A stretch of 64,000 bases of DNA. Source: Actinomycetes bacterium (GTDB lineage Bacteria > Actinomycetota > Acidimicrobiia > Acidimicrobiales > Ilumatobacteraceae). The stretch spans positions 124,001 through 188,000 of the forward strand of contig JANYCT010000040.1 in the NCBI GenBank assembly GCA_025360105.1, in the 5' to 3' direction. The notes beneath the pieces are model-generated. The model was not told the DNA's origin, did not search any database, and worked only from the letters and a program-made list of their open reading frames with translations. This document shows positions 1 to 64,000 of this stretch, piece by piece. Both the position numbers and the translations under genes were made by a program. Each line of letters starts with the position of its first letter. Positions within the stretch are counted from its first letter, which is position 1.

Positions 1-609
1 TATGGCCGCGATGATCACTACGACGTGATCAGCGCCTTCATCAAGAGTATTCGTGGCAGCGACGCCGATGCTGGGCTGTACTGGTTGGCGCGCATGCTCG
101 AAGCGGGTGAGGATGCCCGCTTCATCGTTCGCCGTCTCATCGTGCTCGCCAGCGAGGACATCGGCATGGCCGACCCGATGTCGCTGCTTGTCGCGGTTGC
201 CGCAGCGCAGGCCGTTGAGCACGTCGGCCTACCCGAGGCGCAGCTGAACCTTGCCCAAGCCGTGGTGCACCTCGCGACGGCGCCGAAGAGCAACCGGTCG
301 GCGCTCGGCGTCTGGAATGCCCGAAGCATGGTGCGCGATGGTGCAGTCGGCGAGGTACCTGCGCATCTTCGCGATGCCCATTACCAGGGCGCTGCATCGC
401 TGGGCCATGGCACCGGCTACGTGTACCCTCATGATGATCCCCGTGGTTGGGTGCCTCAGCAGTACCGGCCCGACGAAATGGTCGGCGTCACGCTCTACGA
501 GCCCACAACACATGGTTTCGAGCAGGAAGTGACCACCCGCATGGAACGACATCTGAGTCATCCGATCAATGCCACTGACGCGATCCCCCAGACCGAGGAT
601 GCACCATGA
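1..609 (+). CDS. rarA: RarA/MgsA-like AAA+ replication-associated recombination protein, C-terminal part (5' truncated by window edge)
   Basis: Open frame from base 1: [59 protein letters not shown]..., typical of the RarA C-terminus. Confidence 0.9.
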
Positions 610-1043
610 CCGCTGGTGAACTGGCCATCCTCCTCGCCACCGTGTTGTGCTCCCTTGGTTTCGCGGCGTTGATCGTGGTACTGATGCGAGTGCTCGACAC
701 TCTCAAATCGTTGCGTGGAGAGGTTGAGTCATTGCGGAGCGAGACTCGTCCGCTGCTCGCCGAGTTACAACTCTCGACCGACGAAGCCCGCATCACCATG
801 GCGGCGGCACGCAACGATCTCGATCGTTTCGACAAGGTTCTCGGCTCTGCGGAGGCGATCAGTGATGCCGTGTCCGGCAGCGGACGCGTTGCACGAGCGG
901 CGCTGTCGGTTCCAGTGATCAAGGCAGCCGGCATCGCCACGGGCACCGGACGGGCCTGGCGACGACTGCGGCGTAAGGACGCCAAGGCGCTGGCCAAGGG
1001 CGAGCGTCGTATCACGCGGATCAGCCAGGGGCGGCAATCATGA
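606..1043 (+). CDS. DUF948-like membrane-anchored coiled-coil protein
   Basis: N-terminal TM helix then coiled coil; ATGA overlap with rarA. Confidence 0.6.
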
Positions 1044-1429
1044 TGAAGCGATTGACCTGGTTCATGGGCGGTGCCGTTGCTGGTGTGGCGGGCGTGGGCT
1101 TCGCCAAGAAGAAGATGAAAGAGACCGCATCGTTGATGGCGCCGACGCATATCGCTCGTTCCGCGATGGTTCGCTTGCGTGGCCGTGGCCACGATGTCTC
1201 CGAAGCCATCAGCGAAGGTCGTCGCGCGATGCACGACAAAGAAGCCGAGCTGCGCGCTCGTCGCGATGGCACGGCGGCGTCACTCGCCGATGAACTCGAA
1301 CCCGATGATCAGGTGCTCGTTGATGGTCAGCCGGTGGAACCAGGCCAGGTCATCGTGCTCCGGCAGGTGCGCACGAACGACCATTCCGGTCCGCGGCGCA
1401 GCAGTCGTCGCACACGCCGCAACGCATGA
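1040..1429 (+). CDS. hypothetical protein
   Basis: ORF overlapping the previous gene by 4 nt; N-terminal glycine-rich hydrophobic segment. Confidence 0.6.
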   Translation: MMKRLTWFMGGAVAGVAGVGFAKKKMKETASLMAPTHIARSAMVRLRGRGHDVSEAISEGRRAMHDKEAELRARRDGTAASLADELEPDDQVLVDGQPVEPGQVIVLRQVRTNDHSGPRRSSRRTRRNA

Positions 1430-2844
1430 GCTGCTTGATCGACGACCTCGGTGTGGCGGTGTCGCCGGACCGGGTTCGTGCCGGGCACGCCGAGTTGAGT
1501 CTGTATCGACGCGATGCGTCGAACTTCGATGGCAGTGCGTCGGTGGTGTGCTTTCCGATGACGACCGCAGAGGTGCAAGCCGTGGTGCGCGTGTGCGTTG
1601 CTCATGCAACGCCATACGTTGCGCGAGGTTCCGGCACCGGACTCGCTGGTGGGGCGACCCCGCTCGATGGAGCCGTCGTGGTATCGCTTGCGAAAATGGA
1701 TCGGATCATCTCCATCGACGCACAGGCACGCCAAGCCTGGGTCGAGCCAGGGGTATTGAACCTCGACCTCAGCAAAGCAGTGGCCCATCTCGGCCTGCAC
1801 TTCGCCCCTGACCCGAGTAGCCAGCAGAGTTGCACGATCGGTGGCAACGTCGCCAATAACTCGGGCGGACCACATTGCCTCGCCGACGGTGTAACGGCCG
1901 CACACATCGTCGCGCTCGAGGTGGTGCTCCCCGAAGGGGACATCGTCATCATCGGCGGCGAGGATCCGGACCCGGACGGTCTCGATCTCCGCGGTGCCTT
2001 CGTCGGCAGTGAGGGCATGTTCGGAATCGCCACCAAGATCTGTGTGCGTCTCACGCAGAATGCCCCAGCGGTTCGCACAATGCTGCTCGATTTCGATCGT
2101 GTCGAAGATGGCGCCGAAACAGTGAGCGCGATCATCGCCGCCGGCATGGTACCCGCAGCGCTCGAAATGATGGACGCGCTGTGCACCCGCGCTGTCGAGG
2201 AGTACATCCACGCTGGCCTGCCCACAGACGCCGCCGCAATCCTGCTCGTCGAGGTCGCCGGGCTGTCGCATGGGCTCGAGGATCAGGTCGCGCGCATCAT
2301 CTCCATCGGAAAGGCCCACGGCGCGCGTACGGTGCGAGTCGCTCAGGATGAAGCCGAACGGGCGTTGCTGTGGAAGGGCCGCAAGACAGCCTTCGGGGCG
2401 ATCGCTCGGATCAAGCCGAACTACTACCTCCACGACACGGTCGTGCCGCGGCGCAAGCTGCCCGAGGTGCTCAACCAGGTGTACGAGATCGCCAAGCGCC
2501 ACGACTTGTTGGTGATGAACGTGTTCCACGCTGGCGACGGCAACCTGCACCCACTGCTCGTCTTCGACAAGCGCGAACCGGGGGTCATGGAGAGGGTGCA
2601 CGCGGCGGGTGAGGAGATCGTGCGGGTCTCAGTGGCCGCTGGCGGCGTGCTGAGTGGTGAGCACGGCATCGGATTGGAAAAGCGCGACTTCATGCCGCTG
2701 ATGTTCAGCCCGGTCGATCTTGCCGCGCAGGCCGCGATGCGAGCCGCGTTCGACCCCACCGGCCTTGCCAATCCCACCAAGGTGTTGCCTAGCCCTGCCG
2801 CCTGTGGTGATGTCCATCACGTGCCCGAGGGCGCATGGATCTGA
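1426..2844 (+). CDS. glcD: FAD-linked oxidase, glycolate oxidase subunit GlcD-like
   Basis: ARGSGTGLAGGATPLDGAVVVSL, SCTIGGNVANNSGGPH, FHAGDGNLHPLL, SGEHGIGLEKRDFM motifs. Confidence 0.9.
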   Translation: MSCLIDDLGVAVSPDRVRAGHAELSLYRRDASNFDGSASVVCFPMTTAEVQAVVRVCVAHATPYVARGSGTGLAGGATPLDGAVVVSLAKMDRIISIDAQARQAWVEPGVLNLDLSKAVAHLGLHFAPDPSSQQSCTIGGNVANNSGGPHCLADGVTAAHIVALEVVLPEGDIVIIGGEDPDPDGLDLRGAFVGSEGMFGIATKICVRLTQNAPAVRTMLLDFDRVEDGAETVSAIIAAGMVPAALEMMDALCTRAVEEYIHAGLPTDAAAILLVEVAGLSHGLEDQVARIISIGKAHGARTVRVAQDEAERALLWKGRKTAFGAIARIKPNYYLHDTVVPRRKLPEVLNQVYEIAKRHDLLVMNVFHAGDGNLHPLLVFDKREPGVMERVHAAGEEIVRVSVAAGGVLSGEHGIGLEKRDFMPLMFSPVDLAAQAAMRAAFDPTGLANPTKVLPSPAACGDVHHVPEGAWI

Positions 2845-3710
2845 ATGGCTTCGCTGCTGGCGTCGGTGACACTGCGCAGGGGCCTGTCTCGATTGCCGGC
2901 TCCTCGAGCCGTGGCGGCAGTGTGCCGGGCGTGCGAACGGTGACTGCACCTGCCGGGATCGAATGGATCCAGGCAGACGAGATGATTGTGTCGTGCGGAG
3001 CGGGCACGCTCGTCGCGGAGCTTGATGCAGCGCTTGCTGAAATCGGCCAGAGCATCGCGCTTGCGCCGACTGGCACTGTGGGCGGCGCACTATCGGTGGG
3101 CCAAAGCGGCATTCGCCGCCTCGGCTACGGCCCGTTGCGCGACGTGTTGCTGCAGGCTCACTACATCTCAGCCGCTGGCGACGTAGTGAAAGCAGGTGGT
3201 CCAACGGTGAAGAACGTGTCGGGTTTCGATCTCTGCCGGCTGCTGGTCGGGTCTCGTGGCACGCTTGGCTTCCTCGGCGATGTGATCCTGCGCACCCGAC
3301 CGCTGCCAGCCGTATCGCAGTGGTTCAGCACCACCGCCGACCCCTTTGCCACGTTCGCGGCGCTGTATCGACCGGTGAGTGTGCTGTGGGATGGTGAGAC
3401 GACATGGGCGCTGCTCGAGGGCCACGCCAACGATGTGCGCGAGCAAGCCGCCGGCGCGGGCTTGGTCGAGACCGGTGGCCCTCCGGCGCTGCCCTCCACG
3501 GCGCGATGGTCGTTGCCTCCTGCGCAGCTGCACATGTTGTCCACAGACACGGGCTTCGTTGCGGAGATAGGTGTTGGGGTGGTGCACCACTCGATCCTGC
3601 AGCCGGCGCGCACGTTGGATCCGGCAGTGCTTGCCTTGCATCAACGGCTCAAGGAGCAGTTCGATCCGACAGCGCGTCTGAACCCGGGCGTCGATCTCTT
3701 TGATATTTGA
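2835..3710 (+). CDS. glcE: FAD-binding oxidase, glycolate oxidase subunit GlcE-like
   Basis: GTVGGALSVGQSGIRRLGYGPLRDVLL and VKNVSGFDLCRLLVGSRGTLGFLGDVILRTRPLP; overlaps glcD. Confidence 0.85.
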   Translation: MDLNGFAAGVGDTAQGPVSIAGSSSRGGSVPGVRTVTAPAGIEWIQADEMIVSCGAGTLVAELDAALAEIGQSIALAPTGTVGGALSVGQSGIRRLGYGPLRDVLLQAHYISAAGDVVKAGGPTVKNVSGFDLCRLLVGSRGTLGFLGDVILRTRPLPAVSQWFSTTADPFATFAALYRPVSVLWDGETTWALLEGHANDVREQAAGAGLVETGGPPALPSTARWSLPPAQLHMLSTDTGFVAEIGVGVVHHSILQPARTLDPAVLALHQRLKEQFDPTARLNPGVDLFDI

Positions 3711-4614
3711 TCCTGCGCCGCTCGTGGTGCAACCACCTGGCGATGCCACATCAGTACGAGCAGCTGCGGAGACTGCTGCATCGCGTTGGAGTCTCGCTTC
3801 GCCCGAGTTGATCCGTCTGGGGGCCAATGGCGTGTTCGGCAGTGGCGATGTGATTCTGCGTGTCAGCCGTCCGACCGCGCCCATACGCGTCGCAGTGGAT
3901 TTTGCTGATCTGCTGCTGGGGGAGGGCATCCGCGCTGCCTTGCCTGCCCAACCCCATGCCATCACGTTCGACAACGGGCTCGCGGTCACTGCATGGCAAC
4001 GGATCGAGCATGACCCTACGTTGCCCCTCGACTGGGAACGCGTCGGTGCCATGGTTGCGCGGGTGCATGCCATCGATCCCGCACGTGTCGGGCACGCGGG
4101 CATCGGCCATCCGCTGCCGTTCTGCGGCAGCTTTCCCTGGTGGGACTTCGACACGATGATGGCCGAGGCCGACGGACTCGATCCGGTGACTGTTGGCGCG
4201 CTGGAAGCGGCCCGCGTTCGGTATGGCTGGTGGGCTCACGCTGCGCTCGACCGCGCGATGGTGTTGTGCCACGGTGACGTGCACCCCGGCAACGTACTCG
4301 TCGACCGTGAAGGGCCGATCCTCATCGATTGGGACCTGCTGTGTCTCGGCCCGGCGGCGTGGGACCACGCTCCGCTGATGACGTGGACGCGCCGATGGGG
4401 TGGCGAGCCAGGTATCTACGAGGCGTTCAGCGCCGGATACGGCGAACGCCCCGACGATGATCTCGCCCGTGCGTTGGCCGAGATGCGCCTGCTTGCGGCC
4501 ACGCTGATGCGGCTCCAACGCGCCCGGCTCGACCCTGCGCAGCGCCCCGAGGCGATGCGTCGCCTCGCTTACTGGCGCAGCGAACCCGACGCGCCGATGT
4601 GGCAGGCCCAGTAG
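3700..4614 (+). CDS. aminoglycoside phosphotransferase (APH) family kinase
   Basis: LCHGDVHPGNVLVDREGPILIDWDLLCLGPAAWDHAPL catalytic/Mg-binding motifs. Confidence 0.85.
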   Translation: MIFDPAPLVVQPPGDATSVRAAAETAASRWSLASPELIRLGANGVFGSGDVILRVSRPTAPIRVAVDFADLLLGEGIRAALPAQPHAITFDNGLAVTAWQRIEHDPTLPLDWERVGAMVARVHAIDPARVGHAGIGHPLPFCGSFPWWDFDTMMAEADGLDPVTVGALEAARVRYGWWAHAALDRAMVLCHGDVHPGNVLVDREGPILIDWDLLCLGPAAWDHAPLMTWTRRWGGEPGIYEAFSAGYGERPDDDLARALAEMRLLAATLMRLQRARLDPAQRPEAMRRLAYWRSEPDAPMWQAQ

Positions 4615-4686
4615 CGGACGGGGCCGGTCTGGGTGTTCGTGTGAGCACCTCAGGGCACGGATCTACTGCCAGTCAGATCCTGACCC

Positions 4687-6084
4687 TTACATGAAGCGGC
4701 GGACGAGCTTGTACTTCCATCCCTTGTAGGGCGGGTACAGGATCGACGGGTCTGGCTTGGTCGGCTTGCGCAGAACCGACTTGCGGTGGCTGAAAGTATC
4801 GAAACCGGCCTTGGCGTGATAGGCACCCATGCCGCTGGCACCCACGCCTCCGAAGGGAAGCTCGGTGACGCCAACATGCAAAACAGTGTGGTTCACCAGC
4901 ACGCCACCCGCGGTCGTTCGAGACAACACGCGGTCGACGATGGCATCGCTACTGCTGAACACGTACAGAGCCAACGGCTTATCGCCATCGTTCACGATGC
5001 GAATTGCTTCGTCGACATCGCCCACAGCGATCACGGGCAGGATCGGGCCGAAGATTTCTTCCTGCATGACCGCGGCGTCAGGCTCTACACCGGCGAGCAC
5101 CGTAGGAGGCAAATATCTGTTGGCGCGATCGCCGTGGCCACCGCACACAGTGGCATCGAATCCACCGGCATCGAGCAGCGCAGTGAGGCGGTCCCAGTGT
5201 CGCTCGTTCACGATGCGCGCATAGTCGGGCGAGCTCTTCGGGTCATCGCCGTAGAAGTCGTGCACGGCGCGCAGCAGCGCACCCATCAGCTTGTCCTCGA
5301 CCGAGGCATCGACGAGGACATAGTCGGGCGCAACACACGTCTGACCGGCGTTGATAAACTTGCCCCACGCAATTCGGCGGGCGGCTACATCGATATCCGC
5401 ATCGGCGGCGACAATGACCGGACTTTTTCCGCCCAGCTCGAGAGTAACGGGCGTCAGGTGCTGGGCGGCGGCAGTCATCACGATGCGACCAACAGCGCCA
5501 TTGCCCGTATAAAAGATGTGGTCGAACTTCTCGTCGAGCAGCGCCGTTGTCTCGACGACGCCCCCCGTGACCACCTGTACGACTCGTTCGTCGAGATAGT
5601 GAGGGATGTAGCGCGCCATCACGGCGGCCGTTGCTGGGGCGACCTCCGACGGCTTGAGCACCACCGTGTTGCCGGCGGCGAGCGCGGGCACCAACGGCGC
5701 CAACAGCAGCTGCATCGGATAGTTCCACGGCGCAATGATGAGCACGACGCCGAGCGGTTCGGAGATGATCTCCGCTGAACCGGGCTTGAAAGTGAGCGCC
5801 ACCTTGGCCTTCTCAGGTGCACACCACTTGTCGAGGTTCTTGAGCGCATGATCGATCTCGCTCAGTGCGACGCCGACCTCGGCGGTGTACGCCTCCATCG
5901 GTGGCTTGCGTAGGTCGGTGGCCAAAGCAGCGAGGATCGGACCCTCTTGCTCGACGAGCATCCGACGGAGCTGCTGAAGCTGCGTGCGGCGAGCCTCTAT
6001 GTCGCGCATGGCGCCGTTGTTGTACGAGTCTCGCAACCCGGCGACGATGGCGGGAATGGACGCAGAGGTGTCGGTCATGATCAC
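4687..6084 (-). CDS. aldehyde dehydrogenase family protein
   Basis: PWNYPMQLLLAPLVPALAAGNTVVLKPSEVAP, LELGGKSPVIV, NAGQTCVAPDYVL motifs. Confidence 0.93.
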   Translation of the reverse strand: MIMTDTSASIPAIVAGLRDSYNNGAMRDIEARRTQLQQLRRMLVEQEGPILAALATDLRKPPMEAYTAEVGVALSEIDHALKNLDKWCAPEKAKVALTFKPGSAEIISEPLGVVLIIAPWNYPMQLLLAPLVPALAAGNTVVLKPSEVAPATAAVMARYIPHYLDERVVQVVTGGVVETTALLDEKFDHIFYTGNGAVGRIVMTAAAQHLTPVTLELGGKSPVIVAADADIDVAARRIAWGKFINAGQTCVAPDYVLVDASVEDKLMGALLRAVHDFYGDDPKSSPDYARIVNERHWDRLTALLDAGGFDATVCGGHGDRANRYLPPTVLAGVEPDAAVMQEEIFGPILPVIAVGDVDEAIRIVNDGDKPLALYVFSSSDAIVDRVLSRTTAGGVLVNHTVLHVGVTELPFGGVGASGMGAYHAKAGFDTFSHRKSVLRKPTKPDPSILYPPYKGWKYKLVRRFM

Positions 6085-6121
6085 AGGCTACGCAAGAACC
6101 TGAGGAAGACGAACCGCTTGT

Positions 6122-6919
6122 TCAACGAGGCTGGCAGGTCGGGCAGAAATAGCATGGTCGGCCACCTAACTCGACGGTCTGGATGGGGGTCGCGCAGCGC
6201 AGGCAACGGTCGCGGTGGTACACGTAGGTGGCCTCGCCACGACGCACTCGGGCGCCACGCGGCGTACTGCGTTCGCTGCTGTCGACGGTGATGATTCGAT
6301 TGTCCTTCACACCCTGGCGCAGCATCGCCACAACAGTGCTCCACAACGACTGCAGCTCGACCGGATCGAGTTCGCATCCCAGCCGCGCCGGATGAATACC
6401 GGTCACGAACAGTGCCTCAGCCCGATATACGTTGCCTACTCCGCAGAGCACGCGCTGGTCGAGCAGGATGGTGCCGATGGCCTGCTTCGAGCGCTGCATA
6501 CGTGCGATTGCCTCGGCCGCGTCGGCTTTCGGGTTCAGCGGATCAGGACCGAGACGCTGTAACACGCGCTGGCGATCGTCGGCGGTGCCGATGGCACAAT
6601 CGGTGGGTCCGGCGAGGTCGATGGTGGCCAATGGCGATTGCAGACGCATGCGCACCATCCCGACAGGCTCGGCAGCGACGGGGCCCTTTGAAATGCGGAA
6701 CTTGCCGAACAGCCCGAGATGAACGTGACCAATCTCGCCGGTATCCCACCAGTAGAAAAGGTGCTTGCCCACGGCTTCGAGATCGGTCAACACATGCCCA
6801 TCGACATGTGCGGCCTCGGCAGTGAAACGCCCCTGAGGCGACGAAACCCTGAGGGGATGGCCCACGAGGAGTCGTCCGTGGTCTCGCGCGATTCGGTGAA
6901 CCGTATGTCCTTCGGGCAT
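6122..6919 (-). CDS. nei: Fpg/Nei family DNA glycosylase (endonuclease VIII-like)
   Basis: MPEGHTVHRIARDH N-terminus, H2TH region (LLDQRVLCGVGNVYRAEALF) and C-terminal zinc finger CLRCATP...CYFCPTCQ. Confidence 0.9.
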   Translation of the reverse strand: MPEGHTVHRIARDHGRLLVGHPLRVSSPQGRFTAEAAHVDGHVLTDLEAVGKHLFYWWDTGEIGHVHLGLFGKFRISKGPVAAEPVGMVRMRLQSPLATIDLAGPTDCAIGTADDRQRVLQRLGPDPLNPKADAAEAIARMQRSKQAIGTILLDQRVLCGVGNVYRAEALFVTGIHPARLGCELDPVELQSLWSTVVAMLRQGVKDNRIITVDSSERSTPRGARVRRGEATYVYHRDRCLRCATPIQTVELGGRPCYFCPTCQPR

Positions 6920-6969
6920 CTGGATGTGTCACTCTCGTTGGGCGGCGAAGCCACTACGGTGGCTTCGTC

Positions 6970-8130
6970 ATGAAGTTACAGCTCAACGATGTCGAACTGG
7001 CCAGCTGTGTGGGCTGCGGTCTGTGCCTACCGCATTGCCCCACATACCGCGTCACGGGCGAAGAAGCGCTCTCCCCGCGGGGACGAATCGCATCAATGCG
7101 CACCGTGGCGTGGGAGGGCGCGCCCATCGACGATGCGTTCGTGAGTTTCATGGAAACGTGTGTCCAATGCCGCAACTGCGAACCGGCGTGCCCGTCGGGT
7201 GTGCCCTATGGCCGTTTGATCGAAGGCACACGACACAGCCTGGCCGAGGCCCATCGCAGCACGCCACGCTGGCAACGCGCCGGTTTCCGCGTGCTCGGGC
7301 ATCATCGCGCGCTCCTTATCGGCTCGACTCTTCTTGCCGGAGCGCAGCGGATGCGGCTCGTTCCCAAGCGTCTCGGACTCAGCCGTCTTCCACTCCGTCG
7401 CGGCCCGGCTCTCAAAGCCACCGGCAGCGATGTGTTCGTCTTCGCCGGTTGCGTCATGGACGCGTGGCAGCGACCAACACATCGCGCTACGCAACGCGTC
7501 ATTGAATCCACCGGCGCCACGTGCGCGATTGCCGCACGTGGCGGCGATTGCTGTGGAGCGCTGCATACCCACGCCGGCCTCACCGATCAGGCCAAAAGGT
7601 TGGCGCAACGAACTATCGCGAGCATGCCCGGCGAGGCGCCGATACTGGTCAACTCGGCCGGATGCGGAGCCGCAATGAAGGACTACGGCCATCTCCTCGG
7701 TACTGACGCTGCGCAGCAGTTCTCTGCACGCGTGCTCGACGTCCATGAGTGGCTCGCTGAGCATGTCGACGACCTGCCAATGCCCGATCCCACCCGCGCG
7801 CGGCCGTCGATCATCGTGCAGGATCCGTGTCATCTGCGGCACGTGCAGAAGGCGCACATGACCGTACGAACCGTGCTCAGTCGCTATGCACTCGTCGTCG
7901 AACTCGACGACGAGGGGCTTTGCTGTGGCGCAGGTGGAGCCTATTCCGCGTTGCAGCCGGCACTGGCGGGAGAGATTCGCGACCGCAAGCTCGCAGCCAT
8001 CGATCGGGCCACTGTTGCCAGTGGAGCCATCATGGTGGCAAGCGCAAATCCCGGGTGTTCCATGCATCTCATCGCTGGGGGAGCCACCGTCATGCATCCT
8101 CTCGACGTTGTGGCCGAGCTATTGCCATGA
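6970..8130 (+). CDS. glcF: (Fe-S)-binding protein, glycolate oxidase subunit GlcF-like
   Basis: Two ferredoxin motifs (CVGCGLCLPHCP, CVQCRNCEPACP) and two CCG domains (GGDCCGALHTHAG, EGLCCGAGGAY). Confidence 0.9.
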   Translation: MKLQLNDVELASCVGCGLCLPHCPTYRVTGEEALSPRGRIASMRTVAWEGAPIDDAFVSFMETCVQCRNCEPACPSGVPYGRLIEGTRHSLAEAHRSTPRWQRAGFRVLGHHRALLIGSTLLAGAQRMRLVPKRLGLSRLPLRRGPALKATGSDVFVFAGCVMDAWQRPTHRATQRVIESTGATCAIAARGGDCCGALHTHAGLTDQAKRLAQRTIASMPGEAPILVNSAGCGAAMKDYGHLLGTDAAQQFSARVLDVHEWLAEHVDDLPMPDPTRARPSIIVQDPCHLRHVQKAHMTVRTVLSRYALVVELDDEGLCCGAGGAYSALQPALAGEIRDRKLAAIDRATVASGAIMVASANPGCSMHLIAGGATVMHPLDVVAELLP

Positions 8131-8363
8131 GCGGGCGCTTCGATGACATTGCTGACCGGCTCGACGCCATCGCCGACGAACTAGCTGACACCGCGCTCAC
8201 CGAGTTGTCTTCGGCTATTCGGCGCGGCGATCAAAAGCGACCAGCCGCCGAGCGCTCGCTGACGCAGGCACGCCGCGCCATCGAGAAGGCAACGCACCTG
8301 CTGCGCGGAATCGACTCGGTGAACACTGGCGGCGCGAGCGACAACTCAGACCAGTTCGACTGA
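8127..8363 (+). CDS. small hypothetical protein
   Basis: ATG at 8127 overlaps glcF stop (ATGA); 78 aa helical protein MSGRFDDIADRLDAIADEL... Confidence 0.6.
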   Translation: MSGRFDDIADRLDAIADELADTALTELSSAIRRGDQKRPAAERSLTQARRAIEKATHLLRGIDSVNTGGASDNSDQFD

Positions 8364-9182
8364 GTCGCCCACGGCGATGGACCCGACGCTCGTGACCGTT
8401 GCGTACACGCCCACGTTCTGGTCAAGATCGCGCACGATGTGGCGCAACACGGCGGTATCCGCGGGTAGGTCGGCAGCAAACTCGCGCGTGACGAGTCCGC
8501 ATCGCGGGCACGCGCTGCCGATCTGAACCTCGGTGCTCCCGATGCGTAGCCGTCGCCCAACCCACTCGAACTCGGGGTGACCGGCGAGGTCACCCGTATC
8601 GATCACCAACGATGGGCGAAACCGACGCTCATCGATCGCCGAATTGGGCAGGGCCTCGCGCATGGTTCGCACGGCCGAGCTGGACATGATCATCAATGGA
8701 TAGCAATCGAAGAAGTTGCCGGGTGGATACTCGAACTCCATCATCTCCGGTGGAAACACCGAGAGATCGGGGAGTGGCTCGTCATCGAGACGCCCGAAGA
8801 TGGTGCGCAGCTCGACCATCATGTCGCTGCTATCAGGCGTGCCGCGTCGATAAAAGTCGGCGTTCGATGTGGGCTGGCTCGGCCACAGCGACACCGGGTG
8901 TCCGACGCCTGCACTGAGTCGCTCGTTCGCGTCAGCGTCGCTGCTGAGTACGAGCTGGCCATCGGGCAGCGTGATCGTCACTGTGTGATCACCTCCGGTG
9001 TACGACGCAGCGAGACGAGGCAAACCGACGACCTTGCGTCCGCTCGCAATCGCGCCACGGACCTCGTCGCGCAGCGCCCACAAACGATCGTTCCCAATGC
9101 CATTTAGTGCAAGCGTCGCGTGTTGCACGCGTGCGCCGAGCATCGACTTCACCGGGTACTGCCAAATCTGGTCGAGTCGCAT
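8346..9182 (-). CDS. MOSC-domain protein
   Basis: MRLDQIWQYPVKSMLGARVQHATLALNGIGNDRLWAL and GSACPRCGLVTREFA (MOSC N and MOSC regions). Confidence 0.85.
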   Translation of the reverse strand: MRLDQIWQYPVKSMLGARVQHATLALNGIGNDRLWALRDEVRGAIASGRKVVGLPRLAASYTGGDHTVTITLPDGQLVLSSDADANERLSAGVGHPVSLWPSQPTSNADFYRRGTPDSSDMMVELRTIFGRLDDEPLPDLSVFPPEMMEFEYPPGNFFDCYPLMIMSSSAVRTMREALPNSAIDERRFRPSLVIDTGDLAGHPEFEWVGRRLRIGSTEVQIGSACPRCGLVTREFAADLPADTAVLRHIVRDLDQNVGVYATVTSVGSIAVGDSVELV

Positions 9183-9210
9183 AGTGCCCCCTCGGACGGT
9201 TGAAATGTTC

Positions 9211-10275
9211 CTAGTCCACAAACGAGTTGATCATGTTGATCATCCGGCGAAGGTCGCCGAAACCGTGCTTGGCAAACGTGAATGCCACACGCGCGCGACT
9301 AACCGTATCGCCCTCCTTCACCTCGATTGGCAGGGGCCCTGTGCGCGAGATCACGCCCGTGGTGCACAGGTACCCAAAGCGCTCGTTCAGCTGTTCAAGT
9401 TGTTCATCGGATGGCGATTGGTGCATCCGCAGCACGAGTAGATCTCCGACATAGCGCAGGCTGTCGTAGTTGGCGTAGAACCGACCGATCTCTGCCGCGG
9501 CCGTTTCGCAGTTGTCGGTGATGAGATAGAGGTTGGTGTCGGCCTCGGCCACCAAGCCGCGTGCCACCAACTGAGTGTCGATCAGCTCGCTCACCCGTTC
9601 CCAATATGGGTCGCCTGGGGTGTCGAGGAACACGATCGGAACCGGCACGCCCTTACCCGTCTGGGTGAGCGTGAGCAACTCGAACATCTCATCGAGTGTC
9701 CCGAAGCCGCCAGGCAGGCATACAAAGGCGCTGCTCTCTTTGATCAACATCAGTTTGCGCGTGAAGAAGTACTTCATGCTGACGTACTTGGTGTCGCCGG
9801 CGATGATGGGGTTGGCCCCCTGCTCAAAGGGCAGTCGGATCGACACCCCGATACTCATTTCGCGACCGGCACCCTCCATCGCAGCCTGCATGATGCCCGG
9901 TCCTGCGCCGGTGATCACCATCCATCCGTGCTCAGCCAGATGGTTCGCGACTCGCCGCGCTTGCAGATACAGCGGATCGTCGTGTTTGGTGCGCGCGCTC
10001 CCGAAGATGGTGGCCTTGCGGCGACCGCGATACGGAGCGAACATCGCGTACGCGTCACGCATCTCGTACACCGCTGAGGCCGCGATCTTGAGATCGAGAG
10101 TTGCTGGTTCGTCGGCGATCATTGCTGCAGCTGACGTGATCAATTCCTCGGCAAGGCGCCGATTGTGGGTCGGCGCCAACTCCTCGATGAGGTGCTGGAT
10201 CGCTTCCATCACGTGCGGGGGCAGCGTCGGGGTCACGGAGTGCACTGTACGCCCGGCGTTCGTTGCGCCGGGCAC
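9211..10275 (-). CDS. LOG family (TIGR00730-type) nucleotide phosphoribohydrolase-like protein
   Basis: GAGPGIMQAAMEGAGRE and PGGFGTLDEMFELLTLTQTGK; true start may be GTG at about 10236. Confidence 0.85.
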   Translation of the reverse strand: MPGATNAGRTVHSVTPTLPPHVMEAIQHLIEELAPTHNRRLAEELITSAAAMIADEPATLDLKIAASAVYEMRDAYAMFAPYRGRRKATIFGSARTKHDDPLYLQARRVANHLAEHGWMVITGAGPGIMQAAMEGAGREMSIGVSIRLPFEQGANPIIAGDTKYVSMKYFFTRKLMLIKESSAFVCLPGGFGTLDEMFELLTLTQTGKGVPVPIVFLDTPGDPYWERVSELIDTQLVARGLVAEADTNLYLITDNCETAAAEIGRFYANYDSLRYVGDLLVLRMHQSPSDEQLEQLNERFGYLCTTGVISRTGPLPIEVKEGDTVSRARVAFTFAKHGFGDLRRMINMINSFVD

Positions 10276-10288
10276 ACAGCAACGAACA

Positions 10289-12637
10289 TCAGCCCACGAG
10301 GGCCCAACCGAGCACTTGATCCACGGTGTCGGCGATATGGAAGGTCATCGCATCGCGCACCCGCTGGGGCACATCGTCGATGTCGTCCTCATTGCGTCGA
10401 GGCAGGATCACCTCGGTGAGTCCGGCGCGGTGTGCCGCGAGCACTTTTTGCTTCACGCCTCCGATCGGGAGCACCTTGCCCTGCAGCGTAACTTCGCCCG
10501 TCATACCGATCTCCGGGCGCACGGCCCGGCCGGTGAGCGCTGACACCAGCGCCGTGGTCATGGTCACGCCCGCCGACGGACCATCTTTGGGAATGGCACC
10601 AGCGGGCACATGCACATGCACCTTCTGTTGCAGCAGAGCTGGATCTATACCCAGCTCTGTCATGTGGGCACGAACCCATGAAAGCGCGATTTGCGCCGAC
10701 TCTTTCATCACATCGCCGAGTTGACCGGTGAGTGTGAGCACCGGCTCGCCAGGGCTTGTGGAGACCTCGATGAAGAGCACGTCGCCTCCAGCACCGGTGA
10801 CGGCCAGACCGGTAGCAACACCGGGCGTGTCGCGGACACGGTCGGCCACCTCGTGATGCACCTTCGGTCGGCGAAGGAACCCCACCAGATCGTTGTCGTC
10901 AACGGAGATCGGTGTTGGCGCGCCACCTGCGATGCGCGCCGCGACCTTGCGCAGCAACGCGCCCATTTCACGCTCGAGCGAGCGAACACCGGCCTCGCGG
11001 GTGTAGCCGCTGATGATCGCCCGCAGCGCAGTCTCAGTGAGGTCGATCTCGTCGGCAAGCAGGCCACTGCGTTCGAGTTGTCGGGGAAGGAGATGATCAC
11101 GGGCGATAGTCACTTTCTCGTCCTCGGTGTAGCCGTCGAGACGCACCACCTCCAGACGGTCGAGCAGGGGAGCGGGAATCGTGTCGAGGGTGTTGGCCGT
11201 GGCCAGGAAGACAACGTCGCTGAGGTCCAGTTCGACCTCGAGATAGTGATCGCGAAAGGTGTGGTTCTGGGCGGGGTCGAGTACCTCGAGCAAGGCAGCG
11301 GTGGGGTCGCCAGACCATCCACCCGAGGAGAGCTTGTCGACCTCGTCGAGCAACACGACCGGGTTCATCGACTTCGATTCGGTGATGGCCCGCACGATGC
11401 GCCCCGGCTGCGCTCCTACGTAGGTGCGCCGGTGGCCACGGATCTCGGCCTCGTCGCGTACGCCACCTAGCGACACGCGCACGAAGTTGCGGCCCATCGC
11501 TCGTGCGACGGACTCGCCCAACGATGTCTTCCCAACTCCGGGAGGACCCGACAGCAGGATGATCGCGCCGTCGTTGCGCGTTGTCTTGGTCGCTGTCGCA
11601 TCAGCCGATGCCGCCGCCGCGATTGCGGCGCGTTCGGTGCGCAGCTTGCGCACCGCAAGAAATTCGACAATGCGGTCCTTTACGTCGTCGAGTCCGGCGT
11701 GATCTGCGTCGAGGATGCGACGCGCATCGACGATGTCGAGTTGTTCACTGGTGCGCACGGCCCACGGGATGTCGAAGACCCGATCGAGCCAGGTTCGGAT
11801 CCAGCTGTGCTCGGGCGACTGACCGTTGGTGCGCTCGAGGCGTTCGAGCTCGCGCACGATTGAAGCTCGCACGGGTTCTGGCACGCGGTTACCCAACTCG
11901 TCGAGCTTTGTGCGATAGTCGTCGATACCGGCATCTTCTTCGCCGAGTTCTTTGCGGATGGCGGCCATCTGCTGGCGCAGCAGATAGTCGCGCTGTTGCT
12001 TCTCCATGCCCTCGGTGACGTCGTCGCGGATCTTGGCGCCGACGCTGAGTTCGGCGAGGTATTCCTTGGCCCACCGCAGCACGAAATCGAGTCGGGCGCC
12101 CAACTCGGTGAGCTCGAGCACGGTGAGGCGCTGATCGGCATCCCCGTCGGACCACGCCGTGATGGCGTCGGCGAGTGCGCCCGGGTGGGTGGTGGTGCGT
12201 AGCAATTCGGGAAGCCGGCGCGAGCGCCGTGTTTCGGCGATGCCTTCGGCCACAGCGCGTAGTTCGCGACCGAGCGCCTCGACCCGAGGAGTGGCCCGAG
12301 GTTCGTCGAGTGGCTGCACGGTCAGCCACCGACCGACACGTTCGCTGGCGATTTCCTCGACCACAAATGCGCGCTGCAGGGTCCGCACGACGATGACGCG
12401 ACCGCCGGTGGGCATCTCGCCCACCTGTTCGATGACGCCGATGACACCGACAGTGCTGGTGCGACCCTCGATGGCCGGAAGTAGGACGAGACGACCCTCG
12501 GTGTCTTGCGCGGCGGCGGCGGCAATGGCTGCGTCGTCGGAGTCGAGGGTGATGGTGACCACGATGCCTGGAAAGGCAACGGCATTGGCAAGGGTGAGAA
12601 CGGGAAGAACCTGAGTGCTGGTCGACTGTGTTGTCAT
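10289..12637 (-). CDS. lon: ATP-dependent Lon protease
   Basis: Walker A GPPGVGKTSLGESVARAMGR; proteolytic site PKDGPSAGVTMTTALVSALTG; LON N-terminal domain. Confidence 0.95.
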   Translation of the reverse strand: MTTQSTSTQVLPVLTLANAVAFPGIVVTITLDSDDAAIAAAAAQDTEGRLVLLPAIEGRTSTVGVIGVIEQVGEMPTGGRVIVVRTLQRAFVVEEIASERVGRWLTVQPLDEPRATPRVEALGRELRAVAEGIAETRRSRRLPELLRTTTHPGALADAITAWSDGDADQRLTVLELTELGARLDFVLRWAKEYLAELSVGAKIRDDVTEGMEKQQRDYLLRQQMAAIRKELGEEDAGIDDYRTKLDELGNRVPEPVRASIVRELERLERTNGQSPEHSWIRTWLDRVFDIPWAVRTSEQLDIVDARRILDADHAGLDDVKDRIVEFLAVRKLRTERAAIAAAASADATATKTTRNDGAIILLSGPPGVGKTSLGESVARAMGRNFVRVSLGGVRDEAEIRGHRRTYVGAQPGRIVRAITESKSMNPVVLLDEVDKLSSGGWSGDPTAALLEVLDPAQNHTFRDHYLEVELDLSDVVFLATANTLDTIPAPLLDRLEVVRLDGYTEDEKVTIARDHLLPRQLERSGLLADEIDLTETALRAIISGYTREAGVRSLEREMGALLRKVAARIAGGAPTPISVDDNDLVGFLRRPKVHHEVADRVRDTPGVATGLAVTGAGGDVLFIEVSTSPGEPVLTLTGQLGDVMKESAQIALSWVRAHMTELGIDPALLQQKVHVHVPAGAIPKDGPSAGVTMTTALVSALTGRAVRPEIGMTGEVTLQGKVLPIGGVKQKVLAAHRAGLTEVILPRRNEDDIDDVPQRVRDAMTFHIADTVDQVLGWALVG

Positions 12638-12659
12638 GTGCGTGACGCTACAGAGTTGC

Positions 12660-12699
12660 GTGATAAAACCAACACAATGCTGAGTCAACGTGACTCAAG
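12660..12699 (-). promoter_or_regulatory. lon promoter with overlapping HAIR-like inverted repeat (candidate HspR site)
   Basis: Plus-strand GCTGAGT-CAACGTG-ACTCAAG (12679-12699) against HAIR consensus CTTGAGT-N7-ACTCAAG; minus-strand TTGACT, 17 nt spacer, TATCAC. Confidence 0.6.
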
Positions 12700-12744
12700 T
12701 CAAGTGAGCGGACCGACATGCCCAGTCACTGGAGCCATATGCCG

Positions 12745-13854
12745 TCAGTCGCGCAGCGCTGCGGACTTCTGTTCCAGCGCTTCGAGCAGCTCGTCGAAGC
12801 TCTTCTGGAACGACGAGACGCCCTCTCGCTCGAGCACGTCTGCGACATCGTCGAGATCGATGCCCGCGTCCGTCAGCGCCTTCCATACCGCCACGGCATC
12901 GTCGACATCGGCATCGACGCGACGCACCAGACGGCCGTGATCAGCGAACGCCTCGAGCGTGGCGTCGGGCAGGGTGTTCACCGTGTGTGGACCGATGAGT
13001 TCATCGACATACAACGTGTCCGGGTACGCCGGGTTCTTGGTACTCGTCGATGCCCACAGCGGACGCTGCACCTGCGCACCGCGATCGGCGAGCGCCTGCC
13101 AGCGTGGACCGCTGAAGGTCTGCTCGAAGAGGCGATAGGCGAGCTTGCCCTGTGCGACAGCGGCTTTGCCCCGAAGTGACAACGCCCCGGGAGTTCCGAT
13201 TGCGTCGAGGCGCTTGTCGATCTCGGAGTCCACGCGACTGATGAAGAAACTGGCGACGCTGGCCACTTTCGACAGGTCGGCCTCGGGATCGCGCGCCAAC
13301 CGTTCGAGCCCGGCGATGTAGGCCTCCATCACCTTCGCATGTCGTTCGAGGCTGAAGATGAGTGTCACGTTGATGCTGCGCCCTTCGGCGATCATCTGCT
13401 CGATGGCCGCAAGTCCCTCGACCGTAGCGGGGATCTTGACCATCACGTTGTGGCGGTTTACGCGCAGATGTAGGGCGCGGGCGGCAACCTCGGTGCCCGG
13501 GCCGTCGTGGGCAAGACCGGGGTCCACCTCGACGCTGACGTACCCGTCGAGGCCGTGCGTGGCGGCGTACACCGGCTCGAAAATGTCGAGGGCACTGTTG
13601 ATGTCCTGCAGCACCATCGCCCAGTAGTCGTCGATGATCGGATGTTGCGCAGCGGCGGCGAGAACGCTGAATTGTTCGTCGTAGTCGGGGGAGCCCTGGA
13701 TGGCCTTCTGGAAGATCGTCGGGTTCGAGGTCAGCCCACGCACGCCGCGATCCACGAGACCCTGCAACTGGCCAGAGGTGATGTAACTGCGCTTCAGGTT
13801 GTCGAGCCAAGGGCTCTGCTGAAAATCTTGAGCGAGGTGAACGAGACGGTCCAC
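12745..13854 (-). CDS. tal: transaldolase
   Basis: GLTSNPTIFQKAIQGS, VSVEVDPGLAHD, VMVKIPATVEGLAAIEQ; GTG start at 13854. Confidence 0.93.
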   Translation of the reverse strand: MDRLVHLAQDFQQSPWLDNLKRSYITSGQLQGLVDRGVRGLTSNPTIFQKAIQGSPDYDEQFSVLAAAAQHPIIDDYWAMVLQDINSALDIFEPVYAATHGLDGYVSVEVDPGLAHDGPGTEVAARALHLRVNRHNVMVKIPATVEGLAAIEQMIAEGRSINVTLIFSLERHAKVMEAYIAGLERLARDPEADLSKVASVASFFISRVDSEIDKRLDAIGTPGALSLRGKAAVAQGKLAYRLFEQTFSGPRWQALADRGAQVQRPLWASTSTKNPAYPDTLYVDELIGPHTVNTLPDATLEAFADHGRLVRRVDADVDDAVAVWKALTDAGIDLDDVADVLEREGVSSFQKSFDELLEALEQKSAALRD

Positions 13855-13865
13855 GAGAAGCCTCC

Positions 13866-15830
13866 CTAGGCCGTGAGTGCGAGGGCGGTTGCCCGAGCGA
13901 TGATGTGTTCCACGTTGATGCCAAGCTCGTCGAGCACCAACGCGCCGGGCGCGCTGGCACCGAAGCGGTCGATGCCGATGCAATCGTCGGCATATCGCGC
14001 CCACCCAAAGGTGGTCGCGGCCTCGACTGAGAGTACTGGTATACCTGCGGGGAACACCGAGGAGCGGTAGTTGTCCGTCTGCGTTTCGAAGCGATCCCAC
14101 GACGGCATCGACACGACGTTGGCGCGCACGCCATTGGTGCCAAGTTGTTCGGCGGCGGCAAGGCACAGATGTAGCTCGCTACCGGTACCGACCAAGATGA
14201 CCTGTGCGCCGTCGACTGTGCGCAGCGTGGCCGCACCAGCCTCGACGGCTGACCCGTCGGTGCACACCGGCAGCGCCTGTCGGCTGAGCACCAATGCGGT
14301 GGGACCGTGATGCTCCACCGCGACGCGCCATGCGTGGGCGGTTTCGTTGGCATCGGCCGGCCTGATGACCTGTAGATCGGGGATGGCCCGCAGCGTGGCG
14401 ACGTGCTCGACAGGCTGGTGGGTCGGACCGTCCTCGCCAACGCCGACCGAGTCGTGAGTGAACACGAACAACACCTTCGCGCCCGACAGCGCGGCCAGAC
14501 GCACGGCTGGGCGCATGTAGTCGAGAAACACAAAGAACGTGCCACCCGCAGGCAGCACCCCGCCGTGCAGCGCCATGCCCACCATGGCCGAGCCCATCGC
14601 GTGCTCGCGAATGCCGTAGTAGACCTGACGGCCGCCTGGCGTCGCAAGCGACTGCGCCACCTGACCGGCGAGCTTGGTGCCGGTATTTCCGGTGAGATCG
14701 GCTGCGCCGGCCACGAGAGCCGGCACGCCAACGAGCGTTGCGTCAAAAGCTTTCTGGATGGCTTGACGAGTCGCGATGCTTTCACCCTGTGCGAAGACCG
14801 GAAGCGAATCGGTCCAGCCGGTCACTCCACCGGCAGCCCAGCATGCATCCCATTCGATCCTGCTCAGCGACGACGCGTCGAATCGCTCTTGCCAGGCACT
14901 GCGCGCCGCCGCTCCACGGCTGGCTGCGTGCCCGCGGTACAGCGCGACCAGTTCGGCTGGAGCCCAGAACGGCTCGTCGGGGATACCCATCACGGCTTTG
15001 GTGCGGCTGACCTGTTCGGGCGTGAACGGATTGCCGTGGGCCTCGTGGTTGTCGGTGAGATCCGGCGAAGGAGATCCAATGTGGCTGCGCAGGATGAGCA
15101 GGCTCGGCCGATCGTTGACCGCCATCGCACGGCGGAGCGCTGCCTCGAGCGCATCGCAATCGTCGGCAATCTCGCCGAGGTCCTCGACATGCCAGTTGTA
15201 CGCCCGAAAACGTCCGGCGACATCGTCGTTGTAGGAGAGGTTGGTGTTGCCATCGATAGTGATGTGGTTGTTGTCGTAGACACACACCAACCCACCCAGA
15301 CCCAGATGACCGGCGAGTGACGCCGCCTCGTGGCTGACGCCCTCCATGAAACAACCGTCGCCGGCGAGTACGAAGGTGTGGTGATTTTGTACATCGGCAC
15401 CGAACCGATCGGCCATGATCCGTTCGGCAATGGCCATACCAACGGCATTTGCAAACCCCTGACCGAGTGGACCTGTCGTCACTTCCACACCGGCGGTGTG
15501 TCCGACCTCAGGATGGCCAGGCGTTGCCGAACCCCACTGGCGAAACTGACGGATGTCGTCGAGTTCGAGGCCGTAACCATTAAGGAAGAGCATCGAATAC
15601 TGCAAAATACTGGCGTGGCCGTTGCTCAGGATGAACCGGTCGCGATCGGACCAGTGCGGCTCTGCGGGATCGTGGCGCATGACCCTGCTGTAGAGCACGT
15701 GCGCCAGGGGAGCAAGCGCCATCGCCGTACCCTGATGACCGCTCTTCGCGTAAAGCGGCGCATCCATGGCAAGGCCGCGGATGAGGCTGATGGCGGCGGA
15801 ATCCTGTTCGGGCGTCAACGATGAGGGCAC
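13866..15830 (-). CDS. tkt: transketolase
   Basis: GHPEVGHTAGVEVTTGPLGQGFANAVGMA; TPP motif GDGCFMEGVSHEAASLAGHLGLGGLVCVYDNN. Confidence 0.95.
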   Translation of the reverse strand: MPSSLTPEQDSAAISLIRGLAMDAPLYAKSGHQGTAMALAPLAHVLYSRVMRHDPAEPHWSDRDRFILSNGHASILQYSMLFLNGYGLELDDIRQFRQWGSATPGHPEVGHTAGVEVTTGPLGQGFANAVGMAIAERIMADRFGADVQNHHTFVLAGDGCFMEGVSHEAASLAGHLGLGGLVCVYDNNHITIDGNTNLSYNDDVAGRFRAYNWHVEDLGEIADDCDALEAALRRAMAVNDRPSLLILRSHIGSPSPDLTDNHEAHGNPFTPEQVSRTKAVMGIPDEPFWAPAELVALYRGHAASRGAAARSAWQERFDASSLSRIEWDACWAAGGVTGWTDSLPVFAQGESIATRQAIQKAFDATLVGVPALVAGAADLTGNTGTKLAGQVAQSLATPGGRQVYYGIREHAMGSAMVGMALHGGVLPAGGTFFVFLDYMRPAVRLAALSGAKVLFVFTHDSVGVGEDGPTHQPVEHVATLRAIPDLQVIRPADANETAHAWRVAVEHHGPTALVLSRQALPVCTDGSAVEAGAATLRTVDGAQVILVGTGSELHLCLAAAEQLGTNGVRANVVSMPSWDRFETQTDNYRSSVFPAGIPVLSVEAATTFGWARYADDCIGIDRFGASAPGALVLDELGINVEHIIARATALALTA

Positions 15831-15876
15831 GGTGCGACTGTAACCGCTACACCAACGGCTCACGCCGTCTGTGTCG

Positions 15877-16275
15877 TCAGTTCACCGGGGCGAGCAGGGT
15901 AAACGGCACGAGATGCCACGGACCATGATCGACGCGGCAGTGGGCGAAGATCTGTCGATACGAATCGAACTCCAACTCGCCCCGAACCAATCGATAGGTG
16001 AACTTGCCCGGCTCAACCGTGAACGGACTCACATTGCGCGCGATCTGCTCGTCGTCTTCGCCACGTCCGGAGCGGAACACGACCTCGAACACACCGCTAC
16101 CTGGCTCGTCGGAAGCGCACGAGATGAGCGCGACAAGGTGGGGCGACACCGTTACCGGCACCGGTAACGGTGAGGCCATCGAGAACATCGCCCCAGTGAG
16201 ATCGATGCGCGTCGAGGGCCCGGGAGCCTGTCGGAGTTCGAAGTTCTCGACGAAGAGTGCGGACACGATCTGCAT
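15877..16275 (-). CDS. conserved hypothetical protein
   Basis: 133-aa ORF in a coding-consistent frame between tkt and nagA. Confidence 0.55.
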   Translation of the reverse strand: MQIVSALFVENFELRQAPGPSTRIDLTGAMFSMASPLPVPVTVSPHLVALISCASDEPGSGVFEVVFRSGRGEDDEQIARNVSPFTVEPGKFTYRLVRGELEFDSYRQIFAHCRVDHGPWHLVPFTLLAPVN

Positions 16276-16296
16276 GCTGCGAGGGTATCCGGCCGA

Positions 16297-17394
16297 TCAA
16301 CGCAGGCGCACGCCGGCGAGCCACACACCGGCGATGCGGAGCCCGTCATCCAACGCGACCAGATCCGCGCGTTGGCCCACGGCGATGCTGCCCCGATCCG
16401 TGCAGCCCATCAGGCTGGCCGGATTCGTGGAAGCCGAACGAACAGCGTGGTCGAGCGATACGCCGCAGTGACCCACCACGTTGCGAATTGCGGCGTCCAT
16501 CGTGAGAGCACTTCCGGCCAGAGTGCCGTCGGCCAGTCGCGGGGCGCCATCGCGCACCTGCATGCCCACCGCGCCGGCCGTACCCGCACGCCATGCAACC
16601 GAGTCGGTGACGAGCACCGTTCGATCGTGTGGCTTGATCCGGAACGCCAACTCCAACGCCAGAGGATGCACATGGATGAGATCCGCAATGAGTCCGACGA
16701 AAAGGCAATCGTCAGCGAGCGCTGCCGCCGCTAGACCCGGCTCGCGGTGGTGCACGCCGGACATGCCGTTGAAGAGGTGAGTCGCCATGGTGGCACCGGC
16801 CCCGACGGCTGCAGACACCTGGTCGAGCGATGGGGTGCTGTGTCCGAGTGACACCACGATGCCGCGTGCCACGAGTGCCCGAATCGCCTCGGTTGCGTGG
16901 GCGAGCTCGGGTGCCAGCGTGACGAGACGCACGATCGGAGGAAGATCCGAGAGCCAGGCCAGATCGATCGTCGCGAGTAGGTCACGCGGGTGTGCCCCCG
17001 GAGCACCACCGAGGAAGGGCCCCTCCAAGTGAACGCCGATGATGCTCGACCCACCGACGCGCTGCGCCTCGGCGATGCGCGCAAGTGGACGCTCGTAACG
17101 GTCAAGCGCGGCTGTGATCACAGTGGGACACCACGACGTGACTCCTTGATCGAGGAGCAGCTCGGCGAGGCGATCCCAATCATCGCCCGCGGCACGGGAC
17201 ACGTCGACGTCATCGATACCGTTCACCTGCACGTCGATGAAGCCCGGCACCAGCGCCACGTCGGGGGTGCCTCCGGCGGCATCGCACACTGCGACGATCG
17301 TGCCATCGCCACCGGGAGCGTCGTCGACCATCACGTCGCACGGGCCGCTCCAACCCGACGGAGTCAGGACTGTCCGGGCAGGGATCGTCAGCAC
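16297..17394 (-). CDS. nagA: N-acetylglucosamine-6-phosphate deacetylase
   Basis: [67 protein letters not shown] motifs; GTG start at 17394. Confidence 0.9.
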
Positions 17395-17413
17395 GTGCTG
17401 TACAGTACGCGCA

Positions 17414-18025
17414 ATGGCGGACCCACCCGAGCAGCTTTCCACGCGGGATCTGATCGTTGTGGAAGCATTGCACTGCTTCGCCGAGACCGGATACGACGGC
17501 ACATCGCTGAACGACATCGCGGCGGCGGTCGGCATCCGCCGCCCAAGCCTGCTGCATCACTTCGCCTCGAAAGAGGTGCTGTATGGCGAAGTATTCGAGC
17601 GCTTGTTGTCGGACTGGTTCGATCGTCTTGCCGATGCTATTGCCAGCACCGAGCGGGGCTGGACCAAGGTCGAGTCAGTGCTGATTGCTGGTTTCCGATT
17701 CTTCAGCGAGAATCCCGACTACGTGCGCCTCATGCGACGCGAGGCGCTCGACAATGGGGCCCATCTCGGCATCGATCTGTCGGGAGTCCTGCGCCCCGCG
17801 TTCGACAGCGCCGCGGGCTATTTTCAGCGCGAGATGGACAACGGCAACTTTCGTCAACACGATCCAGAGCAGCTCCTGCTCACCGGATACGGCGCGCTCT
17901 TGAGCTACTTCTCTGATGCGCCGTTTCTGGGCGGCCTACTCGACGACGAGCCACTCGACCCACGCATGCTCGAAATTCGCTTGCAACACGTGCTCGGATT
18001 CTTCCGCAGCGCGCTTGTGCCATGA
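17414..18025 (+). CDS. TetR/AcrR family regulator
   Basis: N-terminal [52 protein letters not shown]. Confidence 0.9.
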
Positions 18026-18465
18026 GCCGCGCCGAGCAGTTCGAGCCGCTCTCACCGGAGGTGACCGCGCGCTGGAGCAAGTTCGGCAATTGGGATCGCG
18101 TGTTCTTTCCATCGCTTCTCGGTATGACCGTGCAGGATGTTCGCGCCGATTACTGCCGGATGGTGATGCCGTACAAACCAGAACTTGATCAGCCCGCCGG
18201 CTTGGTGCACGGCGGAGCGATCGCATCGTTGCTTGATGCTGTGGTGGTTCCCGCGGTAGGTGCCGCGTACGGCCGTGAAGCCCGCTATTCAACGGTCGAT
18301 ATGCACGTGCAATTTCTCACCGCAGTCACCGGTCACGACATCGTCGCCGAAGGGTGGGTGGTACGGCGCGGCCGAACTGTGGTGTTCTGCGAATCCGAGG
18401 CTGTCGACGCCGTCACCGGCAAGGTTGCGGCGCGCAGCCTGCTGACATACAACCTCACGCCCTGA
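18022..18465 (+). CDS. PaaI-like hotdog thioesterase
   Basis: [21 protein letters not shown] and [30 protein letters not shown]. Confidence 0.85.
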
Positions 18466-18482
18466 ATCGCTACGGTAGCGGC

Positions 18483-20651
18483 GTGTCACACGACGGTCGA
18501 ACTCTTTCCGAATCCGCCTCAAAAGCCCTACTGCGCGAATTCGGAGTGCCCATTGCGGCCGAGAGAGAGGTCTCCACGGCGAGCGAGGCGGCGGCAGCGG
18601 CCAGCTCGTTGGGTTTTCCGGTCGTCGTCAAACTCTGCGGAGACGCCATTGCTCACAAGACCGAACGCGGCCTCGTGAAGCTCCGCCTCGGCGATGCTGC
18701 AGAAGTCGAGACCGTCAGCGCAGAGTTACTGTCCAAGGCCACTCCCGCTGACGGCGAGGTATCGCTACTCGTCGCGCCAATGATCTCGGGAAATCGCGAA
18801 CTCATCGCTGGCTTGTTGCGCGACGTCCAGTTCGGCGCCACCGTGATGCTCGGCGTCGGGGGAGTGCTCGCCGAGGCCATCGCCGATGTTGTCTTTCGCC
18901 CTGCGCCGCTCAGCCGTCTCGAAGCGGGCGAGATGATCGACAGCTTGGCCACCCAAAAACTGCTGGGCGAGTTCCGCGGTGAAGCCGCTGTCTCGCGGGA
19001 CGAACTCATCGACGTCCTCGTCGGCCTCGGCGCTGTAGGCGAGGCCCGACCCGACGTGCGCAGCATCGATGTGAACCCGCTCATCATCCGCTCCGATGGC
19101 AGTCCGATTGCGGTCGACGCGCTCGTCGAGATCGGCGAGATCGGCGAGCCAGTGTCCGCGGAGACGGAGGTGCACACGCCGCCCACCGCCGAGCAGTTCG
19201 CGGCGCTGTTCAACCCTCGCGGTGTGCTCGTCACCGGGGCGTCCACGCATCCGGGCAAGTTTGGCTTCGTGTCGCTCCACAACATCCTCGCCGGCGGTTA
19301 CACCGGGGGTGTCTACGGAACAAACCTGCACGGCGAGGAGGTGCTCGGCATTCGCACTGTCGCCGACATCGACGAGCTCCCCGAGGGTGCGATCGATCTC
19401 GTCTTCGTCTGCACGCCTGCGTCGGCGAACCCTGCGTTGCTGCGGGCCTGCGCCGCCAAGGGTGTGACGGCGGCCTTCCTCACCAGTGCCGGCTACGGCG
19501 AAGCGGGCGATACGGGTCGTCGGGCCGAAGCCGAACTGGTCGCGTTAGCCCACGAACTCGGCATTCTCCTCGCAGGGCCCAACGGACAGGGCGTGGTGAG
19601 TACTCCAGCCCACCTCTGCGCGCAGATCGTCGCGCCGTACCCGCCGGCCGGCCACATCGGAGTCGCCAGCCAGAGTGGAAACTTCGTGTCGAGCTTTCTC
19701 AACTACTCGCGCTCGTCTGGTGTAGGCATCAGCCGAGCGGTGTCTGCAGGAAATGCGGCAGCGGTGAACGTGGCCGACTATCTCGAATTCTTCGCGAACG
19801 ATCCCGTGACGTCAGTGGGCCTCGCCTACGTCGAGGGCATCACCGACGGTCGCAGCCTGCTGCAACGCTTCGCTGCGGTGGCGGCACGAAAGCCGCTGGT
19901 GATCGTCAAGGGTGGATCCACCGCTGGGGGCGCCGCCGCTGCCGCCAGTCATACCGGCGCGCTCGCAGCAAACGACAAGGTGTTCGATGGCGCCTGCCGC
20001 GCTGCGGGCGTGACCCGCGCTGTCACCGTGGAAGAAGCATTCGAGGCCGCCGCTACTTTTGCAACACAGCCGCTCCCCGCAGGCCCGAACGTGATCGTGC
20101 TCACCACGGCGGGTGGTTGGGGTGTGGTCACCAGCGACGCCATCTTCCGCGACGGCGACCTACAGCTGATGGCTTTGCCCGTCGATCTGGAAGCACAGAT
20201 CGACACCAAGCTGCCGCCGCGCTGGAGCCGCAACAATCCTGTCGACTGCGCAGGTGGCGAAGTTCGGGACACAATTCCCGAAGTCATGGAAATGATCGCA
20301 GCACACCCCGATGTGCATGCTGTGATCTATCTCGGGCTCGGCATCCAGAGCAATCAGGCCCGCCTGATGGCCGAGGGCCGGTTCTACCCCGATCACGGCC
20401 TCGAGCGCATCGTTGCGTACCACCGCCGTCAGGACGAGCGGTTCGCCGAAGCCGCCGACGAACTCTCGCGGCGGTACAACAAGCCCATCCTCACCGCCAC
20501 AGAACTCGCTGTCGCCGACACCGACAACCCAGGCCCGGCAGCAGTTCGCGCCAGTGGTCGGCTCTGTTATGCATCGGGCAACCGTGCGGTCACCGCGCTC
20601 GGCCACCTGTATCGCTATGCCGAGTTCCGCAGAACGCGTGGGCTCGATTGA
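18483..20651 (+). CDS. NDP-forming acyl-CoA synthetase-type fusion (ATP-grasp, then CoA-binding/ligase domains)
   Basis: N-terminal ATP-grasp (SLGFPVVVKLCGDAIAHKTERGLVKL), then CoA-binding (FNPRGVLVTGASTHPGKFGFVSLHNIL) and ligase (GVASQSGNFVSSFL) segments; GTG start. Confidence 0.85.
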   Translation: MSHDGRTLSESASKALLREFGVPIAAEREVSTASEAAAAASSLGFPVVVKLCGDAIAHKTERGLVKLRLGDAAEVETVSAELLSKATPADGEVSLLVAPMISGNRELIAGLLRDVQFGATVMLGVGGVLAEAIADVVFRPAPLSRLEAGEMIDSLATQKLLGEFRGEAAVSRDELIDVLVGLGAVGEARPDVRSIDVNPLIIRSDGSPIAVDALVEIGEIGEPVSAETEVHTPPTAEQFAALFNPRGVLVTGASTHPGKFGFVSLHNILAGGYTGGVYGTNLHGEEVLGIRTVADIDELPEGAIDLVFVCTPASANPALLRACAAKGVTAAFLTSAGYGEAGDTGRRAEAELVALAHELGILLAGPNGQGVVSTPAHLCAQIVAPYPPAGHIGVASQSGNFVSSFLNYSRSSGVGISRAVSAGNAAAVNVADYLEFFANDPVTSVGLAYVEGITDGRSLLQRFAAVAARKPLVIVKGGSTAGGAAAAASHTGALAANDKVFDGACRAAGVTRAVTVEEAFEAAATFATQPLPAGPNVIVLTTAGGWGVVTSDAIFRDGDLQLMALPVDLEAQIDTKLPPRWSRNNPVDCAGGEVRDTIPEVMEMIAAHPDVHAVIYLGLGIQSNQARLMAEGRFYPDHGLERIVAYHRRQDERFAEAADELSRRYNKPILTATELAVADTDNPGPAAVRASGRLCYASGNRAVTALGHLYRYAEFRRTRGLD

Positions 20652-22081
20652 GCCGACCGTTGAACGTTGGCAGGCGCTCGAACGCAATGGCGCTGCTCAT
20701 TGTCTGCGCCATCGTGCCGGCGCTGCTGCTCGCCGGGTTGTGGAAATGGGCCGACGGTCGGCGGATTCCTACGGTGCGCGATGCGGTCGTGGTCGAGGGT
20801 CCACGGGCCGAACCACTGATCACCCCCGTCCTCTCAATGCGACGCGCTCCTCAGGCTCTCGCATCGTCCAACAGTGACAACCTGCTGGTGACGGCACTTG
20901 CGCCCGTGGCCGCTCTGGTCGGCGATACATCGTGTCTCACCGTCGCGGTCGATGGGCGTTCGGTTCTCGACGACGGCGGAGTCAGGCAGGTCACCCCGGC
21001 GAGCAATCTGAAACTGTTGGTCGGATCAGTCGCGCTCGAGACGCTTGGGCCGGCCTACACCTTCACCACTCAACTCAAGGGCATACTCGCTGACGGCGTG
21101 GTCACTGGCGACCTGTACTTCGTCGGCGGTGGAGATCCGTTGTTGTCGACTGCGGAGTATCCGCCGACACAGAAGTATCCGACTTCCAATCCGACATCCG
21201 TCGAGTCCCTCGTTGCCACGCTTTCCGCCGCTGGCGTCACAAGGATCGCGGGCAACGTAGTCGGCGATGATTCACGCTATGACGCCGAGCGTTTCGTGCC
21301 CACGTGGGGGCCATCGATCTCAGGAGTCGAAGCAGGGCCCCTCGGAGCGTTGATGGTGAATGATGCTACGAGTTCGGTTGTGCCAGGTTCCACGGCGCGC
21401 TACAGCAACCCTGCGCAGGGCGCTGCCAAGGATCTAATCCGGTTGCTGCAGAAGGCAGGCATCAGCGTCGGCGGCATCGCCAAGACGGCAGCGGCGCCGC
21501 CCGATGCTGCTGTGTTGGCATCCGCGCAGTCGGTACCGCTGACCGCAGTACTGGGCGAAATGTTGACCACCAGCGACGACAACACGGCCGAGTTGTTGCT
21601 GAAGGAACTCGGCGTACATGCCGGCACGGGTGGTACCCGACAGGCCGGCAACGCGGTGGTACTCGCCACGCTCGCGGCACGCGGCATCGACACTAGCGCC
21701 CTGTCACTCGTCGACGGTTCGGGTCTCGATTCGGCAAATCTGCTCACGTGCAACGTCGTCATGCAGATCCTCGAGCACGAGTCAGTGACGAACCCAATCG
21801 GCGCAGGTCTGCCGATCGCCGGGAAGACCGGCACATTGTCCACGCAGTTTCTGGATACCGACATGGTCGGGCGCATGCATGCCAAGACAGGCACACTGCG
21901 CAATGCCAAAGCCCTATCGGGCTACGTCACCTCGCCCGGTGGCACGATCACGTTCTCGCTGATCCTCAGCGTGGCGAATGCCAGCGATGCCGCGAAGTAC
22001 GAGCCCGTATGGTCAGCCCTCGCGACTGCCTTGAGTACGTATCCCGCCGGACCGACGCCTGCACAGCTCCAGCCGCTCTAG
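20648..22081 (+). CDS. dacB: D-alanyl-D-alanine carboxypeptidase/endopeptidase (PBP4/DacB family)
   Basis: VTPASNLKLLVGSVALE (SxxK), SDDNTAELLLKELG (SxN-type), MHAKTGTLRNAKALSGYV (KTG); TTG 20648 or ATG 20687 start. Confidence 0.87.
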   Translation: MSRPLNVGRRSNAMALLIVCAIVPALLLAGLWKWADGRRIPTVRDAVVVEGPRAEPLITPVLSMRRAPQALASSNSDNLLVTALAPVAALVGDTSCLTVAVDGRSVLDDGGVRQVTPASNLKLLVGSVALETLGPAYTFTTQLKGILADGVVTGDLYFVGGGDPLLSTAEYPPTQKYPTSNPTSVESLVATLSAAGVTRIAGNVVGDDSRYDAERFVPTWGPSISGVEAGPLGALMVNDATSSVVPGSTARYSNPAQGAAKDLIRLLQKAGISVGGIAKTAAAPPDAAVLASAQSVPLTAVLGEMLTTSDDNTAELLLKELGVHAGTGGTRQAGNAVVLATLAARGIDTSALSLVDGSGLDSANLLTCNVVMQILEHESVTNPIGAGLPIAGKTGTLSTQFLDTDMVGRMHAKTGTLRNAKALSGYVTSPGGTITFSLILSVANASDAAKYEPVWSALATALSTYPAGPTPAQLQPL

Positions 22082-22118
22082 CAACGCAATGATTTCGGCC
22101 TGGTCCTAGTGTCAGTTC

Positions 22119-22802
22119 ATGGCGACAATGGCGATGTTCCCGCTCGGGTCGGTGCTCTTTCCGGGGGCCGTCTTGCCGTTGCACGTGTTCGAGCCGCGCT
22201 ATCGCCAGATGGTGCAGGATTGCCTCGCCAGCGACGAGCCCGAATTCGGCGTAGCACTGATCGACCGCGGTTCAGAGGTGGGTGGCGGCGACATCCGCAG
22301 CATGGTCGGCACTGTGGCGCGCATCATGCAAGTCGCCGAAACGGACGACGGCCGGTATGCGCTGATTGCGGTCGGTGTCCGTCGTATCCGGGTCGACTAT
22401 TGGCTGCCCGACGACCCTTATCCGCGGGCAGAGGTGAGCGACTGGCCCGACAGTGAGGACTACGGCTCCGAGATCGAACAGGCCCTGGCCACGAGCCTTG
22501 GCCGCGTGAGACGGGTCAATGCACTCGCGACCGAGCTCGGCGAGGTCAGTGCCGACGCAACGAGCGATATCAGTGACGATCCCTTGCTCGGCAGCTACCA
22601 CCTGAGTGTGCTTGCGCCTGTTGGCCCCGCCGACCAGCAGCGTCTGCTTGCAGCATCAGGTCCATCGGAGCGTCTGCGGCTACTCACCGAAGCGATCGAC
22701 GACGTCGAAGCGGGTCTTCGCTTTCGGCTCGCGTGCGATTCTGCTGGCGACTTTGACGGCGACACGCACGGCGAAATGCCGGGCGATATCGACGAGCCGT
22801 AG
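22119..22802 (+). CDS. stand-alone LON substrate-binding domain protein
   Basis: MFPLGSVLFPGAVLPLHVFEPRYRQMVQDCLASDEPEFGVALI. Confidence 0.9.
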   Translation: MATMAMFPLGSVLFPGAVLPLHVFEPRYRQMVQDCLASDEPEFGVALIDRGSEVGGGDIRSMVGTVARIMQVAETDDGRYALIAVGVRRIRVDYWLPDDPYPRAEVSDWPDSEDYGSEIEQALATSLGRVRRVNALATELGEVSADATSDISDDPLLGSYHLSVLAPVGPADQQRLLAASGPSERLRLLTEAIDDVEAGLRFRLACDSAGDFDGDTHGEMPGDIDEP

Positions 22803-22836
22803 GTTCGCGCTGGTTCAACGTGCTACACATGGAGAC

Positions 22837-23181
22837 GTGGCAGACAGGGAACGCACTACTTTTTCCTCGGCGAAGAAGTCCGATATCGGTCAGGTTGAAG
22901 AAATCATCGACCTCGTCAAGGCATATGCGACGCAGGAGACCGTCGGCCCGCTCAAGGGCATCGGCCGCAGGATCGGCTGGGGTCTTGCCGGAGCGCTCGC
23001 GTTGAGCATGGGATTGTTCTTCCTCTCGCTCGGTCTGCTTCGTCTAGTCCAGGTAAAGATCCCGCGGATCTCCCACGGGGCGTGGTCGTGGGTGCCGTAC
23101 GTCATGATCTTCGCGTTCTGCACCCTCGTGACGGCATTTGCGCTCTCACGAATCTCCAAGCTCGAAAAGGAACTGAACTGA
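22837..23181 (+). CDS. actinobacterial phage-holin-like (DUF1469/holin-X type) membrane protein
   Basis: GTG start; IIDLVKAYATQETVGPLKGIGRRIGWGLAGALALSMGLFFLSLGLLRL with two TM helices. Confidence 0.65.
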   Translation: MADRERTTFSSAKKSDIGQVEEIIDLVKAYATQETVGPLKGIGRRIGWGLAGALALSMGLFFLSLGLLRLVQVKIPRISHGAWSWVPYVMIFAFCTLVTAFALSRISKLEKELN

Positions 23182-23393
23182 TGGCACAGCCCCAACAACG
23201 GGTCTCGCGCGACGACCTCGAGGCAAAATTCCGTGCTCTGCAGGGTGACGTGCAGGCCCAAGTCGAGGACCGCAAGTCGATGCTGATGTCAGCACTCGCC
23301 ATCGGCGGAGTCCTTTTGCTGATCACGCTGTTCCTATTGGGTCGCAAAAGTGGCAAGAGCAAGACCACACTCGTCGAGATCCGCAGGGTCTGA
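23181..23393 (+). CDS. small single-TM hypothetical protein
   Basis: 70 aa; MAQPQQRVSRDDLEAKFRALQGDVQ...ALAIGGVLLLITLFLLGRKSG. Confidence 0.65.
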   Translation: MAQPQQRVSRDDLEAKFRALQGDVQAQVEDRKSMLMSALAIGGVLLLITLFLLGRKSGKSKTTLVEIRRV

Positions 23394-23400
23394 CGCAAGT

Positions 23401-23676
23401 ATGGCTATGAACCGACTGCTCTCGCGCGCTGCCATTCCGCTGTCACCATTCGTAAGGATTCGACGAAAGGCCCTCACCAACGGCGTACTCGGCGGCGACC
23501 GCCGGTGGCTCGTGGTCGGCGGCATCTTCTGGAGCATACGCATCGTGCGCGTGGCGCTCGGACGCCGTTCGCGTGTGGTCGCCGTCGAAGTGCTCAGGCC
23601 CGGTCAGGCGATCCGCCTCGAATCCATTCCAGCGCCCACACGGGCAGAGCGCAAGGCGTACAAAGCCGCTCGCTGA
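23401..23676 (+). CDS. small basic hypothetical protein
   Basis: MAMNRLLSRAAIPLSPFVRIRRKALTNGVLGGDRRWLVVGGIFW... Confidence 0.6.
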   Translation: MAMNRLLSRAAIPLSPFVRIRRKALTNGVLGGDRRWLVVGGIFWSIRIVRVALGRRSRVVAVEVLRPGQAIRLESIPAPTRAERKAYKAAR

Positions 23677-23790
23677 GCGCTTCCGCCGGAGCGCCAAAAC
23701 ACTGCGTGGCCGGATCTGGCCGTGCACACGCCACAATGGAGCAGCCGTGGCGCCGCTGCAGCAGGATTCACACATGCCCAAGGACCAGAC

Positions 23791-23991
23791 ATGAAGGTGC
23801 TGCTCAGAAACCCGCGTCGCGAACTCGACATCGCAGGTCCTCGCCGCGTCCACGCGCTCCTCAACGATCTGCAATTGAATCGCGAATCCCATCTGGTGAT
23901 CCGCAATGGCACACTCGTCGCGAGCGACGAGGAACTCAGCGCCGATGACGTTGTCGAGATCCGCCCGGTCATCAGTGGTGGCGCACAGTGA
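23791..23991 (+). CDS. TtuB/MoaD/ThiS-like beta-grasp sulfur-carrier (ubiquitin-like) protein
   Basis: 66 aa MKVLLRNPRRELDIAGPRRVHALLNDLQLNRESHLVIRNGTLVASDEELSADDVVEIRPVISGGAQ; GG near C-terminus; stop overlaps the next GTG start. Confidence 0.8.
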   Translation: MKVLLRNPRRELDIAGPRRVHALLNDLQLNRESHLVIRNGTLVASDEELSADDVVEIRPVISGGAQ

Positions 23992-24941
23992 AGTGTCGCG
24001 TCTGTCGCGAGCCGGCGATCATCGACGTGCCACGTCACAACGCCAACTTCTGCGCGCCGCACTTTCTCGACATGTGCCGCAAGCAGGTCCGCAAGGCAAT
24101 CGATGACTTTGAGATGCTGCAGTCCGATGACCGAATTCTTGTCGCGGTATCGGGCGGCAAGGACAGCTTGGCGATCTGGGACATGCTCATCGATCTCGGC
24201 TACTCCGCTGACGGTCTCTACATCGGTCTCGGTATTGGCGAGTACAGCGACGTCTCGGGGGAGTATGCCCGCTCGTTTGCGAACGAACGTGGTCTGCACT
24301 TGGTCGAGATTTCGTTGCGCGATGACTACGGCTACGACGTGCCCACTGCCACGCGAGCAACTCGGCGTGTGCCGTGTTCGGCGTGTGGGATGAGCAAGCG
24401 CCACCTGTTCGACAAGGCCGCGATCGACGGCGGATACACCGTGCTCGTCACCGGACACAACCTCGACGACGAAGCAGCGGTGCTGTACGGCAACACGCTA
24501 CGGTGGGAGTTGCCATATCTGGCCCGACAACTGCCCACGCTGCCCGCGCGCAACGGCTTCCCGAAGAAGGTGAAGCCCTTGGTGCGTCTCTCCGAGCGCG
24601 AGACAGCTGCGTGGTGCATCGTGCGCGGCATCGACTACCTCGTCGACGAATGCCCCATGGCTGCAGGTAATCGCCATCTTGGCTTCAAAGAGGCGCTGAA
24701 TACCATCGAGACCCAATCGCCGGGCACCAAGACAGCGTTCTACCTCAACTTCGTCGACAAGGTGGCGCCGCTGCTCAGCGCGTTCGCGCTGGGCGACGAC
24801 GTCGTGCTGGCACCCTGTGCGCGGTGCGGCGCTCCGACCACTGGCGAGATCTGTGCATTCTGCCATCTGGTCGAAACGGCGAGCGCACATGAACCGGTCC
24901 CCGTCGAGTTGGTCACCGGAAGAGGAGCGCGACGTCGATGA
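23988..24941 (+). CDS. TtuA/TtcA-type tRNA 2-thiolation protein
   Basis: N-terminal Zn ribbon CRVCREP...FCAPHF, PP-loop VAVSGGKDSLAIW, CSACG plus DECPMA cysteines, C-terminal Zn ribbon CARCGAPTTGEICAFCHLVE. Confidence 0.88.
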   Translation: MKCRVCREPAIIDVPRHNANFCAPHFLDMCRKQVRKAIDDFEMLQSDDRILVAVSGGKDSLAIWDMLIDLGYSADGLYIGLGIGEYSDVSGEYARSFANERGLHLVEISLRDDYGYDVPTATRATRRVPCSACGMSKRHLFDKAAIDGGYTVLVTGHNLDDEAAVLYGNTLRWELPYLARQLPTLPARNGFPKKVKPLVRLSERETAAWCIVRGIDYLVDECPMAAGNRHLGFKEALNTIETQSPGTKTAFYLNFVDKVAPLLSAFALGDDVVLAPCARCGAPTTGEICAFCHLVETASAHEPVPVELVTGRGARRR

Positions 24942-25789
24942 ACAGGACCTTTCAATATGGAGATCGGGTGCTCCTACTCGACAGCAAGCAGCGCCGCTAC
25001 CTCATCACTCTGAAAGAGGGCGGCGAGTTTCACAGCCACAATGGCTTTGTGGCGCACTCGCAGATCGTCGATCAGCCCGAGGGCCTGTATGTGAAGTCGA
25101 CCAAGGCATCGCCCTACACCGCATTGCGGCCGACGCTCGAAGACTTCGTCGTCGAAATGCCACGCGGCGCACAGGTCATCTACCCGAAGGATCTCGCACC
25201 GATCTGCATGCTGGCAGACATCGGTCCCGGCATACGCGTCTTCGAGAGCGGTGTCGGTAGCGGCGCACTCTCGATGACGATGCTGCGCTACGGCGCCGAG
25301 ATCGTGGGCTACGAACTGCGCGAAGACTTCGCCAACCGTGCCACCACCAACGTTCGCTCGTTCCTCGGCGAGGACGCGTTGAGCAGGTACCACGTGCAGA
25401 TCCGTGATGCCTACGACGGTATCGACGAGGCCGACTTCGATCGAGTCGTTCTCGATCTTCCCGAGCCATGGAACGTGGTGCCCCATGCCGAGAAGGCGCT
25501 ACGTCGTGGCGGCATTCTTGTTGCCTACACGCCGTCGATCACCCAGGCTGCACAGGTACGCGAGGCCTTCGCGCACAGCAGAGCATGGAACGGCGCGCGC
25601 ACCCTCGAAGTGCTGCATCGTGGCTGGCATATCGAGGGTCAGGCCGTGCGACCAGACCACCGGATGGTGGCCCACACCGGATTTTTGACGACAGCTCGAT
25701 ATCTCGGCCCCCGCCACGAGAACGTCGAAAACGGCGACAGGGCGCCGGAGCGCCCCATCGAAGAGATTCCCGACGACGCCGACGAGTGA
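24938..25789 (+). CDS. trmI: tRNA (adenine-58-N1)-methyltransferase, TrmI family
   Basis: VIYPKDLAPICMLADIGPGIRVFESGVGSGALSMTMLRYGAEIVGYELREDFA; DRVVLDLPEPW. Confidence 0.92.
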   Translation: MNRTFQYGDRVLLLDSKQRRYLITLKEGGEFHSHNGFVAHSQIVDQPEGLYVKSTKASPYTALRPTLEDFVVEMPRGAQVIYPKDLAPICMLADIGPGIRVFESGVGSGALSMTMLRYGAEIVGYELREDFANRATTNVRSFLGEDALSRYHVQIRDAYDGIDEADFDRVVLDLPEPWNVVPHAEKALRRGGILVAYTPSITQAAQVREAFAHSRAWNGARTLEVLHRGWHIEGQAVRPDHRMVAHTGFLTTARYLGPRHENVENGDRAPERPIEEIPDDADE

Positions 25790-25846
25790 CCTGCGTCAGT
25801 CAGCGCATACACCCGAGCGTCCGGCTCGACATGTATCGGTCAAGAT

Positions 25847-26092
25847 TTACGGCTCGATGAAAATGCACTCGCCGGGGCATTCCTCGGCGGACTCGATGAC
25901 GGCGTCGAGTTGGCCGTCGGGAATGTTGGCCATGCCGTCTGCGCCCTGCGCATTGCCTTTGGCTGTTGCGTAGATCGTGGCACCTTCGCGCACATACGCC
26001 AGGCCATCATCGAGCAACGTAAAGACGTCGGGGGCGATCTCTTCGCAGAGTCCGTCGCCGGTGCACAGATCTTGATCGATCCAGACCTTCAT
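25847..26092 (-). CDS. ferredoxin, single cluster type
   Basis: MKVWIDQDLCTGDGLCEEIAPDVFTLLDDG...AEECPGECIFIEP. Confidence 0.9.
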   Translation of the reverse strand: MKVWIDQDLCTGDGLCEEIAPDVFTLLDDGLAYVREGATIYATAKGNAQGADGMANIPDGQLDAVIESAEECPGECIFIEP

Positions 26093-26226
26093 GATGTATG
26101 TGTCTCCTTCGGAGGCTGAGAAAGAAGGCTTCAAAAGCAGTGGCTACTGTACACGCGGCCACCCCAAATAATCATGTTTGTACAAGCCTGACCACGAGTC
26201 ACCATTGCGTGTAGCTTCAAGGGATT

Positions 26227-26234
26227 AGGAGGTG
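26227..26234 (+). promoter_or_regulatory. strong Shine-Dalgarno of mpa
   Basis: AGGAGGTG 5 nt before GTG start at 26240. Confidence 0.7.
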
Positions 26235-26239
26235 CGTAC

Positions 26240-27955
26240 GTGACCGCAGCAGACGACGAGACCGCCGATGTGCTTCGGGCCGAGGTCATCGTGCTCGAGG
26301 AGGAGATCACCCATCTCCGTCACAAACTTGCCGACTCTCCAAAACGCATGCGCGCGCTCGAGGATCGGCTGCTCGAAACAAAGGGTCAGCTGGCCCATCT
26401 GACATCGCAGAACGAAAAGCTGAGCTACACACTGCGCGAGGCACGTGAGCACATTGCATCGCTGCGCGAGGAGGTCGACAAACTCACCCAGCCGCCATCG
26501 GCGTACGGAGTCGTCGTCGGCAAAAACGGCGATGGCACTGTCGACGTTCAGTCCAGCGGGCGCAAAATGCGCGTCACCTTGCATCCCGAGATCGACCACG
26601 ACGCACTCGAACGTGGATCCGAAGTCGTGCTCAACGAAAGCTTCAACGTCATCATGGCCCGCCAATCAGACAGCACGGGCGAAGTTGTGACGATCAAGGA
26701 GATCCTCGAAGACGGCGTTCGAGCCCTCGTGGTCGGACGCGCCGATGAGGAACGCATTTGCGAGCTCGCTGACGCGATTCGGGGGACGCACCTTCGACCG
26801 GGCGACTCGCTGCGGATGGACCCGCGCACCAATTTGCTGCTCGAGAAGCTCGCCCGGCCCGAGGTCGAGGATCTCCTCCTCGAAGAGGTTCCCGATATCT
26901 CCTACGCCGACATCGGTGGACTCGACACCCAGATCGAACAGATCGCCGACGCTGTCGAATTGCCCTATCTGTATCAAGAACTCTTCGCCGAGCACCGCTT
27001 ACCCGCGCCCAAGGGCATCCTGCTCTATGGGCCTCCTGGCTGCGGCAAAACGCTCATTGCGAAGGCAGTTGCCAACAGCCTGGCCAAAAAAGTGGCTGCC
27101 TCAACCGGGGGCGAGAAGGGTCGCAGCTACTTCATCAACATTAAGGGCCCAGAGCTGCTCAACAAGTACGTGGGCGAGACTGAGCGCCAGATTCGACTGG
27201 TGTTCCAGCGAGCCCGCGAAAAGAGCGAGGAGGGCTGGCCCGTCATCGTGTTCTTCGACGAGATGGACAGCATGTTCCGAACCCGTGGATCGGGCATCAG
27301 CTCCGACATGGAAAGCACGATCGTGCCCCAATTGCTCGCCGAGATAGATGGCGTCGAAGGTCTCCGCAACGTGATCGTCATCGGCGCAACGAACCGCGAG
27401 GATTTGATCGATCCGGCCATTCTGCGACCCGGACGCCTCGACGTGAAGATCAAGATCGAGCGCCCGAACGAGGTCGCTGCACAGCAGATCTTTGCGCAGT
27501 ACCTCAACGATGAGATCCCTATCGCCGCCGGCGAGCAGGTGCCCGCCATGATCGAGCGCACAGTCGACGAGATGTACCGCGACGACGAGGCCAATCGCTT
27601 CCTCGAAGTCACGTACCAAAACGGTGATAAGGAAATCCTGTACTACAAAGACTTTGCGTCGGGAGCGATGATCGAAAACATCGTCCGACGAGCCAAGAAG
27701 CTTGCGATCAAGCGGCTCATCGCCGGCGGGGCCAAGGGTGTGAGCACTCAGGATCTGCTCGACTCGATCAAGCAGGAATACAAAGAGCACGAGGACCTGC
27801 CGAACACCACCAACCCCGACGACTGGGCCAAGATCAGTGGCAAAAAGGGCGAGCGCATTGTGTTCATTCGCACCCTGGTCAACGAGGGCCGCGCCGCCGC
27901 CGATCTCGCCGGTGGGCGAGCGATAGAACGTGTGGGCACAGGGCAGTACCTGTAG
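26240..27955 (+). CDS. mpa: proteasome-activating AAA+ ATPase Mpa/ARC
   Basis: N-terminal coiled coil, OB domains, Walker [32 protein letters not shown]-terminal GQYL proteasome-docking motif. Confidence 0.96.
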
Positions 27956-27978
27956 CCCCCGGGCGCTATGGTCGGATC

Positions 27979-29463
27979 ATGGCCATCGCCAAGGTATGCG
28001 GCATCGAGACCGAGTACGGCATTCAGGTTCGAGGCGCGGAGTCGAACCCGGTGGCAGCATCAAGTGTGCTGATTAACGCGTACGTCAGCGGCGTGCTGCG
28101 CACGGTGGGTTGGGACTTTCACGATGAGCATCCCGGCCACGACGCCAGGGGATTCAACCTCGAGGACGTCTTCGCCCCTGAGGTCGACTCTCAACTCGTC
28201 AACACTGTGCTCACGAATGGTGCGCGCTACTACGTCGATCACGCCCACCCCGAGATCTCGACCCCCGAATGTGTAAACGCGCTCGAGGTCGTGCGTTTCG
28301 ATCGAGCTGGCGAGGAGATCGTCAGAGCCAGCATGCATGCCGCACGGCGGCTGCTGAACGATGGCAGCGAGATCGTCACTTACAAGAACAACTCCGACGG
28401 CAAGGGCAATAGCTACGGCTGCCACGAGAACTATCTCGTCGACCGCGCCACCCCATTCGGCCGCATCGTCAGTCAGATCACCCCACATTTCGTGTCGCGC
28501 CAGGTGTATTGCGGGGCGGGCAAGGTCGGTACCGAATTCTCGGGAACGTCGTCGAAGACGGTGCCCTACCAGCTCAGCCAACGGGCCGACTTCTTCGAAG
28601 AGGAAGTGGGTCTCGAGACCACGCTCAAGCGACCCATCGTCAACACGCGCGACGAACCGCATTGCGACGCGCAGAAGTATCGCCGACTGCATGTGATCGT
28701 GGGCGACGCCAACATGAGCGAGGTGGCGACGTATCTCAAGGTGGGAACCTCGGCCATCGTGCTTGCGATGATCGAAGACGATGAGGTCGGCACCGATCTC
28801 ACTCTTGCGAACCCGGTGTCGGCCATACGCCAGATCAGTCACGACCCTTCGCTCAACCGAACCGTGCTGTTGCGCGATGGGCGCCGGGTGACAGCGCTCG
28901 AACTGCAATGGTCGCTGCTCGAGCGTGCCAAGAAATACGAGCGATCGCATGGTCTTGCCTGCGTGGGCGAGCCGGTCGGCGCAGATGTGCTCGTGCGGTG
29001 GGAAGCCGTGCTCACCGGACTCGAAGGTGACCACCAATCCGTTGCACATTGGGTCGATTGGGTGGCCAAGAAGCGGCTGATCGACGCATTTGCTGAACGT
29101 CACAACCTCCGGCAGGGCGACGCCAAACTCAAAGCGCTCGATCTGCAATACCACGACATGCGCGCTGATCGCTGCCTCGCCACCAAACTAGGACTCGAGA
29201 CGCTCGTCAGCAGCGACGAGGTGCGGATGGCAATGACCGAACCGCCCGTCACTACGAGAGCCTACTTTCGCGGCAAGTGCCTGCAGCGCTGGCCCGACGA
29301 CATCGTTGCTGCCAACTGGGACTCGATGGTGTTCGACGTGGGTCGAGATCCGCTGCGACGGGTTCCGATGATGGAACCTCTTCGTGGCACCGCAGAACAC
29401 GTTGGCCAACTGTTGGACGAGTGCACCACGGCGGCAGAGTTGTTGATGCGTTTGGACTCGTAG
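27979..29463 (+). CDS. dop: Pup deamidase/depupylase Dop
   Basis: [47 protein letters not shown], paralogous to PafA; position between mpa and pup. Confidence 0.94.
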   Translation: MAIAKVCGIETEYGIQVRGAESNPVAASSVLINAYVSGVLRTVGWDFHDEHPGHDARGFNLEDVFAPEVDSQLVNTVLTNGARYYVDHAHPEISTPECVNALEVVRFDRAGEEIVRASMHAARRLLNDGSEIVTYKNNSDGKGNSYGCHENYLVDRATPFGRIVSQITPHFVSRQVYCGAGKVGTEFSGTSSKTVPYQLSQRADFFEEEVGLETTLKRPIVNTRDEPHCDAQKYRRLHVIVGDANMSEVATYLKVGTSAIVLAMIEDDEVGTDLTLANPVSAIRQISHDPSLNRTVLLRDGRRVTALELQWSLLERAKKYERSHGLACVGEPVGADVLVRWEAVLTGLEGDHQSVAHWVDWVAKKRLIDAFAERHNLRQGDAKLKALDLQYHDMRADRCLATKLGLETLVSSDEVRMAMTEPPVTTRAYFRGKCLQRWPDDIVAANWDSMVFDVGRDPLRRVPMMEPLRGTAEHVGQLLDECTTAAELLMRLDS

Positions 29464-29518
29464 GCTGAGCGCACAGTTACTGGCATGATGATCCCACGAC
29501 GAGGGTAGGAACCACCGC

Positions 29519-29713
29519 ATGACCGAGCGCACACAAAAGCAGAAGCCCACCCCATCTCGTACCGACGAGACGGTGGAGCAAGCACCCGCAAGCGCGCCCC
29601 AGGGCGAGAAGCTCAAAGCAGAACTCGACGACCTCCTTGATGAGATCGATGAGGTGCTCGAGACGAACGCCGAGGATTTTGTGAAGAGTTACGTGCAAAA
29701 GGGCGGCGAGTAG
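29519..29713 (+). CDS. pup: prokaryotic ubiquitin-like protein Pup (GGE C-terminus)
   Basis: 64 aa ...[33 protein letters not shown]. Confidence 0.96.
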
Positions 29714-29717
29714 TCGG

Positions 29718-30506
29718 ATGTCGATGCCGTTTTTCACGCCGGGCGACGACCCGGGATCGAGCTTTCCCGAACTGCTGCGGCGGGTCGGATTGAACACAAC
29801 TCTGCCAACTTCCGGCACCATCGATCTCGGGGTTCCACACGCGACCACATGCGTCGCTTTGCGCTACGCCGATGGAGTGATCATGGCGGGCGACCGCCGC
29901 GCGACGAGCGGCAATCTCATCAGCCACCGCAGCATGGAAAAAGTGGTGCAGGCCGACAAGTTCAGCGGTGTGGCCATCGCCGGTGCGGCCGGACCAGCGA
30001 TGGAGATGATCAAGTTGTTCCAGTTGCAACTCGAACACTACGAAAAGGTCGAGGGCACATTCCTCAGCCTCGAGGGCAAGGCGAATCAGTTGTCGACGAT
30101 GGTGCGCAGCAACCTGCCCGCAGCGATGCAGGGCATGGTGGTCGTTCCGATCTTCGGCGGATTCGATTTGCTGCGAGTCTCCGGGCGGTTGTGGAATTAC
30201 GACGTCACGGGCGGGCGCTACGAGGAGCAGGAATTCGTGGCCACCGGATCTGGCAGCTTGCACGCCGGAACCGTGATCAAGATCGCACACCGCCCACAAA
30301 TGACCCGCGACGATGCGCTGAACCTCGCCTGTCGAGCGTTGTGGGAGGCTGCTGATGCCGACTCCGCCACGGGCGGGCCGGACATCTTGCGCGGCATCTA
30401 TCCCGTGGTGGCCACCATTACCGCCCAGGGTTGGCAGCGCGTGGCCGACGACGACCTCGCTGCCCGCTACACCACTATCGCCGCCGAAATGAGGTCACGC
30501 ACATGA
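29718..30506 (+). CDS. prcB: 20S proteasome beta subunit
   Basis: Short propeptide then HATTCVALRYADGVIMAGDRRATSGNLI; predicted mature N-terminus at Thr43. Confidence 0.95.
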   Translation: MSMPFFTPGDDPGSSFPELLRRVGLNTTLPTSGTIDLGVPHATTCVALRYADGVIMAGDRRATSGNLISHRSMEKVVQADKFSGVAIAGAAGPAMEMIKLFQLQLEHYEKVEGTFLSLEGKANQLSTMVRSNLPAAMQGMVVVPIFGGFDLLRVSGRLWNYDVTGGRYEEQEFVATGSGSLHAGTVIKIAHRPQMTRDDALNLACRALWEAADADSATGGPDILRGIYPVVATITAQGWQRVADDDLAARYTTIAAEMRSRT

Positions 30507-31183
30507 GCATGCCGTACTACGTGGCACCGGAACAGATCATGAAAGATCGCGCCGATTACGCACGCAAGGGCATCGCCCGTGGCCGGGCGATGGTCGCACT
30601 TCGGTACGACAATGGCATCGCGCTCGTTGCGGAGAATCCGTCGAACACGCTGCGCAAGATCAGCGAGATCTACGACCGTATTGCTTTTGCCGGTGTCGGC
30701 AAATACAACGAATTCGACCAACTTCGCGTCGCGGGAGTTCGCGCCGCCGATCTGAAGGGCTTCCAATACAGTCGTGACGATGTCGACGCGCGCAGCCTCG
30801 CCAATGGCTATGCGCAGATGCTCGGACAGATTTTCACCCACGAGATGAAGCCGATGGAGGTGGAGATACTCGTTGCCGAGGTCGCCCATGACGATGTGTC
30901 CGATCAGCTCTTCCACATCCTCTACGACGGTACGGTCATGGACGAGCGCCGTTTCAGTGTGCTCGGAGGCGATGCCGACGCGATCTCGGCACGGCTCAAC
31001 GGGTCATGGACAGAAGGACTCTCATTACAAGCGGCATTGCACGCGGCCGTTGCCGCGCTCGCTGGCGAAGATCGTGAGCTCACGGCCGACGACCTCGAGG
31101 TGGCCGTGCTGTCACGTACCAACGGTCGGCGTTGCTTCAAACGCCTCGACGATGCCGAGGTCGGCGCGCACCTCGGCGCGTAG
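30503..31183 (+). CDS. prcA: 20S proteasome alpha subunit
   Basis: MSMPYYVAPEQIMKDRADYARKGIARGRAMVALRYDNGIALVAENPSNTLRKISEIYDR. Confidence 0.95.
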   Translation: MSMPYYVAPEQIMKDRADYARKGIARGRAMVALRYDNGIALVAENPSNTLRKISEIYDRIAFAGVGKYNEFDQLRVAGVRAADLKGFQYSRDDVDARSLANGYAQMLGQIFTHEMKPMEVEILVAEVAHDDVSDQLFHILYDGTVMDERRFSVLGGDADAISARLNGSWTEGLSLQAALHAAVAALAGEDRELTADDLEVAVLSRTNGRRCFKRLDDAEVGAHLGA

Positions 31184-31197
31184 ATGAGACGTTTTCC

Positions 31198-31968
31198 GTG
31201 AGCACCGCCAATCGGTCCATCGACCTCAACAGCGACCTCGGCGAGGGACTTGGTCAATGGCTGATGGGCGATGACGCTGCGCTCCTCGGCATCGTCAGCA
31301 GCGCCAACGTCGCATGTGGCTTTCACGCCGGCGACCCGAGCACGATGCGTCGAATCTGTGAACTCGCGACGAGTTCGGCAGTCATGGTCGGAGCCCATGT
31401 CGCGTACCCCGATCTGGCGGGCTTCGGCAGGCGCTTCATCGACATCGATCCCGCCGAATTACGCGATGCCGTCACGTATCAGATCGGCGCGCTCGAGGCG
31501 ATCGCCCGGTCCGTTGGCACTCGGGTGTCGTATGTGAAGCCACACGGGGCGCTCTATAACACGATCGTTCATCACGAAGCTCAGGCCGCGGCTGTTGTGC
31601 AGGGTGTTGTCGCATGTGGCGGCTTGCCGCTCATGGGCCTGGGTGGCTCCGCCGTGCTGCGCCTCGCGACCTCGGCCGGGCTGCGCACCGTGACCGAAGC
31701 ATTTGTCGATCGCGCATACAACCCTGACGGCACGTTGGTCTCTCGTCGCGTGCCCGGTGCGGTACTCCACGACGTGAGCGCCATCGTCGCGCGCACCATT
31801 CGCATGGTCACCGAGCGCAAGGTGATCGCGATCGAGGGCACCGAGATTCATCTCGGCTTCGAATCGCTGTGCGTACACGGCGACACCGCCGAGGCCGTTG
31901 CGATTGCCGGCGCGGTCCGCGATGGGCTTGCCGGTGCCGGTATCGCACTTGTGCCATTCGTGGTCTGA
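31198..31968 (+). CDS. pxpA: LamB/YcsF family protein (5-oxoprolinase subunit A, PxpA-like)
   Basis: IDLNSDLGEGLGQW, ANVACGFHAGDPSTMRR, VGAHVAYPDLAGFGRR, VSYVKPHGALYN; GTG start. Confidence 0.93.
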   Translation: MSTANRSIDLNSDLGEGLGQWLMGDDAALLGIVSSANVACGFHAGDPSTMRRICELATSSAVMVGAHVAYPDLAGFGRRFIDIDPAELRDAVTYQIGALEAIARSVGTRVSYVKPHGALYNTIVHHEAQAAAVVQGVVACGGLPLMGLGGSAVLRLATSAGLRTVTEAFVDRAYNPDGTLVSRRVPGAVLHDVSAIVARTIRMVTERKVIAIEGTEIHLGFESLCVHGDTAEAVAIAGAVRDGLAGAGIALVPFVV

Positions 31969-32035
31969 GGCACGATTCCGGCACAATCTCTTCCTCCAAC
32001 CGCGCCAGCCGAAGCTCGTTCGCTAGGTTGGCGCC

Positions 32036-33394
32036 ATGGAGCGACGCATCTACGGACTCGAGAACGAGTACGGCGTCACGTGCACCTTGCGTGGCCAGCG
32101 CCGTCTCAGCCCCGACGAGGTCGCCCGGTACCTGTTCCGGCGTGTCGTCAGCTGGGGTCGCAGCAGCAACGTGTTTCTCCAGAACGGCGCACGGTTGTAT
32201 CTCGACGTTGGTTCGCACCCCGAGTACGCCACGCCCGAGTGCGACTCGCTCTACGACCTGGTCGTGCACGACAAAGCGGGGGAGCGCATCCTCGAGAGCT
32301 TGGTCGATTCGGCTGAGCAGCGCCTCCGAGAAGAGGGCATCCGCGGCACCATCTATCTGTTCAAGAACAACACCGACTCTGCGGGCAACAGCTACGGGTG
32401 CCACGAGAACTACCTCACCAGTCGGCGTGACGACCTTGGCCACTATGCCGAGGTGCTCATCCCGTTCTTGGTGAGCCGGCAGATTTACACGGGTGCCGGC
32501 AAGGTATTGCAAACCGCGCGCGGACCGGTGTACTCGATTGCGCAACGTGCCGAACACATCTGGGAGGGCGTTTCCTCGGCGACGACGCGCAGCCGGCCGA
32601 TCATCAACACGCGCGACGAGCCACACGCCGATGCCGAGAAGTACCGTCGTCTGCACGTGATCGTGGGCGACAGCAATATGAGCGAATACACCACCTTCGT
32701 CAAAGTCGGTGCGGCGGCGTGCATGTTGCGAATGGTCGAGGACCCGCAAGTGGTACTGCGCGATATGACCCTGGAGAATCCGATCCGGGCCATCCGCGAG
32801 ATCAGCCACGACATCACGTGTCGGCGCAAAGTGAAACTCGCAAACGGGCGCGAAGTCAGCGCACTCGACATCCAACGCGAATACCTCGACCGAGCGTTGC
32901 GCTATGCCGACACGAAGGGCTTCCCCCCGCTCGAACAACGCGCCCTCGAGATGTGGGAGCACTGTGTCAGCACCATCGAGAACGATCCGCTGAAACTTGA
33001 TCGCGAGGTTGATTGGGTGATCAAACACAAGCTCATCGAGGCCTATCGCGCCAAGCACGACCTCTCGCTCGGACATGCACAGGTGCAGCTGCTCGATCTG
33101 CAATACCACGACGTCAGCCGCACCCGCGGCGTGTTCTACAAGATGCAGGACCACGGCATGATCGAGCGCATGTGCAGCGACGAAGACATCGAGACTGCGG
33201 TGGATCAACCTCCCCAGACCACCCGGGCGCGCCTGCGCGGCGAGTTCATCAAGCGGGCCAAGGAGCGCAAACGCGACTACACCGTCGATTGGGTGCACCT
33301 CAAACTGAACGATCAGGCACAGCGCACCGTGCTGTGCAAGGACCCGTTCAAGAGCCGTGACGAGCGAGTCGAGAAACTGATTGCGTCACTCTGA
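32036..33394 (+). CDS. pafA: Pup-protein ligase PafA
   Basis: [77 protein letters not shown]. Confidence 0.96.
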
Positions 33395-33438
33395 CGTGCC
33401 GCCACTCTGGGGTCATCAACGGATACCGTAGGGCCTCC

Positions 33439-34173
33439 ATGACCACTGACGAGTCCCCCGTAGGCGCCAGCGAGTACACCGGCATCGCCGAATCGACCGC
33501 TGCTGACGCGCGCTTCGTGAACACCGGGAACGCCTCGTCAGAGTCCAGCACGCTGGTTTTCGACGAGGCAACTGCCACCGGCACCGACACCGGCACCGAC
33601 ACCGACACCGACAATACCGTCGTCGCCCCAGCATCGAAGAAGAGCTTCTCAAAGGCGGCTCGCGAGTGGTTGCTCGTCATCGTCATCGCTATCACTGCAG
33701 CGATCCTGATGAAGGTCTACGTCGTTCAGCAGTTCTACGTATCCGGACACTCGATGGACACCACGCTGCACGATTTTGATCGCGTGCTCGTCAACAAACT
33801 CTCCTATCGCCTGCACGACCCTCGTCGCGGCGACATCGTCGTGCTTGAAGAGGCCCAGGGGCTCACCCAACGCGACCTGATCAAGCGTGTCATTGGCCTG
33901 CCCGGAGAAACCATCGCGATCCGAAGCTGCGTCGTGACCATCAACGACAAGGTACTCAGCGAGCCCTACCTCGATCCCCGTGTGGTCACCCCGAACAACT
34001 GTGGCGGAGACCTCGATCCGGTCACCGTCACGCCTCATCACGTGTTCGTCATGGGTGACAATCGCCCCGGGTCTGGCGACAGCCGTGGACCGCTTGGGCA
34101 GGTCGATTACAACCAAATCGTCGGTCGCGCATTCGTGGTCATCTGGCCGAAGTCGGACTGGAAGTGGCTGTAG
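33439..34173 (+). CDS. lepB: signal peptidase I
   Basis: FYVSGHSMDTTLHDFDRVLVNKLSYRLHDPRRGDIVVL, RDLIKRVIGLPGETIAI, VMGDNRPGSGDSRGPLG. Confidence 0.93.
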   Translation: MTTDESPVGASEYTGIAESTAADARFVNTGNASSESSTLVFDEATATGTDTGTDTDTDNTVVAPASKKSFSKAAREWLLVIVIAITAAILMKVYVVQQFYVSGHSMDTTLHDFDRVLVNKLSYRLHDPRRGDIVVLEEAQGLTQRDLIKRVIGLPGETIAIRSCVVTINDKVLSEPYLDPRVVTPNNCGGDLDPVTVTPHHVFVMGDNRPGSGDSRGPLGQVDYNQIVGRAFVVIWPKSDWKWL

Positions 34174-34222
34174 GCCTACCGACACGAGGTGGTTGACTCT
34201 CCGCTTCGATCCCCAGCTCCGA

Positions 34223-34954
34223 TTACAGCATCGGTGCACCGAGCTCAGCCCGATAGGACTCCATCATCCGATCGACCCAATCGCTGTGGACGCCATCGAT
34301 ACCCATGCGTAGGACTGGGCGCAGTACGTGCTCGTATTGGAGATCCCACGCAATGGCGCACAGACCGAAGCGGTGCACCAACGAGACGAGGCCACCGTTC
34401 CAGTCGCTGTAATGCATGTTCACGGCGTGGATACCCTCACTCGCCAAGGTTGCGGCACGGCGCTCCGGTCCTTCTTTGATTCGCACGAGGCGCGTCGAGT
34501 CAACGAGTTTTGCGCCGTCGAGGTGGGCGCGCAGCGAGAGCAGATTCTGCCAAACGGGATCGCAGAGCCACAGACGAGCCATGAGCTCGGGAGCGACTTC
34601 GCGCACCACGCGGAGCACCGCCAGACCGGCGTTCGGGTCTTTGAGGTCGAGCGACAAGTGGTAGCCCGTACCGCATTGGTCGATCAACTCCGTGAGGGCG
34701 GGGATGAAGGATGGGAGCTGCGATCGTCGCAATTCGCCGATTGGACGCTTGCCGAAGCGCCGGCGAACGAACCCGTCGTGCTCGAGCACGGGAATGCCGT
34801 CAGCGGTGAGCCACACATCGCTCTCCAGACCGGTGGCGCCCAGTCTGAGCCCGAGCGCGAAGGCGTCGAGGGTGTTCTCGGGCGCGTGTGCTCGTCCGCC
34901 GCGATGGGCGAATGCAATCGGATGGTCAAGCAGAGAGGGCAGTCGCTGTTGCAT
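34223..34954 (-). CDS. glycerophosphodiester phosphodiesterase family protein
   Basis: IAFAHRGGRAHAPENTLDAFALGLRLGATGLESDVWLTADGIPVLEHD. Confidence 0.92.
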   Translation of the reverse strand: MQQRLPSLLDHPIAFAHRGGRAHAPENTLDAFALGLRLGATGLESDVWLTADGIPVLEHDGFVRRRFGKRPIGELRRSQLPSFIPALTELIDQCGTGYHLSLDLKDPNAGLAVLRVVREVAPELMARLWLCDPVWQNLLSLRAHLDGAKLVDSTRLVRIKEGPERRAATLASEGIHAVNMHYSDWNGGLVSLVHRFGLCAIAWDLQYEHVLRPVLRMGIDGVHSDWVDRMMESYRAELGAPML

Positions 34955-35043
34955 CGGGTCCTATTGTGGCAGGCGTAACGGCGACACGCGTCTGCGCTCT
35001 GACTGCCCTCGCTTGCGACCAATCTGGTCGTAGACTCGCCAAC

Positions 35044-35661
35044 GTGTTCAACTTGTCGGGTAGTGAGCTGATCTTCCTCGTGATCATCGCGCTCGTGGTG
35101 CTCGGCCCCGACAAACTGCCCGAGGCCATGCGCAAGGCCGGCAAGCTCTACAACGATTTCAAGAAGATGACCGGCGGTTTTCAAGACGAGATGCGCAACG
35201 TGCTCGAAGAGCCCCTGCGTGAGTTCCGCGAGACAGCCGACATGGTCAAGGGCGCAGCGATGTTCGACCCCAACGTGGTCGCTCCCACCCCGGCTCTGAA
35301 CCCCGCTGATGAGATCCGTCCGAAGGATCCCCTCGGCGACAATGCACCACCGGAGATCGAGCGTTCGCCCGGCCCCAACTTCGCGAGCGCGGCACCCCGA
35401 CCAACCCACCCAATGGTTCCCTTTGAGTCGGTAGTCATCTCCGGTGGCGAGTCCACCGACGCTGTCGCTCCCGACGTCGAGTCGGTAACGGTGACGCCCG
35501 TAGCCGTCGCGTCCGAGCACCATGCCGAGGACAACGCCGAGGACAACGCCGACAGTCATACCGACGTTGCCGCCGAAAGTACAGCCGGGGTGGTTTCGTA
35601 CTATTCGCCCGGCGACGCTTCGGCCCTCGACGTCACCGTCGACGAGGCACCCTCGGCATGA
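35044..35661 (+). CDS. tatB: Sec-independent translocase TatA/TatB family protein
   Basis: VFNLSGSELIFLVIIALVVLGPDKLPEAMRKAGKLYNDFKKMTGGFQDE; GTG start. Confidence 0.88.
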   Translation: MFNLSGSELIFLVIIALVVLGPDKLPEAMRKAGKLYNDFKKMTGGFQDEMRNVLEEPLREFRETADMVKGAAMFDPNVVAPTPALNPADEIRPKDPLGDNAPPEIERSPGPNFASAAPRPTHPMVPFESVVISGGESTDAVAPDVESVTVTPVAVASEHHAEDNAEDNADSHTDVAAESTAGVVSYYSPGDASALDVTVDEAPSA

Positions 35662-36497
35662 AGGTGCCATTCACGTCAGCCGATCGGCCGGTGGTCAAAA
35701 GCCCCGACGATCGCATGACCCTGCGCGACCATTTGGCCGAGCTGCGCATCCGAATCGTTCGTAGCGTGTTGGCCATAGCGCTCGGCGTCATTCTCATGTT
35801 GTCGTTCTACGATCAGGTGCTGCGCTTCCTGCTCGGGCCCTATCGCGACCTGTGCAACCGACGTGGGCCGACATTCTGCGATGGCAAGGTCTACGGTCTC
35901 GGACCCCTCGACGGCTTCTCCACACGCATCTCGGTGTCGATGTACGGGGGCCTGATCCTGGCTCTCCCCGTGGTGCTCTGGCAGATCTGGCGCTTCGTGG
36001 TACCGGGTCTGCACGCCAAGGAAAAGAAGTACGCCATTCCGTTCATCGCGTCGACGATCGGCCTATTCGCTCTCGGCGGCTACATCGCCTTTTGGACCCT
36101 CGACAAGGCTCTCGAATTTCTCATCTCATGGTCAGGCGAAGGCGTCGGCCAAGTCTTTCAGGTCAGCAAGTACATCAGCCTCGTGGGGCTGATGGTATTT
36201 GCCTTCGGTATCGGTTTCGAGTTTCCCGTGTTGCTGGTGTTCCTGCAGCTCGTCGGCGTCCTCACACCGCAGACATTGCTCAAGGGATGGCGCTACGCGA
36301 TCATGGCAATCTTCGTGATCGCCGCAGTCATCACGCCCTCCGGTGACCCCATTTCGATGCTGGCGCTGGCGGTGCCGATGAGCATCTTCTACCTCGTTTC
36401 CATCGTGATTGGGCTGATCATTCAGCGACGCAAGCGCAAGCGCGGCGACAGCGCCGACGAAGATGACGACGAATCTGTCGCTGTTGCGTCCGCATAA
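35658..36497 (+). CDS. tatC: twin-arginine translocase subunit TatC
   Basis: MTLRDHLAELRIRIVRSVLAIALG, six TM segments, FGIGFEFPVLLVFLQ. Confidence 0.95.
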   Translation: MKVPFTSADRPVVKSPDDRMTLRDHLAELRIRIVRSVLAIALGVILMLSFYDQVLRFLLGPYRDLCNRRGPTFCDGKVYGLGPLDGFSTRISVSMYGGLILALPVVLWQIWRFVVPGLHAKEKKYAIPFIASTIGLFALGGYIAFWTLDKALEFLISWSGEGVGQVFQVSKYISLVGLMVFAFGIGFEFPVLLVFLQLVGVLTPQTLLKGWRYAIMAIFVIAAVITPSGDPISMLALAVPMSIFYLVSIVIGLIIQRRKRKRGDSADEDDDESVAVASA

Positions 36498-36520
36498 TCG
36501 GCGCGACGACGCGCCACACT

Positions 36521-39157
36521 GTGCAGGTGCGTGCCGACCGGGCTGAACTGATCGCCCACTACACCTTTCCGCTCGATCGTTTCCAGCTACTGGCGATGGA
36601 CGCGCTCGACGACGGCCAGTCGGTGCTCGTCGCGGCGCCCACGGGTTCGGGCAAGACCGTGGTCGCCGAATACGGCATCGATACCGCTGTCCGGGCGGGC
36701 AGGCGTGCCTTCTACACCGCGCCGATCAAGGCGCTGTCGAATCAGAAGTTCCACGATCTCGTCGCCATCTACGGTGCCGATCGCGTCGGCCTCCTCACGG
36801 GTGACAACACGATCAACGGTGATGCGCCCATCGTGGTGATGACTACCGAGGTGCTTCGCAACATGATCTACGGACGATCTCGCGCGCTGAGTGATCTTGC
36901 TGTGGTCGTGCTCGACGAAGTGCACTTCTTGCAGGACACCTATCGCGGTCCGGTGTGGGAAGAGGTCATCATCCACTTGCCCGACTATGTACAGCTGGTG
37001 TGCCTATCTGCAACCGTGAGCAACGCCACCGAGCTCACCGACTGGATCAGCACGGTACGCGGGCCAACGACCGCTGTCGTCGAGGACAAGCGTCCGGTTC
37101 GTTTGGAGAACCTGTTCCTGGTGGGCGACAAGAGCAGTGACAAGGTCCATCTGCTACCGACGCTCGTGAACGATCGTCCCAACTCGGTGGCAATGCGACT
37201 CACCGACGAAGGCGGCCAGCAATGGCGCGGCGGTCGCGGTCGACAAAGTGGGCACGCAAAGCGCCGGCTGTACGCGCCATCGCGCATTGAGGTGGTGGAA
37301 CGACTTGAGCACGAGCACATGCTGCCCGCGATCTACTTCATCTTCAGTCGCAATCAATGTGACGAGGCCGCCAAGACGTGCTTGGCCGCCGGGTTGCACC
37401 TGACTACGGGCGACGAGCGCGAGCGGATCCGCGAAATCGTCGACGCTCGCTTGGCGGGCATCGACGCGACCGACCTCGCCGTACTCGGTTACGGACAGTT
37501 CGTGGCCCAACTCGAAGCGGGCATCGCTGCGCATCACGCGGGGATGGTGCCACCCTTCAAGGAAGTGGTCGAGGCGTGTTTCAGTCAGGGCCTAGCCAAG
37601 ATCGTTTTCGCAACGGAGACGCTCGCTGTCGGTATCAACATGCCGGCACGCACCGTTGTGATCGACAAGCTCACCAAATTCACGGGTGAACACCACGCGA
37701 TGCTCACCGCGGGCGAGTACACCCAACTCACCGGCCGCGCCGGCCGACGAGGCATCGACGAACTCGGCCAGGCAATCGTGCTCTGGAACCCGTTCACATC
37801 GTTCGATCAAGTAGCGGGTCTTGCGGCCAGCCGATGGTTTCACCTCAACTCGGCGTTCCGGCCCACCTACAACATGGCCGCAAACCTCGTGCGCACCTAC
37901 ACCAGCGAACAAGCCCATCATCTCCTCAACCTGTCGTTCGCCCAGTACCAGGCAGACGGTGATGTCGTTCGGCTCGAGGCACGGCTGTCGCGCCGTCAGG
38001 CCCAGCTCGCAGACCTGATCGAACAGGCGCGCAGTCCATACGGCGACATCGACGACTACCGACGACGTCTGCGCGACGCCGAGCAACCGTCGGCGCACAT
38101 CGCGAGCCGCGACGACCCCATCGATATCGCGATCATGAAACTGCGCCCCGGAGACGTGATCTACGTACGCAAAGGCAAATATTCTGGACGGGCCGCCGTC
38201 ATCTCCACGGCGAACCGCAAGGGCGGCACTCGCGTGAACGTGGTGACCACGCGTCGAGATCTGCTGATGCTCTCGGGTGCCGACTTTGCCGAACCACCGG
38301 TGGCACTGGGCCACATCGGTCTGCCGGTGGAGTTCGCACCCAATCGCCTCGACTACCAGCGTGAGGTCGCACATCGACTCGATGCGGTCAAACTCGCGGC
38401 ACGCCCGCCGGGCCGACGTCTACCAGCAGCCAGCATCGATGGATATCACCCTGTGGAAGACGATCCCGATCTGAAAAGCCGCTTGAAGGTTGCAGCGCAG
38501 GCCGAGCGGCTCGGGCGCGAAGTCGAAGACATCCGCACCCGAGTGAAAGGCCGCAGCCAATCGATCGCCCGCGACTTCGACCGCGTGCTCGGCATTCTGT
38601 CCGCGTGGGGCTACGTCGATGGCTGGACGCTCACCGAAGCAGGCAACATGCTCGCGCGCACGTTCCACGAGAGCGATCTGTTGATCGTCGAGGCCGTTCG
38701 TCAGGGCATGCTTGATGACTTGGATCCTGCGACGATGGCGGGCCTCGTGTCGGTATTCGTCTACGAACACCGCAGCGCCGATGAGGCGCCCTTGCCATGG
38801 TTTCCGAATAACGCCGTCCGCAAACGCTGGTTGCAGATCGCCGCACTCAGCTCCGACCTGCGCGAGATCGAGGAGGAGGACGGCCTCATTGTGCACCGCG
38901 CCCCCGATCCCACATTCCTGGCGATCGCGTTCGCCTGGGCGGCGGGCGAGGGATTCGCCGAGGTGGTCGAGTCCGAGGAGCTTTCTGGCGGCGACTTCGT
39001 TCGCACCGTCAAGCAACTCATCGACCTCCTCCGCCAGCTTGCCATCGTCGCCCCGATCGCGGCGACGCGCCGGTCAGCCGAGGACGCTGCCGATGCTTTG
39101 TTCCGTGGAGTCGTGGCAGCGTCGAGCGCCGTCGAGATCGAGGAACCGCAGCGGTGA
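36521..39157 (+). CDS. helY: Ski2/Mtr4-like DEAD/DEAH-box RNA helicase (HelY type)
   Basis: VAAPTGSGKTVVAEYG, VVLDEVHFLQD, AIYFIFSRNQCD, QLTGRAGRRGIDELG, C-terminal DSHCT-like region. Confidence 0.92.
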   Translation: MQVRADRAELIAHYTFPLDRFQLLAMDALDDGQSVLVAAPTGSGKTVVAEYGIDTAVRAGRRAFYTAPIKALSNQKFHDLVAIYGADRVGLLTGDNTINGDAPIVVMTTEVLRNMIYGRSRALSDLAVVVLDEVHFLQDTYRGPVWEEVIIHLPDYVQLVCLSATVSNATELTDWISTVRGPTTAVVEDKRPVRLENLFLVGDKSSDKVHLLPTLVNDRPNSVAMRLTDEGGQQWRGGRGRQSGHAKRRLYAPSRIEVVERLEHEHMLPAIYFIFSRNQCDEAAKTCLAAGLHLTTGDERERIREIVDARLAGIDATDLAVLGYGQFVAQLEAGIAAHHAGMVPPFKEVVEACFSQGLAKIVFATETLAVGINMPARTVVIDKLTKFTGEHHAMLTAGEYTQLTGRAGRRGIDELGQAIVLWNPFTSFDQVAGLAASRWFHLNSAFRPTYNMAANLVRTYTSEQAHHLLNLSFAQYQADGDVVRLEARLSRRQAQLADLIEQARSPYGDIDDYRRRLRDAEQPSAHIASRDDPIDIAIMKLRPGDVIYVRKGKYSGRAAVISTANRKGGTRVNVVTTRRDLLMLSGADFAEPPVALGHIGLPVEFAPNRLDYQREVAHRLDAVKLAARPPGRRLPAASIDGYHPVEDDPDLKSRLKVAAQAERLGREVEDIRTRVKGRSQSIARDFDRVLGILSAWGYVDGWTLTEAGNMLARTFHESDLLIVEAVRQGMLDDLDPATMAGLVSVFVYEHRSADEAPLPWFPNNAVRKRWLQIAALSSDLREIEEEDGLIVHRAPDPTFLAIAFAWAAGEGFAEVVESEELSGGDFVRTVKQLIDLLRQLAIVAPIAATRRSAEDAADALFRGVVAASSAVEIEEPQR

Positions 39158-39777
39158 CGATCCGTAAGGGACACGAGTGGGGCAGCGTTGCCGTGGCGCC
39201 GGACTCGCTGCTCACCGTGACCTCCGACGCTGCACTCCGTGCCCTCATCGAGAGCTCACGGCGAACCGGGGCCGAGGTGCCTACCGTTGGCCTGCTCGGC
39301 GGCGACCTCATGCGCACCGTCGGCGGTTCTGCTGATGTGTCCCGGTTCCATTCCGGCGAACCGGTGCCACACCTACCCATCGATGTCGTGCACCTCGTCG
39401 CCGACGAATCCCGCGAAGCATGGTTCGTTGCCCACCTCGTTGCCCGGAAGTCGTGGTGGCGCGGCACCATCACCGCCGCGATGAACGCGCAATTCATCGG
39501 CACGTGGGACGTGGCGCCTCGCGGTCACCCCAACGACGGCCGCGTTGACGTCGTCGAGGTGTCATCGAACATGACCATGCAGCAGCGCTGGATGGCGCGG
39601 TCGCGGGTTGCTCTCGGCACCCACGTTCCTCATCCGCTCATCGCCACGACGCAACGATCTGAGATCACGATCGAGCTTGCCCGGACGACGCCGCTGTGGA
39701 TCGACGGCGAACGCTGGGGGAGTGGTCGCGTGCTGCACCTGCACGTTGAACCCGACGCCCTCATCGTCTGCGTGTGA
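39154..39777 (+). CDS. hypothetical protein, possible diacylglycerol-kinase-like accessory domain
   Basis: ORF overlapping helY by 4 nt; WWRGTITAAMNAQFIGTWDVAPRGHPNDGRVDVVEV. Confidence 0.5.
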   Translation: MTIRKGHEWGSVAVAPDSLLTVTSDAALRALIESSRRTGAEVPTVGLLGGDLMRTVGGSADVSRFHSGEPVPHLPIDVVHLVADESREAWFVAHLVARKSWWRGTITAAMNAQFIGTWDVAPRGHPNDGRVDVVEVSSNMTMQQRWMARSRVALGTHVPHPLIATTQRSEITIELARTTPLWIDGERWGSGRVLHLHVEPDALIVCV

Positions 39778-40780
39778 CGTCGCGCTTTCTTACAGTCGTG
39801 GTGCGATTTCGGTGCCGTTTGGTCGGTGGTGCCAGCCGGTTTCGGTACGTGTGACGGTGACGTTGTCGGTGTGCTTTCGAGCGACATCGGTTGGCGGATA
39901 ACAGGACGGCTTCGCGGACGGCTCCGGTGAACAGACGAGATTTGCGGCCGAGATCGATGACACGACCGGTGGTATCGCTGACCACTTTGCGGATGTTGCC
40001 GAGGAGGGCGGCGATCACGAGGTCATGCGGGTCGACGGGTGCACCGGATGCGGTGTGACACATCCACAGCCGTTCGGACATCCCACGGTCACCGAGGTCG
40101 TCGGTGACGTGACCGAACTGGTTGCGGATCGCGTACCGGAGTGTGGTTTCGTTGGTGAAGATGTTGACCAACGGCGTATCACTGCCGCTGCCGCTACCGG
40201 TGCCGGCGTTGTTGTTCATGATGGCGATGAATGCGTCGTAGCGGCGTTGCTTGTTCGTACGTGGGAGCGGGTACTCATTCGCGCAGTCACCGTATTGGTT
40301 CGAACGCCAGTCGATGTCGTGCTCCAGTTCGATTGCGGCGTGCCGGTCAATGAACTCGTTGAGTTGACACACGGGTCGGAACTCGCGGAGTCGCAAACCC
40401 CTTGCATGGCTCAGCAGCAACTCCTCGGAGTCGGCGAGCGGATGTCCGCTGCGCGGGTTGCTGTGTAACCCGACGAGCGGGCGCAACTGATCGATGCCGA
40501 TCTCACTGGCCGCGACAGCCTTCGCGATCACCGGCAGATCGGCCAGAAGTTTCGCCACCTGCGTGAGGTGCAACGCGGTGAACCGGGCGGAATTCGTGAC
40601 CGCTTGCAGCCATGAGGTGACGTTGTGATGCGCGTCATCAACCAAGGCCACGGAAACCGGAACGCCTCGTCGGCCTCGGACAGATCGAAACGGGCAGATT
40701 CGTCATCGAAGAACGAATCCGTCGAGAACGATCGGGGAAGATCAGTACCGGCCCCAAAATAGACCATACGTACGACCACA
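39761..40780 (-). pseudogene. decayed DUF222/13E12-type protein (frameshift near its start, HNH module lost)
   Basis: Frame 40528-40779 (FDLSEADEAF) and frame 39761-40651 (ALVDDAHHNVTSWLQAV...FTGAVREAVLLSANRC) join only by a frameshift; the HNH Cys/His module expected after LSANRC is replaced by a basic tail. Confidence 0.6.
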
Positions 40781-40909
40781 ACCCCAAACCGTACATTCGT
40801 TTGGAATCTTCGTGGCAGGGTCTGGTCGCGCTCTGGCCACGCTCATCAACGACGTCGGCTACCGTCGAGACTGCAGAGATAGAGCTGCACAATGACACGG
40901 AGACCCGAG

Positions 40910-42124
40910 ATGAGTTCTGCAACCACGCTAGACATTGATGACCTCAAACAGGCTGTATGCCTCGAGGTCGATCGGCTTACCCCAGCGCTGCTTCACGCCA
41001 GCCACGAGATCCACGCGCACCCCGAACTGAACTTCGAGGAGCACTTCGCGCACGACCTCCTCACCGAGTTGCTCGATCGGGCGGGCCTGTCTCCCACGCG
41101 GCATGCCTACGGCGTCGAAACTGCGTTCGAGGCACGCATTGGCGAGCGCGGCCACGACGTCGCCGTGCTGTGCGAGTACGACGCACTACCGGCGATCGGG
41201 CACGCCTGCGGACACAACATCATTGCGACCGCAGGCCTCGGTGCCGGGCTTGCTGCAGCAACGGTTGCCGAGCGCGCTGGCGGTCGGCTGCGCATCGTGG
41301 GCACACCCGCAGAAGAGGGTGGCGGTGGCAAGATCGCGATGGCGCGCAACGGCGCCTTTGCCGGACTCGACGCCGCGATGATGGTGCATCCAGCCGACGC
41401 CGATCTCATCCGCATGGACGCGATTGCCCTGCAGTCACTCGACGTGCAATTCCACGGTAGGGCGGCCCATGCTGCGGCGGCGCCCCATGAAGGACGTAAC
41501 GCCCTCGACGCGGCCGTGCTCGGATACATGAATGTGGCGGCCTTGCGTCAGCACATTCTGCCGACCGAACGGGTGCATGGCATCTTCACCAAGGGCGGCG
41601 ACAAGGCCAACATCGTTCCTGCCGAAACCGAGATGAATTGGATCGTACGATCGCCGACGATCGCCAGTCTGCAACCGCTCAAGCAGCGAGTGATGGACTG
41701 CCTCGATGGGAGCGCGAGTGCGTGCGGTTGCACCCTGTCAACCAACTGGAAAGACGTCACGTACGCTGACATGATCGACAATGCGCCAATGGTTGCGGCC
41801 TATGTCGCCAACGCCAGCCAGCTCGGTCGTGTCGTGACCGATCCGCGAGCGCTCGGCCGGCAGGTCGTTGGCTCCACAGACATGGGTAACGTCAGTTATC
41901 TCGTGCCCTCGATCCACCCGATGATCCAGGTGGCACCTGCGGGAGTCGCCATCCACACCATCGAGTTCGCAACGTGGGCCGCAAGCGCAGACGGTGACCG
42001 AGCCGTCATCGACGGCGCCAAGGCCATGGCGATGACGGTGATCGATCTGTGGCGTCAGTCCGGCCTGATGGAGTCCGTGCGCGCGGCCTTTGACCAACGA
42101 CCCAGCGGCGTCGAAGTTCTCTAG
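40910..42124 (+). CDS. M20 family amidohydrolase/metallopeptidase (AbgB-like)
   Basis: HEIHAHPELNFEE, LCEYDALPAIGHACGHNIIATAGLGAGLAA, GTPAEEGGGGK; start 40892 or 40910. Confidence 0.92.
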   Translation: MSSATTLDIDDLKQAVCLEVDRLTPALLHASHEIHAHPELNFEEHFAHDLLTELLDRAGLSPTRHAYGVETAFEARIGERGHDVAVLCEYDALPAIGHACGHNIIATAGLGAGLAAATVAERAGGRLRIVGTPAEEGGGGKIAMARNGAFAGLDAAMMVHPADADLIRMDAIALQSLDVQFHGRAAHAAAAPHEGRNALDAAVLGYMNVAALRQHILPTERVHGIFTKGGDKANIVPAETEMNWIVRSPTIASLQPLKQRVMDCLDGSASACGCTLSTNWKDVTYADMIDNAPMVAAYVANASQLGRVVTDPRALGRQVVGSTDMGNVSYLVPSIHPMIQVAPAGVAIHTIEFATWAASADGDRAVIDGAKAMAMTVIDLWRQSGLMESVRAAFDQRPSGVEVL

Positions 42125-42188
42125 CCCCTGCTCACGGCTCACGCGCAATACCATCGCGCGGGCTCCGGCACCCGTAAGCTCGTCTGTC

Positions 42189-43790
42189 GTGACGGTCTAC
42201 GTCCCCGAAGAATTCACAACTGAAGAGAGCGACGTACTGCGTCGATACTTCTCGAACCTCGACGGCCCCGTGTTCGCATTGGTCAACCTGCCCGAGGTCG
42301 TCAAGGGCGCCCTCTTTGCGCGCTACAGCCGCAGTCCCAAGAGCCTGCGTCGTCTGTTCCTCGACGAATTCGTCGGCGACCTCGACATCAGCGGCGATCA
42401 GAGCGTCGACGCCACCGTCGGTCTCGAGCGCGCCGAGGAGCTCTACGAGAAGGTCTTCTTCGAGTACGGAGACGATTCGGTCGCGCAACTCGGCGGCGTG
42501 CACCTCGCCTGCGAGCAGGCCTCGAACATCTTGACCAAAGTGCTCGAATGGGGTCGGCTGATGAGCTACCTCGAGCAGAGCACGCGCTATATCGCCTACG
42601 ACGCCCGTCTCGGTGGGCGCTATCGCTTCTATCGCGATCCCGCAGTGCTGAACAGTGCGTTCGGTACGCGCTATGTGGGTGACATGGACCGAATGTTCGA
42701 CGCGTACAGCCTGCTCATCAACAAAGTCACCGAGCACGTGCGCGCCACCGTTCCACGTGGTCCCAACGACAGCGATTTCATTTATCGTCAGGCCACCCGC
42801 GCCAAGGGCCTCGACGCTGTTCGCGGTGTGCTTCCCGCGGCTGCACTCAGCAACGTCGGCATCTACGGCACGGGACAAGCGTTCGAGATGCTGTTGCTGC
42901 GCATGCGGTCACACCCTCTCCCCGAAGCGCAGCATTACGCAGAACTCATGCTGCACGAGCTCCGCAAAGTGATTCCCAGCTTCCTGCGGCGTGTTGATCT
43001 GCCCGAGCGAGGCGGCCAATGGAGCACCTACATGGCCACCACCCGCGATCGCACGGCTGAGCTTGTCGACGGAATCTTCGGCGGCACGCCGGTGGAGCCT
43101 GCACCCACGGTGGACCTGCTCGACTGGGATCCCGAGGCCGAGGACAAGTTGCTCGCCGCCATCTGCTACTCGCACACAAATCTTCCTGAGTCGCAGATCC
43201 TTACCAGGGTGCGCACACTGGGCACCGATGAGCGTATTGCGCTCATCCGTGCCTATGTCGGCGATCGCGAGAATCGCCGACATCGCCCTGGACGTGCCTT
43301 CGAACGCGTCGACTACCGCTTCGACGTGGTGAGCGATTACGGCGCGTTCCGTGACATGCAGCGGCACCGCATGCTCACCATCGAATGGCAGCCGCTCACG
43401 CCCAACCACGGCTATGTGCGGCCAGATCTGGTCGACGGCGCGGGCATGGGCGACGTGTTCGACGACGCGATGGCCCGCTCTGCTGCGCTCTACGACGCGC
43501 TTCGCCACGACTTCCCGCATCAAGCCAGCTATGCGGTGTCGATGGCGTATCGAATTCGGTACTCGATGCAGTTCAACGCCCGCGAGGCAATGCACATGCT
43601 CGAGTTACGATCCTCGCCCCAGGGTCACCCTGCGTACCGACGGGTCGCGCTCGAGATGCACCGCCTCATTGCGGTCAAGGCCGGGCATCACGCGATCGCC
43701 CAGGCGATGTCGCATATGACCGACGAGGTGCCCGAACTGGAGCGACTTGAATCGGAGCGCCGCGCCGAGCAGCGCCGGCAGCAGACCTGA
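42189..43790 (+). CDS. thyX: ThyX-like protein (double-length, two-domain)
   Basis: N-half EWGRLMSYLEQSTRYIAYD, C-half FRDMQRHRMLTIEWQPLTPNHGY; GTG start. Confidence 0.8.
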   Translation: MTVYVPEEFTTEESDVLRRYFSNLDGPVFALVNLPEVVKGALFARYSRSPKSLRRLFLDEFVGDLDISGDQSVDATVGLERAEELYEKVFFEYGDDSVAQLGGVHLACEQASNILTKVLEWGRLMSYLEQSTRYIAYDARLGGRYRFYRDPAVLNSAFGTRYVGDMDRMFDAYSLLINKVTEHVRATVPRGPNDSDFIYRQATRAKGLDAVRGVLPAAALSNVGIYGTGQAFEMLLLRMRSHPLPEAQHYAELMLHELRKVIPSFLRRVDLPERGGQWSTYMATTRDRTAELVDGIFGGTPVEPAPTVDLLDWDPEAEDKLLAAICYSHTNLPESQILTRVRTLGTDERIALIRAYVGDRENRRHRPGRAFERVDYRFDVVSDYGAFRDMQRHRMLTIEWQPLTPNHGYVRPDLVDGAGMGDVFDDAMARSAALYDALRHDFPHQASYAVSMAYRIRYSMQFNAREAMHMLELRSSPQGHPAYRRVALEMHRLIAVKAGHHAIAQAMSHMTDEVPELERLESERRAEQRRQQT

Positions 43791-43932
43791 CATCAGACCT
43801 GACCGGGTCGTTTCCGCGAAATCGGTCGGGTTTTCGATGAGGTGACGGTTGTCACTTGACTTCCCGAAGAAGTCCGGTCGATTCCCCACGTATGATCCCC
43901 GCCCGCGCCGGGCGTTTCGATGAGGAGATCAC

Positions 43933-44439
43933 ATGGCTGATGACGACGAGATGATCGACCCCGAGGACGAGATCCCCGACCCTGAGGCCGAAGAGCCCGA
44001 AGATGTCGATCCGGAACTCGACCCCGACGAACTCGACGAGGAAGAGCTCGAGGCCGACGACGAGTTCGGCGTCATCGACGACGAGTTCGTCGAGGCCGAG
44101 CCCGAGGAGGACGCGGACGAGGACACCGACGGCCCGGTGCGGCGCGCCGTCGCCACCGAAGACGACGATGACGACGACATGCTCGCGCCCGACGATGTCG
44201 AAGCCGACCTTGACACGATCCTCAAGGACCGCCTCGTCGCCACCGACGACGGCGACGATGATGACGACGAACCCGAAGATCGAGCCGAGGCATCCGATCG
44301 TCTGCAGCCGAAGCGTTCCGATGAGCGACTCTGCCCGAGCTGCTTTCTGCTCGTGCGTAATGGAGCGCCTACATGCCCGATCGGCGACGACGACTGTCCG
44401 CTTCTGAGCAAGACCCCTCGTCCGAGCAAGAAGAAGTGA
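43933..44439 (+). CDS. highly acidic protein with C-terminal zinc-ribbon-like Cys motif (DUF4193-like)
   Basis: Long Asp/Glu tracts then RLCPSCFLLVRNGAPTCPIGDDDCPLL. Confidence 0.65.
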   Translation: MADDDEMIDPEDEIPDPEAEEPEDVDPELDPDELDEEELEADDEFGVIDDEFVEAEPEEDADEDTDGPVRRAVATEDDDDDDMLAPDDVEADLDTILKDRLVATDDGDDDDDEPEDRAEASDRLQPKRSDERLCPSCFLLVRNGAPTCPIGDDDCPLLSKTPRPSKKK

Positions 44440-44443
44440 CTCA

Positions 44444-44959
44444 ATGGCCGATGCCAACGATCCGGTTGGTCGTCTGATCGACCTCGCGCTCTACGCTCCG
44501 GTCGGGTTGCTCACGCTTGCCCAACAGGAGCTTCCCGGACTGATTGCAACCGGCAGGACGCGCGTCGACAATCAACTCACGCTGGCGCGATTCATCGGCA
44601 AGATGGTGGTGCGACAGGGCGGCAACGAGTTCAAACGTCGGATGCAGGCCGCCGAGCAGGCACGTCGCGAGCCCCCACTCGCGCCGCAGCCAGAGCCCCT
44701 GGCGCTCACAGTCGTCACCGCTGCCGCAATCGACCACATGCCGAAACGGTCGGCGCGCACGGCCCCCTCGCTACGCGCAGGCGCTGGCCCAGAGGACACG
44801 CTGCCCATCGACGGATACGACAGCCTCGCCGCCTCTCAGGTGGTGCTGCGCTTGGGCTCGCTGAATACCAAAGAGCTCGAGTCCGTGCGCCGCTACGAGG
44901 AGCGAAACCGTTCCCGCCGCACCATCCTGGGCAAGATCGCCCAGCTGCAGGCGCGCTGA
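44444..44959 (+). CDS. conserved hypothetical protein
   Basis: MADANDPVGRLIDLALYAPVGLLTLAQQELPGLIATGRTRVDNQL; directly follows the acidic protein gene. Confidence 0.6.
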   Translation: MADANDPVGRLIDLALYAPVGLLTLAQQELPGLIATGRTRVDNQLTLARFIGKMVVRQGGNEFKRRMQAAEQARREPPLAPQPEPLALTVVTAAAIDHMPKRSARTAPSLRAGAGPEDTLPIDGYDSLAASQVVLRLGSLNTKELESVRRYEERNRSRRTILGKIAQLQAR

Positions 44960-44962
44960 TCC

Positions 44963-45427
44963 ATGGATCCCATCGTGCGGCGGGCAGAGCCCACGGACGC
45001 CGCAGATCTCACCCGCATGCAAGCAATTGTCCGTGCCGGTATGGTCAACGTCCGTGGCGGCGCGCTCCGCCTGGCCGAATGCGAGCGGATCACCGATTGG
45101 TTGGCCCTGATGAGCGATCAGGCCGCTGTTGTGCTCGTGGGCACCCTCGACGATGCGGTCGTCAGCTACATGGTGATGCACCTGTCATCGTCGAAAGATC
45201 GCGGCATCATCAGGCATGCCTACGTCGAGGCAGAGGCTCGCGAACTCGGACTCGGTGACACCCTCGTCGAGGTAGCGATCGCAGCAGTGCGCGCGGCGGG
45301 TCTGGCCGGCATCGAAGCTGTTGCCCTGCCAGGAGATCGCGAGACCAAGAACCTCTACGAACGTGCCGGGCTGACCGCGCGCAAGCTCACGGTGTATGCG
45401 TCGCTAGCAGCGACACCGCTGAGCTGA
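44963..45427 (+). CDS. GNAT family N-acetyltransferase
   Basis: MDPIVRRAEPTDAADLTRMQA...HAYVEAEARELGLGDTLVEVAIAAVRAAGLAGIEAVALPGDRETKNLYERAGL. Confidence 0.8.
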   Translation: MDPIVRRAEPTDAADLTRMQAIVRAGMVNVRGGALRLAECERITDWLALMSDQAAVVLVGTLDDAVVSYMVMHLSSSKDRGIIRHAYVEAEARELGLGDTLVEVAIAAVRAAGLAGIEAVALPGDRETKNLYERAGLTARKLTVYASLAATPLS

Positions 45428-45432
45428 TTGGG

Positions 45433-46218
45433 CTACTTGCCCTGCCAGTTCGGAAGTCGCTTCTCGATGAACGCGGTGAGGCCCTCTTTGGTGTCTTCGC
45501 TCTGCATCACCTGTGCGAACTCACTGTTGGTCAGGTTCTTGAGCGTCTCGTCGTCGCTATAGGCGGCGGCTAGGACGACCTTGCGGCTGGCGTACACGGC
45601 CAACGGCGCAGCTGCCGTGATTTGGGTGGCCAACGTCATGGCTTCGTCGAAGGCTTCGCCGGGCTCGGCCAGACGAGAGACGAGACCGAGCTCGTATGCA
45701 CGCTGCGCAGTGAAGGGCTCGCCGGTGAGGATGGCCTCCATCGCCGCGGCCTGACCGATTGCGCGGGGGAGTCGGAACAGCCCGCCAGCGCCAGCAATGA
45801 GATTGCGCTTCACCTCAGCCAGACCGAACGATGAACGCGTGCTTGCGACCACGAGATCTGCGGCGAGCACGATCTCGCAGCCACCCGCAGTTGCGAGACC
45901 ATCGACGGCAACAACGATCGGTTTGGTGCGCTCGCGATACACGAATCCAGCAAACCCGCCCCGGCGGGTATTTAACCCCCCGGCCTGACCGCTGTTGATT
46001 GCCTTCAGATCTGCACCAGCGCAGAACACGGGCCGCTCCTGGCCGGCGGTGTTGGCACGCAGCACACCGACCCATACCTCGGGGTCAGCCTCGAGCGCGT
46101 CGATGGCTGCCTCCATCGCAGTGGCGACGTCGCCGTTGATGGCATTGCGCGCCTCTGGACGATTGAGGGTGATGACCGCGATGCGGCCCTGTGTTTCGTA
46201 CTCGACGATGTCTGACAT
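45433..46218 (-). CDS. enoyl-CoA hydratase/isomerase (crotonase) family protein
   Basis: VITLNRPEARNAINGD, VFCAGADLKAINSG, ATAGGCEIVLAADLVVAS. Confidence 0.92.
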   Translation of the reverse strand: MSDIVEYETQGRIAVITLNRPEARNAINGDVATAMEAAIDALEADPEVWVGVLRANTAGQERPVFCAGADLKAINSGQAGGLNTRRGGFAGFVYRERTKPIVVAVDGLATAGGCEIVLAADLVVASTRSSFGLAEVKRNLIAGAGGLFRLPRAIGQAAAMEAILTGEPFTAQRAYELGLVSRLAEPGEAFDEAMTLATQITAAAPLAVYASRKVVLAAAYSDDETLKNLTNSEFAQVMQSEDTKEGLTAFIEKRLPNWQGK

Positions 46219-46268
46219 GACATCGATGGTAGAGGCGAGCGTGGCTCGGGTGCGAACCGATCCGAGAC

Positions 46269-47825
46269 TCACACCGTTTCGGAGGTGGTCTCCACGATGG
46301 ACGGGTCTGTGTCCGCAACCGGTGGTGCGTCGGCGGTGACCGCTTCAGCCGCAACAGTTTCGGCCGTCACAGTTCCGGCGACGACTACTTCAACTGCTAC
46401 TTCTGCGACCGGTATGAGCTCGACAGCGGCCTCCACAGGCGCAACAGGCACCGTCTGCTTGGGTGCTTTGGGTGAGCCACCGGTAGACGTCTTCGGAGCC
46501 CCTGCCTTACGAACCGGCGCACCCGGGCGCGTGGGGCGCATTGGCTTGGGCATCGTGGAACCGGCGGTAACCTCGAAGCCGAACAACGCTGCAATGTGCG
46601 GGAGTGCCGGTGCGAGACGTTTCACCGTTGCGGTCAGTTCGTCGCTGAGTTGCGTGGGTGGTGCGACTGGCTTGATCAACGCACGACAAGGCGCGAACGC
46701 GGCAGCTTCGAGTACAGCTGACCAGCGGTCGGGCATCGCATCGGCTGTGAGCGACGCCGTAGCGGCGTCGGCGAGCAGCGTTGCCAATTCGGCCGGAAAA
46801 CGCACGCCTGCCTTGGGAGGTTGCGACGACAGCTTGAGCGCACGAACCACTCGGCCAACACCGATGGCAGCGGTGATGTCGTCGAGCCACAACAGCAACT
46901 CGCTTTCCTGCTTGGCGATCAGCGCAGCCTTGAGCTCGGCAGCGAGAGCACGCGTACTCTCGTCGCGGGCAATCACGGGGTCTTCCGACGACGCGACGAC
47001 AGATCGCAAATCGGGCAGTGCCAGTTCGGCCAGGTCTGACTTGGCAGCCTCGGCACGATCCAGCCATTCAGCGACGCGCAGCTTTGGGAGCAGCTGCTCG
47101 GCCATCTGAATGAGGCCTGCGGCGGGAATCTCTTCCTTGCCCTCGGCCTTCAGGCGAGCGTTCTGTTCTTGCACCGCTTGACGTACAGCAGGGATACCAC
47201 CCTGCAGCGCTCGTTCGGCGACGGGTCGCTGCGCCTCGGGCAGGTCGGCCAACACGGCGCTGCGGTGGGCGCGGCCCGGCTTGAGGCGCTTGGGCTTCGG
47301 GCGCTGCTCGAGTTCTGGGGGTGGTGTGAAGTTGGGACGGATTCTACGGCTGCGGTCGGCGCCTGTGGTGTCTCCCGGAGCACGCGCTGGTCGGTTGTCA
47401 TCGCGCCGCGGACGACGATCAGCATCGGAGCGCGGCGCACGGTCGGCGTCACTTCTAGGCGGCCGATCGCCATCGGGACGACGAGGCGGACGGTCACGAC
47501 GATCGCCGCGATCACTCCGATTGCCGCGATCATTCCGGTCGTGCTTGGCGAGCTGTTGGGTGACCGGCTCGAAGTCGCGCGAGCTAGGCAGAATTTCCAG
47601 TAGCCCACTCTTGTCGGCCTTGGCCTTGATCGGCGCAACGCTGAGTACTCGTGAACCATCGAGCTCGACCTCGACATCGGCGCGCAACACGTCGCCGACT
47701 TTGGAGGCATCAGGAAGGACGGCCGAGTCGAGCATGCCCTTTGGCTCGCGAGCCCCAGCTGCGCGCCACGTCCAGGTGCCGTCGGGGCGCGTGCTCGTTA
47801 GTTCGATCTCAATCCTGCGGGACAT
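46269..47825 (-). CDS. hypothetical protein with Arg/Asp-rich disordered region (possible nucleic-acid binding)
   Basis: 518 aa; RNDRGNRSDRGDRRDRPPRRPDGDRPPRSDADRAPRSDADRRPRRDDNRPAR linker followed by a helical domain. Confidence 0.65.
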   Translation of the reverse strand: MSRRIEIELTSTRPDGTWTWRAAGAREPKGMLDSAVLPDASKVGDVLRADVEVELDGSRVLSVAPIKAKADKSGLLEILPSSRDFEPVTQQLAKHDRNDRGNRSDRGDRRDRPPRRPDGDRPPRSDADRAPRSDADRRPRRDDNRPARAPGDTTGADRSRRIRPNFTPPPELEQRPKPKRLKPGRAHRSAVLADLPEAQRPVAERALQGGIPAVRQAVQEQNARLKAEGKEEIPAAGLIQMAEQLLPKLRVAEWLDRAEAAKSDLAELALPDLRSVVASSEDPVIARDESTRALAAELKAALIAKQESELLLWLDDITAAIGVGRVVRALKLSSQPPKAGVRFPAELATLLADAATASLTADAMPDRWSAVLEAAAFAPCRALIKPVAPPTQLSDELTATVKRLAPALPHIAALFGFEVTAGSTMPKPMRPTRPGAPVRKAGAPKTSTGGSPKAPKQTVPVAPVEAAVELIPVAEVAVEVVVAGTVTAETVAAEAVTADAPPVADTDPSIVETTSETV

Positions 47826-47925
47826 ATGGACAGCACGCTATCCGGTCGAGTCACACACTCTGCACCCAGCACTCTCACAACGCCAGGGTTGTTGTTCGAC
47901 GGCCGCTGGTCTGTACCGTTGATAG

Positions 47926-48444
47926 GTGCCGATATACGCACTGGGCAACCAGGTTCCCGAGATTCACCCGGACGCGTTCATCCATCCTGACGCGGTCATC
48001 ATCGGCTCAGTGTTCGTCGGCGCCGACTCCAGCGTTTGGCCCTGCGCAGTGCTGCGCGGCGATGACGGCGAGATCTTCGTGGGAGCGCGCACCTCGATCC
48101 AAGATGGCAGCGTGTTGCACACCACTCCCGAATGGCCAACCACGGTGGGCGATGACTGTGTGATTGGCCACATTGTTCACCTCGAGGGTTGCGTCATCGA
48201 GAATCAGTGTCTGGTGGGCAACGGCTCGATCGTGATGCACAAGGTGAGGGTTCACACGGGTGCAGTCGTTGCCGCCAACTCGGTGCTGCTCAATGGCACC
48301 ATCGTTCCGTCGGGCGCGCTCGCTGCGGGTGTGCCAGCAGTGATCAAACCGGGCAGAGCCAAGATCGAATACATCGACGAGGCGGCGCAGAGCTACGTCA
48401 TTCGCTCGCGCCGCTACCGCAACTCGCTGCGGCGCATCGACTAG
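47926..48444 (+). CDS. gamma-carbonic-anhydrase-like hexapeptide-repeat protein
   Basis: VIIGSVFVGADSSVWPCAVLRGDDGEIFVGARTSIQDGSVLHTT and VIGHIVHLEGCVI; GTG start. Confidence 0.92.
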   Translation: MPIYALGNQVPEIHPDAFIHPDAVIIGSVFVGADSSVWPCAVLRGDDGEIFVGARTSIQDGSVLHTTPEWPTTVGDDCVIGHIVHLEGCVIENQCLVGNGSIVMHKVRVHTGAVVAANSVLLNGTIVPSGALAAGVPAVIKPGRAKIEYIDEAAQSYVIRSRRYRNSLRRID

Positions 48445-48452
48445 TTGCTTCG

Positions 48453-49274
48453 ATGCTGGCTCTGGTGCTTACAGTAGGTCTCGGTGACGTCGAAGTTGCT
48501 TCTGACGAACTCTGGACGCTCGGGGTCGTGGCTGTCGAGGAACGTTCCGGCGTCGCCCCTGGCTCGGTCGAACTGTGGACATCATTGGGCGACGATGTTT
48601 CGTCGGTGACTTCGTCGCTCGAGGGTCTGGGCCATCTGTGGTCGTGGCGGTTCGAGACCGTCGACGAACGCGTGAGCGAAACGTGGCGCGACCACGCGAC
48701 CGTCACATGGATCAGTGACGATCTGTTTGTGCGTCCGGCGTGGCTCAAGGGCGCAGCACCCGATGTCGACGGCGTCCAGGCGATCAGCATCGAGCCCGGC
48801 GCGACGTTCGGGATGGGCGACCATCCCACGACGGTGCTGTCGTTACGGGCGCTGCGCGCAGTGATGTCTCCCGGGGCAACTGTGCTCGATGTCGGATGCG
48901 GCAGTGGCATCTTGGCCATCGCTGCGTGCCTGTTCGGCGCTACGCATGTTCGCGCCATCGACATCTCGCCAGCGGCCGTGCCGACCACCGTCGACAACGC
49001 TGAGCGGAACAATGTGTCCGAACGCATCACCGTCTCAACCACGCCACTGGCGGAAGTCGACGAGCACTTCGACGTGGTGGTCGCGAATATCCTTGCCCCG
49101 GCATTGATCGATCTCGCCGACGACCTCACACGGGCGTTGTCGCCGAGCGGTTCACTCGTGATCAGCGGCATCCTCGCCGAGCGCCACCAACATGTGCTCG
49201 ATGCGCTAGCGCCATTGCGTGTTGTTGACCGGGCCGACCTCGACGGCTGGACGGCGATTACGCTTGCCCGGTAA
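48453..49274 (+). CDS. prmA: ribosomal protein L11 methyltransferase-like protein
   Basis: AISIEPGATFGMGDHPTTVLSLRAL, VLDVGCGSGILAIAA, FDVVVANILAPALIDLA. Confidence 0.9.
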   Translation: MLALVLTVGLGDVEVASDELWTLGVVAVEERSGVAPGSVELWTSLGDDVSSVTSSLEGLGHLWSWRFETVDERVSETWRDHATVTWISDDLFVRPAWLKGAAPDVDGVQAISIEPGATFGMGDHPTTVLSLRALRAVMSPGATVLDVGCGSGILAIAACLFGATHVRAIDISPAAVPTTVDNAERNNVSERITVSTTPLAEVDEHFDVVVANILAPALIDLADDLTRALSPSGSLVISGILAERHQHVLDALAPLRVVDRADLDGWTAITLAR

Positions 49275-50165
49275 TCACCCTTGGCTTGCGATCAACGCCT
49301 CAATGTCTTCCAACCCGGGCAACGAGGGCACCGCACCGGCGTGGGTAGTCGCCAATGCTCCTGCAGCCGAAGCGAACCGCAGGGCATTGGTGAGATCGCT
49401 GCCACGCGACAACGCCGCAGCAAACGCCCCACAAAACGCATCGCCCGCGGCGGTGGAATCCACCGCATCGACGGCGAAGGCGGGCACCGTGATGTCGGGG
49501 CCGCCTGGAGTGCACAGGCGCGCGCCACGAGCACCCATTGTGATCACGACGGCGCGTGCACCGAGCGCCAACAAGTGATCGCTCCCACCCAGAATCTCGG
49601 CCTCGTGCTCATTGGGTATCACCACATCGCAAAGTGCAAGCATGTCGCCCCTCAATACCGCCGCGGGCGCAGGATTCAAGATCGTGATGGCACCTGCGGC
49701 TCGCGCCGCGAGCAACGCTGCGTGCACCGCCGGCACCGGCACTTCGAGTTGTACGAGCAACACGCGCGCCGAGTCCGCCATCGCACGCACATCGTTGGCG
49801 GTCAATGCGCCATTCGCCCCGGGCACGACGATGATCGAGTTCTCCGCTTGTGCCGACACACCGATGAGGGCTCGTCCCGTCGGTATGTTCTCAAGCGTTC
49901 GTAGTGCCGATTGATCGATCGATTCCGCACTCAACGTCGCGACGAGTTGTCTCCCAGCATCGTCGTCACCGACCGCACCGACGAACGCGCATCGAGCGCC
50001 CGCCCGCGACGCAGCGACCACCTGATTCAAACCCTTGCCGCCCGCGTGCTCGGCGTAGGTGAATCCCAACACTGTCTCGCCAGGGCCCGGAAGCCGATCG
50101 GTTGTCGCAACGAGATCAACGTTTGCGCTTCCCACCACGCACACATCGAACAGGGGAGTAGTCAT
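49275..50165 (-). CDS. ribokinase/PfkB family sugar kinase
   Basis: VVGSANVDLVATTDRLPGPGETVLG, HAGGKGLNQVVAASR, VDAVDSTAAGDAFCGAFAAAL. Confidence 0.92.
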   Translation of the reverse strand: MTTPLFDVCVVGSANVDLVATTDRLPGPGETVLGFTYAEHAGGKGLNQVVAASRAGARCAFVGAVGDDDAGRQLVATLSAESIDQSALRTLENIPTGRALIGVSAQAENSIIVVPGANGALTANDVRAMADSARVLLVQLEVPVPAVHAALLAARAAGAITILNPAPAAVLRGDMLALCDVVIPNEHEAEILGGSDHLLALGARAVVITMGARGARLCTPGGPDITVPAFAVDAVDSTAAGDAFCGAFAAALSRGSDLTNALRFASAAGALATTHAGAVPSLPGLEDIEALIASQG

Positions 50166-50995
50166 GATCCCGGCTGATCGACTACATGGCTGGCAGGGCG
50201 GAACACCGGCGGGCGTTTGCCGAGAAACGCCGAGACCGCCTCGGCGTGTTCCGGCGACTTCCAACACTCGGCGAGCAGGGCCTGTTCACGCTGTTGGATC
50301 ACAGTGAGGTCGGTCTCGACCAGGTTCTCGGTCAGCAATTGCTTGGTCATACGGAGTTGAGGATCGGGGTTCTTGGCGTACGAATTCGCGATCGCCATCG
50401 CGGTGGTCAGGAGCTCGTCGGGTTCGACAAGTACGTCGGCCAGGCCGATACGTGCCGCTTCGGCAGCGGGGATCACCCGGCCCGACAGGAACAAATCGCT
50501 GGCGTTGCCGAACCCGACGCGCGCTGCGAGCAGGCGTGTGCTTGCGAGTTCGGGCACAAGTCCCATCGTGATGAAGCCCATCCCGAACTTGGCGGTGCTC
50601 GACGCAACGATGCGGTCGACGGGAAGGATCATCGTCACGCCTATGCCGACGGCGGCACCGTTCACCGCAACAACCATGGGCTTCGAGCGGCGCACCAACG
50701 CAACCCAATCGAGGCCAGCTGGCATTCCGCCCACCCCGTCGGCGGTGTTGTTGCCGGGATCGTCACCGTCGATGCGTGTTTGGAACGTGGCCTGCATGTC
50801 TGCACCGGCGCAAAACCCTCGGCCTGCACCTGTCATCACGATGGCGCCAACCGCTGACTCGGCGTTGGCTGTGTTGATGGCGTGAGCCTGTTCCTCGGCC
50901 ATGCGTGGCGTCCACGCGTTCAATCGGTCGGGACGGTTCAGCGTGATGATCGCGATGGGGCCCTCGACGCTGTAGGTGATTTGGCTGTATTCCAC
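50162..50995 (-). CDS. enoyl-CoA hydratase (crotonase) family protein
   Basis: IITLNRPDRLNAWTPRM, GAGRGFCAGADMQ, AVNGAAVGIGVTMILPVDRIVAS. Confidence 0.92.
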   Translation of the reverse strand: MEYSQITYSVEGPIAIITLNRPDRLNAWTPRMAEEQAHAINTANAESAVGAIVMTGAGRGFCAGADMQATFQTRIDGDDPGNNTADGVGGMPAGLDWVALVRRSKPMVVAVNGAAVGIGVTMILPVDRIVASSTAKFGMGFITMGLVPELASTRLLAARVGFGNASDLFLSGRVIPAAEAARIGLADVLVEPDELLTTAMAIANSYAKNPDPQLRMTKQLLTENLVETDLTVIQQREQALLAECWKSPEHAEAVSAFLGKRPPVFRPASHVVDQPGS

Positions 50996-51051
50996 AGCCG
51001 CACTGTAGAACGCGTGGCCGTCGCAAGCCGACGGCTGTGAGCGTTGTGCGT

Positions 51052-51357
51052 TCAGCCCACGCCGCGGGCGCGCACGCCGATGGGGGCGATCAGGCGATAG
51101 CCAGCCGTGTGGCGTTCGTCCTCTGACTCGCCACCCCAGAAGCCGTACTCATGGTTGTCGCGTGCATACATGCGACAGGTTGAGTTCACGTTGCAGCTGG
51201 CGCAGACCGATTTGGCCATCGCCTCGCGCCGATCGCGGGACTGGGGCCGTTCGGCAGGTGCGGGGAAGAACAGATTTGTCAAACCCTTGCATGCGGCCTC
51301 TCGCATCCACCGATCATCGGTGGCCTCACGATGAAACATGATCTCGACTGCAGCCAT
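51052..51357 (-). CDS. WhiB family (Wbl) Fe-S transcription factor
   Basis: Four Cys (AACKG, VCASC, STCRMYA) and GFWGGES motif. Confidence 0.92.
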   Translation of the reverse strand: MAAVEIMFHREATDDRWMREAACKGLTNLFFPAPAERPQSRDRREAMAKSVCASCNVNSTCRMYARDNHEYGFWGGESEDERHTAGYRLIAPIGVRARGVG

Positions 51358-51523
51358 GGATCCCCCTGGACCAAGTTGTGTTCGGCGCTCGTAGGACACG
51401 AGTGCTTCTTTCTGCACGACCCCCGAAGTCGTCGGACCGATCTTAGGCAGAACTAATTGTGGAGTCAATTGCACCCTGCAACGAAATATTCGTTCCGGCC
51501 CGTGCCTGCTGCTGGGCATCCCG

Positions 51524-51608
51524 CACCGTTCCCACACCGTTCCCACACTGTTCCCATCCCAGGTTCGCATCCCAGGTTCGCATCCCGGGTTCGCATCCCA
51601 GGTTCGCA
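51524..51608. repeat. composite tandem repeat: 11 bp x3 followed by 13 bp x4
   Basis: CACCGTTCCCA/CACCGTTCCCA/CACTGTTCCCA (51524-51556) then TCCCAGGTTCGCA x4 with one A>G change (51557-51608). Confidence 0.95.
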
Positions 51609-51620
51609 TCACCTGTCCGG

Positions 51621-52676
51621 TCATGGGCCGAGCAGTTGGCGAACACCGTCGGCGAATCTGTCCACGTCGTCGTCGGTGGTGTCCCACGCAGTCATCCACC
51701 TGACCTGACAACTCGGCACGTCCCAGTCCCAGAAGAAACACCAGTCACGAAGTTCGTCGATCGTTCCTGCCGGAAGGTGAGGGAACACAGCATTCACCGC
51801 CGGGGGAGCGTCGTAGTCCACACCCGGAATGTGCCTGGTGCGTTCGTAGAGCCGAGTCGCCATCGAGTTGGCATGACCCGCAAGCGACAACCACAAGTCG
51901 TCGCTCAACAACGCGTTGAACTGAGCTGCGACGAAACGCATCTTTGATGGCAACTGCGTAACTTGTTTGCGGACGTAGGGCGCGACGTCGGCGAATCGTG
52001 CGGTGAGATACACGACGGCCTCGCCATACATCATCCCATTCTTCGTCGCACCAAAGGTGAGCACGTCGACGCCTGCGTCGACGGTCATCGCACGTAGCGC
52101 CGCCTGCGTGCCACCGGCAGCGGCGACCGCATTTGCCAACCGAGCGCCGTCCATGTGAACCGACATCCCCAAACGGTGTGCTGTGTCACACAGTGCGGCG
52201 ATCTCGGCCGGACTGTAGGCGGTACCCAGTTCGGTGCTCTGAGTCAGGCTGACGACACCGGGTTGGGCGTGATGCATGTTGCCGAGCACGTGGGCCTGCT
52301 GCTCGATTTGCGCGGGCACGAGCTTGCCATCGGGACAGTCAAGGTCGATCAGCTTGGCCCCGAGAATGCGCTCGGGCGCGCCGGTCTCGTCGACGTTGAT
52401 GTGCGACCAGTTGGTGCACAGCACCGCTTGGGCCGGCGCCAGCATGGTGGCCAACGCCATCACGTTCCCGCCAGTTCCGCCCCAGACCAGAAACGCCTGC
52501 GCCTGTACGCCGAACAGATCGCGCATGCGCTCGTTCAGCTCAGCCGTCCACCGATCGGATCCGTATGCAAGGGCATGGCCGTCATTTGCAGCGTGCAGCG
52601 CACTCATCACCGTCGGATGGACTCCGGCGGCGTTGTCGCTGGCGAAGGCGCGCAGCGGTGGAGGAAGGCTGATCAT
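51621..52676 (-). CDS. L-threonine aldolase-like PLP enzyme
   Basis: FASDNAAGVHPTVMSAL, HINVDETGAPE, MSVHMDGARLANAVAAAG, FGATKNGMMYGEAVVYL. Confidence 0.9.
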   Translation of the reverse strand: MISLPPPLRAFASDNAAGVHPTVMSALHAANDGHALAYGSDRWTAELNERMRDLFGVQAQAFLVWGGTGGNVMALATMLAPAQAVLCTNWSHINVDETGAPERILGAKLIDLDCPDGKLVPAQIEQQAHVLGNMHHAQPGVVSLTQSTELGTAYSPAEIAALCDTAHRLGMSVHMDGARLANAVAAAGGTQAALRAMTVDAGVDVLTFGATKNGMMYGEAVVYLTARFADVAPYVRKQVTQLPSKMRFVAAQFNALLSDDLWLSLAGHANSMATRLYERTRHIPGVDYDAPPAVNAVFPHLPAGTIDELRDWCFFWDWDVPSCQVRWMTAWDTTDDDVDRFADGVRQLLGP

Positions 52677-52737
52677 TCCTTCAGTATGGCGGTTCTGGTG
52701 GCGCTGGCGTCAGACACGCGCCAGCAGGCACAAAACA

Positions 52738-53631
52738 TCACACACCAAACACGGTAGTGATCATCCGACCCGTTCGTTCGCCGGCGCTCATAGCGAGATC
52801 GGTCACCACGAAAGCCCGCTGCAGCCATCGGTCGAGACCGTTGAATCGGGGAGTGAACGGGCTCCGGCCGTGTACCACCATGTCGTTATCGATGATCACC
52901 AGATCGCCTGACTCGAGCACAACGCCGTCGTGGTGGGCCGAGAGTGCCTGCCCGAGGAGATGCAATACCCGCTCGGCCTCTTCGTCGATGCCGACCATGA
53001 GGTCCTCGTCGAAAACCATTGACGGGTTGGCGAACGTTCCCGACAGCACGGCGATGGGCGCGCCGAGCGTGTTCGAGCGGCCGTGCAGATAGCTCTCGTC
53101 GACTGCGCAACGAAAGCGGGGTTCGAACAACACCTCGATCACCGAGGGATCGAGATGCGCAAGAGCAGCCTGCACGGAGGCCACAGTCGTGCGCGCCTGC
53201 GGATCGCCGCGAAGACACAGCAGGAGCAGGTACTTCGGTCGATGTGGATGAAATGCTGCCTCGGTGTGGAACATCAGGTTGACCTTCGACGATGTCGAGG
53301 TTTGACGACCTGACGACTCTTTCACCGGAACGATGTTCTGCACCACGTCGCCGCCGTGTTCGGGTTGATAGCCAACAGCGTCGCCGAGCAGCGCGGCGAC
53401 CGACAGCAGCAGGAGCTCCGTCGCGTTCGACTTGTTGGTGGGCTCGGTGGGCGCCGACGGCGTTCGCGGAAGTTTTCCGATCGGTAGACCGCGCAGCAGC
53501 AGGCAGCCAGAGGGGTGCGCATCGGCGCGGAACTGCGCGACCCGATCTCGAATACCGCTCGGCAGACGTGCCGACTGATCGGTGGCGAACCGAACGAGCG
53601 CCTCATCGTCGGTGAAGAGATCGGAATACAT
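52738..53631 (-). CDS. Fe(II)/2-oxoglutarate oxygenase of the TauD/clavaminate synthase-like family (AsnO/VioC-like)
   Basis: VNLMFHTEAAFHPHRPKYLLLLCLRGDPQA (HxE), C-terminal GDLVIIDNDMVVHGRSPFTPRFNG (His and Arg). Confidence 0.85.
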   Translation of the reverse strand: MYSDLFTDDEALVRFATDQSARLPSGIRDRVAQFRADAHPSGCLLLRGLPIGKLPRTPSAPTEPTNKSNATELLLLSVAALLGDAVGYQPEHGGDVVQNIVPVKESSGRQTSTSSKVNLMFHTEAAFHPHRPKYLLLLCLRGDPQARTTVASVQAALAHLDPSVIEVLFEPRFRCAVDESYLHGRSNTLGAPIAVLSGTFANPSMVFDEDLMVGIDEEAERVLHLLGQALSAHHDGVVLESGDLVIIDNDMVVHGRSPFTPRFNGLDRWLQRAFVVTDLAMSAGERTGRMITTVFGV

Positions 53632-53662
53632 ATTCCAAGTCTAGCATCTCTCGGAATATTCC
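53623..53662. promoter_or_regulatory. two GGAATA/TATTCC palindromes between divergent genes
   Basis: GGAATA-CA-TATTCC (53623-53636) and GGAATATTCC (53653-53662), centres 28 bp apart. Confidence 0.6.
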
Positions 53663-53703
53663 TGCCGCTGCGCAGCCGCTCGGTGTCGTGATGCGCAGCT
53701 ACG

Positions 53704-54555
53704 ATGGCCGCCATGCAGGTCGCAGGGCGTATCACCGATGCCGGGTCGGCGCTGACGACTGCCGAACGGCGCGTCGCAGAGGTGGTGCTCAGTACCCCTC
53801 AGCTCGTCGCTTTCGGCACTGTTGCCGAACTTGCCGACGCCGCAACGGTCGGTGCCGCAACTGTCGTCAGACTCGCGGCCAAATTAGGCTACGACGGTTT
53901 TACAGCACTGCAGGCCGCGGTGCAAAATGAGCTGTCGAACCAACTCCGCCCCGCTGCTGTTCGAATCAGAGAGGCCGTGGGCGGGGTGGGGGTGCGCCGA
54001 CATTTGCAACGCGAACTCGACAATGTGCAGAACACCTTGCTCGGCGTTGACGAGGACACCATCGCCGCTGCCACGGCGCATCTCGCCGATCTCTCTCGTG
54101 CCGTCGTGGTCCTCACCGGTGACGCGTCGACCGGTATTTGCACCCAGTTCGTGGGCGATCTTGCGTCGTTGCGACCCGGAGCCGAGCTGTTGAAGGGCAA
54201 CGAAGTTGCAGTTAGCAGGCGGCTCTCGCAGATCCAAAAGGGCGACACGGTGGTTGCGGTCGACCTGCGCCGCTACGACCGGTGGGTTGTCGAAGCGGCC
54301 ACCGAGGCCAAGCGTCGCGGCGCCTGGCTGTTGGCGCTCACCGACAGCGCCTTGTCTCCGTTGGCGGGGATTGCCGACGCATCGATGGTGCTCACCGCCG
54401 GTGGTATCGGCCCCTTCGATAGTCACGTCGGTACGCTCTCGCTGCTCAACGTTCTCGTCGCGGCCGCTGCTGAACAGCTGCGGGATACCGCGACCGAACG
54501 CCTGGACCGAGCCGAAGCAGCGTGGAGTGCCCGCTCTCAACTGATCGACCGCTGA
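53704..54555 (+). CDS. MurR/RpiR family transcriptional regulator (HTH + SIS)
   Basis: LTTAERRVAEVVLSTPQLVAFGTVAELADAATVGAATVVRLAAKLGYDGFTALQAAV then SIS domain. Confidence 0.9.
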   Translation: MAAMQVAGRITDAGSALTTAERRVAEVVLSTPQLVAFGTVAELADAATVGAATVVRLAAKLGYDGFTALQAAVQNELSNQLRPAAVRIREAVGGVGVRRHLQRELDNVQNTLLGVDEDTIAAATAHLADLSRAVVVLTGDASTGICTQFVGDLASLRPGAELLKGNEVAVSRRLSQIQKGDTVVAVDLRRYDRWVVEAATEAKRRGAWLLALTDSALSPLAGIADASMVLTAGGIGPFDSHVGTLSLLNVLVAAAAEQLRDTATERLDRAEAAWSARSQLIDR

Positions 54556-54595
54556 GCAACCCAGTGATCCGTTACGGTTCACGCCACAGCGATTA

Positions 54596-54616
54596 GTTTT
54601 GTCAGGATGACAAAAC
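54596..54616. repeat. perfect inverted repeat GTTTTGTC-AGGAT-GACAAAAC
   Basis: 8-bp arms, 5-nt centre; contains start codon (54607) of the next ORF; near-copy at 55491. Confidence 0.9.
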
Positions 54617-54963
54617 GCACGGTCGACCGGGAGGCAGGGGAGCGGAAGTGTCTGTGGTGTCGACGGCCGCTGCCGGACCCCGCCACAACAGGTCGGCCGC
54701 GGATCTACTGCCGCCAGAGTTGTCGGCAGCAGGACTACGAGGCACGCCTGCGGTCGAGCGAACTCAGCCTGGGGGACAACGAATTGGTCGTGGTCCGCTG
54801 GCAGTTCGACGAACTTCGTGACGCCGCCCACGTACTCGCCTACGCCGTGGACGACTCCGAGAGAGACCTGCTCGGCGCGGCCAACGCAACCAAGGCTGAA
54901 CTGCGCGAGATGCTCGTCTGGCTGCTCGAGGCGGCGCGGCCTGTGCGCGACCTGTGTCGATGA
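54607..54963 (+). CDS. small hypothetical protein with N-terminal zinc-finger-like Cys motif
   Basis: CLWCRRPLPDPATTGRPRIYCRQSCRQQDYEARLR. Confidence 0.7.
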   Translation: MTKRTVDREAGERKCLWCRRPLPDPATTGRPRIYCRQSCRQQDYEARLRSSELSLGDNELVVVRWQFDELRDAAHVLAYAVDDSERDLLGAANATKAELREMLVWLLEAARPVRDLCR

Positions 54964-55059
54964 CCTTTGGCCCTATCGGGCGTGCGAGCCGTGCCATACC
55001 CTGAAATCACAGGTCGGCAAGAAACCGTCCGGCCGAACGACTCAAAGCGAGAGCATCTC

Positions 55060-55455
55060 ATGTCCCTCAGTCACACGATCGTCTGGCTCGATCACCACAA
55101 CGCCGAGATCATCGATTTCTCCTTTGACGACAAACATGTGCTCCACGTACACCATGAAGGCGGCGATCGGAAACTGCACCACAAGGTGAACACGATCGGT
55201 TCCGGAAAGGTCCTCGAGGATCGCAGCTTCTACAACGACATCGTCACGGCGATGGACGACGCGCACAAAGTGCTGATCACCGGACCCGGCAACGCAAAGT
55301 TGACGCTCAAGAAGCACATCGACAAGTACCAGCCGTCGCTCGCCAAGCGCGTTGTCGGCGTCGAGACGCTCGATCATCCATCAGTCGGAGAGCTGCTTGC
55401 ATATGCGCGCCGTTTCTTCAAAGGAGTCGATCAGATGGCCGGCGACATCGACTGA
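55060..55455 (+). CDS. eRF1-domain-3-like 'translational machinery' (baeRF-type) protein
   Basis: HTIVWLDHHNAEIIDF...HHKVNTIGSGKVLEDRSFYNDIVTAMDDAHKVLITGPGNAKLTLKKHIDKYQPSLAKRVVGVETLDHPSVGELLAYARRFF. Confidence 0.75.
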   Translation: MSLSHTIVWLDHHNAEIIDFSFDDKHVLHVHHEGGDRKLHHKVNTIGSGKVLEDRSFYNDIVTAMDDAHKVLITGPGNAKLTLKKHIDKYQPSLAKRVVGVETLDHPSVGELLAYARRFFKGVDQMAGDID

Positions 55456-55481
55456 GCGAATCTGCACCGGGGGGTGCCAGT

Positions 55482-55520
55482 ATCGGGGGTGTTTCGTCAG
55501 GATGACGAAACAACCCCGAT
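55482..55520. repeat. long hairpin ATCGGGG-gt-GTTTCGTC-AGGAT-GACGAAAC-aa-CCCCGAT
   Basis: Inner perfect 8-bp arms (55491-55511) plus outer 7-bp arms; possible terminator or operator. Confidence 0.85.
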
Positions 55521-55841
55521 ACAACAGTTGTGGGAGGGTGTTCGCACGATGCACTCACGGCTTGGCCCGTATGCACAGATGATTGCCGACGGACACGGCG
55601 ACGTGGAGTTCTGACGGGGTCGCGCGTGGCGCATTGGCCGGCGAGGACCAAAACCCCGGACCGTCTTGCCCGATGAAGGAGCGACCTACGTCACCGAAGG
55701 GTCGACGCCGGACTCACGACTCGTTGTCGCCAACGCCCATAATGCTCGTTATGTCAACTCTACGTTATGGGGGCTGTGCGGTGCTGGGCGAAGGGCGCTC
55801 CCCTGGGGCGGAGCGACGGCGCGCCCTCGTCGCCCTGATCG

Positions 55842-55890
55842 CGAAGTAGCGCTGTGGCGGCCCCTCTTGGCGCCGTGGAGCGCTACTTCG
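55842..55890. repeat. inverted repeat with 12-bp perfect arms
   Basis: CGAAGTAGCGCT (55842-55853) and AGCGCTACTTCG (55879-55890), 25-nt loop, in a stretch with no convincing CDS. Confidence 0.9.
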
Positions 55891-56075
55891 GTCGCGCAGA
55901 CCTGCGGGGTGCGTCCGACCAATTGACTCATGTCCTACCGACCGAGGTCGCCGCCACGCGGCACCGCGCAATGAGCGCCAGCCGGATGCATACCCGCGCC
56001 GGGCCGCGCCGTGATTCTCGTCTACAGCTTCCGCAACTCGTAGCGCGTCGCGCTCGCGAGCTCAGCTCCGAACGC

Positions 56076-56933
56076 CTAATCGGCGGCGTCGGCGGCGAGT
56101 AGGTTCCGCTCGTGCACTGCGCGCAGCATCACCGGATCAACTCCCCTCGCAACAGCGTGCTGCGCGAGACCGAGCACGTCCTTGGGCAGGCATGCACCGT
56201 CGTAGGGGCGGCCGCCACGGATGCCGTACTCAGGATTCCAAGACGCTTCCGCAGACCGGCTCACGATGTCACCAACGACGTCGGGGTTTGCTCCCTGCGC
56301 CACCGCAATGGCATGCATTTCGTTCCAGAAGCTGATCTTGGTGGCGTTGTAGGCGTTGTGGGCGCACTTGGCCAACTCTGCTTCAGTCAACGAACACAGC
56401 ACGACGTGCTCACCAGCGAGCGGGCCCACCAGAGCCATCACCAGAGACGCCGACTCCTCGTCGGACGAACCGATCACGGTGATCCGCGGACGCAACGCAT
56501 CGTCGAGGGCTGAGGCCGCCCGAAGGAATTCGGGCACGTGCACGAGCGAGAACGGCGCAGCTGCATCGTTTCCTATCTCTGCCTCAAGCCATGAGGTAAC
56601 CGGTCCGGAGCATGTGCCAGGCGGAACCGTTGAGCGCACCACGATGAGAACGTGATGTGTGGCCAACACGATGGAGCGGCCTATCGAACGAATGCACGCT
56701 TCGAGTTCGATCAGCGCATAGCCGCTTGCATCCGCAGGAGTCGGGACACACACCAAGACCATGCACGGCTCGTCGGGAATCACGAGTTGAGTCGAGCAGT
56801 CAAGCCCCGCAGTAGCGAGCGACGCGCACCGATCAGCGGATGAGTCGACGAACGAGACACGCCTCGACATGCTCAGTAGCGCACGCCCGCAGGCCTCCCC
56901 CACTACGCCGGCTCCGACCACGATGATGCGCAT
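56076..56933 (-). CDS. UDP-glucose/GDP-mannose dehydrogenase-like protein lacking the C-terminal domain
   Basis: MRIIVVGAGVVGEACGRALL, VRSTVPPGTC, EAELAKCAHNAYNATKISFWNEM, GGRPYDGACLPKDVLGL; ends at 285 aa. Confidence 0.85.
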   Translation of the reverse strand: MRIIVVGAGVVGEACGRALLSMSRRVSFVDSSADRCASLATAGLDCSTQLVIPDEPCMVLVCVPTPADASGYALIELEACIRSIGRSIVLATHHVLIVVRSTVPPGTCSGPVTSWLEAEIGNDAAAPFSLVHVPEFLRAASALDDALRPRITVIGSSDEESASLVMALVGPLAGEHVVLCSLTEAELAKCAHNAYNATKISFWNEMHAIAVAQGANPDVVGDIVSRSAEASWNPEYGIRGGRPYDGACLPKDVLGLAQHAVARGVDPVMLRAVHERNLLAADAAD

Positions 56934-56974
56934 CTCGACGAGCGTAATTGTTCGGGGTGAACCGAAGCAGATTT

Positions 56975-58189
56975 TCAGAAGCCGAGTCGGGCGAATGTCT
57001 CGAGGTGGCGGACTGCGACGGCTTTGTTGCTGAGGTGGACCTGCGCCGCAAGGGCGCCAAGACGGCTCGCTTCGGCGTCGAAGCTGTCGAGCGCCAGCGA
57101 GAGCCCCTCGGCTGAGCCGGCGGGAAACACCGTACCCATCCCCCAGATCTTGACGAGGTCTGCGGCGAAGGAGTGATCGGATGCGATGACTCCGCGCCCG
57201 TGGGATATCGCGTCCATGAGCGTGCCAGAGTTGCGGCGATAACCCGGATGGAAGGAGAGCAGCGATACATCCGCTGCGGCGTAGACGCGTTCGCGAAAGG
57301 CGGGGTCCACGAATCCACCGAACACCAAGGGTCGGGTCACCCAGCTCTCGACTGCGTGTTCATCGGCGTGGCGTGCGACCTTTCCGGAAACAATGAGCAG
57401 CCAGTCGGGACGATCACGAAAGGCTGTGAACACCGTCGTCGGATCGTGGCTGGAGTGACCACCGCCGAACAGCAATGCCACGGATTGCGCTTGGTCGATG
57501 CCGAGGGCGCGACGTGCAGCCGCTCGCGTCTCGCTCACAGCCCGGCAGCCAGCGAGGAGGAGCTGCTGCCCAGCAAGGCCCGGCAATTCCGCTTCGACGG
57601 TTGCGATCAACGACGCATCGGGTACCGCCAGCGTCACCCTCGGCTGCGGTCGCCCCGTGATCATCCGGAACCGATGCGCAGCTCGAGCGACCTCGGTGTT
57701 GAACGAGCCGGCGCCCGGCGCAGCGTGGTGCAGAATGACTGGCCGTTTCCCCGCAACCAGCGCGAATACCGCGGGGTTCGCCTCGCCCGTGACGACGACA
57801 ATCGCGACGGGCTGTACCGAACTCTTCCCCGCCGCTCGACGGGTCTCCAGAGCGAGAATGGCGGTCCGGATCAGAGTGCCGCTGCGACGCAGGACTCGAA
57901 CCTCACGCCCTCGGATGCTTCGTATCGTTGCGGCTTGCGTGAACATCCAACCAGCGAGCGCGCCGAATTGCCGCGTCGGCCAAGGCGCCGCAACGGTTGA
58001 TCGCAACGCCCAGCCCTGCGAGGTGAGTACCTCGACATGTGCGCCCGCTTCGGCGAAGCCATCGGCAAGCTCTGCGAAGCGCTTCGGGAAGTGGCCAGAG
58101 AGGAGATGAGCGAGCGGTTCCACGACCAAGACCGCCCCATCCCAACGCTGGGCCGCTACCGACGACGCGGCGTCCTCGTTGTCGTGCAC
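56975..58189 (-). CDS. glycosyltransferase (GT4-like)
   Basis: FADGFAEAGAHVEVLTSQGW, ALLFGGGHSSHDPTTVFTAF, LSFHPGYRRNSGTLMDAISHGRGVIAS. Confidence 0.75.
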   Translation of the reverse strand: MHDNEDAASSVAAQRWDGAVLVVEPLAHLLSGHFPKRFAELADGFAEAGAHVEVLTSQGWALRSTVAAPWPTRQFGALAGWMFTQAATIRSIRGREVRVLRRSGTLIRTAILALETRRAAGKSSVQPVAIVVVTGEANPAVFALVAGKRPVILHHAAPGAGSFNTEVARAAHRFRMITGRPQPRVTLAVPDASLIATVEAELPGLAGQQLLLAGCRAVSETRAAARRALGIDQAQSVALLFGGGHSSHDPTTVFTAFRDRPDWLLIVSGKVARHADEHAVESWVTRPLVFGGFVDPAFRERVYAAADVSLLSFHPGYRRNSGTLMDAISHGRGVIASDHSFAADLVKIWGMGTVFPAGSAEGLSLALDSFDAEASRLGALAAQVHLSNKAVAVRHLETFARLGF

Positions 58190-58198
58190 GTGTTCATT

Positions 58199-59068
58199 TT
58201 AGAGCACACTTGCGAGCGGTCGCTCCTCGGCGGGATGATCCGCGTTACCCGAATCGTCGACGGAGGCACCCACGGCCACGCGAGCCCCGCGCACGCGCTC
58301 GGTGACCGCCACAACGGCCGATTGCAGGCCGTACGCAATTGCGAGAACGAGGCCGGCGACAACACCATCGAGCCACCAGTGATTCGCCGTCGCAGTGACC
58401 GCCAAGATGGTGAGGATCGGGTGCAGGAGCACGAGCCAACGCCATCTGCTGGTGCTGATGATGACGACGGCGAAGCCAACGACCAGCGACCACCCCACAT
58501 GCTGCGACGGCATGGCCGCCAGTTGGTTCGACAGGCCGCTTCCTCCCCTGCCGTACACCGACTGTCCGTAGAGCAGACCGGCGTCGACGAAACCAAGTTC
58601 TGGCAGGAACCTCGGCGGGGCCATGGGGATCATCTGGATCGTGAGGCAGCCAGCGATCATCAGCGCCAGGCTCGTACGCACCCGCGAGTAGCGATCCCTA
58701 TGGCGGATGAACAGCCAGATCAGCAGGATGGCCACAGCCGGTACGTGTACCCCGCCGTAGTAGATGTTGAGGAACTGCATCACCAGCTTGTGGTTGATGA
58801 GCGCTTGTTGCAGCGCCACCTCGCTCGGCAGGTGCAGGTGCTGTTCGAGATGCCACAGCCAGTACGCGTGGTCGATGGCTCCTGCCGTCTTGTCGATGGC
58901 CAGGTCGTGCGCGTACTGCCACAGGGCGTACAGCGCGAGCACCAACGACAGTTCGCGCATCGCCGACACAGTCGGGCTGATCCACGGCCGCGAGATCAGC
59001 CGGAGGGAAAACGCGATGACGATCAACGCAGCAGCGATCTTGAACGCCGTCTGCCATGACAACAACAT
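58199..59068 (-). CDS. PAP2-like/inositolphosphotransferase (Aur1/Ipt1-type) membrane protein
   Basis: Multiple TM helices; MAPPRFLPELGFVD, AAMPSQHVGWSLVVG, ATANHWWLDGVVAG. Confidence 0.85.
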   Translation of the reverse strand: MLLSWQTAFKIAAALIVIAFSLRLISRPWISPTVSAMRELSLVLALYALWQYAHDLAIDKTAGAIDHAYWLWHLEQHLHLPSEVALQQALINHKLVMQFLNIYYGGVHVPAVAILLIWLFIRHRDRYSRVRTSLALMIAGCLTIQMIPMAPPRFLPELGFVDAGLLYGQSVYGRGGSGLSNQLAAMPSQHVGWSLVVGFAVVIISTSRWRWLVLLHPILTILAVTATANHWWLDGVVAGLVLAIAYGLQSAVVAVTERVRGARVAVGASVDDSGNADHPAEERPLASVL

Positions 59069-59151
59069 GTGCTCACCTCCTCCCGTTGCGGTGTTCCATG
59101 TTCGCACGCCGAGCCCGCACCGCGCGTCCGCAGTGCATCTATCCTTCGGCA

Positions 59152-59766
59152 ATGGTCATTCGACGTGCACGAATTGACGACCGGGACGCCCTCTATGAGA
59201 TCTGCTTACGCACCGCCGACGCAGGGGCCGACGGCACACACCTCTACCACGATCCCGAGCTGCCGGGGCAGATGTGGGTCGGCAGCTATCTCGCGCTCCA
59301 ACCCGATCTCGCGTTCGTCTACGAGGATGGGGTCGGTGTGGCTGGCTACGTCATCGGGGCGTACGACACCGTCGGGTTTGAGGACCTTTGCGAGCGCCAT
59401 TGGTGGCCACCACTTCAGCGTCAGTACCCCAATCCAGTCGATGTCCTCCGTCACGAGCGCAGCCGGGACCAGCAACTCCATCGAGCAATTCATCGCCCGA
59501 TGCGCACCCCCGTCGAGCCAATCGCAACGTTTCCATCGCACCTGCACATCGACCTTCTCCCCCGCGCCCAGGGAACCGGCCGTGGACGAGAATTGATGGA
59601 TGCGATGTTCGGTGCACTCCGCGCCAAGGGGTCGCTCGGAGTGCACCTCGGCGTGAGCCCGCGCAACACACGAGCCGTGCGCTTCTACGACCACCTTGGT
59701 TTCAGCACCCTCGCCGACTACGGCCAACATGGTTTGTTGTTGGGGCTGGTGTTGAAGTCCGGGTGA
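59152..59766 (+). CDS. GNAT family N-acetyltransferase
   Basis: VIRRARIDDRDALYEICLRTADAG...HIDLLPRAQGTGRGRELMDAMFGALRAKGSLGVHLGVSPRNTRAVRFYDHLGF. Confidence 0.9.
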   Translation: MVIRRARIDDRDALYEICLRTADAGADGTHLYHDPELPGQMWVGSYLALQPDLAFVYEDGVGVAGYVIGAYDTVGFEDLCERHWWPPLQRQYPNPVDVLRHERSRDQQLHRAIHRPMRTPVEPIATFPSHLHIDLLPRAQGTGRGRELMDAMFGALRAKGSLGVHLGVSPRNTRAVRFYDHLGFSTLADYGQHGLLLGLVLKSG

Positions 59767-59791
59767 CTCGAAAGGGGCTCGGTGCAGGGAT

Positions 59792-60898
59792 TCAGTCGGC
59801 GGTGCAGAGCGCGGCGAGGCTGGCGATGGCCGTAGTGCGACGCGATTCACGCAGGATGTTCTCGTCGAGTCCGTTGGTGCAGTACCCGAAGCTAAGGCCC
59901 GTCACAGGATCGCCCCACGCAATTTGGCCCTTGGCGCCGTTGTGGCCGACAGTCAGCGGCGACACAGTGCGGCCCATGCCCCGGAAGTTGCTCTTGTCGT
60001 CGGCGCCGGCTTGCACCAGTCCGAGGGTGCGGTTCGCTGGAACGCCCGTCATCAGATCGGGGAAATTGTTGCGAACGTTGGTCGTGACGTCGTGGAGCAC
60101 CGCCGCGTCCCACATGCCGCCCGGGTTGTGCAGCACAGCCTGGTAGTACAGCGCCAGATCGGCGGCCCGCATCACTCCGCCCCCACCGGGCATACCCACG
60201 CGTTGCGCTGCGGGATCATTGAAACCCATCAGCGCCGCGGATGTGACCTCGGTGACGGGGAGTTCACTCACCCCGAAGGCCGCCATCAGTTCCGCAGCAG
60301 AGGCTTGTTCGCCGACCAACATCAGCTCCGCAGCGGGATGCGGCACATCGCCCAGCACGCGCCCGAGTCCCGCAGGCGTGGTGACCCGGTCCTGCACCAC
60401 ATCGCGATAGTCACTACCGGTGAGTCGTTCAATGATCTCGGCCAGTACCCAGTGAGCCGACGATGGGTGGTACTCGAAACGCGTTCCCGGCTTCCAGTTC
60501 AGTCGCCACTTTGCGAACGCCGCAGTGCGACCCGCGCTCGTGTCTCCCTGCGTGACCGGCAGCGGCGCAGCCGGAAAGCCCGAGGTGTGCAGCATCACCT
60601 GCTCGATGGTGATCACATCTTTGCCGTTGGTCCCGAACTCGGGAACAAGCTCGATGACCAGCTGTGCCGGGTCGACCAGACCATCGCCGATCAATGCCCA
60701 CATCGCTCCGGCGACAAATGCCTTCGTGGCTGAGTAGACAACATAACGAGTTTCGCGTGTGGCATCACCGAATGTTTCGAATGCAACAAGTTCACCTTGG
60801 TACGCGAGCGCGACCTGAGCCGATGGCAGTAGGCCGGCATCGACCTCGCGTCGGGCTCGGTCGAGCAGCTTCTGTACGGCCGCCTGATTGATCGTCAT
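59792..60898 (-). CDS. serine hydrolase, beta-lactamase/EstB family
   Basis: [23 protein letters not shown] (SxxK), [21 protein letters not shown] (Y motif), [15 protein letters not shown]. Confidence 0.9.
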
Positions 60899-60962
60899 GT
60901 CAGTACCCCCTGGAGTCGGGTGGAGCCTACGCGTAATAGCGCAGGCGTCTACACTCGGCGCC

Positions 60963-61469
60963 ATGACAGTGCCCGTGACTCTGCTGGTGGGCATCATCAT
61001 GGGCTCGCGGTCCGACCTCGAGACGATGCAACATGCGCTCGACACACTGAACGCCCTGAGCGTACCGTTCGAGGCGCGAGTGGTCAGTGCTCACCGCACC
61101 CCCGATCTGCTTTTCGAGTACGCATCCGGCGCGAGAGCACGAGGTATTGAGGTGATCATTGCCGGTGCCGGCGGCGCGGCGCACCTGCCCGGCATGTGTG
61201 CCGCCAAGACCACCCTGCCCGTGCTCGGCGTTCCCGTGCAATCGAAGATGCTCTTGGGAGTCGACTCGTTGCTCTCGATTGTGCAGATGCCCGCCGGCGT
61301 TCCCGTCGGGACATTGGCCATCGGGCGGGCCGGGGCCATCAACGCGGCTTTGCTTGCGACCAGCATCGTCGCGCTGTCGCGCCCCGACATTGCCGAACGC
61401 CTCGCCGCATTTCGCGCATCGCAGACCGAGACCGTGTTGGACGATTCCTGGATCGAGGGTGGCCCATGA
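60963..61469 (+). CDS. purE: N5-carboxyaminoimidazole ribonucleotide mutase
   Basis: [56 protein letters not shown]. Confidence 0.95.
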
Positions 61470-61475
61470 CCCCCC

Positions 61476-62651
61476 GTGAACATCGTGGTTAAACCCATTC
61501 TGCCCGGTTCGACCATCGGCATTCTGGGCGGCGGCCAACTGGCGCGAATGCTCGCATTGGCGGCGCGTCCAATGGGGTACCACATCGTGGTCCTAGACCC
61601 GGACCCGCACTGTCCGGCGGCGGGCGTATCCGATTCCGTCGTTGCTACCTCCTACGACGATGCCGAGGGACTCGCGCGTCTGGCTGCGATGGCCGATGTG
61701 GTGACACTCGAGTTCGAGAACGTGCCCAGCAACGCCCTGGCTGCGCTGGAAAGCGTGGTGCCCGTTCGTCCCGGCCGACACGTTCTAGAGATCGCCCGCG
61801 ACCGCATCTTGGAAAAGACCTTCCTCAACTCCATCGGCATCGAGACTGCGCCGTGGGCGGCGATCGAAACCGAGGGCGAACTTGCGGCCGCGGTCAGCAC
61901 TGTCGCCTTTCCCGCCATCATCAAGACCTCCAGGCTGGGTTACGACGGCAAGGGGCAGTTTCGTGTCGCCAACGCCGATGAGACGACAGCCGCGTGGCAG
62001 CGATTGGGTAGAGACCCGGCCGTCATCGAATCTCTGGTCGACTTCACGCTCGAGATTTCGGTGATCGTTGCGCGCTCGCCCAGCGGCGAACAGTGCGCCT
62101 TCGCACCCTTCGAGAACGAGCACTGCAACAGCATTCTCGATCTCACCTCTTGGCCTGCCCGCATCTCGGCCGACGTCGCCGCACTCGCGATCGAAACGGC
62201 ACTCGCTATCGCTCGTGACATCGATGCCATTGGGCTGCTCACGGTCGAGATGTTCGTGGTGCAAAGCACAGGCGCAGGTGCCACGCGGGTGATTGTGAAC
62301 GAGCTCGCACCGCGGCCGCACAACTCGGGTCATGTCACCATCGAAGCTGCACGAACGTCTCAATTCGCGCAGGCCATCCGCGCGGTGTGCGGCCTTCCGC
62401 TCGGCGACGTGTCACCCCTCTCCCCCGGAGCGATGGCCAATGTGCTCGGCGATCTGTGGACCGATGACCCCACTGCCGAACCGAACTGGCTGGAGGCGCT
62501 CGGCGCTGGGGCAAACCTCCACCTGTACGGAAAACGGGAGGCGAGATCCGGGCGCAAAATGGGTCACCTCACCGCACTCGGCGCCACGGTCGACGACGCG
62601 ACCGCTATTGCTCTGGCCGCACGCCGGGCCCTGAAGGGCACCGTGCCGTGA
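61476..62651 (+). CDS. purK: 5-(carboxyamino)imidazole ribonucleotide synthase
   Basis: IGILGGGQLARMLALAARPMGYHIVVLDPDPHCPA, KTSRLGYDGKGQFRV, NELAPRPHNSGHVTIEA. Confidence 0.95.
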   Translation: MNIVVKPILPGSTIGILGGGQLARMLALAARPMGYHIVVLDPDPHCPAAGVSDSVVATSYDDAEGLARLAAMADVVTLEFENVPSNALAALESVVPVRPGRHVLEIARDRILEKTFLNSIGIETAPWAAIETEGELAAAVSTVAFPAIIKTSRLGYDGKGQFRVANADETTAAWQRLGRDPAVIESLVDFTLEISVIVARSPSGEQCAFAPFENEHCNSILDLTSWPARISADVAALAIETALAIARDIDAIGLLTVEMFVVQSTGAGATRVIVNELAPRPHNSGHVTIEAARTSQFAQAIRAVCGLPLGDVSPLSPGAMANVLGDLWTDDPTAEPNWLEALGAGANLHLYGKREARSGRKMGHLTALGATVDDATAIALAARRALKGTVP

Positions 62652-63427
62652 AGCTCGACGTGCAGTTCAACTCCGGCACCACGCCATGGCCGCACATGCT
62701 CGATGCCGTGCTCGCCGCAGAGCACCACGGCTACGGGGTTGCCTGGGTGGTCGATCATCTCTCCGGGCAGGTGATGCGCGGCGATCGGATGCTCGAGTGC
62801 TTCACACTCACCGGAGCACTCGCAGCGACAACTACATCCATCGGAATTGGCACACTCGTCGCCAACGTGTGGAACCGGCCCGTTGGAGTACTCGCTGCCG
62901 CGGCCGCAAGTGCACAGCTGATCTCGGGCGGCAGGTTGTGGTTGGGTATCGGGGCTGGTGCCTCACCCAACTCCACATTCGGGGCCGAACACGCGGCCGT
63001 CGGTATCACCCTCGACCCCGACATCGCGGCACGCCATCAACGCGTCCGCGACTTCTTGGCCGTCGCCCGCGACATGTGGACCGACGGAGTCGTCAACGGC
63101 GTCACGGGCTTTCCGGTTCCAGCCACCACTCCCCCGATCATCGTCGGCGTGAACAGCGTTGCCCTTGCAACCGTCGCGGCTACCGAGACCGACGGCATCA
63201 ACATCCGCTGGAATCATCCGCGCTTCGAGGCGATCATCGATGCCGCCCGTGCGGCACGTCCGGCCGGCATGCAGCCGCTGCTCGTCACCACCTGGGAACC
63301 GTGGAGCGAATCGCTGATGGACGCCGATTCACCGCAGCGTCGGCTCTACCAACGCCTCGAGATCGACCGGCTGATCGTTGTGCACTTCGACCCGGCCGAC
63401 CTGAGCTTGATCTCGCCCGTCGCGTGA
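62648..63427 (+). CDS. LLM class (luciferase-like, possibly F420-dependent) oxidoreductase
   Basis: GYGVAWVVDHLSGQVMRGDRMLECFTLTGALAATTTSIGIGTLVANVWNRP; GTG start overlapping purK. Confidence 0.88.
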   Translation: MKLDVQFNSGTTPWPHMLDAVLAAEHHGYGVAWVVDHLSGQVMRGDRMLECFTLTGALAATTTSIGIGTLVANVWNRPVGVLAAAAASAQLISGGRLWLGIGAGASPNSTFGAEHAAVGITLDPDIAARHQRVRDFLAVARDMWTDGVVNGVTGFPVPATTPPIIVGVNSVALATVAATETDGINIRWNHPRFEAIIDAARAARPAGMQPLLVTTWEPWSESLMDADSPQRRLYQRLEIDRLIVVHFDPADLSLISPVA

Positions 63428-63496
63428 CGGATTCCGCTCTGGGCGTCGTTCCGTGCCCTGTCGGGCTCACATCTTCTGCCAACGTGCCGTGAGGCG

Positions 63497-63874
63497 TCAG
63501 CGCGCGCCGAGGAGGTCGACGACGAACACGAGGGTCTCGTTGGGCTTGATCACGCCACCGGCACCTTGGGAGCCGTAGCCCATGTGTGGCGGGATGGTGA
63601 GCCGACGGCGGCCGCCGAGCTTCATGCCGGCAACACCTTTGTCCCAACCGCTGATGACCTGACCCGCGCCGAGGCGGAACTGGAAGGTGTCGCGGCGATC
63701 CCAGCTGGCGTCGAACTGCTTGCCGGTGCTCCACGACACTCCGACGTAGTGCACGTCGACCGCCATGCCACTCCGCGCCTCGTGGCCGTCGCCCACGATG
63801 ATGTCCTCGATCAGCAAATCGGTGGGCGCATCGCCCTCGGGGATGGTCACTTCGGGTTTGGTGAGATCACTCAT
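63497..63874 (-). CDS. FKBP-type peptidyl-prolyl cis-trans isomerase
   Basis: MAVDVHYVGVSWSTGKQFDASWDRRDTFQFRLGAGQVISGWDKGVAGMKLGGRRRLTIPPHMGYG. Confidence 0.95.
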   Translation of the reverse strand: MSDLTKPEVTIPEGDAPTDLLIEDIIVGDGHEARSGMAVDVHYVGVSWSTGKQFDASWDRRDTFQFRLGAGQVISGWDKGVAGMKLGGRRRLTIPPHMGYGSQGAGGVIKPNETLVFVVDLLGAR

Positions 63875-63922
63875 GGTCGAGCACGCTAACCGGGCCGTGA
63901 TGGCTGTGCGTAGTCTCTGCGC

Positions 63923-64000
63923 ATGGCACTTCGCTCGACCGGTTTGTCCCACGATGAGATCTTCTCGGCGCTGCACGCACTGAAGGCCAACGACGTTCGT
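63923..64000 (+). CDS. start of a further CDS, truncated by the window edge, function not assignable
   Basis: MALRSTGLSHDEIFSALHALKANDVR... open to the window end. Confidence 0.5.
   Translation, partial: MALRSTGLSHDEIFSALHALKANDVR

Follow-up and report, generated by a model that had tools for sequence, protein, structure and literature searches.

A ttuB-ttuA-trmI cassette beside actinobacterial Pup-proteasome genes: a probable tRNA T-loop modification operon with a predicted precursor form of its sulfur carrier

Within the window (the whole stretch of 64,000 nucleotides of DNA analysed here), the genes ttuB, ttuA and trmI probably constitute an operon for modification of the tRNA T-loop, a reading to which we give a probability of roughly 0.8 and in which all functions are assigned by sequence comparison. 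Consecutive genes of this cassette overlap by 4 nt, with the sequence GTGA at the ttuB/ttuA junction and ATGA at the ttuA/trmI junction, and the coordinates and start/stop overlaps at 23988 and 24938 given in the first-pass annotation proved exact. The cassette and its surroundings are arranged as follows:

23791..23991, plus strand: ttuB, 66-residue ubiquitin-like (beta-grasp) sulfur carrier with the C-terminus ISGG-AQ, removal of AQ being predicted
23988..24941, plus strand: ttuA, probable tRNA U54 2-sulfurtransferase with PP-loop S55-D59, Fe-S cysteines Cys130/133/222, Lys137, Asp161 and two Zn ribbons
24938..25789, plus strand: trmI, probable tRNA m1A58 methyltransferase of the Rv2118c type
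25847..26092 (approximate), minus strand: single-cluster 4Fe-4S ferredoxin, antisense, between trmI and mpa
26240..27955, plus strand: mpa/ARC proteasomal ATPase, a neighbour outside the cassette
27979..29463, plus strand: dop depupylase, neighbour
29519..29713, plus strand: pup, neighbour, 64 residues with the C-terminus GGE, named from its position and C-terminus
29718..30506, plus strand: proteasome subunit, prcB by position, neighbour
30431..31183, plus strand: proteasome subunit, prcA by position, neighbour; longest ORF, real start probably downstream
32036..33394, plus strand: pafA Pup ligase, neighbour

The proteasome subunit genes are separated from pafA by a gene for the 5-oxoprolinase subunit PxpA (31132-31968). 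The Pup protein of the window ends in GGE and not in GGQ; a Pup with this ending should dispense with deamidation ahead of ligation, and this step should therefore be unnecessary here.

The window TtuB, which ends ...EIRPVISGGAQ, matches the Pfam family ThiS (E=2.3e-8), and its closest relatives in the PDB are Pyrococcus SAMP2 (5lda) and Thermus TtuB (5ztb, 5gha), with E values of about 3e-6 to 8e-6. A beta-grasp domain, the conserved C-terminal Gly-Gly and TtuB/SAMP2 as nearest relatives are all present, and the ORF at 23791 groups with TtuB/SAMP2 and not, as the first-pass annotation had allowed, with ThiS/MoaD proteins unrelated to tRNA thiolation. The window TtuA exceeds the cut-off of Pfam TtuA_LIM_N and is matched in the PDB by T. 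thermophilus TtuA (5gha) at E=2e-89 and by NcsA at E=8e-22, with profile scores of 247.6 bits for TtuA, 109.8 for NcsA and 60.8 for TtcA. TilS, too, is more distant from it than TtuA. The TtuA score lies below the 450-bit cut-off of the NCBIfam TtuA equivalog NF049949, a threshold that leaves out bacterial TtuA too, the Thermus composti enzyme itself reaching only 297 bits. Across 27 TtuA homologues the PP-loop, the Fe-S cysteines, the essential residues and the two Zn ribbons are invariant or nearly so, and S55, D59, K137, D161 and C130/C133/C222 are invariant with identical numbering; Ser55, Asp59, Lys137 and Asp161 are essential in Thermus TtuA (PMC7138817). The third protein, which contains TrmI-like_N and GCD14 domains, corresponds in the PDB to M. 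tuberculosis Rv2118c (1i9g, E=4e-61) and to Thermus TrmI (1e-41). The naming of the three products as TtuB, TtuA and TrmI is thus borne out by profile and PDB sequence comparison.

It could be argued that TtuA instead modifies U34, in the manner of NcsA/Ctu1, or C32, in the manner of TtcA, and is linked to TrmI through shared expression only, given that its fold and residues are common to TtuA and NcsA and that a structure search with the model of a fused relative (see below) also returned NcsA (6scy). We regard this as very unlikely. Thermus entries 5ztb and 5gha ranked first in that search, TtuA stands far above NcsA and TtcA by sequence, profile and structure, the enzyme for U34 (MnmA, forming s2U34) is encoded separately in the host genome, and the gene of a T-loop enzyme, trmI, lies directly downstream of ttuA at 127 of 142 loci. 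A TtcA or NcsA identity was consequently dropped, and with it the s2C32 function that had been left open for the 23988 protein.

The arrangement is widely conserved. TtuA was found in 116 of 296 genomes of the window's class and in 86 of 397 genomes of the phylum, a draw that overlaps partly with the class set. In the class, ttuB-ttuA-trmI is followed by mpa with order and strand kept at 19 of 20 loci, the remaining one being cut off by the contig end; elsewhere in the phylum, 16 of 20 loci have mpa after the cassette, and the other four comprise one contig end after trmI, one pafA-like gene at that place and two loci lacking a convincing mpa. A scan of bacterial and archaeal genomes contributed 80 named loci to a comparison of 142 distinct TtuA loci, of which 135 have ttuB immediately upstream of ttuA and 127 have trmI immediately downstream. 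Conservation of the trio is far beyond chance and no local quirk. Its position beside the Pup-proteasome genes, noted in the first-pass annotation, likewise recurs in several actinobacterial classes. Outside Actinomycetota, the ttuB-ttuA pair is present in Nitrospirota, Rokubacteria, Thermaceae and Myxococcota, trmI also following it at both Myxococcota loci, and no proteasome genes were seen in the flanks (up to 6 kb each) of these non-actinobacterial pairs. The proteasome is therefore no obligate neighbour of the cassette, which has either a greater age or a greater mobility than this association. Within the open-access papers searched, no earlier description of the ttuBA-trmI/proteasome arrangement was found, and the novelty of the TtuB-TtuA fusion (see below) is judged against the same papers.

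Although the cassette is next door to the Pup-proteasome locus, it does not abut it directly as had been proposed: at 19 of 20 loci of the window's class a minus-strand ferredoxin gene separates trmI from mpa, a gene for which no counterpart was found at the 20 loci sampled from elsewhere in the phylum. With an antisense gene in between, the cassette and the proteasome genes of the class are not simply one operon, and a transcript shared with mpa was dropped for this class. At loci of the Nitriliruptoria type, where trmI and mpa are in several cases about 90-210 nt apart, with no ferredoxin gene detected between them, a single transcript with mpa may exist.

The cross-talk between TtuB and Pup that had been suggested on the basis of this neighbourhood is a guess by analogy, drawn from the gene order and from the co-purification of Haloferax NcsA with the proteasomal ATPase PAN-A (PMC4048286); it finds no support here, and the ferredoxin gene speaks against one transcript in the window's class. 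In a rival reading, TtuB would serve mainly as a protein tag read by the neighbouring Mpa and proteasome, a role favoured by the deep conservation of the neighbourhood, by the same archaeal co-purification and by the TtuB conjugates formed on TtuA and TtuC in Thermus (PMC3980101). It is nevertheless extremely unlikely, as Pup, its ligase and its depupylase are all encoded and already serve that proteasome, ttuB-ttuA, sometimes with trmI, also exists without nearby proteasome genes in the four non-actinobacterial groups, and the cassette and mpa units are split by the antisense ferredoxin. A joint version, with a JAMM-matured TtuB-TtuA precursor supplying TtuB both for U54 thiolation and for protein tagging (of TtuA first), and with Mpa and the proteasome recognising TtuA or its TtuB adducts, is likewise very unlikely; if true, it would couple tRNA T-loop modification to protein turnover at a point where two ubiquitin-like systems meet.

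Also significant is the form in which the carrier is encoded. Gly-Gly is not the encoded C-terminus of the window TtuB, as the residues AQ follow; the tailed protein is presumably a precursor, which weakens the case for an identical form, though not that for the function. In relatives the tails after Gly-Gly measure 0 to 20 residues, with one of 120. Tail-free TtuB occurs at 1 of 74 loci with overlapping ttuB and ttuA and at 21 of 43 non-overlapping loci (p=2e-10 when related loci are treated as independent). The long tail, at locus L155, follows SGG, consists of near-identical repeats (GNPSGSLGVASQLLGAGSELHET) and overlaps the ttuA start. There is some support for the Gly-Gly codons doubling as the Shine-Dalgarno sequence of ttuA, in that GGA or GGG is the first Gly-Gly codon at 36 of 56 loci with two-residue tails versus 4 of 18 fusions (p=0.003, again treating related loci as independent); the window itself has GGT GGC, which matches such a sequence poorly.

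At 18 of the 142 loci, from Nitriliruptoria and others, ttuB and ttuA form one in-frame ORF whose junction comes directly after SGG (for example ...EVRPVISGG-AGAAK-CSTCRATAVIE), SGG being retained in all 18. This in-frame Gly-Gly fusion with a flexible junction is a property of the related loci and is absent from the window itself. In 15 of the fusions (L082 assigned by eye) there is no start codon from SGG to the first Zn-finger cysteine, and zinc-fingered TtuA can therefore be made there only as a fusion, while at L061, L065 and L069 an ATG immediately ahead of the zinc finger makes a separate TtuA start possible. On the TtuA tree, in which support is by SH-aLRT only and many forks are weak, 13 of the 18 fusions fall into one clade of 14 (one member unfused; Nitriliruptoria among the named rows), and the remainder lie elsewhere, at a minimum of six state changes. 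Chance continuity of frame was rejected as the origin of the fusions in view of this clade and of the linkers, most of which are without start codons. Among the other carriers read in the fused genomes, which are part of the matches, there was no free-standing TtuB of the RPVISGG type. Modelled with AlphaFold2, the L157 fusion shows two confident domains at a mean pLDDT of 92.5, and the sole inner segment below 50 is residues 61-64, with the letters ISGG. An exposed linker would be expected to give such a pattern, which is no proof of cleavage. Loci L116, L117, L128, L143, L102 and L125 carry the names Bifidobacterium breve or Ferrithrix thermotolerans; they come from metagenome bins and sit on scattered TtuA branches of the Acidimicrobiia type, and the species names look unreliable.

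In Thermus, the E1 adenylates the C-terminal glycine of TtuB and sulfur is loaded there as a thiocarboxylate, whereupon the [4Fe-4S] cluster of TtuA binds the TtuB C-terminus and Lys137 aids sulfur release onto adenylated U54 (PMC3980101, PMC7138817). Since the sulfur is loaded on a free C-terminal glycine, tailed and fused carriers should, by analogy, need proteolytic cutting after Gly-Gly. Precedents are the M. tuberculosis MoaX protein, inactive until cut after Gly82 (PMC4326299), Deinococcus MoaD-MoaE, cut by a JAMM (PMC8832034), and the SAMP precursors trimmed by a JAMM in the archaeon C. subterraneum (PMC6043591); in Thermus, JAMM loss cuts thiouridine by about half (PMC3980101). In the mechanism that we propose, a JAMM metalloprotease encoded elsewhere in the genome would trim TtuB after Gly64, removing AQ, and in relatives would cut the TtuB-TtuA fusion; the sole rhodanese-ThiF E1 would adenylate and thiocarboxylate the freed glycine; the C-terminus of TtuB-COSH would dock on the [4Fe-4S] cluster of TtuA, which would adenylate U54 and pass on the sulfur to give s2U54; and TrmI would form m1A58. 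The presence of trmI in the operon would be explained by the pairing of m1A58 with position 54 and by its acceleration of TtuA sulfur transfer, as in Thermus (PMC6418473).

TtuA might, however, draw sulfide from another source, and processing of the carrier would then be dispensable. On such a view the tail beyond Gly-Gly would be a harmless by-product and the fusion would work without being cut, with sulfur supplied as free sulfide or by a desulfurase and TtuB reduced to a vestigial or docking domain; it agrees with the ability of Thermus TtuA K137A to use Na2S (PMC7138817) and with the occurrence of tails mostly where start and stop overlap. The retention of SGG in every fusion, the invariance of K137, which is needed for sulfur uptake from TtuB, and the demand for cleavage in the MoaX precedent count against it, and we hold it to be unlikely, if less so than the other alternatives weighed here.

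Candidate partners of TtuB are encoded elsewhere in the host genome. A search for a TtuC/MoeB-like E1 and a rhodanese, proposed in the first-pass annotation, yielded a single E1 (rhodanese-ThiF) with a rhodanese domain for sulfur relay. There is also a single JAMM metalloprotease, with EEACG and a HSHTHTEPYPSQTD metal motif, whose PDB relatives include the Pyrococcus JAMM1 of 5lda; this entry also contains the SAMP2 chain that TtuB matches best. A candidate JAMM protease is found in every fused genome searched. A JAMM gene is nonetheless present in 57 of 60 genomes, among them most of those without ttuA; such co-occurrence therefore says little on TtuB and was dropped as proof of its processing. 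The host has two further carriers, one MoaD-like ending in VSGGAV and one SAMP1/MoaD-like ending in VAGG. The former (G000:C25:72074-72316; 6075-6317 of L099) also has residues after Gly-Gly, and the single JAMM may therefore mature more than one carrier.

With regard to the product, no match to TrmFO (TIGR00137) or the TrmA family (PF05958) was detected in the host genome, which is 96.9% complete. The s2T54 named in the first-pass annotation is thus unsupported; as the host search turned up no known C5-methylase for U54, the product expected from the gene content is more likely s2U54, although the absence of TrmFO and TrmA is not certain. Of the 44 genomes searched for TrmFO, one has a match above the cut-off, and weak PF05958 matches occur in some relatives.

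Compared with the TtuA/TtuB/TtuC s2T54 pathway of Thermus thermophilus, the system has the same families of carrier and thiolase, the full set of essential TtuA residues, a single shared E1 and the m1A58 enzyme, and ttuB is directly upstream of ttuA in T. composti too. It differs in the undetected TrmFO/TrmA, in the inclusion of trmI in the operon and the adjoining Pup-proteasome locus, and in a carrier that is tailed after Gly-Gly or fused to TtuA. Unlike Thermus, the actinobacteria concerned belong to mostly mesophilic groups. MoaX of M. tuberculosis and MoaD-MoaE of Deinococcus similarly join a ubiquitin-like sulfur carrier via Gly-Gly to the enzyme that it feeds, but that enzyme is molybdopterin synthase and not a tRNA thiolase, cleavage, required for MoaX and carried out by a JAMM in Deinococcus, is no more than a prediction for TtuB-TtuA, and the window's class has separate genes and a short carrier tail. 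The best structural relative of the window TtuB, SAMP2 in the JAMM1 entry 5lda, belongs to the SAMP system of Archaea, for which the literature passages considered here mention no thiolase fusion. From a survey of ubiquitin-like proteins in prokaryotes published in 2006, the portion considered includes ThiS-ThiG, MoaD-MoaE and other fusions but no PP-loop enzyme fusion, the term PP-loop being absent from that survey (PMC1779556). In M. tuberculosis, no ttuBA is reported ahead of Rv2118c, the orthologue of the window trmI, and a tRNA survey gives MnmA for s2U (PMC10531406).

T-loop thiolation has chiefly been known as an adaptation of thermophiles to heat, and the present loci would extend it to a large section of the actinobacteria, most of it uncultured, with unmethylated s2U54 as the predicted product. 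The TtuB-TtuA fusions would be a tRNA-thiolating addition to the few carriers born fused to their own enzyme, with cleavage predicted after Gly-Gly; eukaryotic ubiquitin is likewise made as a precursor. They also make the role of bacterial JAMM proteases directly testable with two recombinant proteins.

Two minor observations may be added. Rv2118c is presumably close to mpa, which is numbered Rv2115c. Genome G461 (locus L091), the only one with TrmFO over the cut-off, is also the sole searched ttuA genome without a JAMM match, and its TtuB is tail-free; although a single case, it offers a natural contrast.
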